Positions 1 through 64,000 of a DNA stretch of 64,000 nt are shown piece after piece. The stretch lies in assembly GCA_950022655.1 (NCBI GenBank), contig OX465584.1, forward strand, positions 60,328,841-60,392,840, written 5' to 3'. The position numbers and the translations under genes are program-made. The stretch's first letter is position 1; every line of letters begins with the position of its first letter. Under the pieces are notes generated by a model. The model was not told the DNA's origin, searched no databases, and was given only the letters and a program-made list of their open reading frames with translations. The DNA is from Alentia gelatinosa. Taxonomy: Eukaryota; Annelida; Polychaeta; Phyllodocida; Polynoidae.

Positions 1-394
1 TGTGCAGTCTGTCAGTATCCAAAGGCACCGGTACAACGTTTCACGGCGTACAGTGCATTCTGTGTGTAATAACTGTACCCCTAGGAGCAGTACGTATTTA
101 CACTGATTTAGTGCATAGGTATATAATAATATCCGAGCGTATGCGAGAGTCAACTCCGAGGAGCATACGGCCGTTTTTATCTGAAACCAGTCTATATTGT
201 ATTTATTATCCACCTTTTCTGGTCAAGTGGCATATCGAAATCAGCTTAATTATGCACTATGTTTTCGTACGCACTATTTTTCCGTATGCGCCACCCGGAG
301 CCTATAACACATCTGTATGCTCCGGGTATGTCCATACAAACTCCCTATGTGTTTTCTATGGACACTTTGTATTAGGTGGATAATAAATATTTGG
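1..394. mobile_element. Partial hairpin-type element, left end of window
   Basis: No gene is seen. From about 120 an imperfect palindrome is followed by a TTTATTATCCACC motif (about 200-212), and the stretch ends with its inverse, GGTGGATAATAAA (376-388). This is the architecture of the 396-bp elements at 12.4, 20.7 and 41.3 kb, although the internal sequence differs. The segment 310-375 also resembles the 70-bp tandem unit at 55.6-56.6 kb. Confidence 0.4.
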
Positions 395-632
395 GTGCTC
401 CACCACCACAACGCTTCAATATAACGAGCGATACCAAGATGCTTCAAGATCTATTGTCGACATATCGCGGCATATTGCGACTAGAATGCGGCGAAGGTGC
501 TTAACCAGACCGATGCCCAACGGCAAATATGCAAACGATTATTCATAACCTAGCAACACTTATCAAGATAACCGAATCACGACAGATCTTGCTATATCTT
601 GTATATTGGTGGAAGAGGCCCTTCAATAATTG
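395..632. mobile_element. Partial MITE with GGTTCCACCAACAC-type terminus
   Basis: The internal CTCCACCACC segment and the right end (GGTGGAAGAGGCCC) match the complete elements at 6722-6978 and 63615-63952. The left terminus is missing, probably lost at the junction with the preceding hairpin element. Confidence 0.5.
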
Positions 633-659
633 CATTCAGCCTTTGATAATCCCATTAAA

Positions 660-1130
660 GGAGCCAGGGTGTTCAACACCTAGACTGGCCTCAGTCCCTG
701 TATCCTACCCCTCCACCCCTTCTGAGTGACACAGGGACTGGTCTCATCCGTAATCGGCCATGTAGACTAGCGGGAATTCGCACCACACGCCCCAAGCAGA
801 GGTCTGGCTACTTGTCAGGATATCTGTTTGGCGATTGATACCCTCTCACTTTGATCTCAATCGAGACATAGTCAGGAGTAGGCGAAATATATTGCTATGA
901 CAACACAGGCAGGCAGGGAACTGGAGGAGGGAGGGGGAGGGGGAGGGGTAGAGGGAGGTATAGGGTTACAGGGAGTGGCTTGGGGTCATAAACAGGAGAT
1001 TCTAGTCTTAGTGGACAAGTCTTTGATTCATGGGCCAGTCAGAGAAGGACACATGCTATAATGAATTGTATTCCGATTTTCTTTAATCATTTAATGAATG
1101 TTCATAATCAAAGACTTGAGCACTGCACTG
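660..1130. mobile_element. Dispersed ~450-bp element (CAGTCCCTGTATCC family), copy 1
   Basis: It starts with the CTAGACTGGC-CAGTCCCTGTATCC module, continues through GATATCTG and GATTGATACCCTCTCACTTTGATC, and ends in an inverted pair built on CAAGTCTTTGATT and AATCAAAGACTTG. The same order recurs at about 6690-7320 and 17225-17680, with end fragments near 9705, 17870 and 58590. It has no coding capacity. Confidence 0.6.
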
Positions 1131-1434
1131 GCGAATTCACGGCCAGGGCGGCTTGTAAGAGGCCTTAAATGTGACTAATTGACGACTAATTACTTCACAC
1201 ACGTATTTACTCACTCGTCTGCCAGAATAAGTGATGTGCAATCAGGTAATTATGAGCGGCTGAAGCGTGGCTAACTGTAGCCAAGCGTGGCTGTCTGTAT
1301 GTGTTGTCTGTAGACCTTTGTGTGTTTAAAGGTGAAGATTTGTACCTGTCTCAGACACATCTACACCCACCTTTTTACAATTCTTTTACTAAATATTATC
1401 ATGAAACATCACGAAATTTCATATGATTGTTTAT
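1131..1434. other. No feature recognised
   Basis: AT-rich sequence without a convincing open frame, tandem repeat or recognised dispersed repeat. Confidence 0.4.
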
Positions 1435-1436
1435 AT

Positions 1437-1508
1437 GGCATGAGTTGTCTTCGCGGAATGATATCACGAAGCAGAGCTGAGTGATATCTGTAGCAGAAGA
1501 CAACGACA
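1437..1508. repeat. Hairpin module (GTTGTCTTCG arms)
   Basis: Short imperfect palindrome: GTTGTCTTCG on the left pairs with AGAAGACAAC on the right, and GATATCAC with GTGATATC inside. It has the same geometry as the larger hairpin modules elsewhere in the window. Confidence 0.45.
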
Positions 1509-1559
1509 ACGGTCACTCGTATACAAAACCAGTCGTTATTGTATGTATTACCCACTTAC

Positions 1560-1595
<36 letters not shown>

Positions 1596-1796
1596 ATCGG
1601 TTGTGTGTAAAGCGTCCCTGCCTCGTATCTTAAACACTTACAAGATTAATAACTTGTCGATTGCAATTAAAAACAGGGACTGGCCCCAGTCCCTGTATCC
1701 CTCTACCTACCCCATCCATCCCCTCTTCGATACAAGCTGATTCCTGGACCAGTCACACTGCAACATACTTTGTCTTAATTTTGTTCAATCATGAAT

Positions 1797-2297
1797 GTTT
1801 ACCTACCACATATAAAACGTTAGAATTTCGTCGAATCCGCTTGAAGTTGCACCCGCACATAGAGACAGAGTGAACCAGACCTAGGCGTGGAGACTGAAGG
1901 GCCACGAGAGTGAGATTCTCGTGCAGTTCTTAACTGAATCCACCTACTCTTTTTTGTGTTTTTCTACAAAGATGTACTTCTATCTTTAGTTTAGGATTTG
2001 TTTCTAGCCATACTGAAAACATTATTTCGAGCTGTAGTTTTCCGATCTCCTTTCCTTGATGATATCTCGCCCTTTCGCTGGTGCCAATCCATAGAATTCT
2101 GATCGCCGATAATCAGCTCATGCACCTGTGTCATACGAAATGATAACCATGAATTTACGATGGTTTTCCGTTCACCCGCTAGGGGGCCCAGTGCCAGTTA
2201 GAAATCGTAGGGAGAAGGGCGGTGGGGGTAGGTGCACAGAGTAAAAATACTCTGTGGGAGGTGGTAGCCAAATAGGAATCGACGAAGTCGCTAGTCT
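1797..2297. mobile_element. Dispersed element K, copy 1
   Basis: It runs from CCTACCACATATAAAACG to GACGAAGTCGCTAG and includes the module TTCACCCGCTAGGGGGC. A second copy at 53937-54379 sits just behind LIX1 exon 2. No terminal inverted repeat and no open frame are visible. It is probably a non-autonomous element of unknown class. Confidence 0.55.
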
Positions 2298-2299
2298 TA

Positions 2300-2600
2300 T
2301 CCTACCCCTAATATAAAAGCCCATAGGCTTAACATTGGGTTTCCGTATGCCACGCTGACTGGCATACGGAGTTTTATATGCCACTAGTGGCATACATCAT
2401 TGCTATCACGTAATATTCCAAATTCGAGGAGATAGGGTAGGATAAAATCAAAACCTGATTCGTTTTAATCTTGGCCACTGCATTCCACTCCTGAAGTTTT
2501 GGCTCCGGACTTCACTCGGCTTCGCCTCATGAAGTCACTTTGCCAAACTCCAGTCATGGAATACGGTGGACAAGATTAAACCTCATCCAGTTTTACGATA
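2300..2600. mobile_element. Hairpin element with TTATCCTACCCC termini
   Basis: Left TIR TTATCCTACCCCTAATA followed by CCATAGGCTTAACATTGGG, then the inverse GGGTAGGATAAAATC. Next comes a palindrome (about 2462-2578) whose arms contain TTTTAATCTTG and CAAGATTAAA, with a CTCGGCTTCGCC centre. The layout matches 38.0-38.4 and 55.96-56.31 kb. Confidence 0.55.
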
Positions 2601-3218
2601 ATAATCAAAGACTTTAGCAGGTCTAATCCCTGACTTGCATCCCTGCCTACCTGCTACAATCTCCAAGCAGTGGCGTGCCCTATGTCCACACTGCATCATA
2701 CCTGGAGGGTGAATATCGGACCCCTCATCACTTCCGGGCATGTTAGGTCAGTAGGAAGATACCTGGGCCCCGTTCATTAAGTAGAGTGCTTGATTGTCAC
2801 TTAAGGCAATGAGGTTAGTGAGGTGAGGTCTTCTATAGGGGACATAGCCATTGTTAGTTCATGAAGCAGCCACTAGGTGGCCAGTAGTATGGCAGGCCCA
2901 TTGGGGGGACAGACCTATATTCTGGCTCTTTGTTCTTATGAAATTCAACTGCTTTTCAATGTTTTACCATGGTTCCCTTGACACTCTACACCAATCCCAG
3001 AGCAGGATGACATAATGATTTAACCCATGACATGATGTTTTTTGCATGGAACACTATATATACACATGTGAGCAAGGCTAGAGTTGTGACACCTCCCAAT
3101 TATCACTCACTTCTTTTGCACCTCTATTAGTGAAGAACACCTGCTTTTTCACCTCCATTAGTGAAGAACATCTACTCGGGGGCGTTATGGCGGCACCCAT
3201 GGATCATAGGCTATGTGC
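2601..3218. other. No feature recognised
   Basis: Unremarkable non-coding sequence. No open frame, splice-flanked exon or repeat that I can match within the window. Confidence 0.4.
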
Positions 3219-3530
3219 TGTATTAAAGAAGAAACCAACAAGTTTTGGTCAAAGTCGTCGTTCTCCACGAGTTTAATGCAGAGTGATATGAACGAGGCGA
3301 CAGCCGAGTGTATATCATGTATCATTCAAACGAGTTGCAGAATGACTTCTTTGACCAAAACGAGTTGCTTTCTGTATTTATCTCACCCCTATACACATTA
3401 AAAGAATCGATGACACACAGGATATAGACCATGGAGAACGGATCCCAATACTCGTAGGGGCATGGAGAACGAGTTCCCAATATTAAGCATATGGGCATTT
3501 ATTCCCGGGGTGAGATAAAGACCAGGGATG
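3219..3530. mobile_element. Hairpin MITE, ACCAACAAGTTTTGGTCA type, copy 1
   Basis: Palindrome with arms around AAACCAACAAGTTTTGGTCA and TGACCAAAACGAGTTG and a GAGGCGACAGCCGAG centre. It is followed by GTATTTATCTCACCCC and, about 150 bp on, the inverse GGGGTGAGATAA. A second complete copy lies at 39950-40255 and a partial copy at 48738-48850. Confidence 0.6.
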
Positions 3531-3586
3531 ACGTTTGCCATTTACAAAGTATTTACAAAATACCCCGTCAACTTGTGCTAGAAAGA

Positions 3587-3660
3587 GGCCATCCATAAAT
3601 CATGCACGCACTGAAGGGAGAAGGGGGGGGGGGGGGCAATATTTAGGAAATTTTGGGTAT
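3587..3660. mobile_element. Half copy of GGCCATCCATAAAG MITE
   Basis: Begins with GGCCATCCATAAAT and CACGCA like the intact element at 56937-57102, then runs into a poly-G tract and degenerates. No right terminus is found. Confidence 0.45.
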
Positions 3661-3783
3661 GTTACTTTGTTCTATTAATCTAGCAATCTAGCAATTGGGC
3701 AGTAAGCCCACTGCACTTGCGCAAATCAATATGGAAGGATACGAAACAACTGAGTTAATACGCCTAGGTATATATGTAACCTA

Positions 3784-4020
3784 AAGCGGGATTCACACGG
3801 TGGAATTCATGTACCTTACAGGGTGATTGTCTGAGACAAATCCTGCTGCGATTCTGAACTCGAACATAATCTCTTCGTCTAAATTGTAGGATACCATTTC
3901 CCTGAGAGATGTTTTCCCCTGCAATTGTTGGCAACTTGTACCCCTAACAAGGATCAGCATCTCATGAGATTTTGAACCCTGTGATTTACATAAATCCCGT
4001 CATATGGATTCCACTTTATG
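3784..4020. mobile_element. MITE with GGATTCACACGNTGG termini, copy 1
   Basis: Terminal inverted repeat: AAAGCGGGATTCACACGG on the left against ATGGATTCCACTTTATG on the right. The internal CAGAATCTCATGAGATT-type palindrome is shared with 15012-15233 and 50328-50566. Non-coding, about 235 bp. Confidence 0.6.
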
Positions 4021-4333
4021 TCTTAGAACCCTGACCGAAAAAGAAAACAGGCCAACTGGAGCCTAATATTGTTGCCAGCATAACTGAACGAACTAAAAAA
4101 ATACAAAAACTTGCAAGATTGAGAAGGGGATGGGGGGGCTCAAAATTATCAGACATTGTTTAGGCCACTCAAAAAAACAACTTGTTTCTCATCATCTGAA
4201 ATCGCATCAGAAAAAACGATTTTAGAAGATTTTCTTTTTTTAAATAGATGAACCTTGATAGAAATGATGAAAAGTATGTGTATTTAGTATCAAATTAATG
4301 CTCCTGATGTCAGGGATGCATTAAATGTATAGC

Positions 4334-4429
4334 CAGTAAAAATCTAGAAACCCCACGTAAGCAGACACCCCACGTAAGCAGCCACTTTGGCCCAGATCGG
4401 AGGGTGTCCGCTTATGCGGGGTTTTACTG
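4334..4429. mobile_element. CAGTAAAACCCC mariner/pogo-type MITE
   Basis: Ends CAGTAAAAATC and GGGGTTTTACTG with TA on the right. Relatives at 14002-14236 and 15402-15486 show the TA duplications expected of Tc1/mariner-pogo elements. Confidence 0.5.
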
Positions 4430-5092
4430 TATGTCTGCCATCTTTGATATAGCAAAAAAAAAAAAAAAAAAAAAAAGCGCCCTCGTCATATTTTTCATGG
4501 CTTGGTGATGAGAAACAAGCTTGGTCTTTTAGTGGCCTTATACATACAATAGATACCATTCTGGACTTTATCTCCGCAGAAAAGATTCCCGTTTATCAGA
4601 TATGGCAGCTTTCCACTTTTCCATTGAAATCTGAGTTTCTATTTTTAGTACTCATGTAAATAAATATGTATTCTATATAGATAATATTATCTATAAGGTA
4701 TTTATGTGATGTTGGAAACATGATAATTAAACCTAATCAGCAGCGCAAATATCATGACCAGATGAGGAAGGAATGTATGCTTGCTGTGTGAGTCAGGGTG
4801 AGTGTGGACGATGTCCCTGTAAGGGCGCTACATATTTACCTCATGTTCTTATAATGTACTCAACCAGGATGCGACGTGCCATGCCAACATGTCTCACCAC
4901 GTCCCACTTGTCACATGAGTACCTTACGGCAATGGCATTTATCTCACCCCTGGTACAAGTTTACTCATAGCAATAACAGAAAAATTATTTTCTATTTATA
5001 CGATTTTCGATGCAGTTCCAAAGAGGGGTGGGGGGTACCGAAAGAGTACAAGGGAGTTGTATTTTTTTCCCTCATAAAACTAAGTCTTCAAT

Positions 5093-5295
5093 CAGAGATG
5101 GCAGTTTTCCACTTTTCAGTGGAAATCTGTTTTTCATGATCTGATGAAGATTTATTAAAATCTGAAACGTTGTACTCTAAACAAGCCATGGCCAACAAGG
5201 ACATATTATCCAAGTTTTTTCCGGTCTTTCTGAGTCAGAAAAATACACATGAAAAATATCTCCACTTTTTCCCCTGACCCCAACTGACATCCCTG
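5093..5295. mobile_element. hAT-like MITE (CAGRGATG...CATCCCTG)
   Basis: Starts CAGAGATGGCAGTTTTCCAC and ends CCCAACTGACATCCCTG, so the ends are inverted repeats of CAGGGATGNCAGTT. At least eight more complete or half copies occur in this window. The CAGRG ends and roughly 6-8-bp target duplications seen elsewhere suggest hAT. A hammerhead-like motif is embedded at 5141-5170. Confidence 0.65.
5141..5175 (+). ncRNA. Candidate hammerhead-ribozyme core
   Basis: CTGATGA (5141-5147) is followed by a 6-bp stem (AGATTT 5148-5153 with AAATCT 5158-5163, loop ATTA) and then GAAAC (5164-5168). This is the order and spacing of a hammerhead core. A 2-bp stem III (AC/GT) would place a GTA cleavage triplet at 5172-5174. 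I do not see a convincing stem I, so it may be a decayed or minimal Penelope-type hammerhead. Confidence 0.4.
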
Positions 5296-5369
5296 AATTT
5301 TCAGATAAGAATTTTTTTCTGGGGTTACCCGGTGACCTACCCGGGTACCTGCATGGCTGGGTGAATACT

Positions 5370-5945
5370 GGAGAACTTGACCCGTAAAAAAACTCGACCC
5401 GTTTCAAGAACTCGACCCGTTTTAGATCTTCCCAACTCAGGTATCTTATCATTACATAAATACTTAATTTAGTAGTAAGTATATATTATTTTCAATGAAG
5501 TAAGTTTAAACAAGTACAACTCAACATCTGCCCAAGTCGGTTTAATGGATGGTTTATTGGTATGAACAGTCGTACACAACGTTTCGGCAAGAGTAGCCTT
5601 TTAAGTCATATATTATTTTATTTTGAATTTGGTCTTCTCTGGGGAAGAAAACAAACAGAAAACCCTTCCCCAAACCTATCCCTAACCCTAACCCTTACCC
5701 TGTCCCTAACCTCAACCCTACACCTAAACATAACAGGACATATATATATTCTATATCCGCTGGTCTATAAGCTAACTAGTCAGACCTTTCCTTCTAAAAG
5801 AAAATGTCTTATTCATGATTATCTGAAACGGGTTGACTTCTCTAATCGATTTCTCCAGAATGGGTCGAGTTCTCCTGACAACTACGGGTCGAGTTCATTT
5901 CGGGTCAAGTTCTCCAGTAAAAGGTGGTTCTTGTTACAACATACC
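5370..5945 (-). mobile_element. GAACTCGACCCG/telomere-like composite element, copy 1
   Basis: Contains ACTCGACCCG units (5375-5420 and, inverted, 5825-5925), a degenerate CCCTAA tract (5668-5735), and CAACGTTTCGGCAAGAGTAG (about 5578-5597), which on the minus strand reads as a GAAACG-ending stem-loop. A second copy in the opposite orientation lies at 22917-23480. No protein is encoded. Confidence 0.5.
5668..5735. repeat. Degenerate telomere-like (CCCTAA)n tract
   Basis: Interspersed CCCTAA, CCCTTA and CCCTGT hexamers. It is interstitial and embedded in the composite element, so it does not mark a chromosome end. Confidence 0.7.
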
Positions 5946-6110
5946 TGGTGATTCCATGTCTATGTGGTGTGGGAAGTAAAAGAACTCACACCTCGGTAAA
6001 TGTGTAGGGGTGAGATTTCTACCTAAATTCATCTCATAGATTCGATCAAACCCAAAGTAAGTCTATAGAACAAATTGGACGTTAAACTATCCAGACGAAC
6101 GAATCCTAAC
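5945..6110 (+). mobile_element. SINE 3' part (5'-truncated)
   Basis: Carries the SINE body segments CCATGTCTATGTGGTGTGG, GTAAATGTGTAGGGGTGAG and a GGACGTTAAAC tail as in the full copy at 21631-21944, but has no tRNA-like head. A similar truncated copy lies at 13160-13335. Confidence 0.6.
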
Positions 6111-6141
6111 TCTTTTTTTTCTCAATTTTTTTATTATCAGA

Positions 6142-6408
6142 CAGGGATGCCAGTTTTCAATGTTTCCATTGAAATTCAATGTTTTTATTTTCAAAATAAA
6201 ATAATAATTCCTCGTATTATATTGATATAGCAACTGCTAAATTACCCAATTCAGCCACAGCCTAGGATCCCTCACTGAACCTCCCCACTGATCCATGTAA
6301 AAACTAGAGCTTTTCTTTGGTTCCCCACTGTAATGCATATGTAATGCGTAGACCCTGTATTGCAATAAAATATTTCAATGTTTTTTTCTGACCCAACTGG
6401 CAACCCTG
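6142..6408. mobile_element. hAT-like MITE
   Basis: CAGGGATGCCAGTTTTCAAT at the left and CCAACTGGCAACCCTG at the right. Internal AT-rich sequence without coding capacity. Confidence 0.6.
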
Positions 6409-6689
6409 AATTCAGATAAAGTTGTTTTTTCTGGAGATACCCGGTGCCCTAGCCGGCTACCTGCACGGCTGGGTCGGCAGGTGGTTCTTGTTACGGCACA
6501 CCTGGTTAACCACGCCTCATGGTGGAGGTGGTGGTGGTGGTCAGCCCGTAAAGGTGAGACAGGCCCGCCCCTGGGCACGCCCCTACACCCGCACATCACC
6601 CGCCACCCCCCGCTGGTCTCCCCCACACCTCTCACCACCATCCGTCACCCACCGGCCGACCAACACAACAACCCATCACACAAGAATCT

Positions 6690-7320
6690 GACTAGAGTGG
6701 CTCCAGTCCCTGCATCCTATAGGGCCGATTCCACCAACAGGTTGGATTTGCCGTGGTATATCTTGGTATGTCTTGTAGTGTCTTACTATGTCGCGATGTA
6801 TCTTGTCTCAAAACGTAGGCGAGTGGTGTCGGGTGTATATTTTGGTGCTCCACCACCGCGACACCTCGCCACACATCGCGACAAATAGGCACGCGATGAT
6901 TCAATCCTAGCCCTATTAAGCAAGACAACCAAATCTGGACTAATCTTGCTACATCGTGTGTGTTGGTGGAATCGGCCCTATAATATGACTACCCTCCTCG
7001 CTGAGTTACAGGGACTGGTACAATCGGTAATGGTGTTAGATTTCTGTATAGCGCCAGTATTTCCAACATTCTCCATACAGATTTCATGGCTACTGGTCAG
7101 ATATCTGATGGGAGATTGATACCCTCTCACTTTGATCTTAATTGGGTCACAGTTAGGAACAGGCTAGGGGCTTCGGGCCATAAACAGGAGATTCTGTTCA
7201 TAGTGGACAAGTCTTTGATTCATGGGACAGTCAGAGAAGGATACATACTTAAATGAACTTTATTCTGATTGTGATTAATCATTTAATGACTGTTCATAAT
7301 CAAAGACTTGAGCAAGTCTA
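6690..7320. mobile_element. CAGTCCCTGTATCC-family element, copy 2, split by a MITE
   Basis: The family head (GTGGCTCCAGTCCCTGCATC) is separated from its continuation (CTACCCTCCTCGCTGAG) by the MITE at 6722-6978. The remainder to the CTTGAGCAAGTCTA end is collinear with the copies at 660 and 17225. Confidence 0.65.
6722..6978. mobile_element. MITE with GGGCCGATTCCACCAACA termini, TATA target duplication
   Basis: Left terminus GGGCCGATTCCACCAACA and right terminus TGTTGGTGGAATCGGCCC are exact inverse complements. The element is flanked by TATA at 6718-6721 and 6979-6982. The interior is rich in CGCGA and TATCTTG words and encodes nothing. It interrupts the host repeat, so it is the younger of the two. 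Confidence 0.8.
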
Positions 7321-8195
7321 GTATCTGACCAGTTCTCACGAAACGGGAGGAACCCGTTTTTGACACTCCTTTTTTAAATACATGTTATACACTTCTATTA
7401 AGTATTGAAGTGTAGACATTTAGCCATATGAGGAAGAATTTGCTACATTATATCCCATTTGGTTATCTCATGAGAGTAATTTGAATTTTTACACCCCTTA
7501 GGATTTTCTTTAATACGCGGGAAAAGGGGGAGGAAAATAGAGGGGAAAATATGGTTTGTATTTATAATTTTTTTGTATACATGTTTATGGCAACAACAAA
7601 AATTTCTCAAGGTTCTTTTACACCACAAGGGTGGTGATCGAATCTATGAAATGAATTGATGATCTCGTTCCATAACGAATTCGCCCCAGGCCTTTCTCGG
7701 CCCGAAAACGAACTCGTCCCATTTTGACAGATTTTCCCTGACCCCAGCAGACATCCCCCGATTCTAACCGGGCCGCTGGGTGGCTGACTGGTTGGCGGGC
7801 GTGTACAGGGGTTTGATGATAGATCTGGACCCAGTCCTGTCTCCCATCCCTCACTCTACACTCTCGCGTCCTTCCCGTATCAGATAGTTAACCCGGGGTC
7901 ACGGTTGTCATGGTAACGGGCGGGGAATCCCCCATGCTGACGTAATCAGTCCCAGGTGTGTGACTCGCGCGGTCATCACCAGGTGTCTCTGTGGTGGTCG
8001 TCGTGAATCCTATTTAGTGGTTCTCTTAATCTATGTTTGTCTCACAATAGGCCTTTTTCTACTGGCCGCTGTCACATCTTGTCCGCTCAGTTGTAAACGC
8101 CATGCCTGAAGCCAAACATTCACCTGGCAATGGATTCTTTAGCACTGTGTGTATAAACGTAATACGTTTATAATAAATACCCATGATCATCATCA
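7321..8195. other. No feature recognised
   Basis: Mixed AT-rich and moderate-GC non-coding sequence. Short open frames here show no recognisable protein. Confidence 0.4.
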
Positions 8196-8200
8196 TCATC

Positions 8201-8893
8201 TCCCTCCCTCCCTCCCTCCCTCCCTCCCTCCCTCCCTCCCTCCCTCCCTCCCTCCCTCCCTCCCTCCCTCCCTCCCTCCCTCCCTCCCTCCCTCCCTCCC
8301 TCCCTCTCTTTCCCTCTCTTTCCCTCTCTTTCCCTCTCTTCCCTCTCTCTCCCTCTCTTCCCCTCTCTCTCCCTCTCTCTCCCTCTCTGTCTCTCTCCCT
8401 CTCTTTCCCTCTATCTCCCTCTCTCTCTATCTCTCTCTCTTTCCCTCTCTGTCTCTCTTTCCCTCCCTCTCTTTCTCTCCCTCTCTTTCCCTCTCTCTCT
8501 TTCCCTCTCTTTCCCTCTCTTTCGCTCTTGGTGTTCCTCTCCTCTCTCTCCCTCCCTCGGTCTTTCCCTTCTTCCCACTCTCTCTCTTCCCCCCTCTCCC
8601 CCTCTCTTTCCCTGTCTCCCTCCCTCCCTCCCTCCCTCCCTCCCTCCCTCCCTCCCTCCCTCCCTCCCTCCCTCCCTCCCTCCCTCCCTCCCTCCCTCCC
8701 TCCCTCTCTTTCCCTCTCTTTCCCTCTCTTTCCCTCTCTTTCCCTCTTGGTGTTCCTCTCCTCTCTCTCCCTCCCTCGTTCTTTCCCTTCTTCCCACTCT
8801 CTCTCTTCCTCCCTCTCCCCCCTCTCCCTCCCTCTGACGCTGTCTCTGTCTCCCTTCCCTCCCTCTCCCAGCCACTCTGTTTCCCTCTCCCGC
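8201..8893. repeat. (TCCC)n and TCTC pyrimidine tract
   Basis: Nearly 700 bp of pure pyrimidine on the + strand: two perfect (TCCC)n blocks (about 8201-8307 and 8617-8706) separated by CTCTTTCCC-type repeats. A 180-bp segment is duplicated (GTGTTCCTCTCCTCTC at about 8530 and 8749). The long Pro-Ser-Leu frames across it are artefacts of the 4-bp period. Confidence 0.95.
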
Positions 8894-9275
8894 CATATAA
8901 GTCTCTCCTCTCCCCCTCCTGTACTATCTCTCGTCTCTCACCTGAAATGGGTGTGAGATTTAAAGTGGGTGTGTAATACAAAAGGGGAAGACACCGTTGA
9001 GGCCGTTGAAGCTCTTCAAGATAAACTAATGCCTCTGGCGACAGACGGTCCTGGTATGAAAACGCAACAAGTGCACCAAACAACAAGTGGCGTAAGCCTG
9101 CATACCCGGAAGCGTGGCTAACCGCAGAGAAAGAACAACCCACAGGTGTGTGGATGACGTGGGCTTATATTTGTGTGTGTCTACATGTAGACATCTCACC
9201 ACTGCACATTTATTTCCCACACCACATTGACACGGTATGAGATGTAGTCAGGAATAAACCGTTATTAATTTAAAA
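8894..9275. other. No feature recognised
   Basis: Non-coding sequence right of the pyrimidine tract. No supported gene. Confidence 0.35.
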
Positions 9276-9277
9276 CC

Positions 9278-9570
9278 CATTCAGGGCGAATGATGCCTTG
9301 AGGCATTCCCCAGTGTAGGGTCAAGGTATCATTTACAATATTTATGATATTAGTGTTTTATCAAGAAATAATGGATCAACAAACATGGAACTTGCAGAGA
9401 ATATACTTATGACATAATAAGTAACACTATAAAGTAAACCAAATGAAGAGATTAATTTTGAAGTGTCATATCACATGATAATAAGCTCACCCCTAGCATT
9501 ATACCTGCCCCCTGGTACCCGCCCCCATCAACATGGGTCTGCCACAGACCCCCGCCTGTAAGGGGTTAAA
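9278..9570. mobile_element. MITE with GGCGAATGATGCCTTGAGG terminus
   Basis: Left GGGCGAATGATGCCTTGAGG and right GCCTGTAAGGGGTTAAAG. The family recurs inverted at 31850-32165, at 38545-38830 and as a fragment at 37815-37850. Non-coding. Confidence 0.5.
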
Positions 9571-10012
9571 GAGTTAACGTAACCACAACTGAAGAGGCTG
9601 ACAGTGGAAGCGTCCCACGCTGACTGGTCTCGGGGCCGCCTTCACTGTACGCTGGTTCCCCGGTCATCCGCTAGGGGGCTCGGTGGAATTAGATGTTGGG
9701 AGACTTGCTCAAGTCTTTGATTATGAACATACATTGAACAATTAAAATAATTACAAGAGGTATGGAGGACACAGTCAACTGATGCCAACGGCGTCCACAG
9801 ACGAGAACTAGCAAACCTTCACTGCGGTGTATGCTGGTGGCGCCATCTGGTGTAGGATAGGATACCTAGCGCCGTGGTCGTCAGACCGTGACGTCAGAGC
9901 TCAGAATGTCGTCTGCTAGAACGCTCAGAACTTTGGGTTGTAACAAACTGGGGTGAAATTAAAAGATATTTAAACCAGAAAAGGATGTGTCTCGACACAT
10001 GCCATTGTGACC

Positions 10013-10100
10013 CAGGGATAGCAGTTTTCCGGTTCTCCAATGAAATCTTTGATTTCCTTTCCAGTTTATATAATTTATTTTGGTATAAAACAAATATCTA
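10013..10100. mobile_element. Left half of hAT-like MITE
   Basis: Starts CAGGGATAGCAGTTTTCC and continues like the 40.5-kb copy, then is replaced by the GGCCACTTAAAAAAA repeat. Confidence 0.5.
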
Positions 10101-10295
10101 CATTTAGGCCACTTAAAAAAAAAAACTTGTTTCTCATCACCGCGCGCGTCAGCAAAAACGTTTTTAGAAGAATTTTTTTTTTTTTTTTTTTTTCATAGAT
10201 GAGATGAAAATTTGATATAAATCATGAAAAATATTAGTCTTTGGTATCAAATTAAAGCTCCTGATGTAAGGAATGCATTCAATGTGGTTATATGG
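10100..10295. mobile_element. GGCCACTNAAAAAA / TTGTTTCTCATCA repeat
   Basis: Shares GGCCACT, A-tract, TTGTTTCTCATCA and a later GCTCCTGATGT-type module with 4160-4330. Inverted half copies (TGGTGATGAGAAACAA) lie at about 4480-4540 and 11745-11815. It is a dispersed non-coding family. Confidence 0.5.
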
Positions 10296-10337
10296 TTGGC
10301 AAAAGTGATGCATCAAGTGGTGTCATGTAACCAATTA

Positions 10338-11475
10338 AGGGGGGCATCCCCCAACCACGACAAGGCTAAGATAATGGCTTTCCGACAAGGTCCATGACAG
10401 CTCTACGATTGGAAGCCTTGTCGTAGCCTTGTTGTGGTTGGTGGACTCCAGTTCCCGAAAATAGGCTACAACAAGGCCATGACAGGCTGCGACAGGCTGC
10501 GACATGAAGCTTGTCGGGGGCCTTCCGACAAGGCTACGATAATATCGAACATGTTCGATTTTTGCTACGACTAGACCTTTGTCGTGGAGTGTTGTAGATT
10601 CCTCGATATCACTGTCATAGTGTGTCGGAAGCACGGGTGCCCTTTTTTATGGCAACCAGCAACGTCTACGACATGCCACGACACTGCTGTCCCGACCCTG
10701 CTCTTCTCACGACAAGGCTGCGACAAGGCTATGATTGGAACTTTCATGTCGGCACTTGTCATAGCCTTGTTGTGGTTGGTGGACGCCCCCCCTTTAGAGT
10801 AAAACCCCACTCCTGGGACACCCCACACGCTCCCAACACGCCATGACACTGCTGTGTTGGTGGACCCCAGTTCCCAACAAGAGGCTACGACAAGGCCACG
10901 ACAGGCTGTGACATGAAGCTTGTCGGTGGCCTTCCGACAAGGCTACGACAATAGCCAACATGTTCAATTTATGCCACGATTGGACCTTTGTCGTGGAGTG
11001 TTGTGGATTCCTCGATATCACTGTCGTAGTGTGTCGGAACCATGGGCGCCTTTTTTACGGCAACCAGCAACGTCTACGACATGCCCGCCATGCTGTCCCG
11101 ACACTGCTCTTCTCACGACAAGGCTGCGACAAGGCTGCGATTGGAACTTTCATGTCGGCACTTGTTGTAGCCTTGTCGTGGTTGGTGGACGTCCCCCTTT
11201 AGAGTAAAACCCCGCTCCTGGGACACCCCACACACTCCTGACACGCCATGACACTCCACGACAAAGGTCCAGTTGTAGGAAAAATCGAACATGTTCGATT
11301 TTGTTGTAGCCTTGTCGGAAGGCCTGTCATGGCCTTGTCGTAGACTCTTGTCGGGACCTGGGGTCCACCAACCACAACAAGGCTACGCCAAGTCCACCAA
11401 TCGTAGGCCTGTCGTGGACCTTGTCGGAATGCCATTGTCATAGCCTTGTCGTGGTTGGTGGACGCCCGCCTTTAG
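10338..11475. mobile_element. 1.1-kb foldback element rich in CGACAAGG words
   Basis: The left ~80 bp (AACCACGACAAGGCTA, then TTCCGACAAGGTCCA, then CTACGATTGG) recurs as an inverse complement in the right ~80 bp (CCAATCGTAG, then TGGACCTTGTCGGAA, then TAGCCTTGTCGTGGTT). Between them a ~420-bp unit is duplicated (CCTTTGTCGTGGAGTGTTGT at about 10578 and 10987). Dozens of ACGACAAGGC words in both orientations resemble subterminal transposase-binding arrays. No transposase is encoded. Confidence 0.7.
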
Positions 11476-11719
11476 CCCTTGTCGGAAGCCTGCCTCCACT
11501 AGTGCAGCATGCTAAGATAGCTTGACACGCTCCGACACACTCCAACATGTCTGAAGCCTCCGACAGTCAGGTAGGTAGGTGTCTGTGGGTATCTGTGTGG
11601 TTATAACAGTGTCTCTATGCCAGAGTATGGCCTGTGTGAAGTAGCCTAACCATGGGGGAACCATCCCGCTTAAGTGTCTGAAGTCCATATTATTACACTT
11701 CAAAATTCATCTCTGACCA

Positions 11720-11750
<31 letters not shown>

Positions 11751-11837
11751 GCGCCCTCGTCATATTTTTCATGGCTTGGTGATGAGAAACAATTTTTTTT
11801 TTTTGAGTGGCCTTAGCCTCATTCTCGCTAAAAGAGA

Positions 11838-11965
11838 CTTCAGTGGTTTGAACCTTCAGCCATATTCTATGACCAATTATTGTGTGCATCTCTGTCTCTC
11901 TGAGGTAGTAAATTCCAAATGAAAAATATTTCCACTCTTTTTCCCTGAGCCCAACTGACATCCTG
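11838..11965. mobile_element. Right half of hAT-like MITE
   Basis: GTCTCTCTGAGG, AAAAATATTTCCACT and CCCAACTGACATCC are in the order seen in complete copies. The left end is missing. Confidence 0.5.
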
Positions 11966-12360
11966 ATTGTCTGTTGTTGTATGAAAGGTGCTGGATTGAA
12001 CATGTATCAAAAATAAAATAACCAGAAAAAATCCAACTTGAACTCCACTATTATCTATTGTCTATATTTCAACAAAGAAATTAGAATGTAGGGTAACTGG
12101 TTCTTGGTGAAAGAATCACGAAGTTATGAGGTGAGGATGACTAAAGATATTTCCCGAGGTCGAACATCCAATACCACTGCTGGGGGTGTAGTAGCCACAG
12201 TTCATACCAAGGCTGATGTTTTCATACCACGGCTGACCATATGATGCCAAGATCTATGAGTGAGGAAAACATACACGTAGAAGTAACCCGATAAGGGTGG
12301 AGATTCCCACTTTTTTTTTCTTGATGCTAACAGACATCCCAGCTCGTCTGTATAGTCGTA
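11966..12360. other. No feature recognised
   Basis: Non-coding sequence before the 396-bp hairpin element. No supported gene. Confidence 0.35.
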
Positions 12361-12364
12361 TAAA

Positions 12365-12764
12365 TAGACAGAAATCGATGGTTATGTGTACAAGCGGCCG
12401 TAAACCACGAGAGGTTGACGCGTAGTAATACACGAGCGCTAGCGAGTGTATTACGAGGTCAACCGCGAGTGGTTTACAGAGCTGTCTGTCCACAAAACCA
12501 TCGTTTGTTGTATTTATTATCCATATTTTCGAATAAATCAAACCCAATAATTGCCATATTAACGGGTATAACCATAGGAACTATTTCTTTGCTCTATAGC
12601 AAAAGGCACCGTTTTCCCTGTATACCATGGTTTTGAGGCCGTATACCACAGGTTTGAATCCGTATACCACAGTTATGGTATCTGACAGGTTTTATACAAT
12701 GGGTCGTGGTTTACTGAGTCCCCATAAATTTCCAATGGGGGCTTTGTATACGATGGATAATAAA
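12365..12764. mobile_element. 396-bp hairpin element, copy 1
   Basis: A long palindrome (GGCCGTAAACCACGAG against CGAGTGGTTTAC, outer arms around TCGATGGTT and AACCATCG) is followed by TTTATTATCCAT, a ~250-bp body (GTATACCATGGTTTTGAGGC) and the terminal GATGGATAATAAA. Collinear copies lie at 20700-21095 and 41264-41659. Confidence 0.75.
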
Positions 12765-13159
12765 AGGTGTTGGATTGAACCTGGCCGCGCTATTTGGCGC
12801 ATGTGAATCTAATTAAAGGACCGCCCACCACGTTTGCCCCTCTCAGTGGGCAGCGGGCACCACCTCATTCCCACCTGATGACTTCAGCAGATGTCCCTGT
12901 AGCCATGACAACCATGACAACGCAGCAGCGACCTGTCACCATGGTAACCTGACGACGCCGAGCGTCCCCAGGGAGACGCCGCTGTAGTGACGTCATCTCA
13001 GTCACTCTCCATGCAGATGTTCTGTACGTGCATTCTGCCTCTGCCACAATCTTTTTTTTTTCTTCTTCCAGCAATTTTATTAACTGAATATTTGATACAG
13101 CCGTTCCTCCACTCCGGCCCTAGCCCCCCACGGAGGGTATTAAGCCGATTGACTGCTAT
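12765..13159. other. No feature recognised
   Basis: Moderately GC-rich non-coding DNA. Short frames here have no recognisable domain. Confidence 0.35.
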
Positions 13160-13335
13160 ATCAATGGCCAATCCTTCTCATACCATGTGGTGTGGGAATT
13201 AAGATAACACTCACTTTGGTAAATGTGTAGGTGTGAGATCTCTACCTAAATTCATCTTATACACTCAATCAAACCCAAAGAAAGTCTAACAGAACATATT
13301 GGACGTTAAACGACCCAAACAATCAAACAAACAAA
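13160..13335 (+). mobile_element. SINE 3' part (5'-truncated)
   Basis: CCAATCCTTCTCATACCATG, GTAAATGTGTAGGTGTGAG and TTGGACGTTAAACGACC, then a CAAACAAACAAA tail. This is the same family as 21631-21944. Confidence 0.65.
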
Positions 13336-14001
13336 AGATAGTGGAGGGATAATTTTTGCAGCATGCTGAAAGTCTATATAAACTCTCCCTAATCTGTGCA
13401 GCGTATCTGAGCATGTACCGCACTCAAAAAGTGCACGGGACGTAAACCAGACTTGCGCTAGGAGAGTGAGATTTGCCCCTCTCTCTGACTCTTTCCAGGG
13501 CCGGGTCTGGAGGAGCGGGCATATTGGGGGCAGGTTACTTCCGGTGGTCTCCCGCCAGGGGGCGTGGCGTGCAGTGAGTCAGACCTCTGTCACGTGACCT
13601 CCTCCTGGGTCGACCCTGGATGGTGTCTCAGAGACGAACGTGGCCCCGCGCTATAGTCCGTCCACCACCCGCTGGAGAGTCCACCGCTCATCTGGGGGAA
13701 CGGCAGGGAAACGGTTATTAATAGGGATGTTTAAAAATGTTTACAAAAATTTACTCTTGTCAGTGAAAACTGGAGTTTACAGATGACCAATTCTAACAAA
13801 CTAAATATTTTATGTATTTTATGAAAATAAACAAGTTGGTAGAGGATCCACAAAAGAAACAGACAAATTGAAATTAAATTGATAGGTTTTATTTGGGGTA
13901 ATTATACATTGAAGTGTGGGGGAAGTTGGGTTTGGGTTGTTGCGAAGTTTCGTCTTTATTTAATAGACTTCTTCAGGCAGGTGTTGATGGAAAATAAAGT
14001 A
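13336..14001. other. No feature recognised
   Basis: No open frame or recurring repeat that I can support. A locally GC-rich stretch (13500-13700) has no splice-flanked frame. Confidence 0.35.
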
Positions 14002-14236
14002 CAGTAAAACCCCGCATAAGGGTGTAAATATGATAAAGAGGAAGTCGTCGGTTCATGATAGCAGTGGGTCGGACTACAAAGATACACCCTCCGTTCCGAG
14101 CAAAGTGTTTCCTTAAGCGGGGTCAAAATAAACTAAATAAAAATTTCTGTTCCGAACAAAGTGTACCCTTAAGCGGGTTGTACCCTTAAACGGGGTGTTT
14201 CCTTAAGCGAGGTGTCTTAGAAGTGGAGTTTTACTG
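14002..14236. mobile_element. CAGTAAAACCCCGC mariner/pogo-type MITE
   Basis: CAGTAAAACCCCGCATAAG on the left, CTTAAGCGAGGTG and TTTTACTG on the right. TA flanks at 14000-14001 and 14237-14238. The TTCCGAGCAAAGTGT-type internal segment is partly duplicated. Confidence 0.7.
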
Positions 14237-14239
14237 TAT

Positions 14240-15010
14240 ACTTGCGGAAAAGTATTTCCACTTTTTTTTCTGACATTCACGTTCAAAAGTGTATTTTTCG
14301 GTATAGGTGTACATCCGTAGATTTTTATCTCTATATATATTTTTTTTTTTTTTGGGGGGGGGGGGGGAGGGGTTGACACGGGGGTCCGACCGCAGGGCCA
14401 ATTTGGGAATCGCTGTTCACCCATGGAGAGTCACTATGTGACTTACATATTATTGAAGGATAACCTTTATATGAGAAAAGGATCTTCATGTACGATCATA
14501 GTCTATCAAACGGGCCCTTGGTTTGTATTTTTCTTTAAAATCGCTTATCTGTAGCTGTGTATTTAAGAAGTTCCATATTGTCAGGCCCGCGTGTATGTGG
14601 GTGATTTAGTGAACCTCCCTGCACTGTTTTGAGCACGGGGTATCCGCTATATGATAGATCAGTCAGTTCACGATGAACTCGCACCAGTCGTGGTTGACGG
14701 CGGAAACACCAGGTGGCGCCACGCTCCTCCTCCCACTCTGATCACTCGAGACTCTTCAAGCAGAGTTCTGTACGTCCAGAATTCTGTAGGGTGTTTATAT
14801 TTTTACACAAGCGACTTTGCTTCTGGTAAAATGAGTATTTTTTCAGAATAGGTGGTGCTCTCTCGTGGAGGCCACACCTCTCCACAGACCCTTTATTTGT
14901 TTTTATTGTACAAAAAGTAGTACATCATTGACCTAGTACAATCCTATGGTACTAAATTTCATATCAAGGTGCCTCTCAGCAGGATTTGTCTCAGGAAAAC
15001 AAATTGTTAA
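14240..15010. other. No gene; poly-T/poly-G and a GGGCCC-type repeat fragment
   Basis: A T11-G14 run sits at about 14341-14370. The segment 14460-14525 (GATCATAGTCTATCAAACGG) matches repeats at 19550-19620, 25230-25260 (inverted) and 59870-59985. Otherwise unremarkable. Confidence 0.4.
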
Positions 15011-15011
15011 G

Positions 15012-15233
15012 TAGGATTCACACGATGGGATGTCTGAGTCAAACCCCGCTGAGATTCTGTAGAGGAACTCCATTTCTTCGTCTAAATTGTAGGATTCCAT
15101 TTCCCTGAGACATTTGTTTTTCCCCTGCTATTGTTAGTAACATTTACCCGTAAAAAGGAACAGAATCTCATGAGATTTTGAACTCTGTGAGGTACATAAA
15201 TCCCATCGTGTGAATTCCACTTCATACCTTGGA
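15012..15233. mobile_element. MITE with GGATTCACACGATGG termini, copy 2
   Basis: GTAGGATTCACACGATGG and CATCGTGTGAATTCCACTTC form the inverted ends. The interior matches copies 1 and 3. Confidence 0.65.
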
Positions 15234-15239
15234 ATCACA

Positions 15240-15515
15240 AGTGAAATTTTCCTGAGACTAGGTTCTGGGATGTCCTAGCGTGTGAACCCGATCCGCCATT
15301 TTCCTTTTGAGACTAGAAAAATCCTACCATTCAGACAAGGAGATTTTGTTTGAGTACAGAATCTCAGCAGGATTTGTTCCAGACAAATGCCCCTGGAGGT
15401 ACAGTAAAACCCCGCTTAAGGGGTCACCCTTGGTTCCGAGCAAAGTTTTCCCTTAAGCGAGGTGTCCCAGAAGTGGGCTTTTACTGTACATGAATCCCTC
15501 CGTGTGAATTCCGCT
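15240..15515. mobile_element. Relative of the GGATTCACACG MITE, interrupted by a pogo-type MITE
   Basis: The right end CCGTGTGAATTCCGCTTAA and the internal CAGAATCTCAGCAGGATTTG belong to the family. A CAGTAAAACC element sits inside at 15402-15486 and splits a GGTACATGAATCCC segment. Confidence 0.55.
15402..15486. mobile_element. 85-bp pogo-type MITE with TA duplication
   Basis: CAGTAAAACCCCGCTTAAGG and GGGCTTTTACTG are inverted ends. TA lies at 15400-15401 and 15487-15488, restoring the host GTACATGAATCCC when removed. This is a clean Tc1/mariner-type insertion. Confidence 0.8.
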
Positions 15516-16368
15516 TAACCGATTTAACGACCACAACGTGAGACACAAAATTAACGCTGCGTCTGGCACGCGTCTCATCTCGCGTCACCATGGCAACGCG
15601 GACGCCGTACGCCGCCATATTTGTTTAGGAGTTTTGAGTGGCAGACGACTTTGCGTTTCTAGGCAACTGTTTCGTAATCCCGCCATTTACTCCACCGTCA
15701 CGGTTATTAGCACGACCACCCAACAATAGCTGACCCAGTTGTTCCGCTACATTAAACCGTAACCCTTCGATTTCACTGACACCTTGAAAATATCCCAGAT
15801 ATTAAAGAAAATTATAATTATTTATTTTTTTAAATGTATGAAAGAAGATGGGACAGTGGTTTGTTGTCGAGATTTTGTCGTGCGATCATATGTTGTTGTT
15901 GGACACACACATATAGGGAGGTGTCAATATTAGCTGCAGATTTTAATATAGGATGGGTTTATTTTATTAGTTCAGCCGTTGCTCCACAGGTGGCGTTATT
16001 AGTATTCCCCTAGCGGCCGCCACAGACACTAAGCCTGAATAATTCATCGCGGTTTGGGCGGCGTCCTGGAAACAGACTGGAAGCGTGACGGACTGAACCT
16101 GAAAAAAATATTATAGAAAAAAAGTATATAATAATCCAATTTCTATCCAACCTTATCTCACTCCGGTATTTTTCTCCATAGGCTTAACATAGGCAACTCA
16201 TACTCCATGGCCAGGAAAGTGTTGTACCCAATACTCAATAGCTAATTTGGTGAATTATGTCATTAATGATTGATGTTATACAGGGTGAAATTAATTACTC
16301 CGCAGTCAAACTCGATGGAGTACAGACCAAGTTATTCTAGTCTCGTGAGTTTCCTTCTAAGTATTCTT
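15516..16368. other. No feature recognised
   Basis: Non-coding. Several CGCGTCACC-type words, but no coherent exon or repeat. Confidence 0.35.
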
Positions 16369-16627
16369 CAGGGGTGGCAGTTGTCCACTTTTTCATGGAA
16401 AGTCTTGTTTTCATTTCCAGTTTATGAGGTTATTTTTCTCATATCAAAGAAAGACGGTATGGATTAATCTTCATTGACGTCAATAAAACAGTAGTTTGAA
16501 CCTCCCCACACACCCTCAACTCCATTTCATAGCTAACATTAATGTTTTTTCCATGTTTTCTCAGTCTCTCTGAGGCAGTAAATTCCCATGAAAAATACTT
16601 TTTTCCTGACCGCAACTGACTTCCCTG
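16369..16627. mobile_element. hAT-like MITE
   Basis: CAGGGGTGGCAGTTGTCCAC at the left and CGCAACTGACTTCCCTG at the right. AT-rich, non-coding interior. Confidence 0.6.
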
Positions 16628-17224
16628 ATTCTGAGAAATGAGACTTACAGAAAAAGACGAGATATGATAAAGTAATCTCAAAATATAAGATTTATATTGT
16701 TTACTAACCTGACAATACCGAAGCAGGTGGTGACAAAAAATAATGTTCCTATTTTTTTCTTTTTTTTTAATAGAGCACAGCATTTATTTTCCAGTATACA
16801 GCATACAGTACATTGCATTATTTCCTTGTCGTCTTGTTCTCATATCTATCTGACTGTACACTTGTAGCAGTCTCTTACACACATCTTTCGTCTTGCTCCC
16901 TTTTTTTTGATATTTTAACTTTATAATTACATGGTTACCTGGTATACCTCTACCCCTTAATGTTCCATTTTATATCTTCAAGCTAGCTTACTATAAGTTT
17001 TCTCAGAGTCCCTATTCCCACGATAAATCCAGCAATTTTGGCACTAGTTTTGGCCCTGTGTTCAGCGCAAATGCAAAAATAATATGAAAAGAAAAAAATG
17101 ATGTATAATTTATTAGGCTATGGGGGTGGGCTGTAGCAGAGAATGTGAGTACAAAATGTATGTGTCATGTTCTCACAGTGCTAGACTGCACCGTAGAATT
17201 TTCCGCCAGACCTCGACTCACCCT
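16628..17224. other. No feature recognised
   Basis: AT-rich non-coding sequence. Confidence 0.35.
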
Positions 17225-17685
17225 TACCCCTAGACTGGCTCCAGTCCCTGCACCTTATGGCTAACCTCCTCGTCGTGATACAGGGACTGGTGCAATCGGT
17301 GTTGGATTTCTGGCGCTGTTTAGCTCCAGTATTTCCAACACTCTCCATACAGATATCCTGGCTACTGGTCAGAATATCAGCTGGGAGATTGATAACCTCT
17401 CTTTTTTATCTCAATCGGGTCACAGTCAGGAGCAGGCAAAATTTATTGCTATGACAACACAGCTGGTCAGGGAACTGGAGGAGGGAAGAGGGGAGGGGCA
17501 GGAGGAGGTATAGGGTTACAGGGATCAGTTTGGGGCCATACACAGGAGATTTGGTTCATAGTGGACAAGTCTTTGATTCATGGGCCAGTCAGAGAAGAAT
17601 ACATACTATAATGAACTTTATTCTGATTGTGTTTAATCATTTAATGAATGTTCATAATCAAAGACTTGAGCAAGTCTACCCTCCC
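17225..17685. mobile_element. CAGTCCCTGTATCC-family element, copy 3
   Basis: CTAGACTGGCTCCAGTCCC, ATGGCTAACCTCC, CATACAGATATCCTGGC, GATTGATAACCTCTC and the CAAGTCTTTGATT to AATCAAAGACTTG ending. It is collinear with copies 1 and 2. Its head module is the unit amplified at 18.15-19.06 kb. Confidence 0.65.
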
Positions 17686-17940
17686 CCCTCCCCCCGCCCC
17701 TCCGCCACGCTGCCCTGTGTGTACCAACTCAACCCTGTGAGAAAATCGTCGCCGACGAATAAAACAGAACAAAAGGCGACTTACGCAAGCCAGTCGTGCA
17801 TGGTGTGTGTGTGTGTGTGTGTGTGGGGGGGGGGTGGGGTTAGGCGGTGAGGAGAGGGGGAGGGGCAGGGTTAGACTTGCTCAAGTCTTTGATTGTGAAC
17901 ATTCATTAAAATGATTAAACACAATCAGAATAAAGTTTTA

Positions 17941-18092
17941 CTATCTGGAATTGTCTGTTTTTTTAAACTCATTTCGTAGTCTTCTCTTGAAGGATTCCTT
18001 GTCAGGCGAATTTTGAAGTTCCACATCGAGGTTGTTCCATATTCGTGCTCCCCTTTGGTAGGGGCTGTTAGAAACTGTAGCACACTTCGTTG
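17941..18092 (-). pseudogene. LINE reverse-transcriptase C-terminal fragment
   Basis: On the minus strand the frame reads SNSPYQRGARIWNNL, continues ELQNSPDKESFKRRLRNEF, and stops at 17943-17941. The RGxxIWNxL motif and the SxxxFKRxLR tail are typical of the C-terminus of LINE polyproteins, after the RT domain. Only about 50 codons remain. No RT catalytic block is present, so it is a dead 3' fragment. It differs from the LINEs at 23.5 and 41.9 kb and so represents another family. Confidence 0.7.
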
Positions 18093-18150
18093 TTCCTAAT
18101 TTTAAAAGAATTTAGTTCTGTGTTCTTGTACGTCTCATGCTAGTGTCAAA

Positions 18151-19056
18151 CCAGTCCCTGTGTCCCAGTGAGGAAGGTAGCCATAGAATGCAGGGACTGG
18201 AGCCAGTCCCTGTGTCCCAGTGAGGAGGGTAGCCATAGGATGCAGGGACTGGAGCCAGTCTCCTGTATCCCAGCGAGGAGAGTAGCCATAGGATGCAGGG
18301 ACTGGAGCCAGTCTCCTGTATCCCAGCGAGGAGGGTAGCCATAGGATGCAGGGACTGGAGCTAGTCTCCTGTATCCCAGCGAGAAGGGTAACCATAGGAT
18401 ACAGGGACTGGAGCCAGTCTCCTGTATCCCAGCGAGGAGGGTAGCCATAGGATGCAGGGACTGGAGCCAGTCTCCTGTATCCCAGTGAGGAGGGTAGCCA
18501 TAGGATACAGGGACTGGAGCCAGTCTCCTGTATCCCAGCGAGGAGGGTAGCCATAAGGTGCAGGGACTGGAGCCAGTCTCCTGTATCCCAGTGAGGAGGG
18601 TAGCCATAGGATAGAGGGACTGGAGCCAGTCTCCTGTATCCCAGCGAGAAGGGTAGCCATAGGATGCAGGGACTGGAGCCCGTCTTCTGTATCCCAGCGA
18701 GGAGGGTAGCCATAGGATGTAGGGACTGGAGCCAGTCTCCTGTATCCTAGCGAGGAGGGTAGCCATAGGATGTAGGGACTGGAGCCAGTCTCCTGTATCC
18801 TAGCGAGGAGGGTAGCCATAGTATGCAGGGACTGGAGCCCGTCTCCTGTATCCCAGCGAGGAGGGTAGCCATAGGAGGCAGGGACTGGAGCCAGTCTCCT
18901 GTATCCCAGTGAGGAGGGTAGCCATAGTATGCAGGGACTGGAGCCAGTCTCCTGTATCCCAGCGAGGAGGGTAGCCATAGTATGCAGGGACTGGAGCCAG
19001 TCTGCTGTATCCCAGAGAGGAGGGTAGCCATAGGATGCAGGGACTGGAGCCCGTCT
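18151..19056. repeat. 53-bp satellite, about 17 copies
   Basis: Unit: CCAGTCTCCTGTATCCCAGC, then GAGGAGGGTAGCCATAGG, then ATGCAGGGACTGGAG. Each unit is itself near-palindromic (CCAGTC...GACTGG). The unit equals the head module of the 450-bp element whose copy 3 ends about 470 bp to the left. Long minus-strand frames through it are artefacts. Confidence 0.92.
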
Positions 19057-19230
19057 AGGGAGGGGTGCGGACAATGCAGACGGCTTCTCTCTAATGACCA
19101 GCTGGTGCAGGTATTACCGTATTGTCTCCATAACAGGCCGGTTGTGAATGACCAGGTTTCGTCTATTGATGATTAGAGAAACAGTGTGGGTTCTACCGTA
19201 AAGTCTCTACCATTATGCTGGATGCAATAT

Positions 19231-19465
19231 TAAAGGGATATTTTACAACTCACGGTTGCACCACCTGCTTACTTATGAATATTGTCAATTATCTGTCAAA
19301 TCTGGTTACATTGGATTCCTTCTCATGCCAATCGACTGAATCTAATGTTTTGTCTAGTTTATCCAATCCTAATAGGTAAAATAGGCCAATTAACATTTGC
19401 TTGATTTATATAGGAAATGTACTGGAAAATATGGTTTTCTTGAATGAAGACCATTTTCTGTAACT
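19231..19465. mobile_element. TTAAAGGGATAT MITE, right-truncated copy
   Basis: Shares TAAAGGGATAT, TTGTCAATTATCTGTCAAA and ACATTTGCTTGATTTATA with the complete element at 22318-22595. Confidence 0.5.
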
Positions 19466-20009
19466 CGTACAAGGGTTATGTTTAATGATATTTAAGTCTG
19501 TTGGCTAAGATAGTATAAGCTGTCGATAGGGTCATCCATAAGTTAAATTTAGTTGACCCACATCGTCCCTGGGGTCTACATGTACGATCCTAGATTATTA
19601 AACGGGCCCCAGGTTATGTCCATACAGGTTTAGGTCGATAATAACGCTGGAGTACCGTAAAGTCTCCATAACAGCCCCATGGATAATAACCAGCTTCCTC
19701 TAATGATAATTATAGAGAAGGTGCGCGCACTTCCGTAAAGTCTCCATCGCTAGCCATACCTGCATGGAATTGTCCCCCTGCATTAACTGCCATATAAGGA
19801 ATAGAGTAGTCCCAGTAGCCAATGATTGTGTTCACAGCAAACCACGACCTTCACCCTGACCTCCTTACATGGTATTTATAGCGCCTTGGGACGGTTCTAC
19901 AGTCTACAGTTGACCTAAAATCTAGTGGGCCACAACCACCCTCATTGTTAGGTCAAACACAGTATTAAAACAGCCATATTGTTAGGGAAATATTCACACC
20001 CAAATGTCT
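19466..20009. other. No gene; repeat fragments
   Basis: The segment 19520-19620 (GACCCACATCGTCCCTGG, then GATTATTAAACGGGCCCC) is a dispersed repeat also found at 59870-59985. The rest is unassigned. Confidence 0.4.
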
Positions 20010-20583
20010 TACGGTATGTTTAAGATCGAGTTATAATGTGGTGTATTATCCCACATTGTGATATCTCGTATTACGATATGTTTAAAAGTGAGTTATAATA
20101 TGACGTATTATCCCACATTGCGATACCTCGTATTATGATATGTTTAAGATAGAGTTATAATATGGTGTATTATCCCACATTGCGATACCTCGTATGACGA
20201 TATGTTTAAGATCGAGTTATAATATGGCGTATTATCCCACATTGTGATATCTCATATTACGATATGTTTAAGATCGAGTCATAATATGTCATATTATCCC
20301 ACATTGCGATACCTCGTATTACGATATGTTTAAGATCGAGCTATAATATGGTGTATTATCCCACATTGTGATACCTCGTATTACGGTATGTTTAAGATTG
20401 AGTTATAATATGGTGTATTATCCCACATTGCGATACCTCGTATTACGATATGTTTAAGATCGAGTCGTGATATGGTGTATTATCCCACATTGCGATATCT
20501 CGTATTACGATATGTTTAAGATCGAATTATAATATTGTGTGTTATGATATGGTGTATTATCCCACATTACGATACCTCGTATG
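20010..20583. repeat. 62-bp AT-rich tandem array, about 9 copies
   Basis: Unit: ACGATATGTTTAAGATCGAG, then TTATAATATGGTGTATTATC, then CCACATTGCGATACCTCGTATT. Copies diverge by a few bases. No open frame runs through it. Confidence 0.9.
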
Positions 20584-20699
20584 CATATTCACTAGTATAA
20601 GTATGTATTTGTTATTTCCATCATTATATATATAGCACTGTCAACCTGAAATACGGATTGCCCGGCGCTAATGTATATTTCATGTAAAATGTACATATA

Positions 20700-21095
20700 C
20701 AATAATCGATGGTTTTGTGGACAGGCGGCCGTAAACCACGAGTGGTTGACGCGTAGTAATGCACGACCGCTAGCGAGTGTATTACGATGTCAACCTCGAG
20801 TGGTTTACAGAGCCACCTGTCCACAAAATCATCGTTTGTTGTATTTATTATCCATATTTTCGAATAAATTAAACCCAGTTATTGCCATATTAAAAGGTAA
20901 AACAATAGGGACTATTTCTTTGCTTTATAGCAAAAGGGACTTTTTTTCCCGTATACCATGGTTTTGAGGCCGTATACCACAGGTTTGAATCCATATACCA
21001 CAGTTATGGTATCTGGCAGGTTTTATACAATGGGTCATGGTTTACTGAGTCCCTATGCATTTTCAATGGGGGCTTTGTATACGATGGATAATAAA
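20700..21095. mobile_element. 396-bp hairpin element, copy 2, 8-bp target duplication
   Basis: Starts CAATAATCGATGGTTTTG and ends GATGGATAATAAA. TACATATA occurs directly on both sides (20692-20699 and 21096-21103), fixing the element at 396 bp. The hairpin arms contain GGACAGGCGGCCGTAAACCA and its inverse. Confidence 0.78.
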
Positions 21096-21103
21096 TACAT
21101 ATA

Positions 21104-21618
21104 TAATTTAACATGTTGACTACCCGAATGATTATGTGGAAGAGCGATGTAATTCGTTGAACATGATTTTTCTGAAATAAAAAAAATATATATATTGTTG
21201 ATAACCAAATACACACTAACGACACTAACGATGGGCATACACATGGTTCAGGCACTTCCTTAAGGCTCCACTACTAGCCTTTGTTAGGTTACTCGTTGGA
21301 TAAACATGGTATTAAGCTTAATATGTTTGCAATACCTCTTTAGATTATCCCTAGAGAAAATAAAGTTGTTGCATAGTTTTCTGGTATTCTAGCTCCTATT
21401 TGGTGTGTTAAACGTGCATATCACCTCAGGAATACTTCAGATATTGTTTAGATAACACAGGAACACTCTAAAAAGACTGGCCTATAACACATTGGCAGGC
21501 ATTAGACAGGCCATAATCGATATTACAACACTATACTTTGTCCCAGCAGTCATGTATAAAAAAGGAAAAAGATAACAGTCTTGCGATTACCCCCAACGTT
21601 CACAGTCTTGATGTGAAT
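21104..21618. other. No feature recognised
   Basis: AT-rich non-coding DNA. Confidence 0.35.
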
Positions 21619-21630
21619 ATATCAGAGATG

Positions 21631-21944
21631 GGGCTGGGGAGTTAGCTCAGTGGTTAGAGCACCGGACTTGTAACCCCAAGGTTGTAAGACTTTGTGGGTT
21701 CTAGTCCCACCCCCAGCAGTGGTAGATTTACTGCTATACCAAAGGCCATCCTCCTCATGCCATGTCTATGTGGTGTGGTAAGTAAAAGAACTCTCACCTC
21801 GGTAAATGTGTAGGGGTGAGGTTTCTACCTGAATTCATTACATAGATTCGATCATCACCCTAGTGGTGTAAAAGAACCTTGAGAAAGTCTGGAAAGGACC
21901 TATAATGGTTGACTGGACGTAAAATCAAACCAAACAAACAAACA
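21631..21944 (+). mobile_element. Full-length tRNA-derived SINE
   Basis: The head has an A-box (TAGCTCAGTGG, 21643-21653) and a B-box-like GGGTTCTAGTCCC, with a CTTGTAA loop suggesting a tRNA-Thr-like ancestor. The body contains AGCAGTGGTAGATTTACTGC, CCATGTCTATGTGGTGTGG and GGACCTATAATGGTTGACTG. The tail is (CAAA)n. A 12-bp target duplication (ATATCAGAGATG) lies at 21619-21630 and 21945-21956. The duplicated bases are the left end of the hAT-like MITE that follows, so the SINE jumped into that MITE. Confidence 0.88.
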
Positions 21945-21948
21945 ATAT

Positions 21949-22212
21949 CAGAGATGTCAGTTTTCCTTTTTTCCGTGTAAATCCACTTATTTAAAATCCG
22001 GTTTATGCAATTGCTTTTCCTTGTGTCATACAATATTGGTTTTACCTCATTTACCTAAATGAAACAAGTGGTTTTTACCTCCCTAAAGACACTTTGCCCC
22101 ATGCCATGGCCGACAAGGACATATTATCCAGGTTTCCCCGGTCTCTCTGACGCAGAAAAATCTACATAAAAAATATGTCCACTTTTTTCCCTGACTCCAA
22201 CTGACATCCCTG
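21949..22212. mobile_element. hAT-like MITE interrupted at its left terminus by the SINE
   Basis: CAGAGATGTCAGTTTTCC on the left and CCAACTGACATCCCTG on the right. The first 8 bp also survive left of the SINE as part of the SINE's target duplication. Confidence 0.7.
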
Positions 22213-22317
22213 ATATATATAGTTTTTTTTTGGAGGGGGGGGGGGGGGGGGGCTGACAGGAAGTTGTCAATAACAGGGTAGCATCGACTTTATCTAGAGT
22301 TTTCTATTGGCACGTCT

Positions 22318-22595
22318 TAAAGGGATATCGAACAATTCACCCAGATAGATCTTGTCAATTATTTGTCAAAACTGGTTTCTTGGGATTCATTGTAATTCTA
22401 AATGAGTAAATTTACTGTTTTGCCCAGTTTATCTAATTTCAATCGGTGTTATAGGCTAATTTACATTTGCTTGATCTATAGGAAATCTACTGAAAAAATA
22501 TGGTTTCCTAGAACACTTGGAGATCATCACATTCCATTTTCACTAAAATGGCATTGGTTTGAATTTTCAAGCCAAATTGTCCGAAATCCCTTTAA
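22318..22595. mobile_element. MITE with AAAGGGATATCGAACAATT termini
   Basis: The left end AAAGGGATATCGAACAATT pairs with the right end AATTGTCCGAAATCCCTTT. Relatives at 19231 and about 32930-33110. Non-coding. Confidence 0.65.
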
Positions 22596-22916
22596 ATACT
22601 TGGTGTGACAAACTGAGTGGTGTTTGACCGAGCGACTACCTTAACTCCACATCGCCCCGCTAGGAATGCTGAATGGTAACTCGCATATTTATGACGCCGA
22701 TGAAAGACCCGCTCCGTTAATGTGTCGACCGTTGGCGTTGAGGATTAGAGTCTTACGGAAAGAGGTGTAACGGATTACGATGTGGTGGTAAATACCCGGG
22801 GATTAGGGGGGACTTTTGTCTCCTATACGGATCAGTGGTCAGAGGTAAAACAGGTGTGAACCACAAAGACCCCATGACACATACAGTGGAGGCTGACACG
22901 GGAATAACGGTTACTG
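22596..22916. other. No feature recognised
   Basis: Non-coding DNA between a MITE and the 16-bp array. Confidence 0.35.
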
Positions 22917-23480
22917 GAGAACTCGACCCGAAACGAACTCGACCCGAAACGAACTCGACCCGAAACGAACTCGACCAGAAACGAACTCGACCAGAAACGA
23001 ACTCGACCAGAAACGAACCCGACCCGAAACGAAGTCGACCCTTAGTTGTCAGGAGAACTCGACCCGTTTTGGAGAAATCGATTGGAGAACTCGACCCGAA
23101 ACGAACTCGACCCGAAACGAACTCGACCCGAAACGAACTCGACCCGAAACGAATTCGACCCGAAACGAACTCGACCCGAAACGAATTCGACCCATAGTTG
23201 TCAGGAGAACTCAACCCGTTTTGGAGAAATCGATTGGAGAACTTGACCCGTTTCGGATACTTATGAATAAGACAGTTTCACATAGAATGAAAGGTCTGGC
23301 TAGTTAGCTTTTAGACAAATAAACCAGCAGATAGTGAAAATAAGTCCGGTTATGTTTAGCTGTAGGGTTAGGGTTAGGGATAGGGTTAGGGTTAGGGTTA
23401 GGGATAGGGATGGGGTTAGGGATAGGTTTAAGGTTAGGGATAAGGGTAGGGTTTTCTTTTTGTTTTCCTCAGAAAAGACC
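22917..23480 (+). mobile_element. GAACTCGACCCG/telomere-like composite element, copy 2
   Basis: Two blocks of a 16-bp unit (GAACTCGACCCGAAAC), each followed by a TTGTCAGGAGAACTC - GTTTTGGAGAAATCGATTGG spacer, then GGTCTGGCTAGTTAGC and a TTAGGG-rich tract (23362-23455). The same order is present in reverse at 5370-5945. The dead LINE begins about 30 bp downstream. Frames such as ELDPKRTRPETNSTRN are repeat translations. Confidence 0.6.
23362..23455. repeat. Degenerate telomere-like (TTAGGG)n tract
   Basis: GGTTAGGG, GGATAGGG and related hexamers over about 95 bp. Interstitial. Confidence 0.75.
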
Positions 23481-23511
23481 ATCTTTGAAGCCAAGAGAAC
23501 ATACTACTAAA

Positions 23512-24660
23512 TAGGCTCCATTTTAGGCCCACTTTTATTTATAGTTTATATTAACGATTTAATTACGGTTGTATCAAATTGTGGATGTCTGCACTATGCT
23601 GACAATACGGTTTTATTTTCTTCTGCAAAGACGCTAGAGGATGCGACTCAAAACATTCAACTTGATCTGAACAACCTGTCCCTTTGGTGTGATAGAAACT
23701 CATTGACCATCAATGCTAAAAAGACCAAGGTAGTTATATTTGGTTCTAACAGGAAAGTTAATAACAACTACAACAATGAATGTACTCTAAAAATTGGTGG
23801 CAGTACTCTGCAGATTGTTGCTTCATACAAATACTTGGGAGTTACCATGGATAGGAACTTAACATACAAACCTCATATAAATAACATACGAAGACTTGTG
23901 TCGCACAAATTGTATTTATTAAACAAAGTAAGACCATATCTTACTCCTGAAGTCTGTTTAACCATTTACAAATCCATGGTGCTCCCATACCTGGACTATG
24001 GAGATATTTTGTTTGACTCTGCCTCTGATAATGACCTTGGTCATCTACAAAAACTCCAGAATCATGCTATCAGAATCATCTACAAACTACACCCCAGAAC
24101 CCCCCGCATCATTCTCCATCGAACTGCTCAAATGGAGTACCTGGAATCACGAAGGGTAATGCATATAATGGATTATATGTACAAGCAACTACATAATAAT
24201 GACATTAGAGCGTTCCCGACCACGCACACGCGCGCAAACCAAGGACCAATTTTCAAGAAAAATCTACCAAAATTAACCATGTATATGAATTCTCTTAACT
24301 ACAAAGGCCCACAAATCTGGAACTCACAGGCCCCTGAACTGCTCTCTATTCCAGAGTACAAAGACTTTAAAAAGTTATTAAAAATACGGTTAAAGAACAG
24401 TGTGCCTTGATAGTACAGTGACAAACCTCCTATTGATATGTGGTATTGTTAACTTTATAGGATAATAACTGTATAATTTCATTGTGTCAGTGTGACAGAA
24501 TAACTACTAGCTAATCCTTGGATGGACGACCCACAAGCTGATTTGGTATGCCTGTTAAGTTACCACCTGATTGTTTAATACGGTACTGGCCGTGCATTGA
24601 AACCAGCGCCTACTTGTGCTGAGCATTGACCAGTCAAAATAAAAGACTAAAAAAAAAAAT
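23512..24660 (+). mobile_element. 5'-truncated LINE with poly(A)
   Basis: Homology starts abruptly inside the RT domain (GSILGPLLF at 23514) and runs through the C-terminus, a 3' UTR, an AATAAA signal (24638-24643) and an A-tract (24649-24659). This is the signature of target-primed reverse transcription with 5' truncation. Confidence 0.85.
23514..24410 (+). pseudogene. Truncated LINE reverse transcriptase
   Basis: The open frame of about 298 codons starts at the RT block GSILGPLLFIVYIND and passes YADNTVLF, LTINAKKTKVVIFG and YKYLGVTMDRNL. It ends in the RT thumb and C-terminal region (KGPQIWNSQAPELL). The catalytic pair normally read as ADD is here ADN (codons 23601-23606), which should abolish metal binding. 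The endonuclease and RT palm blocks A and earlier are missing. No ATG starts the frame. It is related to, but clearly distinct from, ORF3 at 44326-47211. Confidence 0.85.
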
Positions 24661-25310
24661 ATATAAAAATGATATTCATTCACAGTTGTAATGAGATACT
24701 TTAGTAGGGAAGCTTTAAAACCCTCATGCCATCTCCGACCTGTTTTCCATGTTTACCTGGTCTCTCTGGGACAGAAGTATCCGCATTAAAAACATGTATC
24801 CACTTTCTTTTCTGACATCCCTGTCAGTTAGATTAGAAAGAAAGAGAGAAAGATAGAAAGAAAGAGAGAAAGAAAGAAAGAGGGAAAGTAAGAGAGAATA
24901 GAAGTAGGTGTGGAAATATTCATTTTAATAATTCAATATGATTGTATGATGATAGAATCCCATCGGATGTTCAGATTGTTGAGATCCTACAGAAGTTGTT
25001 AAAAGTTCTACAGAATTAAAGAACCTGAAACAAAACTGTGGAATCAGTATTTGAATTTAAATCCCCGACCCACAACTCACCTCACTGATGTGAATAAAAA
25101 CTTCAATTTTCATTGATCCTCCACCAACCCCCGCCTCATAACTACTGTGAAAGAAAATTCTTTTAAATATTTTATTCATTGCAATCAATGCAGAGGCATT
25201 GCTCTTCCATGCAGTTTGTTTGTGTTCTGGGGCCCGTTTGATAATCTAGGATCGTAAATGAAGACGCTGCATCATCATCCCCCATTGGTTTTTTTTTTTT
25301 CAATACAATA
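24661..25310. other. No gene; MITE half and GAAA microsatellite
   Basis: 24735-24825 is the right half of a hAT-like MITE (CATGTTTACCTGGTCTCTCT to TGACATCCCTG). 24835-24895 is a (GAAA)n-type purine microsatellite. The rest is unassigned. Confidence 0.5.
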
Positions 25311-25314
25311 TTCC

Positions 25315-25700
25315 ATGGGCATTGAGTATGAGTTCCCAATGTTAAGTCTATGTGGGGAAAAAACCAGTGGTGAGATAATTAGCCTACACACGCCCATCCT
25401 ATAGAGGAAACCTATGATAGTTTAGGATCAGAGCTTGTATCCCATCAAGCTTGAATCACGTAGTAATTCACAAGGCGTAGCTGTGTGAATTACATAGCGA
25501 TTCAAACGAGATGGGATCGAGTTCTGACCTTAAACGTGGTTTCTGAATTTATCTCACCCTTTACATTGACAAATGGGCTAGCATTCGTGACATAATCCCC
25601 CATTGAGTATTTTTTCATAAATACTCAACGGGCGTTGGATACGAGTTCCCAATGTTAAATCTACCGAGAAAAAACCCACCAGGAATGAGCTAATACCTCA
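25315..25700. mobile_element. Hairpin element, GTATCCCATC arms, copy 1
   Basis: A palindrome (about 25434-25540) has arms AGAGCTTGTATCCCATC and GATGGGATCGAGTTCTGA, and a GTAATTCAC / GTGAATTAC inner pair. It is followed by TTTATCTCACCC and, later, CCCAATGTTAAATCTACCG. A second copy lies at about 38930-39200. Confidence 0.55.
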
Positions 25701-25799
25701 TGTAAAATAAAACTCCTCTAAACTAAACAATCCTTCCACCCACCCACCCCTAGTAACCACATCACGTTTTACCACTGGCCTCGCTCTAGAGTGCTCTCA

Positions 25800-26020
25800 T
25801 GGGGAACAATACGGTAGCGGCGGAGCGGGCGGGGCGGGGGGAGGGGGGGTGTGCAGTGGAGCGTGAAGGTTGCGTGGTGCCTTGGTAACCGGGCCAGGTA
25901 GCAGCAGCACACAGGTGTTGGTGGCGTCAGACGGGGCTGAGCGTGGAGGAGGAGGAGGAGGAGGAGGCGGGGGTCCGGTCACAGACACGGTGACGTCATA
26001 CAGCACACCTGGCCAGGTGA
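25800..26020 (+). promoter_or_regulatory. GC-rich candidate promoter / 5' exon (weak)
   Basis: GCGGCGGAGCGGGCGGGGCG (25816-25835) contains GC-box-like GGGCGGGG. The GC-rich stretch ends at CCAG|GTGAGA (26013-26022), a good splice-donor match. About 5.4 kb upstream of the LIX1 start codon. It could be a 5' exon of LIX1 or an unrelated GC-rich spot. Confidence 0.25.
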
Positions 26021-26212
26021 GACACAGGAGGCAGACTGAGCGGGTCTCTCCAGGTGCGACTCCTGTAGGTGTGGAGGTGGACAGTGTGTGGTGTCCGGGC
26101 TCTGTAGGGATTCAGGGCCGGCCACAGGACAACCACGGAGTGGGGAATGAGTGCAGCTGGAGGGTGCAGCTGGGAGCAGCGATAGGGGTCTGACTGCAGA
26201 GTGTTGGGTGCC

Positions 26213-27290
26213 GGCATCAGACTATAGGCACCAGGCTTCAGGCACCAGGCTACAGGCATCAGACTACAGGCACTGAGTTACATACAAGCACCAGACTACA
26301 GGCATCACACTACAGGCATCAAGTTACCTATAGGCATCAGACTATAGGCACCAAGTTACCTATAGGCATCAGACTATAGGCACCACACGACAGACACCAG
26401 GCTTCAGGCACAGGCTTCAGGCACCACACTACATGCACTGAGTTACATACAAGCACCATACTACAGGCATCACACTACAGGCCCCAAGTTACCTATAGGC
26501 ATCCGACTATAGGCACCAAGTTACCTATAGGCATCAGACGTAAGGCATTAAGTTACCTATAGGTATCAGATGAAAGGCCCTAAGTTACCTATAGGCATCA
26601 GACGAAAGGCACTAAGTTACCTATAGGCATCAGACGCAAGGCACTAAGTTACCTACAGGCATCAGACGCAAGGCACTAAGTTACCTATAGGCATCAGACG
26701 CAAGGCACTAAGTTACCTACAGGCATCAGACGCAAGGCACTAAGTTACCTATAGGCATCAGACGCAAGGCACTAAGTTACCTACAGGCATCAGACGAAAG
26801 GCACTAAGTTACCTATAGGCATCAGACGCAAGGCACCAAGTAACCTATAGGCATCAGACAAAAGGCACCTAGTTATATACAGGCACCAGATGACAGACAC
26901 CAACCTATGATCAGCTATGATTGTTTGTAATTTGATGACTATGTTGTCTTTCATGCTCTAACTGCATGACCGCTAAAACCATCTTACATTAGCTGATGAT
27001 CGTGTAGTACGAATATCGAAAAACAGGCATCTAGTTATCTACAGGCATCAAATTACAGGCACCGTTCTGCCTTCAGGCATCATATTACAGGCACCAAGCT
27101 GCCTGCAGGCATCATACAACCGGCAATGAGATTTTTCCGATGCTGCTATCCTCGTGAGATAGCGAACGAAACAATTTTAAAAAACAGCAGGCACCCAGCT
27201 GCCTATATGCCTCTAGTTACAGGCACCAAGCGACCTACAGGCACTCCAGGCACCAAGGCAGCTGACTCTAGGCACTGAGCTATCACACCC
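26213..27290. repeat. 32-bp tandem array (AGGCACTAAGTTACCTATAG), about 25 degenerate copies
   Basis: Unit AGGCACTAAGTTACCTATAG followed by GCATCAGACGCA. It is most regular at 26560-26870 and degenerate on both sides, with two unrelated inserts (about 26910-27020 and 27125-27185). No coding. Confidence 0.88.
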
Positions 27291-27938
27291 CACTACAAGC
27301 AACTGGTGACAAGTTGCTGATTACAAGCATCTATCAACTGACATCAAACAACATGAACCAAGCTAGGAGTTAGCTCATTGTGGTCATCTAACAACAGGCA
27401 CCGGTTAAAGCCAGCTGAGTTACAGACGATGACATCTGACTACAACTAGCTAGCACCCAACTATAGCAATAAATTACTGCAAGCAGTCGGTCCTAGGCAC
27501 CTGGACCACCACTTACTGCTAATATTGAAGTGGGACAAATAAATGAGTGCTCACTGGAACTTCTAGCTTGTCGCTGAGGTGATGCGTTACCCCAGGAACC
27601 AATAGCCTGCCGCTGGTATGCACATTTGTCATGCAGCCTTGCAGACAGTGTGTCCCCATGACAGCATTGGAGCTCATATATTATGACTGAAATATCGCAC
27701 GGAGCCGACCAGTTGTTTGGCTCTGATACCTGACTCGCGGTCACCATACTACCTCTGACAGGCATTCTGTATCAGTCTGCAAAATTGGATATAAACGCAG
27801 GAGTAGTAGTAGTAGACGAAACAGCAGCAACAACAGCCAAAACAGATGCATTATTAGCAAACAGAAGCAGGAGAAACAGGAATAATAGTCTTAACAGCAA
27901 CAAACGCAGAAGTGGTAGCCAAAGGAGGAGAACCCCTG
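27291..27938. other. No feature recognised
   Basis: Decaying repeat edge and then unassigned non-coding DNA. Confidence 0.35.
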
Positions 27939-28333
27939 TGACAGACACAGACAGACAGAGAAGGAGAACTCTTGTGACAGACAGACAGACGCACAGACAC
28001 TCAGACAGACACACAGGCCGAGATAGACAGACAGGCCGAGATAGACATACAGCCAGAGATAGACATACAGCCAGACAGGCCGGCAGAAAGACAGAGACAG
28101 GCAGGCAGGCAGATAAGAAGACAGATAGGCAAGCAGACAGGCAGGCAGTCCGAGAAAACCAGGCAGATAGGCTGATAAACAGAGACAGACAGACGTACAG
28201 ACAGGCAGACAGGCAGACACAGACAGACAGACAGACAGACAGTCACAGATAGACACAGACAGGCAGACACACACAGACAGACAGGCAGTCAGACAGACAG
28301 GCAGGCAGGCAGACAGGCAGACACAGACAGACA

Positions 28334-28378
<45 letters not shown>

Positions 28379-28770
28379 ATACAGACAGAGACAGACAGGC
28401 AGGCAGGCAGACAGATAGAGACAAATAGACCAGCAGACATATAGACAGATACAGACAACAGGCAGATAGACCAGCAGACAGACAGACAGACCAGCAGACC
28501 TGCAGTCAGACAGACAGACAGACAGACACAGACAGACACAGACAGACAGACAGACAGACACAGGCAGTCAGACAGCAGACAGCAGACAGACAGACAGACA
28601 GACACAGGCAGTCAGACAGCAGACAGCAGACAGATAGACAGATAGACCAGTAGACAGACAGACCGGTAGACAGATAGACAGACAGACAGACAGACCAGTA
28701 GACAGACAGACCACCAGACAGACAGACAGACAGACCAGTAGACAGACAGACAGACGAGCAGACAGTCTGA
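27939..28770. repeat. GACA/CAGG microsatellite, about 830 bp
   Basis: Continuous ACAGACAG and GGCAGGCA tetranucleotide repeats with local higher-order duplications. Cys-Leu-Ser-Val frames on the minus strand are artefacts. Confidence 0.95.
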
Positions 28771-28849
28771 GAGAGGTGCCGGACGCCAGTGGTGACAGTC
28801 CCGAGTACCCCGACACACAAACACACTCACACACACACTCACCCACCTG

Positions 28850-29060
28850 TCAGAGACACCGCCGACCGGCCACATTCCCAGACCCCGCTCCCCACCTCCC
28901 CACCTCTCCCCGCCCGGAATTCCCAGCGCCCGACCAAGTCACCCGCCGAGAAGTGAGGTGCAGGGTGCACCCCCCTCCCCCGTCCCCCCGTCCCCCCGCC
29001 CCCTGCCGTCAGCGGGCCGCCGTGCGACCTCCCCGGGCGGCCGTACACTCAGGTGAGGCC
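28850..29060 (+). promoter_or_regulatory. CpG-rich candidate promoter / 5' non-coding exon of LIX1
   Basis: CG-rich stretch (GCCGCCGTGCGACC, GGGCGGCCG) followed by TACACTCAG|GTGAGG with a donor GT at 29053-29054. It lies about 2.4 kb upstream of the LIX1 ATG in the same orientation. No transcript evidence is available, so the role is inference. Confidence 0.3.
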
Positions 29061-29286
29061 CGCGGCAGGGTGATTGCTGGCGCTCCAGCTCCTTCACGGG
29101 AGTCGTCATAGTTTAATAACACGCACACACATACAGTGTGGAGGTGGTGGTAGGCAGACGACATTCTGTGGGCATGGAGAGGAATTACGTTTAATTCACA
29201 GACACAGGAAGGTACGACGTCATACATACATCAGACGCTGTGTTTGTAACCATGACAACACGTCGCTGCCGAGTTTTACGACGTTA

Positions 29287-29828
29287 AGCCACCCTTTTGA
29301 GGAGAAGCTGGATACCTGTGCTTCTATAGGGAAACTGATATTATACACCACGGAGCGGAGATAGCAAAGGAGGCGGAGTGGGCCTGGCAGTGTAAAGCCA
29401 CCCTTTGAGAAGACGGGACACTGGATACCTGCGCCTTTACAGGGTTAACGTATACCACGGAGCGGAGATAGCAAAGGGGGCAGAATGGGCCTGGCGACGT
29501 AAACTTAAAGCCACCCTTTGAGAAGACGGGACACTGGATACCTGCGCCTTCACAGGGTGAACGTAGACCACGGAGCGGAGATCGCAAAGGAGGCGGAGTG
29601 GGCCTGGCGACGTAAAGCCACCCTTTAAGAAGACGGGACACTGGATACCTGCGCCTTTACAGGGTTAACGTACACCACGGAGCGGAGATCGCAAAGGAGG
29701 CGGAGTGGGTCTGGCGACGTAAACTTAAAGCCACCCTTTGAAAAGACGGGACACTGGATACCTGCGCCTTTACAGGGTGAACGTACACCACGGAGCGGAG
29801 ATCGCAAAGGAGGCGGAGTGGGTCTGGC
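29287..29828. repeat. ~106-116-bp tandem array, 5 copies
   Basis: Each unit contains AAGCCACCCTTTGAGAAGAC, ACTGGATACCTGCGCC, AACGTACACCACGGAGCGG and AAAGGAGGCGGAGTGGGCC. Length varies by a small ACTTAA insertion. Non-coding. Confidence 0.88.
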
Positions 29829-31437
29829 AGAAGCAGCGTTCACCTGTTGCGTGCGCACAGGTAGGCAGCTGTAACCGGCGTTCCTTCCACCTGGACGCCC
29901 ACCTCCCTCCCGCCAACCTTCCCACGGTGCACCGGGCGTCCCAGGTCAACCCGGGAAAGAATTCGCCAGTCGAAGAGAAGTTTGATACTGTGGCACGGTG
30001 TTTGGTTTGATAGTTTGGTTTCGGTTCGCTGGTTAGTAGGACGCTCCACACAGAGAAGGGCGGTCGGGAACCAGCTGGCGGTGCGGTGACGTAGTACAGA
30101 ACGCCGGTAATCAGCGTCAAGACGAATGTCGTCTGCTTGGAATAAGGAATGTTTTTTTTCCTGTCAAATGTCGTCTGGTAGTTTCCATGGATACGCTATT
30201 AACACATTATTGATGATTGTGTGTTCCAAAGGACAAATATCGTCTGGTTTTCTTCGCGGATTCCTCAGGAAATAATTTCTTACCAAAAAAGGTGTAAATT
30301 CTTGTGAAATCGTTCGGAGAATATTGTTTATTTACCCCTGTGAAGCCAGGAGTGGATTTCCAGGAGGGGGTGAAACAAACGTGGATATAATTTGATAATA
30401 GATAATACTCCTATTTTTGTGTGAAGATGTGTGACTAACTGATCTCTCAAAAGTCTAGTCAAAAAGGTGAAGATAATGTGATGGAATATACGAGCTCCTA
30501 TTTTCAACGACCTGTATAACAGGATACACAGTCGGGAATTCCTCGCGTGGAATGCTAATGATTATTTATTCTCTCCACCCTGCCAGTGCTGTGATTCATC
30601 CACCATACACCAACCTGTGATCCTTATTTTAAATTCTCTTCACACGGTAGGAATTGAACATGAGAAATTCCAACAACGCCAAAATCATCGATGCGGAAAC
30701 CAAGTCAGGATCATACATAATACGTATGTGATATATCTTCCGTTTTTTTCTCCCACTGAACGGCAATGCATCAAGTGATCTAAGAAATGTTCACTGAAAT
30801 GCTTCGTGGGTCCTGAATGGATAGTCCTTCTATGCATTGTTGTTGGCCTGGAGGCTTATAGCCCACCTGGGAACTAGATACAGGACACCCCCCCCCCCTT
30901 CCATAGGAGCATACAGCACTGGAGGTTTATATTCACAAAATACCATCCGTGTGAATCTAAAGAAAGATATCATCATGTTTTTGAAAGAGACAAATCTCTT
31001 TGATTTTATATAAAATATTTGAAAATATTTGAAACATTGAAAAGAATTGACTGAAATAGGTCTATGAAAGTGAAAAGTTAAATCATTGATAGTCCCTATA
31101 TACCCTCAGGGTCCCCTGGGACGTTAAACCACAAACAAACAAACAAACTGTAGAATACTGGAGAATTTTCCATGCATTGTACCAAAAACAGTCACTATTT
31201 CTCTGTTTATTTGGGGTTTGTAGTGTAAACCAAGGATATCCCGTGCAATGTATTTGTCTGAGCTGTTGCTACTCCATCGTTTACAAGAGGATGGTAATAT
31301 TGCCTGCTCAAGTGAATATACCGTTAAGGCTGAAGACTAAATTACTGTGTGACCTCTCCAAAACGGGAAGAGTTCTTCATTGAATTTTGAGGGTGCCTTG
31401 GTTAGGGAGTCAATTCCCCAGTAACCAATCGTTCAAG
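29829..31437. other. Upstream / 5' region of LIX1
   Basis: No other gene. At 31110-31145 a SINE tail (GGGACGTTAAACCACAAACA) is present. An in-frame stop (TGA, 31381-31383) precedes the LIX1 ATG with no ATG between. A possible acceptor (CAATTCCCCAG, ending 31421) could start this exon, but the polypyrimidine tract is weak. Confidence 0.4.
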
Positions 31438-31543
31438 ATGTCGGCGAGGAAGAAAATCAACAATAACATTGAGATGAAGCAGATGAATGGACCTACTGAG
31501 AGAGAACTGGCGGCCAAGATCAAAGAGATCACCAAAGACGGGG
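31438..31543 (+). CDS. LIX1: LIX1/LIX1L-like protein, coding exon 1
   Basis: Encodes residues 1-35 plus the first base of codon 36 (MSARKKINNNIEMKQ...). This N-terminus is lysine- and asparagine-rich and poorly conserved in the family. The ATG has A at -3 and is the first in-frame ATG after the stop at 31381. The exon ends at a consensus donor, GTAAGT (31544), in phase 1, and joins to 53741 to give [12 protein letters not shown], which matches the conserved LIX1 start. Intron 1 is about 22.2 kb and packed with repeats. The family has no known enzymatic role. In Drosophila, lowfat binds the Fat and Dachsous cadherin tails, and vertebrate LIX1 acts in limb and gut mesenchyme. Orthology is inferred from exons 2-4; I cannot tell LIX1 from LIX1L by eye. 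Confidence 0.85.
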
Positions 31544-31629
31544 GTAAGTGTGAAGACAAAAGGCAGAGTGTGGAACCCGCCAAACGGACCGCCCTCCCTT
31601 ATGGGTATATGGGTGGTCTCTGTTGTGGG

Positions 31630-31675
31630 ATTTTTCCATTTATTTATTTATTTATTTATTTATTCATTCATTTAT
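31630..31675. repeat. (TTTA)n microsatellite
   Basis: TTTATTTA repeats followed by TTCATTCATTTA, about 90 bp inside intron 1. Confidence 0.9.
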
Positions 31676-31849
31676 ACAATATTTCGCATTCACTCCCCCA
31701 CGGCCATGGTCTAGTATTATCATTTTACCGGGATGATCGTTGAGTTTTTTTAGTTTTTTTAAATGTTATTCAATTCTTATGGCTAAACTTGTACCAAAGG
31801 TGAGATTAGAAGCAGTGCCCTTTTATAAGTTCTTTAACCCTTTAAGGGC

Positions 31850-32165
31850 TGCCGCCTGGGGCCGAGCTACCCCCTTAAGGACGGGCGCTGGTGGCAGTTT
31901 GTCCAACTAGGGGACGGGCCCATATTCGACAAAACCCATAATTTGAGTCTTTAATCACGTGATAGAAAACATTATCGTTAATATTTTATTTTTTTCTGAA
32001 TAGAAATACTAATTGTGTTCTTAGACCTACATTCTATGAAAATTTAATTAATATTGCTCCATTATTTCCTCGTTAAAATCGAATTTGTATATTTTTGAGA
32101 AATGATGCTCAAGGAATCATTCGCACTTGGCCGCCTCAAGGCATTATTCGCCCTTAAAGGGCCAG
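31850..32165. mobile_element. MITE, GGCGAATAATGCCTTGAGG family
   Basis: Left CCCTTTAAGGGCTGCCGCC and right GCCTCAAGGCATTATTCGCC, then CTTAAAGGGCC. Family members at 9278-9570 (opposite orientation) and 38545-38830. Confidence 0.55.
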
Positions 32166-33381
32166 AAGTGCATCAATATATAGACTGCAAAATGTCAAGA
32201 TTTACCAAAGTGTCTAGATTCAGTAAAACCGATATTCTAAGAAGATGAGCAAACCAAATAGATGTAGCCAACATCTAGTCTAGCAAAGATAGATGCGGAA
32301 AGATATTAAGGAGATTATACAGAGATTCTCTTTTTTTTTATTTAATCATTGTGGTGACAGATGTTCAACATGTAGCCAAATCCATTTATCTCTGATAAAA
32401 TCTGTAAATTAGGCAACTTGATATAACCAGAGACAGTGATAAATGTGTAAAAAAAAAAAGTAATTATACACATATAAGGAATGCTATTCTTAAGTTTGAA
32501 TAACACACCAAGAAAGGGGAACACATAGATACAACCAGTGACAGCCATTGTACAAAGCTCCAACCAAAGGGTCGTAGTCACTGCAGTTATGATTTATCGC
32601 ATAAGAGAATCAAAGTAGCAGTAATTAAATATTCTCGATTAAAAAATGAGAATTTAATTGGATTTCACTGCACAATATAATGATATATAATTAATGGTCA
32701 GGCGGGTCAAAATGCCGTTTAAATGGGTAGTTGGTGCTTAATTGATATAAATTGATGTGTCTGTGTGTGTGTGGGGGGGGGGCGGTATAATTGGTGACTT
32801 GTTACGGTAATATTGCTGTGACAACAGTGGCTGTGGCTTGTTTAACAAAAATGATATGCGTCACATAAATAGTAGGTGGGTACATATTGTATTAGCTTTT
32901 GAAGAAAAAAAAACAGTGGGACACAGATTTGTGTACTGGCGAATATTCTACCAATTATGATTATTGTAAATTCTAATACTAAATGATTAAACACTTTTTT
33001 CTTTCAGTTTATCTTAACCCAATAGGTAAAATATACCCACAACATGTATTTACATTTGCCTGATTTACAAAAGAAACCTGAAAAACATGGTTTTCTTCCT
33101 ATTCGTTCCAAAACAAGTATGGTGACCTTTTTTCTTTATTACTTAAATGGGTGATTGCGGTGGTAAATCTTCTGTACGGAACACTGTTCCCTACAGAAAA
33201 ATACTGAATACTGTTCCGTATGTGTTGAATAAAACATTAGTTATTAGGCCAAATTAAGTTAATATTTTTATTTATTTCGGATATATAGTAAATATATAAC
33301 GACCTACCATGCTTGTAGAAACTACTACACTTGCCATCTCCTTTAGTAGATTGTACAGCATGGTTAAGTCGCTCTATATAA
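32166..33381. other. Intron 1; no gene
   Basis: AT-rich. 32930-33110 is a relative of the TTAAAGGGATAT MITE. A short TG run with a poly-G tract lies at about 32758-32782. Nothing else recognised. Confidence 0.4.
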
Positions 33382-33985
33382 GTACAAGCACGGTGATAGC
33401 TGTATAAGAAAATAGGTGATTGTACAAGCAGGGGAATGGCTGTATGAGAAAGTAGGTGGTTGTATCAGGGAAATGGCTGTATGAGAAAGTAGGTGGTTGT
33501 ATCAGGGGAATGGCTGTATGAGAAAGTAGGTGATTGTACAAGCAGGGGAATGGCTGTATGAGAAAGTAGGTGGTTGTATCAGGGAAATGGCTGTATAAGG
33601 AAGTAGGTGGTTGTATCAGGGAAATGGCTGTATGAGAAAGTAGGTGGTTGTATCAGGGAAATGGCTGTATAAGAAAGTAGGTGGTTGTATCAGGGAAATG
33701 GCTTTATAAGAAAGTAGGTGGTTGTATCAGGGAAATGGCTGTATGAGAAAGTAGGTGGTTGTATCAGGGAAATGGCTGTATGAGAAAGTAGGTGGTTGTA
33801 TCAGGGAAATGGCTGTATGAGAAAGTAGGTGGTTGTATCAGGGAAATGGCTGTATGAGAAAGTAGGTGGTTGTATCAGGGAAATGGCTGTATGAGAAAGT
33901 AGGTGGTTGTATCAGGGGAATGGCTGTATGAGAAAGTAGGTGATTGTATCAGGGAAATGGCTGTATGAGAAAGTAGGTGGTTGTC
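33382..33985. repeat. 37-bp minisatellite block
   Basis: Unit GTAGGTGGTTGTATCAGGGA then AATGGCTGTATGAGAAA, about 16 copies. It is the 37-bp sister of the 39-bp block that follows (2 bp shorter at the ATCAGGGAA / ACAAGCAGGGTG segment). Confidence 0.92.
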
Positions 33986-34198
33986 CAGAGATGCCAGTTT
34001 TTCACTTTTCCATGGAAATCCATGTTTTCATTTCTTTTTTTTTATTGGGTAAAGCAAGATGATATTTAGTTGAGCCTCAATCATATAAATAGAAAAATAG
34101 TTTTTATATATTTTTATGTTACTTTGGTCCCTCGGAGCCAGCATATTTGACTTGAAAAATATTTCCACTGTATTTTCTGACCCCAACTAACATCCCTG
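33986..34198. mobile_element. hAT-like MITE inside the minisatellite
   Basis: CAGAGATGCCAGTTTTTCAC at the left and CCAACTAACATCCCTG at the right. The flanks GGTTGTC (33979-33985) and GGTTGTA (34199-34205) are duplicated minisatellite sequence. Confidence 0.82.
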
Positions 34199-36269
34199 GG
34201 TTGTATGATGCTTGTATCAGGGAAATGGCTGTATAAGAAAGTAAATGTTGTACAAGCAGGGTGTTGGCTGTATGAGAAAATAGATGGTTGTACAAGCAGG
34301 GTGATAGCTGTATGAGGAAGTATGTGGTGTACAAGCAGGGTGTTGGCTGTATGAGAAAGTATGTGGTGTACAAGCAGGGTGTTGGCTGTATGAGAAAGTA
34401 TGTGTTGTACAAGCAGGGTGTTGGCTGTATGAGAAAGTATGTGTTGTACAAGCAGGGTGTTGGCTGTATGAGAAAGTAAGTGTTGTACAATCAGGGTGTT
34501 GGCTGTATGAGAAAGTATGTGTTGTACCAGCAGGGTGTTGGCTGTATGAGAAAGTATGTGTTGTACCAGCAGGGTGTTGGCTGTATGAGAAAGTATGTGT
34601 TGTACCAGCAGGGTGTTGGCTGTATAAGAAAGTATGTGTTGTACAAGCAGGGTGTTGGCTGTATGAGAAAGTATGTGTTGTACCAGCAGGGTGTTGGCTG
34701 TATGAGAAAGTATGTGTTGTACCAGCAGGGTGTTGGCTGTATGAGAAAGTATGTGTTGTACAAGCAGAAGGTTGGCTGTATGAGAAAGTATGTGTTGTAC
34801 AAGCAGGGTGTTGGCTGTATAAGAAAGTATGTGTTGTACAAGCAGGGTGTTGGCTGTATAAGAAAGTATGTGTTGTACAAATAGGGTGTTGGCTGTATGA
34901 GAAAGTAAGTGTTGTACAAGCAGGGTGTTGGCTGTATGAGAAAGTAAGTGTTGTACAAGCAGGGTGTTGGCTGTATGAGAAAGTAAGTGTTGTACAAGCA
35001 GGGTGTTGGCTGTATGAGAAAGTAAGTGTTGTACAAGCAGGGTGTTGGCTGTATAAGAAAGTATATGTTGTACAAGCAGGGTGTTGGCTGTATGAGAAAG
35101 TAAGTGTTGTACAAGCAGGGTGTTGGCTGTATAAGAAAGTAAATGTTGTACAGGCAGGGTGTTGGATGTATGAGAAAGTAGGTGTTGTACAAGCAGGGTG
35201 TTGGCTGTATAAGAAAGTAAATTTTGTACAGGCAGGGTGTTGGCTGTATGAGAAAGTAAATGTTGTACAAGCAGGGTGTTGGCTGTATAAGAAAGTATAT
35301 GTTGTACAAGCAGGGTGTTGGCTGTATGAGAAAGTAAGTGTTGTACAAGCAGGGTGTTGGCTGTATAAGAAAGTAAATGTTGTACAGGCAGGGTGTTGGA
35401 TGTATGAGAAAGTAGGTGTTCTACAAGCAGGGTGTTGGCTGTATTAGAAAGTAAATGTTGTACAGGCAGGGTGTTGGATGTATGAGAAAGTAAATGTTGT
35501 ACAAGCAGGGTGTTGGCTGTATGAGAAAGTATGTGTTGTACAAGCAGGGTGTTGGCTGTATAAGAAAGTAAATGTTGTACAAGCAGGGTGTTGGCTGTAT
35601 GAGAAAGTATGTGTTGTACCAGCAGGGTGTTGGCTGTATAAGAAAGTATGTGTTGTACAAGCAGGGTGTTGGCTGTATAAGAAAGTAGATGGTTGTACAA
35701 GCAGGGTGTTGGCTGTATAAGAAAGTAGATGGTTGTACAAGCAGGGTGTTGGCTGTATGAGAAAGTAAGTGTTGTACAAGCAGGGTGTTGGCTGTATGAG
35801 AAAGTATGTGTTGTACAAGCAGGGTGTTGGCTGTATGAGAAAGTATGTGTTGTACAAGCAGGGTGTTGGCTGTATGAGAAAGTATGTGTTGTACAAGCAG
35901 GGTGTTGGCTGTATGAGAAAGTATGTGTTGTACAAGCAGGGTGTTGGCTGTATGAGAAAGTAAGTGTTGTACAAGCAGGGTGATGGCTGTATAAGAAAGT
36001 ATGTGTTGTACAAGCAGGGTGTTGGCTGTATGAGAAAGTATGTGTTGTACAAGCAGGGTGTTGGCTGTATGAGAAAGTATGTGTTGTACAAGCAGGGTGT
36101 TGGCTGTATGAGAAAGTATGTGTTGTACAAGCAGGGTGTTGGCTGTATGAGAAAGTAAGTGTTGTACAAGCAGGGTGTTGGCTGTATGAGAAAGTATGTG
36201 TTGTACAAGCAGGGTGTTGGCTGTATAAGAACGTATGTGTTGTACAAGCAGGGTGTTGGCTGTATAATA
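34199..36269. repeat. 39-bp minisatellite, about 53 copies
   Basis: Unit GTATGTGTTGTACAAGCAGG then GTGTTGGCTGTATGAGAAA. Because 39 is a multiple of three, both strands carry frames of up to about 530 codons (13-residue periods such as YNTYFLIQPTPCL). No start context, splice signals or codon-position bias suggest real coding. The array continues after a MITE to about 36790. Confidence 0.95.
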
Positions 36270-36525
36270 CAGAGATGTCAGTTTTCCATCTTTCCGTGGA
36301 AATCCACTTTTTCAGTATTCAGTATATGTATTTTTAAACAAAGATGACATTAATGAAGCCTCATTTACGCCAATAAAACACTGTATTGAACCTCCCCACA
36401 GACCCTCAGCCCCATGCCATGGCCGACAAGGACATATTATCCAAGTTTTTCCAGTCTCTCTGGGGCAGAAAAATCCACGTGAAAAATATCTCCACTTTTT
36501 TTCATGACCCCAACTGACATCCCTG
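36270..36525. mobile_element. hAT-like MITE inside the minisatellite, 6-bp target duplication
   Basis: CAGAGATGTCAGTTTTCC to CCAACTGACATCCCTG. ATAATA is repeated on both sides (36264-36269, 36526-36531). The interior has the CCATGCCATGGCCGACAAGG module shared with 22.1 kb and 5.2 kb. Confidence 0.85.
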
Positions 36526-36790
36526 ATAATAAAGTATGTGTTGTACAAGCAGGGTGATAGCTGTATGAGAAAGTATGTGTTGTACAAGCAGGGTGTTGGC
36601 TGTATGAGAAAGTATGTGTTGTACAAGCAGGGTGTTGGCTGTATGAGAAAGTAGGTGTTGTACAAGCAGGGTGTTGGCTGTATAATAAATAGAAGGTTGT
36701 ACAAGCAGGGTGTTGGCTGTATAATAAATAGAAGGTTGTACAGGAGGGTGTTGGCTGTATAAGAAAGTAGATGGTTGTACAGGAGGGTGT
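36526..36790. repeat. 39-bp minisatellite, right remainder
   Basis: About 6 further units, the last ones altered (ATAATAAATAGAAGGTTGTA), ending near 36790. Confidence 0.9.
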
Positions 36791-38020
36791 TGGATCAAGG
36801 CAGGAATGCGCGGCGGGTTTTCATGACAAGGCCCTGTTGTGGGAGAGACGTGTCGTCCACTGCGTGTAGACACGAGTAGGACGGTGCGGCGAGCCCTTCT
36901 GTGGTGGCCACACACTGCACCGCTAGGGCAACCTACAGAAACTCGTCGCTGCTATCACAGGCCTCTGGGTTTTGCCAGAGGAGGTGTGAAGCGTAGCGCC
37001 CCCTATAGGCAACCAACTCATATATGCGATCGCAGCAGGGCTCAAGGCGCCACTTTCAAACCTGCCAGCAGAGGGGAAGGAGCTCTTGTGAAAGGACTGT
37101 GTGAAGCTTCCAAGCCATAGCCTATGAGAAATAACGTTGTAATCCACAAGACCAAACATCCATAAAACGTGGAGCTCTATTGAGCTCTATTGTGGTTTGG
37201 AGTACATTAGATATCACTCTATCAATATCTGAAAAGATTTTTGATAGAGCTCTAACAATTTGTATGTAGTAGCTGTTACAAGTTAGCCTATTTTAGTATA
37301 GGAATCCGCATTCAGCTGTCATTTGAGACCATGCCAAAACGATAGGGGGCACTACGCTTCACACCTCCTCTGGGGTTTTGCGGAACCATAAACTGGAGCG
37401 GCGCAGTGTGGTGGTGGCCGCTGGTGCACTCAGCTGCCTGGAGGTGGGGGGTGAAGAAAGTGGGTGGGGGAGGTTGTCAAGATTATTACAAGCATTACCC
37501 GGTACAGGAGATCCTACCCAGGCCAACTCTCCCCCACCACAGGGAAGTGAGGCATAACCCTCTTTTTATAGTACCAAATACACACCCTGAAATACGCCGC
37601 TGCAGTACCATTTTTATCCCTGTAGTCCGCTGGCACTTTTCACAATAATATCCAGAGTGTCGTTATTGTATCACACTTATATGGAAATACAAAATTAACA
37701 GGAAGTTATATAACAGTAATGATATCAACTATGATAGAGTTTTACATAGGTTTGAAAAATATCATCAACATATTCGCATTATTTCAGTAAACATTAGCAA
37801 TTACTTTAATTTCGGAAATGATGCCTCAAGGCATTCTAAGATAGGGCCACTATAGTCAGGGGGCTACCATTATTATCAGCCGTTATAATCTATAGATAAT
37901 ATTTTATTTTATCTTTTTTTCCCCTATAGATAATATTGAAACAAAGCTAAAACTCCTCCATGGCAAGCCCCAAAAAATATTTTTGATAAAATCCATTGAT
38001 AACTTGACCGGCCACTTGGT
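36791..38020. other. Intron 1; no gene
   Basis: An inverted pair (GAGGTGTGAAGCGTAGCGCC at about 36981 and GGCACTACGCTTCACACC at about 37347) encloses about 390 bp and may be a MITE. 37815-37855 is a fragment of the GATGCCTCAAGGCATT family. The rest is unassigned. Confidence 0.45.
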
Positions 38021-38024
38021 GTTT

Positions 38025-38420
38025 TGTTTAGCATCGGGGAATAATTAGTAGAAACCAAACGAGAGTTAGCCTTGTCAATGTTTATGCCACGATGGGCAGG
38101 TCGTGTATTACTACACGAGGCGTTAGCCGAGTTTAGTGAGTAGCAGACCTGACCAGAGTGGTATAAACATTGACAAGGCTAACTCGAGTTCGGTTTCGTA
38201 TTTATCCTACCCCATCTCACCGAAATACAGAGAATATTTGTAATTATCCATGTTAGTAGTTATCAATGCTGCCGGATCTACTTTCGTTATCTCGTCCCTG
38301 ATTGGTCCGTTTTTTATTCACCTCGGTGCATAAATAACACTTTATCCAACGCTATGTCAAATACACTGAGTCAATGTTAAACCTATGGCGTTTTTTATTA
38401 GGGGTAGGATAAGATGGCAG
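38025..38420. mobile_element. Hairpin element, TTATCCTACCCC type, copy 2
   Basis: The palindrome at 38045-38205 has arms ACGAGAGTTAGCCTTGTCAA and TTGACAAGGCTAACTCGAG and a GAGGCGTTAGCCGAG centre. Next come TATTTATCCTACCCC and, at 38398-38413, the inverse AGGGGTAGGATAA. A related copy in the opposite orientation is at 55948-56313. Confidence 0.65.
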
Positions 38421-38544
38421 CCTCCATAACACATTGGCTAGGTGCCCTATAGTTTAACAGCTAAAGAGGAAAACGCTCTGTGAAGAAAATATGTGAACAT
38501 TAATTTAATATGATAAGGAATTAATCTAAAAATGATTTATTATA

Positions 38545-38840
38545 CAAAAGTAACCCTTTACAGACGGGTACCTGTGGCAGGGCAAGGGCTAGTGTCTCTG
38601 TCTACCACTAGGGGTCGAGCATTTTGTGGTAGGGACGCATAATTTGGTAGTTTCAACACGTGAAATGATATGCCTTCCTTGATATCAATTTCTCATTTGC
38701 CTTTGAATATCAAATACAATGTAATACCTACATTCTGTGGAAATCTTACGTTTATTGATCTATTATTTCTTTGTTAACAATAATTTTGTAAATTTGGGAG
38801 AAATTCAGTCCTGCACCCTAGCATTTGCATCATGCAATTG
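38545..38840. mobile_element. MITE of the CCCTTTACAGACGGG family
   Basis: CCCTTTACAGACGGGTACC, GGTCGAGC and ACGTGAAATGATA recall 31850-32000. The right end is unclear. Confidence 0.4.
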
Positions 38841-38879
38841 TCCTGAGCATATTTCTTAAGACTTTATTTAGTCCTGAAC

Positions 38880-39240
38880 CTAAAGACACTGATTGTGGAG
38901 TATGAGTTCCTGTAGAGGAAAACTATGAAAGTTTAGGGTCAGAGCTCGTATCCCATCGAGATTGAATCGTGTAGTAATTCACAAGGCGAAGCGATTCAAA
39001 CGAGATGGAATCGAGCTCTGACCCTAAACTTGAATAGGTTTCTGAATTTGTCTCACCCTTCACATTGACTAATGGGCTAACATTTGTGCCATAATCCCCC
39101 ATTGGATATTTTTCCTAAATATCTCATGGGCACTGGATATGAGTTCCTAATGTTAAGTCTATGGAGAGAAAAAAAACCAGGGGTGAGATAATAATGTTAA
39201 GCCTATAGAAAGTAAAACCGGGGGAAGATAATAAGCGATT
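38880..39240. mobile_element. Hairpin element, GTATCCCATC arms, copy 2
   Basis: Arms AGAGCTCGTATCCCATCGAG and ATGGAATCGAGCTCTGA (38940-39022), then TTTGTCTCACCC and CCAGGGGTGAGATAATAATG. It is collinear with 25315-25700. Confidence 0.6.
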
Positions 39241-39640
39241 ACTAGACAAGAGTAAAAAAAAACACCCCACGATTTTCATGAATTCTATTGGTTGTAACCT
39301 GCCACACGTGATATACAATCGAAAGTTGTAAATGCCCGTTTAAGAGAGGGAGAATGAAGAGGGCAGGTCACTTCCGCTATGGAGGCGTGACGTCACTTCC
39401 GTTGTACACTCTCCAGACGCATTCCTCAGACCGGAATGCGTGTCGTTTTAGTGTCACGTGACCTCTCTCCACCCCCGCCAGGGACCATAGCCTCGTAACC
39501 CTATCTGGTTAGAGGCTAGGCCTCTCACCTGGGCCCTGTTCCAGAAATATGCGCGAAGAAATTCTTGAGGAAAGTCGTGCTTTCAGCAGGGGTGTTTCTT
39601 AAAGTGCCATTCCCACCGGGTAGATAGAAGGGAATGACTG
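39241..39640. other. Intron 1; no feature recognised
   Basis: Moderately GC-rich non-coding sequence. Confidence 0.35.
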
Positions 39641-39644
39641 CCAA

Positions 39645-39950
39645 TCATATCATTATATACCTGTGGCTGTATGAACTACGTGTACTGCCCGCTCCTACCC
39701 ATAGCGTATTTGTATCCGTACGCCACACTGTGACGTACGGGATATGTGATCACGTGACCAGGTAAAATTTCGCCATTTTAAGGTATATGATAATACGAAA
39801 ACAGGCTGACTGTCTTCGTACATCAAAACACTTGGTAAAATTGTTGATCACATACATCCCTCTGCCTACAGCATCGGGATTTATACGGTCAATAATTTCA
39901 CAGCGTATTTTAGACGTACGAAGAAAGTAAGCCAGTTTCCGCATAATATT
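39645..39950. mobile_element. TATACCTGTG-type end plus hairpin module
   Basis: 39654-39705 (TATACCTGTGGCTGTATG, CTGCCCGCTCCTACCC) resembles the long terminus of the 57.6-58.1-kb element. 39788-39942 is a palindrome with arms GAAAACAGGCTGACTGTCTT and AAGAAAGTAAGCCAGTTTCC. Confidence 0.5.
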
Positions 39951-40255
39951 AAATAAGAAACCAACAAGTTTTGGTCAGCGTCGTCGTTCTCCACGAGTTT
40001 GATGCGGAGTGATATGAACGAGGCGACATCCGAGTGAATATCACATAGCGTTCAAATGAGTTGGAGAACAATGACTTTGACCAAAACGAGTTGGTTTCTG
40101 TATTTATCTCACCCCTGTATACACTAAAAGATTGCACAATGCAAAAGATATAGACCATGGAGAAGGGACTGCAATACTCGTAGGGGCAGGGAGAACACGT
40201 TCCCAATGTTAAGCTTGTGGGACAAAAATACCAGGGGTGAGATAATATCAGTATA
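39950..40255. mobile_element. Hairpin MITE, ACCAACAAGTTTTGGTCA type, copy 2
   Basis: It is collinear with 3219-3530: palindrome, GTATTTATCTCACCCC, GATATAGACCATGGAGAA, then ACCAGGGGTGAGATAAT. Confidence 0.65.
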
Positions 40256-40519
40256 CAACAGACTGTCACTATCGATCAAGTTGAATGTTCAGGATTCATA
40301 CGTGCCTTACTGTAGGGTGAGACCAAGAGACAGTGAGTTGTAAGATGGCGTTTTTAATGATTTCTCGGTATATAATAATAAAGGGACATAGTGAGTGTGA
40401 CTGAGTTATACCTTTTCCTCGATATTTTGGTTGGAGATATCTCTGAACAGATTCCATTCAGTCACACTAATTATGTCTCTATATATTACTGAATTCAGAG
40501 GCACAGCACAGCCTGAGGC

Positions 40520-40795
40520 CAGAGATGGCAGTTCTCCTTTTTTCCATGGAAATCCTTGTTTTCACTATCAGTTTATAAAATTATCTGTTCTTGTGCAAAA
40601 CAAATAGAGAATGAATTATGCCTCATTCACACAACTAAACGGTGGTTCAAACCCCCAACACCCACACCCATACCCTAGCCCCACTTCACGTCCAATAACG
40701 ATGTGTTTTCCTTGTTTTCTCACTCTCTGTGAAGCAGTGATTTCCACAAGGAAAATATTGTTCATGTATTTTTCATGACCTCCACTAACATCCCT
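40520..40795. mobile_element. hAT-like MITE
   Basis: CAGAGATGGCAGTTCTCC to CCACTAACATCCCTG. Closest to the copy at 47765. Confidence 0.7.
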
Positions 40796-40954
40796 GTGAG
40801 ACTGGGGAGGGTGAAATTCAGTTTTTGATATCTTTTGTATCTATTTATCCAAACTTTTTCAGATACTAGAAAGCGTTACATGGTTACGTATTAACAATCT
40901 GATGAGAACCTGCGGTGGTAAATTGGACATAAATCAAACCAACCAACCAACAAA

Positions 40955-41745
40955 CAAAGAGCACTGGACTTTGAGTCCCACTGCAGCCGCTTTTCTCCTT
41001 CACCCCCAGCAGTGGTAGATTTACTGCTATATCAAAGGCCAGTCCTTCTCATACCATGTCTATGTGGTGTGGTGTACAGCCACCTTTCTCCTTCACCCCC
41101 AGCAGTGGTAGATTTACTGCTATATCAAAGGCCAATCCTTCTCATACCATGTCTATGTGGTGTGGGAAGTAAAAGAACTCTCACCTCGGTAAATGTGTAG
41201 GGGTGAGATTTCTACCTGGATTCATCACATAGATTCTGTCACCACCCTAGTGGTGTAAATAGACAATAATCGATGGTTTTGTGGACAGGCGGCCGTAAAC
41301 CACGAGAGGTTGACGCGTAGTAATACACAAGCGCTAGCGAGTGTATTACGAGGTCATCCGCGAGTGGTTTACAGAGCCGCCTGTCCACAAAACCATCGTT
41401 TGTTGTATTTATTATCCATCTTTTCGAATAAATTAAACCCATTAGTTGCCATATTGACGGGGATAACAACAGGAACTATTTCTTTGCTCTATAGCAAAAG
41501 GGTCTATTTTTCCCGTATACCATGGTTTTGAGGCCGTATACCACAGGTTAGGTTCCGTATACCACAGTTATGGTATCTGACCGGTTTTATACAATGGGTC
41601 GTGGTTTACTGACTCCCCATACATTTTCAATGGGGACTTTGTATACGATGGATAATAAACCTTGAGAAAGTCTGGTAAGGACCTATAAAGGTTGACTGAA
41701 CGTTAAATCAAATCAAACCAAACAAACAAACAAACAGAATGAGAC
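40955..41745 (+). mobile_element. SINE split by a 396-bp hairpin element
   Basis: The SINE head remnant and two body units (AGCAGTGGTAGATTTACTGC twice, about 95 bp apart) lead to CACCCTAGTGGTGTAAA, then the inserted element (41264-41659), then CCTTGAGAAAGTCTGG and the (CAAA)n tail. Removing the insert restores the order of 21631-21944. Confidence 0.82.
41264..41659. mobile_element. 396-bp hairpin element, copy 3, nested in a SINE
   Basis: Same ends as copy 2 (CAATAATCGATGG, GATGGATAATAAA) and the same length. The hairpin arms (41271-41328 and 41341-41398) are about 55 bp each. No clear target duplication here: TAAA occurs at 41256-41259, before the element start, and again as the element's last bases (41656-41659). 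Confidence 0.8.
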
Positions 41746-41933
41746 ATTCATCAGTGAAGTGTAGAGTTATTTTTATGTGTAATATACAGAAACTGTCCTC
41801 ACATGTCAGGAGTGTGTATAACTCCTCGTGGTTACAATCCAGGTGAAGTGGAACTCCCTGGTCACGTTTCATGAACTGGTTATCATAAGAGCGTACGGGC
41901 CCGTACTGTGGATGGGATCAATATGGTATCTAA

Positions 41934-42890
41934 GTGCCAGATCAGAAAATTGCAGTACTCGAAAGTCAGCACAATCGTAAAGTTCTAGTGATAGATGGTG
42001 TTAGGGAAAAGCAGGACGAAAATCTTCGCGACATTTTTGATCAACTGTTAAACGATTTGAGCCTAAACCCGGTCTCGGTGGCGGTTGAGTCTATTTATAG
42101 ACGCGGGAAGTTTCAACAAAACGGGTTGCGGTCCATTGTAGTTCATCTGGTGAGCCTTAACTCCAAGTCACTCATATATAAGAATGTCAGCAAACTAAAG
42201 GGAAATGCCGTGTGGAATCGTGTATCTATATCTGACGAACTCACAAAAGAAGAACGTCGCATAAACAAGAATCTAAAGGCGATTCAGGTTGTGGCGCGCA
42301 AACGAAATGTGAAATGCATTGTTAGGGGAACTACAATCAAAATTGATAACACGACGTACCCGGCGGAGAAACTAGATGACTTGCCGCATGGATTGTCGAT
42401 AAGCCAGATAAAAACGGTGAACATTAATCAAGGTATAGCCTTTCAGGGTCAGTACTCTCACTTTTCAAATCTCTTTCCTTCTGAAGTAGTGTATAATGAT
42501 CAGGCTCACCCAACTGCTGAACATTGCTACCAGTACGAGTTCGCCAAATCAGTGGGCTCACTTGATATTGCAAAGAAAATCCAGCGTGTTAATGTACCCG
42601 AAGATGTTATTCGTCTAACTCGTGATTTGCCGAAAACGCAAGCCTGGCTTAATGCTCGTGACGTGATAATGCGCAACATCTTGGTGGCGAAATTTGAGCA
42701 AAACGAAACAATTCGCGGAAAACTTATCGCTACCAAGGGTAAGAATTTGTTTGAAGCCACAAAGAATCAGTATTGGGGCTGCGGCTACCACCTGGGAGAA
42801 CTAGGTCTTCTTACCAGTGATACAATCAAAGGAAATAAGCTGGGACTCATTCTTGAACAAGTTCGGGATCTATTGATAGCAGGAAATTAA
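41934..42890 (+). CDS. LINE ORF1: RRM-like region fused to NADAR domain
   Basis: 318 codons are open, but the first is GTG directly after a TAA (41931-41933). The first in-frame ATG is codon 245, so the N-terminus (probably a coiled coil) is missing or shifted. Residues 8-100 (LESQHNRKVLVIDGV...VESIYRRG) look like the RRM plus C-terminal region of L1-type ORF1 RNA-binding proteins. Residues 168-318 are a NADAR (YbiA/DUF1768) domain: FQGQYSHFSNLFP, PTAEHCYQYEFAK (Glu196), W238, KFEQNETIRGKL, LFEATKNQYWGCG (Glu274, Trp281) and GNKLGLILEQVR. NADAR proteins remove ADP-ribose from nucleobases or handle NAD-derived N-glycosides. Where most NADARs have Asp, three residues before Trp281, this copy has Asn278. 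ORF2 starts 8 bp after the stop. Confidence 0.85.
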   Translation: MPDQKIAVLESQHNRKVLVIDGVREKQDENLRDIFDQLLNDLSLNPVSVAVESIYRRGKFQQNGLRSIVVHLVSLNSKSLIYKNVSKLKGNAVWNRVSISDELTKEERRINKNLKAIQVVARKRNVKCIVRGTTIKIDNTTYPAEKLDDLPHGLSISQIKTVNINQGIAFQGQYSHFSNLFPSEVVYNDQAHPTAEHCYQYEFAKSVGSLDIAKKIQRVNVPEDVIRLTRDLPKTQAWLNARDVIMRNILVAKFEQNETIRGKLIATKGKNLFEATKNQYWGCGYHLGELGLLTSDTIKGNKLGLILEQVRDLLIAGN

Positions 42891-42898
42891 AATACAAA

Positions 42899-43723
42899 AT
42901 GGCTGCTAAAAACTATCCGTATTTTCCTTCGAAACTTGATGATGAGTTGGAAAAATTGGAGGAAACTCTAATTAAATCCTGGGTTCCTGTCCCAAGCCAT
43001 GTCATATTTGGGGACTCGAGAGTCAAACGTCTCTACGAAGCTATAGGTGCCCAAAATGTTCTAAAACATCGCTATAATGTCTTCTGCTTTCCTGGAGCCA
43101 CCCTTCAAGACCTTATTATGCTTGCTGGTAATCATCTTGCTCACAACCCCTATGCACTGATATACATCATGGGTGGAATCTGTAACATTACTACGAAACT
43201 GACTACTTCAAAAATACCGAAGAAACAAGAAATTAGAATGGACTGGTCTTCATCCACGTTACTTCTCCAACATCTTACCATGTATATGACAGCTGGTTAT
43301 GATTGGCTTGAAGAAACATATCCAAAATCGAGATTTGTAGTCTGTCCATTGGTTGGTGCTGATCTGTCTCGTTGTCTATCTGAATTTAAGATTTTAGATG
43401 TACAGTATGATGGTACCTGTGACACTAGTCTCGATGATGATCGAAGGCTAGAGAAAAAGGACAGTCTCCTCAAGAAACAAGACATAGTAAATCAAGCAGT
43501 GATGGCCTTCAACAAAGAAGTCATAGCACTAAACTCAAGACATAGCTCAAGTTTTCCGTGGATATCAAATCATGTGCATAAATTGAGACACGGGAGACTT
43601 AAGCACTATCCTGAACTGCTGCAAGATGGGATCCACCCATCTGATAAACTTCTTTCTCTATGGGCAAATGATTTTGTGTCAACATTTGCCAAAAATATTC
43701 CGACTACCAAATCTATCTGGTAA
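42899..43723 (+). CDS. LINE ORF2: SGNH/GDSL-like hydrolase
   Basis: 274 aa from an ATG (AAAATGGCT) 8 bp behind ORF1. SGNH blocks are visible: HVIFGDSRVKRL (block I, Ser40), the Gly of FCFPGAT (about 66), MGGICNI (block III, Gly and Asn at 92-96) and QDGIHPSDKLL (block V, Asp243 and His246). The full Ser-Gly-Asn-His set suggests an esterase-like fold. Esterase domains are known in ORF1 of CR1-type LINEs, where they may bind or modify lipids or assist RNP assembly. Here it is a separate ORF with an N-terminal LDDELEKLEETL helix. The tight spacing suggests reinitiation or coupled translation from one transcript. The substrate is unknown. Confidence 0.8.
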   Translation: MAAKNYPYFPSKLDDELEKLEETLIKSWVPVPSHVIFGDSRVKRLYEAIGAQNVLKHRYNVFCFPGATLQDLIMLAGNHLAHNPYALIYIMGGICNITTKLTTSKIPKKQEIRMDWSSSTLLLQHLTMYMTAGYDWLEETYPKSRFVVCPLVGADLSRCLSEFKILDVQYDGTCDTSLDDDRRLEKKDSLLKKQDIVNQAVMAFNKEVIALNSRHSSSFPWISNHVHKLRHGRLKHYPELLQDGIHPSDKLLSLWANDFVSTFAKNIPTTKSIW

Positions 43724-44325
43724 TCTGGATATCATTGAATTATGCCAAGCTATCAAAAACCTGAACTATTTTGGGAAAATGTTGAACCTTGCAAGATACG
43801 AAGTATATAGCGCTCTGTTACTTATGGAGGGCTAGTGCAGTTTTCACTCAGGGTTTATTCTAAATTACTAAATCTTGTTATAAGGTGGTAAACATCACCT
43901 GATTTCTGAAATTCTCATAGTATAATACTAACTGTAAATATTAGCCTGGAAAATACTATAGTTATCCTGCTGTTACTTATGGCTGATAACTCCCTAGTGG
44001 TCACCAGTGCATTTACTTGATGTGTAAGTCTGGATTCCAAATGTGAATTCCCTTACTGATGATGTACATTTACATGGACCTTGGAAGAGCCCGTGAACGA
44101 CCGGTAGGAAATCTGCCTCATTCTTACTATGACAAAGATGGTCGAAATGACCGATATTTTTGTCTTTTTATTTTTTTCCTGTTACTCGTTGCAGCTGTTT
44201 GCTGCCAGTTGGTCATCTTACTACTTATCTTTAAGGAAATGGACTCTGATGCTTATTGTCACCTTATATTTGAAGTTTATGAATGTTGGTATAGCTTTTT
44301 CCTGGGAACTTGATCCTTGGTCATT
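43724..44325 (+). other. Inter-ORF spacer of the LINE
   Basis: 602 bp between ORF2 and ORF3. It contains an 84-codon frame (44059-44313) in the same phase as ORF3, separated from it by one TGA (44311-44313). That frame has a very hydrophobic stretch (FIFFLLLVAAVCCQLVILLL). I treat it as spacer because it lacks homology that I recognise, but it might be leader coding sequence read through the stop. Confidence 0.4.
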
Positions 44326-47211
44326 ATGACAGCGTTACATGATGGTTCCACTGTAGCTAGATATAAGGGTTTGAAATTTGTTCATGCAAACTTGAGGAGC
44401 TTAAGATCTTCTTATGAATCACTTGCAGTTGAGGCACAACAGAATAGATGGGAAATTATCACTGCCTCAGAAACTTGGCTTACTGAGCTAGACTCAGAAA
44501 ACTCTTATCTGTTAAATGGTTATAAGAAAAGACGTGTTGATCGAACTTGGAAGGTGAATGAAACTGATGAGAAACCAAAATTAGGAGGTGGTCTATGTGC
44601 TTATATCAGGAAAGATATTAAACATGATTTTGTTAGATTTCAGCATTTAAACTTGAGCAACAAAAATATTGAGCTCCAGATTGTCTTGATTGAGAGACCA
44701 TATGCCAAGCGACTGGCTGTTTTGAATGTTTATAGGCCAAATAATGGTGGTTATGTCCCGTTTGTAGATAGTTTGAGTGATACCATACAAACTGTTAAAA
44801 AAGACAAGATAAGTGACCTTGTAGTGTTGGGAGATTTCAATATAAATGTAGCAAATAGGAACCAGAATGATGTTAATATGCTAATCACGGAGATGGAACA
44901 AATAGGTTTAAGACAATTAATTGTGGATACTACCAGGTATTCTGATAAAAGCTCTACAATTGATTTGATTTTCACCACACTGAATGATATATCAAATTTC
45001 GGGGTTTTATCAAATAGCTTAAGTGACCATCAAATGATTTTTGCCGTTAAAAAAGGAAACCGGGTAAAATCTAAGAAGGAAAGGTTGCAAGGCCGTTCAT
45101 ATAAATATTACTCAGTGGAAAGATTTAAAGATATCTTGGGAAACCACGACTGGAGTACTTTTGATGACACCAATAGTAGTCAGGTAAAATGGGATCAGAT
45201 TAAGGAAGCCATATTGTCTTACTTGAACCTTGATTGTAAGTTAAGATCTTTCACTGTCAAAGAAACAAATGAACCCTGGATATCACTAGAAATTATTGAG
45301 CGTATCAGGGATAAAAATCGGCTCCTCAAAGAAGCTAAAAATTCTGGGAATAAAAATGATTGGATTAGAGCCAAAAAAGCCAGGAATGATGTGAATAAAT
45401 TAGTAAGGTCGGCAAGACAGGTTTATACTTTAGGTGAACTGGAGAGGCATAAAAATGATAGTAGGAAATTTTGGCGTACAATTGGTAAAATACTCCCTGG
45501 TACTCAGGAAAATCAAGATAGTGACCAAATAAGACTCAAAGATGAAAACCAAGTCATAGTGAAAAATACTGATGTCCCAGACTATATCAATAACTATTTT
45601 TCAAACATTGGTGACAAATTAGCTGCGGATATGACGCTGCCATGGATGGCTTATGATAAAAGATGTGAAAATGAAATTGTGGACCTGTGGGTAACAAAAG
45701 ACCAAGTAATTACTGCTTTAAAAGAGCTAAGTCCAAATAAGCAGTCACTGCTTGATGGTATATCTTCAAGAGTGTTTATTGATGCTGTAACTTTGATGCC
45801 TGACAAATTTGTTGATTTGTTTAATTGCATATTTGAAAGTAATGTTATTCCAAAGGGCTGGAAAGCGTCGGTTATTGTTCCAATTCCGAAAGGAGGTGAC
45901 TCTTATCAAACAAATAACCTAAGGCCTATATCATTATTGCCAATCGTAAATAAGTTGATGGAAAAACTTGTTTATAAATGTGTGATGGCTTTCATAGATG
46001 AAAATAATATACTAGTTAAAAATCAATTTGGTTTTAGAAAATCTCATTCTACGATTGAAGCTGTTTCTATACTAACGGATGATATACTCACTAATAGAAA
46101 TGTTGGCAAGAGTACCTTGGCTGTGTATATTGACTTTCGTAAAGCTTTTGATACGGTGAATCATGGAATATTACTTGAGAAATTGGAGACCTATGGTATC
46201 AGAGGCATGTGTCTGGGTTGGTTCAGAAGTTATCTACAGGATAGAACACAGTGTGTTAAAGCTAATGACAAGCGTTCCTCTGCTCTCCCTGTGAAGCATG
46301 GTGTACCACAGGGTTCAATTTTGGGACCGCTTTTGTTTCTCTTGTATATTAATGACCTTATGCGTGTCTTAAAGACTACTAAGACGATACTCTTTGCGGA
46401 TGATACTGTTGTCTACCAACATGGTGGTGATGTGAATTTGTTATTTGAAAGCATCCAAGCTGACTTGGATATGGTAGAAACCTGGTGTTTACAAAATAAG
46501 CTGAGTATTAACACTGCCAAAACGAAGTTTATGTACTTTCCCTCAAAAAGAACTAAGGATTTGTGTGAAGGCAACCGGCTGTTTATTGATGGAAAGGAGT
46601 TAAGGCGTGTTTTCTCCTACAAATATTTAGGAATTGTCATAGATCAAAAACTTGATTATAAGCATCATTTTGCATCCATGAAAAAGAGCATTTCTTATCG
46701 CTTATATCAACTGGCAAAAATGCGTAGTTATTTATCCCAAAGTGCAGCAATTTCTATCTACTCTACTGCTATGCTCCCTTATTTTGATTATGGAGATATA
46801 TTATACCATGGTGCTGCTGGAAAATATACTGATGCTCTACAAGTCCTTCAAAACAAAGCCTTGCGTATATGTCTCAAAAGTGAACGACGTATGTCGATTG
46901 GTGAGCTACACAAACTAGCGAAAATACCGTATCTGGTGCACAGGCGTGAGGCACATGTGCTAAATTTCATGTATAAGAGATCATGTGATAAACGATACAT
47001 TGATAGCAGGGTTAAATATACTCGTCTGCACGATGCTCCGGTTTTGTTTGTAAATAAGCCAAACTGTGTTCCTTACATGAGATCTGTAATGTATCATGGG
47101 GGAGTGTTGTGGAATAACCAAAACTCTCTTGTTAGGAACACTCAAAGTTTTAAATACTTCAAATCATTGACTAAGACTCTGATGAAAGAACGATCCTTGG
47201 TAAATGTGTAG
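44326..47211 (+). CDS. LINE ORF3: AP-type endonuclease and reverse transcriptase
   Basis: 961 aa from ATG 44326 (an earlier TTG is in frame but unlikely). Endonuclease, residues about 15-240: HANLRSL (Asn22), SETWL (Glu49), LGDFNIN (169-175), STIDLIF (Asp213) and LSDHQMI (His235), so all metal and catalytic positions are present. RT, about 430-760: VIVPIPKGGD, LRPISLLP, QFGFRKSHST, VYIDFRKAFDTV (block A Asp), HGVPQGSILGPLLFLLYIND, FADDTVVY (Asp692, Asp693) and YKYLGIVID. The C-terminal region ends GGVLWNNQNSL...SFKYFKSLTKTL. No frameshift or internal stop. It would nick DNA and prime reverse transcription in the nucleus. The clade looks like the CR1/Jockey-RTE side, but I cannot place it without a tree. 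Confidence 0.95.
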   Translation: MTALHDGSTVARYKGLKFVHANLRSLRSSYESLAVEAQQNRWEIITASETWLTELDSENSYLLNGYKKRRVDRTWKVNETDEKPKLGGGLCAYIRKDIKHDFVRFQHLNLSNKNIELQIVLIERPYAKRLAVLNVYRPNNGGYVPFVDSLSDTIQTVKKDKISDLVVLGDFNINVANRNQNDVNMLITEMEQIGLRQLIVDTTRYSDKSSTIDLIFTTLNDISNFGVLSNSLSDHQMIFAVKKGNRVKSKKERLQGRSYKYYSVERFKDILGNHDWSTFDDTNSSQVKWDQIKEAILSYLNLDCKLRSFTVKETNEPWISLEIIERIRDKNRLLKEAKNSGNKNDWIRAKKARNDVNKLVRSARQVYTLGELERHKNDSRKFWRTIGKILPGTQENQDSDQIRLKDENQVIVKNTDVPDYINNYFSNIGDKLAADMTLPWMAYDKRCENEIVDLWVTKDQVITALKELSPNKQSLLDGISSRVFIDAVTLMPDKFVDLFNCIFESNVIPKGWKASVIVPIPKGGDSYQTNNLRPISLLPIVNKLMEKLVYKCVMAFIDENNILVKNQFGFRKSHSTIEAVSILTDDILTNRNVGKSTLAVYIDFRKAFDTVNHGILLEKLETYGIRGMCLGWFRSYLQDRTQCVKANDKRSSALPVKHGVPQGSILGPLLFLLYINDLMRVLKTTKTILFADDTVVYQHGGDVNLLFESIQADLDMVETWCLQNKLSINTAKTKFMYFPSKRTKDLCEGNRLFIDGKELRRVFSYKYLGIVIDQKLDYKHHFASMKKSISYRLYQLAKMRSYLSQSAAISIYSTAMLPYFDYGDILYHGAAGKYTDALQVLQNKALRICLKSERRMSIGELHKLAKIPYLVHRREAHVLNFMYKRSCDKRYIDSRVKYTRLHDAPVLFVNKPNCVPYMRSVMYHGGVLWNNQNSLVRNTQSFKYFKSLTKTLMKERSLVNV

Positions 47212-47669
47212 GCTGCATGTGGACCTTTTGTGAAATTGTACTTTGATTATATAACTGGATCTTTTTAAAGTTTATGGTATGACTATGAACTAGATGCTAT
47301 ACTGCATATTTCTCTTTTATATGATAAGCAAATTTCTGAGTTAAGGTGACCTTCTTTGTTTTCTTGTTCTTTTTTCTCTACTGTTCATTAAAAAATACGC
47401 ATCCTGTCATGGCAGGACCAAGAAAAGCAGCCTCGACCAGGCTGAGGTCCTTCGCCTCCTTATTGAGTAAAGTATTGTATTGTGAATGACTACAAGAATG
47501 TAAATTTTGACTCAATAAAGAAATTTTACCAAAAAAAATAAAAAAAAATCAATAAGTGTAAATAACAGGTCATGGCATGCAGTCATTAGCAATAAACAGG
47601 GCATCGATCATAGAACTGTGAACGGGTACGTGGATGTAGGGCGGGATATATGACATGTGTTATGGATAT

Positions 47670-48316
47670 ATATAGACCCTATTGAGGTATCCCATAATTC
47701 AGTCTGTTTACAGGTTCCGGTGTTCGCTGGTTGCCAACGTTGTATGGTGATATAGACCCTAATTCAGGGATGGCAGTTTTCCTCTTTTCCAAGAAAATCC
47801 TTGTTTTCATTTTCAGTTTATAAATTTTTTTTTTTCTTGTGTAAATCAAAGAGATAATAAATTTGGCCTCATTCACACCAATAAACGGTGGTTACAAACC
47901 TCCCCACACACCCTAGCCCCATTCCATGGCCAATAACGATGTGTTTCCCATGTCTTCTCAGCCTCACTGAGAAAGTAAATTCCAAATGAAAAATATATCC
48001 TCTTTTTTTCATGATCCCAACTGACATCCTAGCCTGGAAGCCTGGCCTAGTTAGACTATAGGCCAGGTAACGGGTTCCATTTTTATGATGCATTATTGGT
48101 AACGCCTCCTGGTTCCCCGGTCATCTGCTAGAGGGATCGGCGGAACTAGGTGTATGACAAGCGGATACCAGCCAAACCACTAGGCTGGTTCCCGGGGTAT
48201 CCGCTAGTCACAGGCGGGCACCAGCCAAAGTTTAAGGTCGTGCCTGTGAAGGACGTAGGAACCCGTTACCTGTCCCTTATTTCATTAGGGCAGGGAACCA
48301 GTCCACTGACATCCCT
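47670..48316. mobile_element. Nested cluster: solo TIR, hAT-like MITE, inner foldback
   Basis: 47679-47764 is a solo copy of the ATTGAGGTATCCCATAATTC terminus. A hAT-like MITE starts at 47765 (CAGGGATGGCAG) and resumes at 48305 (TGACATCCCTG, end 48316). Into its right terminus (after CAACTGACATCC, 48018-48029) a 270-bp element has jumped, whose ends include CCAGGTAACGGGTTCC and GGAACCCGTTACCTG. Confidence 0.6.
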
Positions 48317-49270
48317 GCGCTATTGAGGTATCCCATAATTCAGTCTGTTTACAAGTTCCGGTGTTCGCTGGTTGCCAACGTTGTATGGTGATAGACCCTT
48401 GACCCATAACCCACAATTATTTCAGGTTTTTTCCCCAGAAATCTTCAAATTGGAAATCCAATGCCAGAAATGGAAAACCGAAATTATATTCAGTTTCTCC
48501 AATTATAAATTGGAAAACTGTGGTTCATCCGGTCATAGTATGGCCAGCCAGTCGGGAGCAGAACCTTTACTTACCCGGGGCGATAATAAGGAGGGTCTAT
48601 TGCAGTAGGTCTACGACCTCGGTTTAAATGCCCGGGGACAGGGGTTCAGTAAAATAATAATGCGCCCACCGGAATACAGTTTTTTCATATTACTTGAAAA
48701 GGTAAATTAGTATAAGAAACCAGGATTAAAGAAAAAAACCAACAAGTTTTGGTCAAAGTTGTCGTTCTCCACGAGTTTGATGCGGAGTTATATGAACGAG
48801 GCAAAGTCCAGGGACTATCATGTAACGTTCTGTTTTGGCATTATTATATACCTTAGAATGGCGAAATGTTACCTTTTATTGATGACGATTTAATGGCTCT
48901 ATCCTTTATGTCATACTTTGACATACAGCCAGAAGTAAGACATACGCCCTCCAGAGGTTAACAATCTCTCTATTATCGCCCAGGGTAAATACAAGTTCCG
49001 CTCGAGACTGGATGGGCACACCACGACCACATGAACCACAGTTCTCCCATTAATATTTTAAGAACTTGAATATAATTTCGGATTTAAATGTATAAATAGC
49101 TGAAATTTCCATTTCTGACATCGGATTTCCCATTTGAAGATTTATAAAAACCGATAAACTGCATTAATTTCGGTTTACGGTTCAAGGTCTATCACTATAC
49201 AATGTCGGTAACAAGCGCACACCGGGACCAGTAAACAGACTGAATTCTGGGATACCTCAATAGGGTCTAT
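48317..49270. mobile_element. Foldback element with ~290-bp inverted arms
   Basis: The left arm (about 48322-48610) begins ATTGAGGTATCCCATAATTC and contains TTCGCTGGTTGCCAACG, ATCTTCAAATTGGAAATCC and AACTGTGGTTCATCCGGTC. The same string is found inverted at about 48950-49270. The central loop carries a partial hairpin MITE (48738-48850). No protein frame. Confidence 0.72.
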
Positions 49271-49904
49271 GGGTAGGAGCGAGCGGTGTACGTAAACGAT
49301 ACTGCCACAGGTATAAAATATTATTAGCAATGAAGATTTTGTGTGCAGACATTTATCCGTGAATATGAAGTGAAACAAATATCACATTACACACCCAACA
49401 ACCTTGCTTAAGTGAAGACGATTTTATGTATTTATCTCGAAAGATATTCTTTAAAACTCGTAAATATAAACATCGTTGTTACTGTTCCCAGTATAAACCA
49501 CCCTGGAAATGAATTTAGGAAATACCATACATAGATAAAATATTTCGGTCATAGTTCTAATGCTATGATGATGTTATTTATTATAAGATTCAAACATGTT
49601 GGCCATAGACTGCAAATATAGTTAAAAATAAACGAACGCTGAAACTCAGACTTTTTGTGACGTGCCATGAATCACGTGACCAGCGTAAATCTCGTGACAC
49701 CACACGAGATTGAGGCAGGTGACGTGATTTGGCATATCGCTGACCTAAGCACTTCCTGGCAGCCGTGGGATTGTTCCCGATTTCAGAATGTTTTTGGCAG
49801 CTCTAGGGTCATTCTTGGGGTTAATGTAAATCAAAAATGTAAAATAAAAAAAATTAAAAAGTTAATGTAAATCAGAGGAGCACAATTTTATTTGGATAAT
49901 ATGA

Positions 49905-50250
49905 GAAAACGTGGTTACTGAGCCCGTACGGGTGGCCGTTCGAGGTCATTTGATGAAAAATACGGCTCGATGCCGTAGGCGTGAGGGCCGTACTTTTTTC
50001 ATCAAATGACCAAGAATGGACACCGTACGGGCTCAGTCACTACGTTTTCTTATTACTATATACCTCCTGCTTGTTTAAAACCCCATTTTTTTAATTTTTT
50101 TTAATTTTTTTTTTTATATTAATTTTTCTGCTCTAAGAAAAGTCACTGCGATTCACTACAGCCCGCTGTTACAGTGGGCGCGAACATTATTTATACTACA
50201 TCCCTAGCAGCGGGCAGTATTTCATAGACGTTTGCACACAGGTATATAGT
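49905..50250. mobile_element. Hairpin module with TATACCTGTG-type end
   Basis: The palindrome at 49908-50050 has arms GGTTACTGAGCCCGTACGGG and CCGTACGGGCTCAGTCAC, an inner pair TCATTTGATGAAAAA / TTTTTCATCAAATGA, and a GATGCCGTAGGCGTG centre. The right terminus CCCTAGCAGCGGGCAGTATT, then CACACAGGTATAT, matches the arms at 57.6 and 58.1 kb. Confidence 0.55.
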
Positions 50251-50327
50251 AATATAAGGATGGGGGCTCAAAATGAAAACCTGAAAGGTAGTGAGCGATA
50301 TTTGCACAATTCTGGTAATTTTAGCTC

Positions 50328-50566
50328 TCAGTGGGATCCACACAGTGGGATTTATGTACCTCACAGGGTTCAAATTTCATGAGATTCTGTTCCTTTTTAA
50401 GGGTGAATGTCACCAACAATTGCAGGGGAAAAAACATGTCTTAGAGAAATGGAACCCTACAATTTAGATGAAGAGATTGTGTTCGAGAACAGAATCTCAG
50501 CAGGATTTGTCTCAGACAAACACCCTGTGAGATACATGAATCCCATCGTGTGAATCTCACTTTAGG
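50328..50566. mobile_element. MITE with GGATNCACACNGTGGG termini, copy 3
   Basis: GTGGGATCCACACAGTGGG at the left, CATCGTGTGAATCTCACTTT at the right. Inverted interior relative to copies 1 and 2. Confidence 0.65.
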
Positions 50567-51200
50567 CCAGGAATTTACTGAGAATCGCTCAAGAATTAGG
50601 AGCTTTCGGGGACTTCACCCTCTGGGGCCCTACCCTAGGCAATGTTCCTGCACCGCCTGAGAGGCCTAGGCAGCCCCTAAACCCCCTGTCGAATTTCGGG
50701 ATTTTTGCAATTTCTCAGTCCCATAAGGAACCATAGTGAACCCGCTGAAACTGCAGATACCCGTTCACAAAACACCATTTCAAGAACTCAGTATTTGAAT
50801 ATATAGGTTTGAGATTTTATGTGTCATTCTCCAATCATTTAAATCCATATTTTTGATAAGCTTAACACTTGTCATCGTAGCTTCGAGACATTCAGAGATG
50901 ATAGTAGTAAACTACACATCAATAGTAACAGACCAGACCAAAAACAAAATTCCAGCCTCGAAACACATAGAGCACTAAGCCTCGTTCTTACTGGCCTCCG
51001 AAAATAGTGTTTTGAGCCTGGGTATCTGCCGTTTTATCGGGTTCACTTTGGCTCCCTATACCTGTATGGGAGAGTCTAGTAGGTCAACAGGTTTTGTACC
51101 AGGTGGCTTGCCTGACAGGTGTGAGTTTGACCGTATTGTGTTATTTATGAAAAATACGACATCTGCTTCTATGGCGAGCACCAATTTACTGCTGGACTGG
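50567..51200. other. Intron 1; no feature recognised
   Basis: Non-coding. No supported gene or recognisable repeat. Confidence 0.35.
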
Positions 51201-51202
51201 GG

Positions 51203-51530
51203 TGGGGAGTTAGCTCAGTGGTTAATGCACCGGACTTAAAACACCAAGGTTGTTGGACTTTGTTGGTAGATTTTCAATCCTTCTCATACCATGTCTATGT
51301 GGTGTGGTGTGCAGCCACCTTTCTCCTTCATCCCAAGCAGTGGTAGATTTACTGCTATATCAAAGGCCAGTCCTTCTCATACCATGTCTATGTGGTGTGG
51401 TGTGCAGCCACCTTTCTCCTTCATCCCCAGCGGTGGTAGATTTACTGCTATATCAAAGCCCAGTCCTTCCCATACCATGTCTATGCGGTGTGGAAAGAAA
51501 TAAGATCTCTCTCCTCGGTAAATATATAGG
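51203..51530 (+). mobile_element. SINE with about three internal body units
   Basis: The head GGAGTTAGCTCAGTGGTTAA (A-box), then repeated CCATGTCTATGTGGTGTGG - AGTGGTAGATTTACTGC units. The tail is missing because it runs into the duplicated block. Confidence 0.7.
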
Positions 51531-52480
51531 AGTGAAATTATCCTCTCTCATATCTTACAGTTTTTTTCACCCATCTCTGTTAAGTAGTACATTCTGACAA
51601 CCCATCCTCTGTCATATTCTGTCGTCTGAACAACCATCCTCATATTGTACTGTACAATCAATCATATTTGATAAAATTCTGTCATCCATTGCCCCATTCT
51701 CTGACATATTATGTTTTTCAATCACCATTTTTTGTAATATTGTATCATTCAATAACCCAATTTAAGAAATAATTTATATCATCGGATGGAGTATGACAGT
51801 ACAACCAAGGGACAGTCAAGTTGGCTTTAGTGGCGTTTTATTTAGTGAACCGACGTTTCTGGCTACATGTTGCCCTTTATCAAGGTTAACTTTAGAATTG
51901 TATGATTTGACTGAAGTAGTCAGTGAGTCGTTCGTGACTAAGAAATTTCTGAGGTAGTCAGTGAGAAAGTGATTTTTCAGTATAACTAGAAATCTAACAG
52001 TAATTAAAGGTACATACAGATACCGTGTAACTTTTAATACAATTGTGAGTCTTCAAAAAAAAAATTTCCTCGTACATGTACGAAAAATGGTACGATAAAG
52101 TTCAAATTCACTTGAAGTTATTTCTTCAGTTGTTTGCGGGTGGGGTGTATGTATCCCATGTCCTGGAGATCTTCCTTCATACGTGCACCCACGTAATCAT
52201 CAATCTTATTGACGATCATATATAGATCAAATAATACCTCGGCGGCGGGGAGGTTTTTCCGGGGTCGTTTTGGAGGTGGTAATTCATCCTTGGCGGTGGG
52301 TGTGTATCCCACAAGGGTTGGTTTTGCGATGGGTTTCATCACGGTGCGTTGATTTGGAAGGGAGTTCACTAAAAGGGGTTGGTATGTTTCTGGTTCACTG
52401 TGTGAATTTATATCATCCTTGCAGCATCCTGTGCTGATATTGTAATGCTGGCACACTTGGTCATGTCTAACCATCCCTCT
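51290..52480. repeat. 1.3-kb direct duplication, copy 1
   Basis: SINE body, then TGACAACCCATCCTCTGTC, ATCGGATGGAGTATGACAG and a short minus-strand frame, ending ATGTCTAACCATCCCTCT. Copy 2 is at 52630-53729, offset about 1315 bp. The copies differ at few positions in the right half, but copy 1 has about 76 bp (52343-52418) missing from copy 2. Confidence 0.88.
51865..51905 (-). ncRNA. Hammerhead-like stem-loop, duplicated copy 1
   Basis: On the minus strand: TTGATAA, a GGGC/GCC stem with an AACATGTA loop, then AGAAACGTCGG. It is close to, but not identical with, the CTGATGA...GAAAC core. Copy 2 is at about 53180-53220, with CGAAACGTAGG. Confidence 0.3.
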
Positions 52481-52492
52481 GAGGGGGGTCAA
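52118..52492 (-). CDS. Small unknown ORF in the duplicated block, copy 1
   Basis: 124 codons. The C-terminal 60 residues are nearly identical to copy 2: ELPPPKRPRKNLPAAEVLFD, then MIVNKIDDYVGARMKEDLQD and a final HPTRKQLKK. They contain a basic PPPKRPRK patch (possible nuclear signal) and an acidic helix. I do not recognise the family. The first residues read out of the duplicated block. A GAAACG-ending stem-loop lies about 220 bp past the stop on the same strand, so it may be the tail of a retroelement protein. Confidence 0.35.
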   Translation of the reverse strand: MTPLRGMVRHDQVCQHYNISTGCCKDDINSHSEPETYQPLLVNSLPNQRTVMKPIAKPTLVGYTPTAKDELPPPKRPRKNLPAAEVLFDLYMIVNKIDDYVGARMKEDLQDMGYIHPTRKQLKK

Positions 52493-52629
52493 AGTTTTCG
52501 GAAATTTCGCGTATGCTCCTTCCTTGTTCTATTGCGCACAAGATCGGGAGTGGGGTTGGGGTCAAAAATTGAAGAGTTTCTGCATACATTCTTTACGGAT
52601 GGCTCCAATGTGCCTTCTATAAGGCCACT

Positions 52630-53931
<1,302 letters not shown>

Positions 53932-53936
53932 TAGTT

Positions 53937-54379
53937 ACCTACCACATATAAAACGTGTACATTTCTGTCATATCCGCTTGGAGATTCTCCCGCACATAGA
54001 GACATAGTGAACTAGACCTAGGAATGGAGACTGAAAGGCCATGAGGGTGAGATTCTCGTGTAGTGTTGAATTCGAACCGGCTCTTTTTTTTTCTAGATTG
54101 ATAGACGGATGTGCTTTCTCTCTTATGAATCATTTCGATCCATGCCAAAATCAAAGTTTACTATTGTAGTTTTCTGATATACTTTTCTCATAAGAAACCA
54201 ATGAGATCTTAACTTACGCTGGTGTTAATCCAAATAGTTCTGATCGCTGATGATCAGCTCAAACACCTGTGTCATAGGAAATGATTACCACTAGATAATG
54301 ATGGTTTCCGTTCACCCGCTAGGGGGCACAACGGTAGTTAGGAATTGTTAGCAAAGTATGAATCGATGAAGTCGCTAGT
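53937..54379. mobile_element. Dispersed element K, copy 2, inserted behind the exon 2 donor
   Basis: From CCTACCACATATAAAACG to GATGAAGTCGC. It separates the exon 2 donor sequence from the 41-bp array. TAGTTA occurs on both sides (53932-53937, about 54377-54383), a probable target duplication. Confidence 0.7.
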
Positions 54380-54930
54380 TATATTCAATTTGAGACCATG
54401 CTCCATAGCTACCACTTAGTTATATTCTAGGTTAGACCAAGCCTCTTAGTTACCAGTTAATTATATTCAAGATTAGACCAAGCCTCTTAGTTGCCACTTA
54501 GTGATATTCAATTTGAGACCATGCTCCATAGTTACCACTTAGTTATATTCAAGGTTAGACCATGCTCCTTAGTTACCACTTAGTTTTATTCAAGGTTAGA
54601 CCATGTTCCTTAGTTACCACTTAGTTATATTCAAGGTTAGACCATGATCCTTAGTTACCACCTAGTTATATTCAAGGTTAGACCATGCTCCATAGTTACC
54701 ACTTAGTTATATTCAAGGTTAGACCATGCTCCTTAGTTACCACTTAGTTATATTCAAGGTTAGACCATGCTCCTTAGTTACCACTTAGTTATATTCAAGG
54801 TTAGACCATGCTCCTTAGTTACCACATAGTGATATTCAAGGTTAGACCATGATCCTTAGTTACCACATAGTTATATTCAAGGTTAGACCATGCTCCTTGG
54901 ATACCACTTAGTGATATTTAAGGTAAGGCT
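54380..54930. repeat. 41-bp minisatellite derived from the exon 2 / intron 2 junction
   Basis: About 13 units of TTCAAGGTTAGACCATGCTC then CTTAGTTACCACTTAGTTATA. The exon 2 end and donor (TTCCAG|GTGAGACCACGTTC, CTTAGTTACCACTTAGTTA, 53899-53937) is the same unit. The donor GT is kept in most copies as AGGTTAGA. Confidence 0.9.
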
Positions 54931-55039
54931 ATGTTCCTGCTGGGGTGGATAGTAATGATCAATCTGTTCACCCTCTTGGTCGCCTTTCCTCAAGTTGGTG
55001 CAGGCCAGATATGCTTGCATGCAAGCATAACTAAAGTGA

Positions 55040-55250
55040 CCAGGGTGGTGAGTTAGTTGAGTGGTAAAGAGCACTAGATTCATAGTCCCAAGGTTGTCTG
55101 ACTTTGTGGGTTTGGGTCCCACTGCAGCCATTATTCTCTTCCACCCCCAGTAGAGATAGATTTACTGCTATATATAAGGCCAATCCTTTTCATACCATGT
55201 CTATATGGTGTGGGAAGTAAAAGAACTCTTACCTCAGTAAATGTGTAGAT
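55040..55250 (+). mobile_element. SINE with tRNA-like head
   Basis: GTGAGTTAGTTGAGTGGTAA head, a B-box-like GGGTTTGGGTCCC, and a body to GTAAATGTGTAG. Tail lost. Confidence 0.65.
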
Positions 55251-55594
55251 GTTATTGTTACTGTTGTGTGTACTGATAGTAATCTTAATGAGTGACTCCA
55301 AGACTTTGTCCCATTACAATCTTTATTACTGATGTTACTGAAATGACGAAACTGAGGACTAACTGGTGATACATCTAGATCAAGCCTATGGGCAGGCTCT
55401 GTGTTTACTGCGTGGGGGTGACCGTGTTGACTGTAAACAAGGTTCGCCTCCCACGGAGTGTTACGCAGGTCCAGAATGATCAGTTAGACCAAGGGAAAAT
55501 GCATGTATGTTTCACATATAGAGAAATTGGAATGTTTATTATCAACCTTATCCTATGGGTGGTGTGTTGATATTAATTTGTTTTAATTACGCAT

Positions 55595-55945
55595 AATTTT
55601 TCCGTATGTAATATTTCTCCATATGTGTGTTTTATCGCAAACCGACGCACACAACATGTCCGTATGCACTAGATATGTTGATGCACACTCCCTATGTGTA
55701 TTTATATGGACACTTTGTATTAGTTTGATATATCTGTATGCCCCTGGTATGGTGATACACACTCTATGTGTGTTTTCTATGGACACTTTGTATTAGGTGG
55801 TTATATCTGTATGCCCCGGGTATGGTGATACACACTCCCCATGTGTTTTCTATAGACACTTTGTATCAGGTAGATATATTTGTATGCTCCGGGTATGGTG
55901 ATACACACTCCCTATGTGTTTTCTATGGACACTTTGTATTAGCTG
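55595..55945. repeat. ~70-bp tandem array, left part
   Basis: Unit: CTGTATGCTCCGGGTATGGT, then GATACACACTCCCTATGTG, then TTTTCTATGGACACTTTGTA. Continues at 56314-56590 after an insertion. About 8 units in all. Confidence 0.85.
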
Positions 55946-55947
55946 GA

Positions 55948-56313
55948 TTTACCCCTAATAAAAAACCGCCATAGACTTAACATAGGGAAATTTTATGTGG
56001 CAGGCCATGACATAAAGTGTATCTTATGCCACTAGAGTAATAATAATATTGACCAATCAGAGAGCAGGATGTCAGCTACTATGAAAAAAGTTCTATTGGT
56101 CCTTGACTCAATATTTATCTTTTAGTAATACAAAAGCATAGACGGGGTAGGATAAATACGAAACCGAACTCGAGTTAGACTTGGTCAATGTCTATGCCAC
56201 TCTGGTCAGGTCTGTTCCTCACTACACTCTGCTACGCCTCGTGTAGTAATACACGACCTTCCCGTCGTGGCATAAACATTATCAAGTCTAACTCTCGTTC
56301 GGTTTCTACTAAA
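55948..56313. mobile_element. Hairpin element, TTATCCTACCCC type, copy 3
   Basis: Inserted in the 70-bp array. Left TTTACCCCTAATAAAAAACC and CCATAGACTTAACATAGGG, then GGGGTAGGATAAATACGAAA and a palindrome (56163-56312) with arms ACTCGAGTTAGACTTGGTCA and TATCAAGTCTAACTCTCG. It is the inverse arrangement of 38025-38420. Confidence 0.68.
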
Positions 56314-56590
56314 TATCTGTATGCTGATACACACTCCCTATGTGTTTTCTATGGACACTTTGTACTAGGTTTATATTCCTGTATGCTCCAGGTATGGTGA
56401 TACACACTCCTAATGGGTTTTCTATGGACACTTTGTACTAGGTTTATATTCCTGTATGCTCCAGGTATGGTGATACACACTCCTAATGGGTTTTCTATGG
56501 ACACTTTGTACTAGGTTTATATTCCTGTATGCTCCAGGTATGGTGATACACACTCCCTATGTGGTTTCTATGGACACTTTGTATTAGTTG
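56314..56590. repeat. ~70-bp tandem array, right part
   Basis: About four units, most with a CTAATGGGTTTTC variant. Ends at TTGGGTAATAAATAAC. Confidence 0.85.
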
Positions 56591-56936
56591 GGTAATAAAT
56601 AACACTACACCTGCCAGTTGCAACACAGCTACATTTGGTAGAGCCACGGTTACCGTTGGCGTGATAGAGAGTGAAGAAAGCATGATTTAAACGGGTTGAA
56701 TTATTTAGTAGTTGGCGCCAAGTTGGGAAAACAAGCCTGTAAAGATCATTTAACTCACCGAGTGAGGGACTTCCCCTCTTCTCGTTACTAGGCAATTACA
56801 AAGTCACATCTCAGGATCGTTCACACCCTACCATACTCCATGTGTTCTCTGTGAAATATAACACCAATTCACCGACTCCTTATTAATTAGTTAGGAAGAC
56901 TAGTCCTATTGGTTTTGAGGGAATATATTGCTATTA

Positions 56937-57102
56937 GGGGCCATCCATAAAGTACGTACGCAGAATTTCTGAAATTTTGGACCCCCCACCCCCTCTCCCA
57001 ATCTTGTACGCAATAGAACAAAGAAGGAGCATACGCAGATTTACCAAAATGTCTGACAACCCCGACCCCCCCTCGGTGCGTACGTACTTTATGGATGGCC
57101 CC
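56937..57102. mobile_element. Harbinger-like MITE, 24-bp perfect TIR, TTA duplication
   Basis: Starts GGGGCCATCCATAAAGTACG and ends with the exact inverse, CGTACTTTATGGATGGCCCC. TTA at 56934-56936 and 57103-57105. 166 bp. The 3-bp TTA duplication points to PIF/Harbinger. Confidence 0.85.
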
Positions 57103-57109
57103 TTATCAA

Positions 57110-57595
57110 AATATAGATATCGATGTCTCGATGGTTGGGGGGAGGGATTTTTTGGGGGTTTTTTTTTTCGATTTCTTTTTTTGTGGGGGGGGGGGGGGGG
57201 GGGAAGGCCATAGCCACGTACTTAAAAATCTATATATTTTCTATTATGAAGGCAATTTATTCATTTTCTATTCCATGTTAAATTTAGATTCTTCTTTCAT
57301 TTTCACATCGAGACTCTTCTTTTATATACTTTTTGTCCGTTCCGCTGGAGTGTATCGGAAAAAAAGATTCTTTTATATAGTTTTCTATTTATGCGCCAAC
57401 ATTATTATTGTTATATATTGTGCATGTATTTCTCCCAGTTTAAAAAAGATATAAAAAAACATTAAGACTTATATAACGTGAATGTGCCAATCATTCCGAT
57501 AACCTCATTTGATAAAATTACAACCTGGTATTATTTTGCGGACACACAGGACAATATCCAGTACAGTATCTTCCGAGTGATTAGCTAGAATATCA
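57110..57595. other. Intron 2; poly-T/poly-G tract, otherwise nothing
   Basis: A G21 run at 57183-57203 follows a T-rich stretch. AT-rich non-coding to 57595. Confidence 0.5.
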
Positions 57596-57597
57596 TT

Positions 57598-58142
57598 ATA
57601 TTATATACCTGTGTACGAATGTCTACAAATACTGCCCGCTGCTAGGGGTGCAGAAATAATGATGGTCTTGCCCGCTGTGACAGGCTTAAATTCTTAAAAT
57701 TGCATAAACAAAATATCTTTATGTATATAATGATAAGCAAACATCCTGACTGGAAGAAACGGTTTTAGTTCTTTGTCAGTCATCGATATTATAAGGCCTT
57801 CCGCCCTTAATAGGCATTAATCAACAGTTTAAGCTGAGAGCTATATTATTAGGAAACGTCCTTACTGTGGACGAAATGGTTCTCGTTCGAGGTCAGTCTT
57901 TGATTTCATACTGCCTTACACCGTAGGCGGAAGGCGGTATAGAATCAACGACTGACTGAGAACGAGAAACGTGTCATCCACAGTCAGGACCTTTGCTTAT
58001 TATTATATTCTTAAAATTGATGGGAAAAAATCAGTTTTAATGACTTGTGAAGTGGGAGTCACAGCAGGCACGAACATTATTATTACTGCACCCCTAGCAG
58101 CAGGCAGTATTCGACATTCACACACAGGTATATAATAATATT
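57598..58142. mobile_element. 545-bp element with ~90-bp TIRs and a central hairpin
   Basis: The left arm TATATACCTGTGTACGAATG, ACTGCCCGCTGCTAGGGGTG is the inverse of the right arm CACCCCTAGCAGCAGGCAGT, CACACACAGGTATATA. In between, a palindrome (57866-57995) has arms CCTTACTGTGGACGAAATGG and ATCCACAGTCAGG and a CCGTAGGCGGAAGG centre. Confidence 0.72.
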
Positions 58143-58279
58143 TGAAAGACCATCTTTGTATCTCTCCAAACATATTTATCTGAAGTCGAAACACACACAA
58201 AACAATTGCATGTATATCTGTACAAATATATCTTTTTGTCATAGATTTGAAGTATTTTCATGTAAGAACTGAATATATG

Positions 58280-58330
58280 ATCAATCACCTGAAGAAGCTG
58301 GTTCAACACCATGCGAAACGTCGTGAAAAC
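58280..58330 (+). ncRNA. Hammerhead-like stem-loop
   Basis: CACCTGAAGAAGCTGG - TTCAACA - CCATGCGAAACGTCGTG: a stem-loop bounded by CTGAAGA and GAAACGTC. The core position 7 (T) is A here, so activity is doubtful. It belongs to the set of GAAACGT motifs at 5.1, 5.6, 51.9 and 53.2 kb. Confidence 0.3.
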
Positions 58331-58584
58331 TTTTTGATACCACGTATGTAACTACCATTGTACACCTTGGTTTTAATAATAACATCTTCTACAAAACTTA
58401 CTGTGTCTGGTTTTTTGTGATTTACCACTCTGACTGAATATATGATTATCAGAAATCTTGGCCATATGTCTCCTGGCATTCCACACGCCGAAGGCAGGGT
58501 TGACAGATGTAGTTTAGGACACCTTTTTAGTCGGTAATTACTAAATCACTATTTATCTTAGACATGTGCGACAGTGTGTATACT

Positions 58585-58745
58585 TGACTTGCTCAAGTCT
58601 TTGATTATGAACATTCATTAAATGATTAATCACAATCAGAATACAGTTCATTATTAAAAGTATGTATCCTTCTCTGACTGACCCATGAATCAAAGACTTG
58701 TCCACTATGAACTGAAACTCCTGTATCCTAGCGAGGAGGGTAGAT
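58585..58745 (-). mobile_element. CAGTCCCTGTATCC-family end fragment
   Basis: Inverted CTTGCTCAAGTCTTTGATTA...AATCAAAGACTTGTCCACTA, then CCTGTATCCTAGCGAGGAGG, the same junction as in the copies at 660, 6690 and 17225. Confidence 0.6.
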
Positions 58746-60500
58746 ATAATCACGGATGCCAGTGTTTAGGATTTTGCCTACATGTAGGATTTTTATTTAA
58801 GTCTAAAAGAGATGAAAATTTCGAGAAATTGTATGTTTTGGGAACAATATAGACTCCAGGTTCCCTAAAATCTAAATCTTAGATAAACTTGTTCTGTACT
58901 CTTTCAATATTCTGAATTCAGCTACCCCCAGCATACTCAGTTAGTGGCCCTATAGATCCCATTGCTGCAACCTAGAGCTGTAGGATGGTAGGATTCCTGT
59001 GGGAAATGCTCCTACGGACAAGGGCAAACTAAAATACTGACATCTGATTGGCTTAAAATATGTCATGTGAGAATAGAGTTATTAAAGCATTACCAAATCT
59101 AAAAAAAAATATCAAAGGGGAATGCCTAATGAATTTTTAAAGATATTTTGCAGAATATAGAACTGCTGTTGTGTGGTAATCTTTCTTAGATGATTTTCTC
59201 TGAACAGTACCCCATTTAATGCAGAACTACTCATATATCCACTCATAGCAGATATCTAGATATCCTATACTGTCAGTCCATGCCCATGGATCCGCTAGGA
59301 GAGTGAGTGGCCTCAGTCCCCATGTAGGCTTTTTTCCTGACCTCAACTGGCATCCTTGGCCAAAGGATGCAGGGACTGGAGCCAGTCTATGTGTATCCAT
59401 ACGTGCCTCAGACTTAACTGAGTTTATGAGTGACATTTACCGATAAAGACTACTTAACAAGCGCACCCAGCGAAGGTACTGCCAATCAGCAAGTCCTAAT
59501 TAAAAGTACTTGTAAATCAAGGAAGACCAGGGGTAAAAAGACAGGGGAAAAAAGGACAACAACAACAGAAAGAAGAAGAAAAAAGGAGCAAGCTGATGTG
59601 ACGAATTAGATTCTTATTTCTAAAGCTGATCCGCTGACTTTTGAGGTTTTTTATAAAAGAGAAATAGGTGCTTAGTACACAGTGGTATCACTAAATGGTA
59701 TGCTCTTCCTACCAAGGATTAGGAAAGGTGCTATGAACACACTAAATAGTTGGTGTTGAAGTATTGGTTTACTATGTGAGTTGAATGTCATTCTCAAGAA
59801 TGAAAATATGCATGTACATTATGGAAAGATTCCATGTTGAAATATCAAATTCAAAGTGAAATAAAGGTCATAAGGTCGTCCATAAGTGTTGAATAAAGTT
59901 GACCCACATCGTCCCTGGGTCTCTATGGCATACAGAAAAGGGTCTATGTGTACAATCATAGATTATTAAACGGGCCCCTGGCTCCTTAAAAATAATATGA
60001 GGAAATGTGGTTACTGAGGCCGTAGTGCTGACAGATTTCAAACATCCAGCTCACTTAAGCGGTAGCTGCCACACATATAACATTATCTAAACCAACAAAA
60101 TTAAAATCTATATCTTTTTGATATTTAATTTCTGGAATTCAGAATCTTTAGCAACCATAGGGAACATAATTGTGATTAAATTCTGAATACGTGGCTAAGG
60201 TTATCACTCTATGGAGAAAAAAACACAAAAAAAACACACCAAAAAAACATAATTGTGATTACTCAATAATAAAACGACTTTCTTCTTTGTATATAATTGT
60301 CTTGCTGAACCAAGGAAGATTACGGAGAGTCAATGTTGTTGTGCTTGTTGTAGTTTTTATTTAGTGTTGATAACAGCCGACATGTGGAAGCTGCAAGGTG
60401 GCTCTGTCTGAACCAGTTCGCTCACCAAAAAAAAGTTTTTCAGAACAGATACACTCGTCAGACTAGTTCAGGGTCATTTCGTTCTGTCTCGTCAGACATT
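58746..60500. other. Intron 2; no gene
   Basis: AT-rich. 59355-59400 is a stray 53-bp satellite-like unit (GATGCAGGGACTGGAGCCAG). 59870-59985 is the GTTGACCCACATCGTCCCTG repeat. An A-rich stretch lies at 60215-60250. No supported exon. Confidence 0.45.
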
Positions 60501-60504
60501 AGGA

Positions 60505-61338
<834 letters not shown>

Positions 61339-61379
61339 TAGGCTACTAACTGCACCTCATTGTGTCTGTCGTATTGTGT

Positions 61380-61705
61380 TATAGTATCATGATCATAGCA
61401 TCGTGATCATTGCATCATGTTACAGCCTCATGACATAGCATCGCAATCATAGCATTGTGCCATAGTACCATATTTTAGCATTGCGATCATAGTAGAATGT
61501 CATAGCATCGCGATATAGCATCGCAGTCATAGCATTGTGTCATAGTATTATATCATAGCATCCTGATTATTGCATCATGTTACAGTATCACAATATGGCA
61601 TCGCAATCATAGCATTCTGTCATAGTTCCATGTTTTAGCATTGCGATCATAGCAGAATGTCATAGCATTGCGATATAGCATCGCATTCATAATATTGTGT
61701 CAGAG
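61380..61705. repeat. CATAGCATCGCGAT tandem repeat, two ~161-bp higher-order copies
   Basis: Words ATAGCATCGCAATCATAGCA and TGTCATAG repeat in intron 3. A segment starting CATCATGTTACAG recurs at about 61424 and 61584. Confidence 0.8.
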
Positions 61706-62464
<759 letters not shown>

Positions 62465-62915
62465 AAGGGGGCTGCTCCACCTTGCCAACAGTATGGCCAC
62501 GAAAGTCGCCGCACTGCCGTCATACCCGCCACAGTGTTAACTGAACTATAGAAAGCAGTGCGGTGGAGCAGGTTACATGCTCAACGGCGGTGGCTGCACG
62601 ATGGTGGAACGATAAAACCTAATGAATTAGTTTTTGTCAGGTGCCTGCAAACTGGCCTGCACATCCGCCGTCCAACGTTGGTCATGGTATGGGTACGTAG
62701 GTTTGTACACTATCGACATGTTTGGCAGACGCGTGACGGCGTCCGATTCACAGTCAGCCCGGTGGAACAGGCCTTCGATGATTTGATCATCACCAGCGCT
62801 TAATCCAGTGACTTTCAATGAGACTGACCGAAGGGTTGCTTAGATCTGAATTCTGGTGGGTTTTTCGTTGTTTGTTTTTTTTCTTGTATTGTAAATAAAT
62901 GAAGGGAGTGGTGTG
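62465..62915 (+). terminator. LIX1: LIX1 3' UTR and poly(A) signal
   Basis: Follows the stop codon. AATAAA at 62894-62899 after a T-rich stretch (TTGTTTTTTTTCTTG) is the first canonical signal downstream, about 430 bp from the stop. An 81-codon frame inside (62558-62803) has no recognisable homology. Confidence 0.6.
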
Positions 62916-63365
62916 TACTGCATTGATGTATAAATGCGTCCAACCAGAAATCCATCCACCACCCATTTCCCGTCGTGCCTTGCTGATGGGTTTCTCAACT
63001 TCCGGAGACTCACCTTATCATCGTGTATTTCTTGTATTATCGCCCATATCTGCATTGTATTATATCATCCTATCTACTACCTGTAAAATGTCCACTACAA
63101 TCTCCACTCACCGACTAACTATCGTCTATCACACACACACACACACAATTTCTACTGTGTTCCTGTTTGTGAACAAAACTAAGATACATTTTCCTGTACT
63201 TAAAAGTTGACGACTTATGATTATGTACCACGAGTTTAGTTTATTTCGTGACAACAAAAAACCTGAGATTGAATTGATATCCTGCATAGGGACCACTTGA
63301 AACTAAATAATGCTCACATATTGATTTGTATCTCAGGCTGTTTCTCACTTTCCATTAGATGCTCC
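62916..63365. other. Downstream of LIX1; no gene
   Basis: AT-rich DNA with a short (CA)n at about 63130-63147. No supported frame. Confidence 0.4.
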
Positions 63366-63610
63366 ATCTTTTTGTTAGTTGACAGTATACTCTACACCTG
63401 AGTTAATTGACAAAATACTCTATATTTGAGTTAGTTGACAGTGTATTCTACTAGATTTACTGTAAAAAGTACCCTACATTTGAGTTTATTAACAGTATAC
63501 TTTACTTGGTTTAGCTGCCAGTGTACTTCATCCTTGAGTTAGTTTTCTACTTGAGTTCACTGACATACTGGATTAGTTGAAAGAATACTCTACCACTGAG
63601 TTAGCAAAAG
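63366..63610. repeat. Degenerate GTTAGTTGACAGTATACTC tandem repeat
   Basis: About six imperfect units of GAGTTAGTTGACAGTATACTC. One more unit follows the MITE at 63953-64000, so the MITE interrupts the array. Confidence 0.7.
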
Positions 63611-63614
63611 TTAC

Positions 63615-63952
63615 GCTGGTTCCACCAACACACAAGGTATAGCGAGATTGGTCATGATTTGGTTGTCCTGCTAAATCTTGCTAGGTTTTGAATAATTGCA
63701 TGTGTATTTGCCGTGATGCATCTGTCTGGTTAAGCACCTTTGCCGTATTCATGGCGCAATATGCTGCAGTATGCCGCAATATCTCGGCAATAGATCTTGA
63801 GGCATCGCGGTGGTAGAGCACCAAATTATTCACATGACATCACGAAAAAGTACACATACGATAGTGCACAAAGTGTCACGGCGAAGGCGGTAAGATATAA
63901 CAAGACATACCAAGATGTTACACAGCAAATCCATCGTGTTGGTGGAACCAGC
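63615..63952. mobile_element. MITE with GCTGGTTCCACCAACAC termini
   Basis: GCTGGTTCCACCAACAC at the left is the exact inverse of GTGTTGGTGGAACCAGC at the right. The interior (GGTGGTAGAGCACCAAAT) matches 395-632 and 6722-6978 in the opposite orientation. No target duplication longer than about 2 bp. Confidence 0.8.
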
Positions 63953-64000
63953 ACTAAACAGTATACTCTACCTGTGATTTGATTGACAATATACTTTGTT

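Follow-up and report, generated by a model that had tools for sequence, protein, structure and literature searches.

Positions 41944–47548 (+ strand) of the window, by which we mean the whole 64,000-nucleotide stretch of Alentia gelatinosa DNA analysed here, hold a 5′-truncated copy of a LINE whose three ORFs encode a NADAR domain, an SGNH-like protein and an endonuclease with a reverse transcriptase (RT). We interpret the element as a young APE-type LINE and as one of many NADAR-bearing LINEs in this genome. Taken whole, and including the role for NADAR considered below, this best explanation has in our view an even chance of being right.

Structure of the LINE copy

The three open frames follow one another on the + strand at 41934–42890, 42857–43723 (ATG at 42899) and 44314–47211 (ATG at 44326). 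An earlier note on this DNA had described three successive frames of a single LINE, and we agree that NADAR, the SGNH-like ORF and the endonuclease-RT belong to one element, whose copies keep this order. The ends were delimited by DNA identity to a sister copy whose ORF1 frame is complete. Two neighbouring stretches of this sister copy match the window, L013 with 99.7% identity over 2444 bases starting at 41944, and L042 with 99.8% over the 4684 bases that end at 47548. The extent of 41934–47545 proposed earlier is therefore corrected to a 5′-truncated start at 41944 and an end at 47548. Since the identity starts at 41944, 163 N-terminal residues are missing from an ORF1 that in the sister copy runs for 478 residues from its Met. 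The remaining frame (318 aa, 41934–42890, +) takes its first three codons from the flank and lacks its own start codon. The near identity of the sister copy indicates that this LINE family moved recently.

Features of APE-type LINEs are present, namely an endonuclease and RT in one ORF, an A-rich 3′ end, 5′ truncation and several copies. The A-rich tail (A8 T A9, 47531–47548, +) and the AATAAA ahead of it (47514–47519, +) were read in the sequence; the AATAAA is common to the sister copy, whose identity to the window runs to the end of the tail at 47548. A weak candidate for the left target-site duplication, ATCAATA at 41917–41923 (no strand assigned), has its partner at 47548–47554 and lies 20 bases from the 5′ junction, and the sister copy has only a 10-base match of this kind, away from its own junction.

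ORF3 (961 aa, 44326–47211, +) contains the endonuclease and RT motifs that had been recognized previously, with Pfam matches to RVT_1 (E 1e-39) and Exo_endo_phos_2 (E 3.6e-8). The RT lies far from L1, with a score of 77 bits; the L1-type RT of another locus in this genome, L045, scores 364. Tx1 belongs with L1, and membership of the window element in L1/Tx1 was rejected on these scores. The RT motif GVPQGSILGPLLF would fit a possible place in the CR1/L2/Jockey group. The 602-base spacer that separates ORF2 from ORF3 (43724–44325, +) has neither a long frame nor a codon-position G+C bias.

The RRM/CTD-like part of ORF1 (41976–42431, +) falls within a stretch that is collinear with L1 ORF1p. The ORF1 profile is collinear with human L1 ORF1p (2ykp) at E 1.5e-4, a level at which unrelated coiled-coil proteins also appear (E 2.2e-4 and weaker), and a search with an RRM-CTD-only profile gave no significant match. 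The coiled-coil matches were rejected as homologues. ORF1p is predicted to be a coiled-coil/RRM/CTD protein of the L1 type that carries NADAR at its C-terminus, and of the RRM part we are moderately confident. Of the RRM-like region fused to NADAR that had been proposed for ORF1, the NADAR half is secure, as detailed in the next section, while the RRM half stands at the level of this collinear match.

ORF2 (274 aa, 42899–43723, +) starts 8 bases past the ORF1 stop. A Pfam search with the window ORF2 alone gave no significant match, and its SGNH-hydrolase-like character comes from the match to the same-position ORF2 of L005 (pairwise E 4e-15, 26% identity), which scores 25.7 bits against PF00657 (cut-off 23.6). 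The same-position ORF2 of L011 scores 33.0 bits against PF13472 (cut-off 32.9). Ser40, Gly66, Gly93, Asp243 and His246, which include the catalytic Ser, Asp and His and the block II Gly, are kept in all 19 aligned ORF2s. In the same alignment, Cys95 (codon 43181–43183, +) occupies the place of the oxyanion Asn of SGNH block III. The branch members have Cys (14 of 15) or Ser (1 of 15) at this place and the four distant members all have Asn; alternatively, the alignment may be shifted by one residue to the next Asn. The Ser-Gly-Asn-His blocks reported for ORF2 are thus borne out for Ser, Gly and His, with Cys in the window where Asn was expected. A single-sequence AlphaFold model of ORF2 reached a mean pLDDT of 35.6, and no inference was drawn from it. 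We regard ORF2p as a putative SGNH-like accessory protein. ORF2 is missing from some sublineages, and hence is not required, since 8 of 27 ORF1–ORF3 pairs lie just 392–448 bases apart (tallied over 95 of the ORF1 places, out of 125 listed).

The NADAR domain and its active site

The NADAR domain spans ORF1 residues 173–314 (42450–42875, +). It scores significantly against PF08719 (83.5 bits, E 2.6e-23, cut-off 35.1), covering profile positions 9–162 of 163, and against TIGR02464 (84.4 bits, cut-off 73.7). All 24 aligned ORF1s match PF08719, and all 24 keep the catalytic Glu pair (E43 and E125, 8bau numbering) and the pocket tryptophans (W89 and W133). As a full-length domain with most of the active-site residues, it resembles the NADAR enzymes treated in the text of PMC11543638 (E. 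coli YbiA, DarT1-linked NADAR and Phytophthora NADAR 8bau), but differs from them in being fused to a LINE ORF1p and in having Phe for the essential Lys. This residue, Phe203 (codon 42540–42542, +), aligns without gaps to K50 of 8bau by HMMER. At the K50 place, all 28 rows of the window's branch have a hydrophobic residue (F, Y, L or M), whereas Lys is present in 14 of the 15 other NADAR-ORF rows; the D130 place is Asn or shifted in this branch. The Lys-less branch forms one clade (100/100) in a tree of 33 of the 47 NADAR domains, to which L030 and L031 contributed none; this tree is unrooted, with long branches and few host or viral rows, and leaves the capture undated.

Lys50 coordinates phosphate and is essential for guanine-ADP-ribose hydrolysis in E. 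coli C7 NADAR, with Arg tolerated in vitro, as described in the text of PMC11543638. Because Lys is replaced throughout the branch, the ORF1 of the window is not most simply read as an enzyme that just reverses nucleobase ADP-ribosylation. The loss could mean a dead enzyme and not a new substrate. The branch NADAR would then be a catalytically dead module for binding RNA, nucleotides or ADP-ribose, or a part of ORF1p assembly, and the branch-wide loss of Lys together with the changed oxyanion residue of ORF2 does look as though canonical catalysis has been lost generally. However, pure binding need not demand both catalytic Glu and both Trp, invariant in the aligned ORF1s, and every aligned ORF2 likewise keeps Ser, Asp and His at the SGNH positions. 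We consider a dead module rather unlikely.

The earlier note had suggested that NADAR counters ADP-ribosylation, and an active de-ADP-ribosylase would strip host-added ADP-ribose from LINE RNA, cDNA or target DNA. Reversal of guanine ADP-ribosylation by NADARs is described in the texts of PMC11543638 and PMC11125620, and RNA-virus NADARs have been proposed, without direct proof, to counter host ADP-ribosylation (text of PMC9503650). Such an activity is plausible for the other NADAR ORFs, nearly all of which carry the Lys, and the window's branch itself retains both Glu. For this branch the suggestion is doubtful, given the uniformly hydrophobic residue at the Lys place and the change at the D130 place. 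The Cys or Ser at the oxyanion place of ORF2 also speaks against it. We also know of no ADP-ribosylation of LINE nucleic acid, which counts against the same reading, and we judge it distinctly unlikely.

We tentatively favour, at somewhat less than an even chance, a shift of the branch NADAR to another substrate, with canonical guanine-ADP-ribose hydrolysis gone. This is suggested by the replacement of the phosphate-binding Lys by hydrophobic residues with no loss of either Glu or either Trp. For NADAR function in these LINEs as a whole, we infer a protective role. As is known for the family, ORF3p would nick the target and copy the element RNA. NADAR, carried in the ribonucleoprotein on ORF1p, would bind, and in most families cleave, ribosyl adducts carried by element RNA, by cDNA or by nucleotides, which would protect the retrotransposition intermediate.

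NADAR-bearing LINEs across the genome

At least 150 NADAR stretches were scored in the 1.23-Gb genome, and 150 of 150 among the matches listed exceed the Pfam cut-off. The stop count for these stretches (146 of 150) and the L004 residue were read by eye. The ORF order recurs in other copies: among the best-scoring places listed, ORF2 is next on the same strand at 76 of 125 ORF1 places, with none on the opposite strand, and ORF1 lies upstream at 27 of 48 ORF3 places. The order count covers all 125 listed ORF1 places. The ORF2 places counted represent 141 of 208 matches, with second segments and rows outside the list set aside, and the 48 ORF3 places derive from 50 rows by merging one split pair and dropping one short fragment.

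The dN/dS of NADAR is 0.03–0.14 in seven pairs with dS > 0.1 and 0.47 in one very close pair, and three pairs are saturated. Judged by these ratios, NADAR is under purifying selection. Since other copies keep the ORF order and dN/dS is low, the arrangement is more than chance. Neither outcome named in the earlier note as counting against it, insignificant NADAR scores or a lack of other copies with this order, was observed. That chance frames or a neighbouring NADAR gene merely adjoin an ordinary LINE is refuted, and almost certainly wrong, as many divergent copies hold NADAR inside ORF1 with low dN/dS and in fixed order, and the separate host-like NADAR ORF that does exist in the genome (L004) shares just 28% identity with the window domain.

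A LINE with an L1-type RT in the same genome (L010/L045) carries NADAR too. A protein database search with ORF1, ORF2 and the NADAR part gave no match at E ≤ 0.001. No relative was confirmed in viral contigs searched with ORF1, ORF2, ORF3 and a two-row RT alignment, or in prokaryote contigs searched with the two-row RT alignment. Separately, 14 viral NADAR loci were found and lie outside this analysis.

Comparison with known elements

The author of the earlier note knew of no described example, but one paper, PMC12477816, describes NADAR domains both for Tx1 LINEs of Crassostrea gigas, where they lie in ORF1, and for Gypsy elements of Ectocarpus. Within the literature searched, a brief passage of this paper is the one place where NADAR is mentioned for a LINE ORF1. 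The Crassostrea LINEs share with the window element an ORF1 protein with a YbiA-family NADAR, and L010/L045 looks like the same kind as these elements. The window element differs from them in that its RT is not L1-type, in having an SGNH ORF between ORF1 and the endonuclease-RT, where the PMC12477816 text mentions none, and in belonging to a branch without the NADAR Lys, a residue loss on which that text is silent. The Ectocarpus elements are likewise retroelements with NADAR, but are described there as LTR elements with the domain at the N-terminus of Pol and not in a LINE ORF1.

For the SGNH ORF, the closest likeness is to LINEs of the CR1/L2/RTEX kinds whose ORF1 is an SGNH esterase (ZfL2-1, for example); these have an SGNH-type ORF upstream of the endonuclease-RT with Ser, Asp and His conserved (text of PMC3905857). 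The esterase of ZfL2-1-type LINEs lies within ORF1p and, according to the same text, is never joined with an RRM in RepBase, whereas the window element combines a separate SGNH ORF with an RRM-type ORF1 and has Cys for the oxyanion Asn. A stand-alone GDSL/SGNH ORF, in the form of a GDSL ORF3, is also shared between Penelope-like elements and LTR elements of bdelloids (PMC5408684); these belong to other element classes, and the word NADAR is absent from the main text of that paper.

In this genome NADAR is conserved and under selection in many LINEs, which between them have two RT types and frequently an SGNH ORF as well. NADAR may be a counter-restriction module of LINEs with at least two RT types here, having spread through exchange of ORF1 or through more than one capture. 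In the window's branch it may have been remodelled, with Lys lost and the Glu pair kept, to act on some other ribosyl modification of nucleic acids, alongside an SGNH partner with a changed oxyanion residue. This proposal is doubtful as a whole; if true, it would mean an unknown enzyme activity in the conflict between retrotransposon and host. The roles of animal NADARs are described as unclear in the text of PMC11125620, and they could be assayed genetically with a NADAR-dependent retrotransposon; the natural families with and without the Lys offer a ready comparison of the requirements of the domain.

Domain content and boundaries of the LINE copy

The three successive open frames proposed in the earlier note are present, all on the + strand of the window: ORF1 (41934–42890), ORF2 (42899–43723) and ORF3 (44326–47211). 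The C-terminal region of ORF1 was confirmed as a NADAR domain by PF08719 (residues 173–314, 83.5 bits, E 2.6e-23, cut-off 35.1) and by TIGR02464 (84.4 bits, above its cut-off of 73.7). ORF1 also matched PHROG 1017 (E 2e-27). Among solved structures, sequence comparison linked it to YbiA of E. coli (2b3w, E 6.2e-12) and to 8bau, another NADAR protein (E 4.3e-6). ORF3 encodes the endonuclease and reverse transcriptase (RT) that had been claimed for it (RVT_1 E 1e-39; Exo_endo_phos_2 E 3.6e-8), with the motifs HANLRS, SETWL, GDFNIN, SDHQ, GVPQGSILGPLLF and FADD in place. Family-model searches with the window ORF2 on its own gave no significant match.

We compared the window copy (41944–47548) to a sister copy in the same genome (L013/L042); the two share 99.7% identity across 2444 bases from 41944 and 99.8% across 4684 bases ending at 47548. 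The sister ORF1 is 478 aa from its Met, and its residue 164 corresponds to the start of the window ORF1. Thus, the late ORF1 start and the onset of identity at 41944 indicate that the window copy lacks its 5′ end, a loss common among LINE inserts. Full-length genome matches to the window ORF1 mostly start at query residue 3–7 rather than 1. The tail, A8-T-A9, follows an AATAAA; in the sister, the corresponding run of A is longer. A 7-base target-site duplication is no more than a weak candidate.

A profile of 24 LINE ORF1s was compared to solved structures, where it found YbiA (E 1.9e-27), 8bau (E 4.9e-22) and human L1 ORF1p (2ykp, E 1.5e-4), the last collinear over the coiled coil and RRM and into the CTD. 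Unrelated coiled-coil chains appeared in the same search at E 2.2e-4 or above, with tropomyosins starting at E 7.5e-4, and an RRM-CTD-only profile gave nothing significant. With moderate confidence, based on these alignments, ORF1 would be L1-like.

Elsewhere, the window holds a C-terminal RT fragment of another LINE (23511–24410, 38% identity to ORF3) and the last part of a LIX1 (limb expression 1) gene (61931–62461, PF14954 E 4.4e-72), which marks the DNA as animal. A minisatellite at 34226–36265 has 52 copies of 39 bases; this unit is a multiple of three, so the array stays open over as many as 734 aa, in frames that are not necessarily genes. Four short arrays, apparently of one 93-base tandem repeat, are scattered at 40984–41165, 51278–51493, 52640–52812 and 60571–61118.

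Distribution and selection of NADAR ORF1s in the genome

We searched the assembly (1,234,393,884 bases, 101 contigs) with PF08719 and with ORF1. The best 150 of 3136 first-look PF08719 candidates were scored and all lay above the curated cut-off, 146 of them free of internal stops by our own count; the best 125 of 3502 ORF1 candidates each had E <1e-72. PF08719 was matched by all 24 aligned LINE ORF1s. The ORF order is kept in other copies, a check that the earlier note had set. At least 76 of the 125 ORF1 places are followed, on their own strand and no more than 1.5 kb away, by an ORF2 place (opposite strand, none; upstream, one), and the 48 listed ORF3 places have an upstream ORF1 in at least 27, ORF2 in at least 18 and both in at least 16, these counts being lower bounds since the best-scoring matches were listed and some ORF3 places are truncated. 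In 8 of the 27 ORF1–ORF3 pairs the gap is just 392–448 bases, where ORF2 cannot fit, and no ORF2 match was found in L025 or L026, the two of these pairs that were fetched. Thus, the SGNH ORF is not universal, while NADAR is retained in these elements.

Another eight places were picked from the Pfam matches so as to differ in frame length; NADAR was present in 8/8, an adjoining SGNH-like ORF in 7/8 and a downstream LINE RT in 6/8. Neither SGNH nor LINE RT was found downstream of NADAR in L046, whose NADAR forms the end of a 1040-aa frame. At L050 the SGNH ORF alongside NADAR is split by a stop into two pieces, and an RVT_1 ORF accompanies a weak phage-integrase-like ORF on the other strand (23.9 bits, under the 27.1 cut-off); this is perhaps a nested DIRS-like element. 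Two other places, L005 and L006, also continue into EN-RT (L043 and L044), with a broken frame in L005/L043. The 1186-aa EN-RT of L010/L045 matches human L1 ORF2p at 364 bits, compared with 77 bits for the window ORF3, so this single genome combines NADAR ORF1s with two RT types at least. The stretches fetched for L010/L045 yielded no SGNH ORF, and this element resembles the published case of several oyster Tx1 LINEs, which carry NADAR in ORF1 (PMC12477816). The same paper reports NADAR in the Pol of Ectocarpus Gypsy elements. The LINE NADAR is thus already known and the present architecture is a variant of it. No further LINE-NADAR report was among the matches listed from the open-access literature. 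The top NADAR match among those listed for the genome, a 242-aa frame at L004:1402–2127 (180 bits), has no LINE ORFs that we could find nearby and is probably the host's own NADAR gene.

Nei-Gojobori dN/dS for NADAR was 0.03–0.14 in 7 of 12 pairs (computable dS >0.1); of the remainder, a pair with dS of 0.08 gave 0.07, a very close pair with dS of 0.03 gave 0.47 and three were saturated. ORF2 gave 0.06–0.14 in 7 of 9 pairs, with one very close pair at 0.49 and one saturated. These low ratios indicate that both domains are retained for function. Synonymous divergence between the ORF1s of L013 and L014 is 0.28 in the RRM/CTD-like part and 1.40 in NADAR, which suggests mosaic elements arising by recombination or template switching. 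ORF1 evolution has been described as modular and reticulate (PMC4120745).

Active-site residues of NADAR and its SGNH-like partner

The ADP-ribose contacts described for NADAR are R79, W89, R93, W133 and D130, and E43, K50 and E125 correspond to E88, K95 and D171 of E. coli C7 NADAR (PMC11543638). In that protein the Lys is essential, although Arg can replace it in vitro; without D171 there is no efficient activity, and E88Q is inactive while E88A has a minor effect in vitro (PMC11543638). The 24 LINE ORF1s all keep E43, W89, E125 and W133. Arg is found in 20 of them at the R79 place, with Lys in 2, and likewise in 20 at the R93 place, with Lys in 3. The essential Lys is kept in only 4/24, and Phe203 takes its place in the window (HMMER alignment, no gap). 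At the D130 place, Asn stands beside a variable residue in the 20 aligned members of the Lys-less branch, and Asp is present in the remaining 4 ORF1s. This branch forms one clade in the NADAR tree (support 100/100), and all 28 of its rows (one being the window itself, some near-copies) are without the Lys. Fourteen of the 15 other NADAR-ORF rows keep it and the fifteenth, L050, has Arg; L007 and L008 among these rows are near-copies of L006, and RT is confirmed for some but not all rows. The host-like L004, read by eye, has Lys.

The SGNH blocks assigned to ORF2 held in part: all 19 aligned ORF2s keep the Ser, the two Gly, the Asp and the His, but the oxyanion Asn is replaced by Cys in the window. 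Of the 15 branch members, 14 carry Cys at this place and one carries Ser, whereas 4/4 distant members have Asn. The next Asn, shifted by one residue, may serve instead. The ORF2 family profile found solved structures weakly: the engineered 'FI6-focused design_03' (E 0.0014), the 'ORF1-encoded protein' 4c1b (E 0.011), which we take to be from ZfL2-1, and 9hi5 (E 0.51), of the same series as the design and labelled GDSL-like protein. The ORF2s of L011 and L005 each passed one Pfam GDSL cut-off, those of L048 and L052 had matches below cut-off only, and those of L006, L009, L047 and L049 had no match to GDSL models; L005 ORF2 matches the window ORF2 at E 4e-15. Diverse retroelements have captured GDSL ORFs (PMC5408684). 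According to PMC3905857, none of the esterase ORF1 proteins in RepBase had an RRM; the present element combines a probable RRM-type ORF1 with an SGNH ORF, as two separate frames.

Possible roles of NADAR in the element

As in LINEs generally, ORF1p would coat the RNA of the element, and ORF3p would carry out target-primed reverse transcription. NADAR would be located in this RNP and could act on ribosyl adducts of RNA, cDNA or nucleotides. Processing of RNA intermediates has been proposed for retroelement NADARs (PMC12477816). For the Lys-keeping families, removal of ADP-ribose is the simplest idea. In the Lys-less branch, the kept Glu pair and the lost phosphate-binding Lys argue for a changed substrate, which we tentatively favor. 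Alternatively, NADAR may serve in binding only, which we consider rather unlikely; the tryptophan contacts are invariant, as is the Glu pair. Canonical activity in this branch is a little more doubtful still: the Glu pair is in place and the Lys essential in E. coli C7 is missing throughout.

The conserved, selected LINE architecture is real, evident in the element itself, its ORF order, domain identity, selection and residue changes, and a putative enzymatic role for NADAR in these LINEs is testable.
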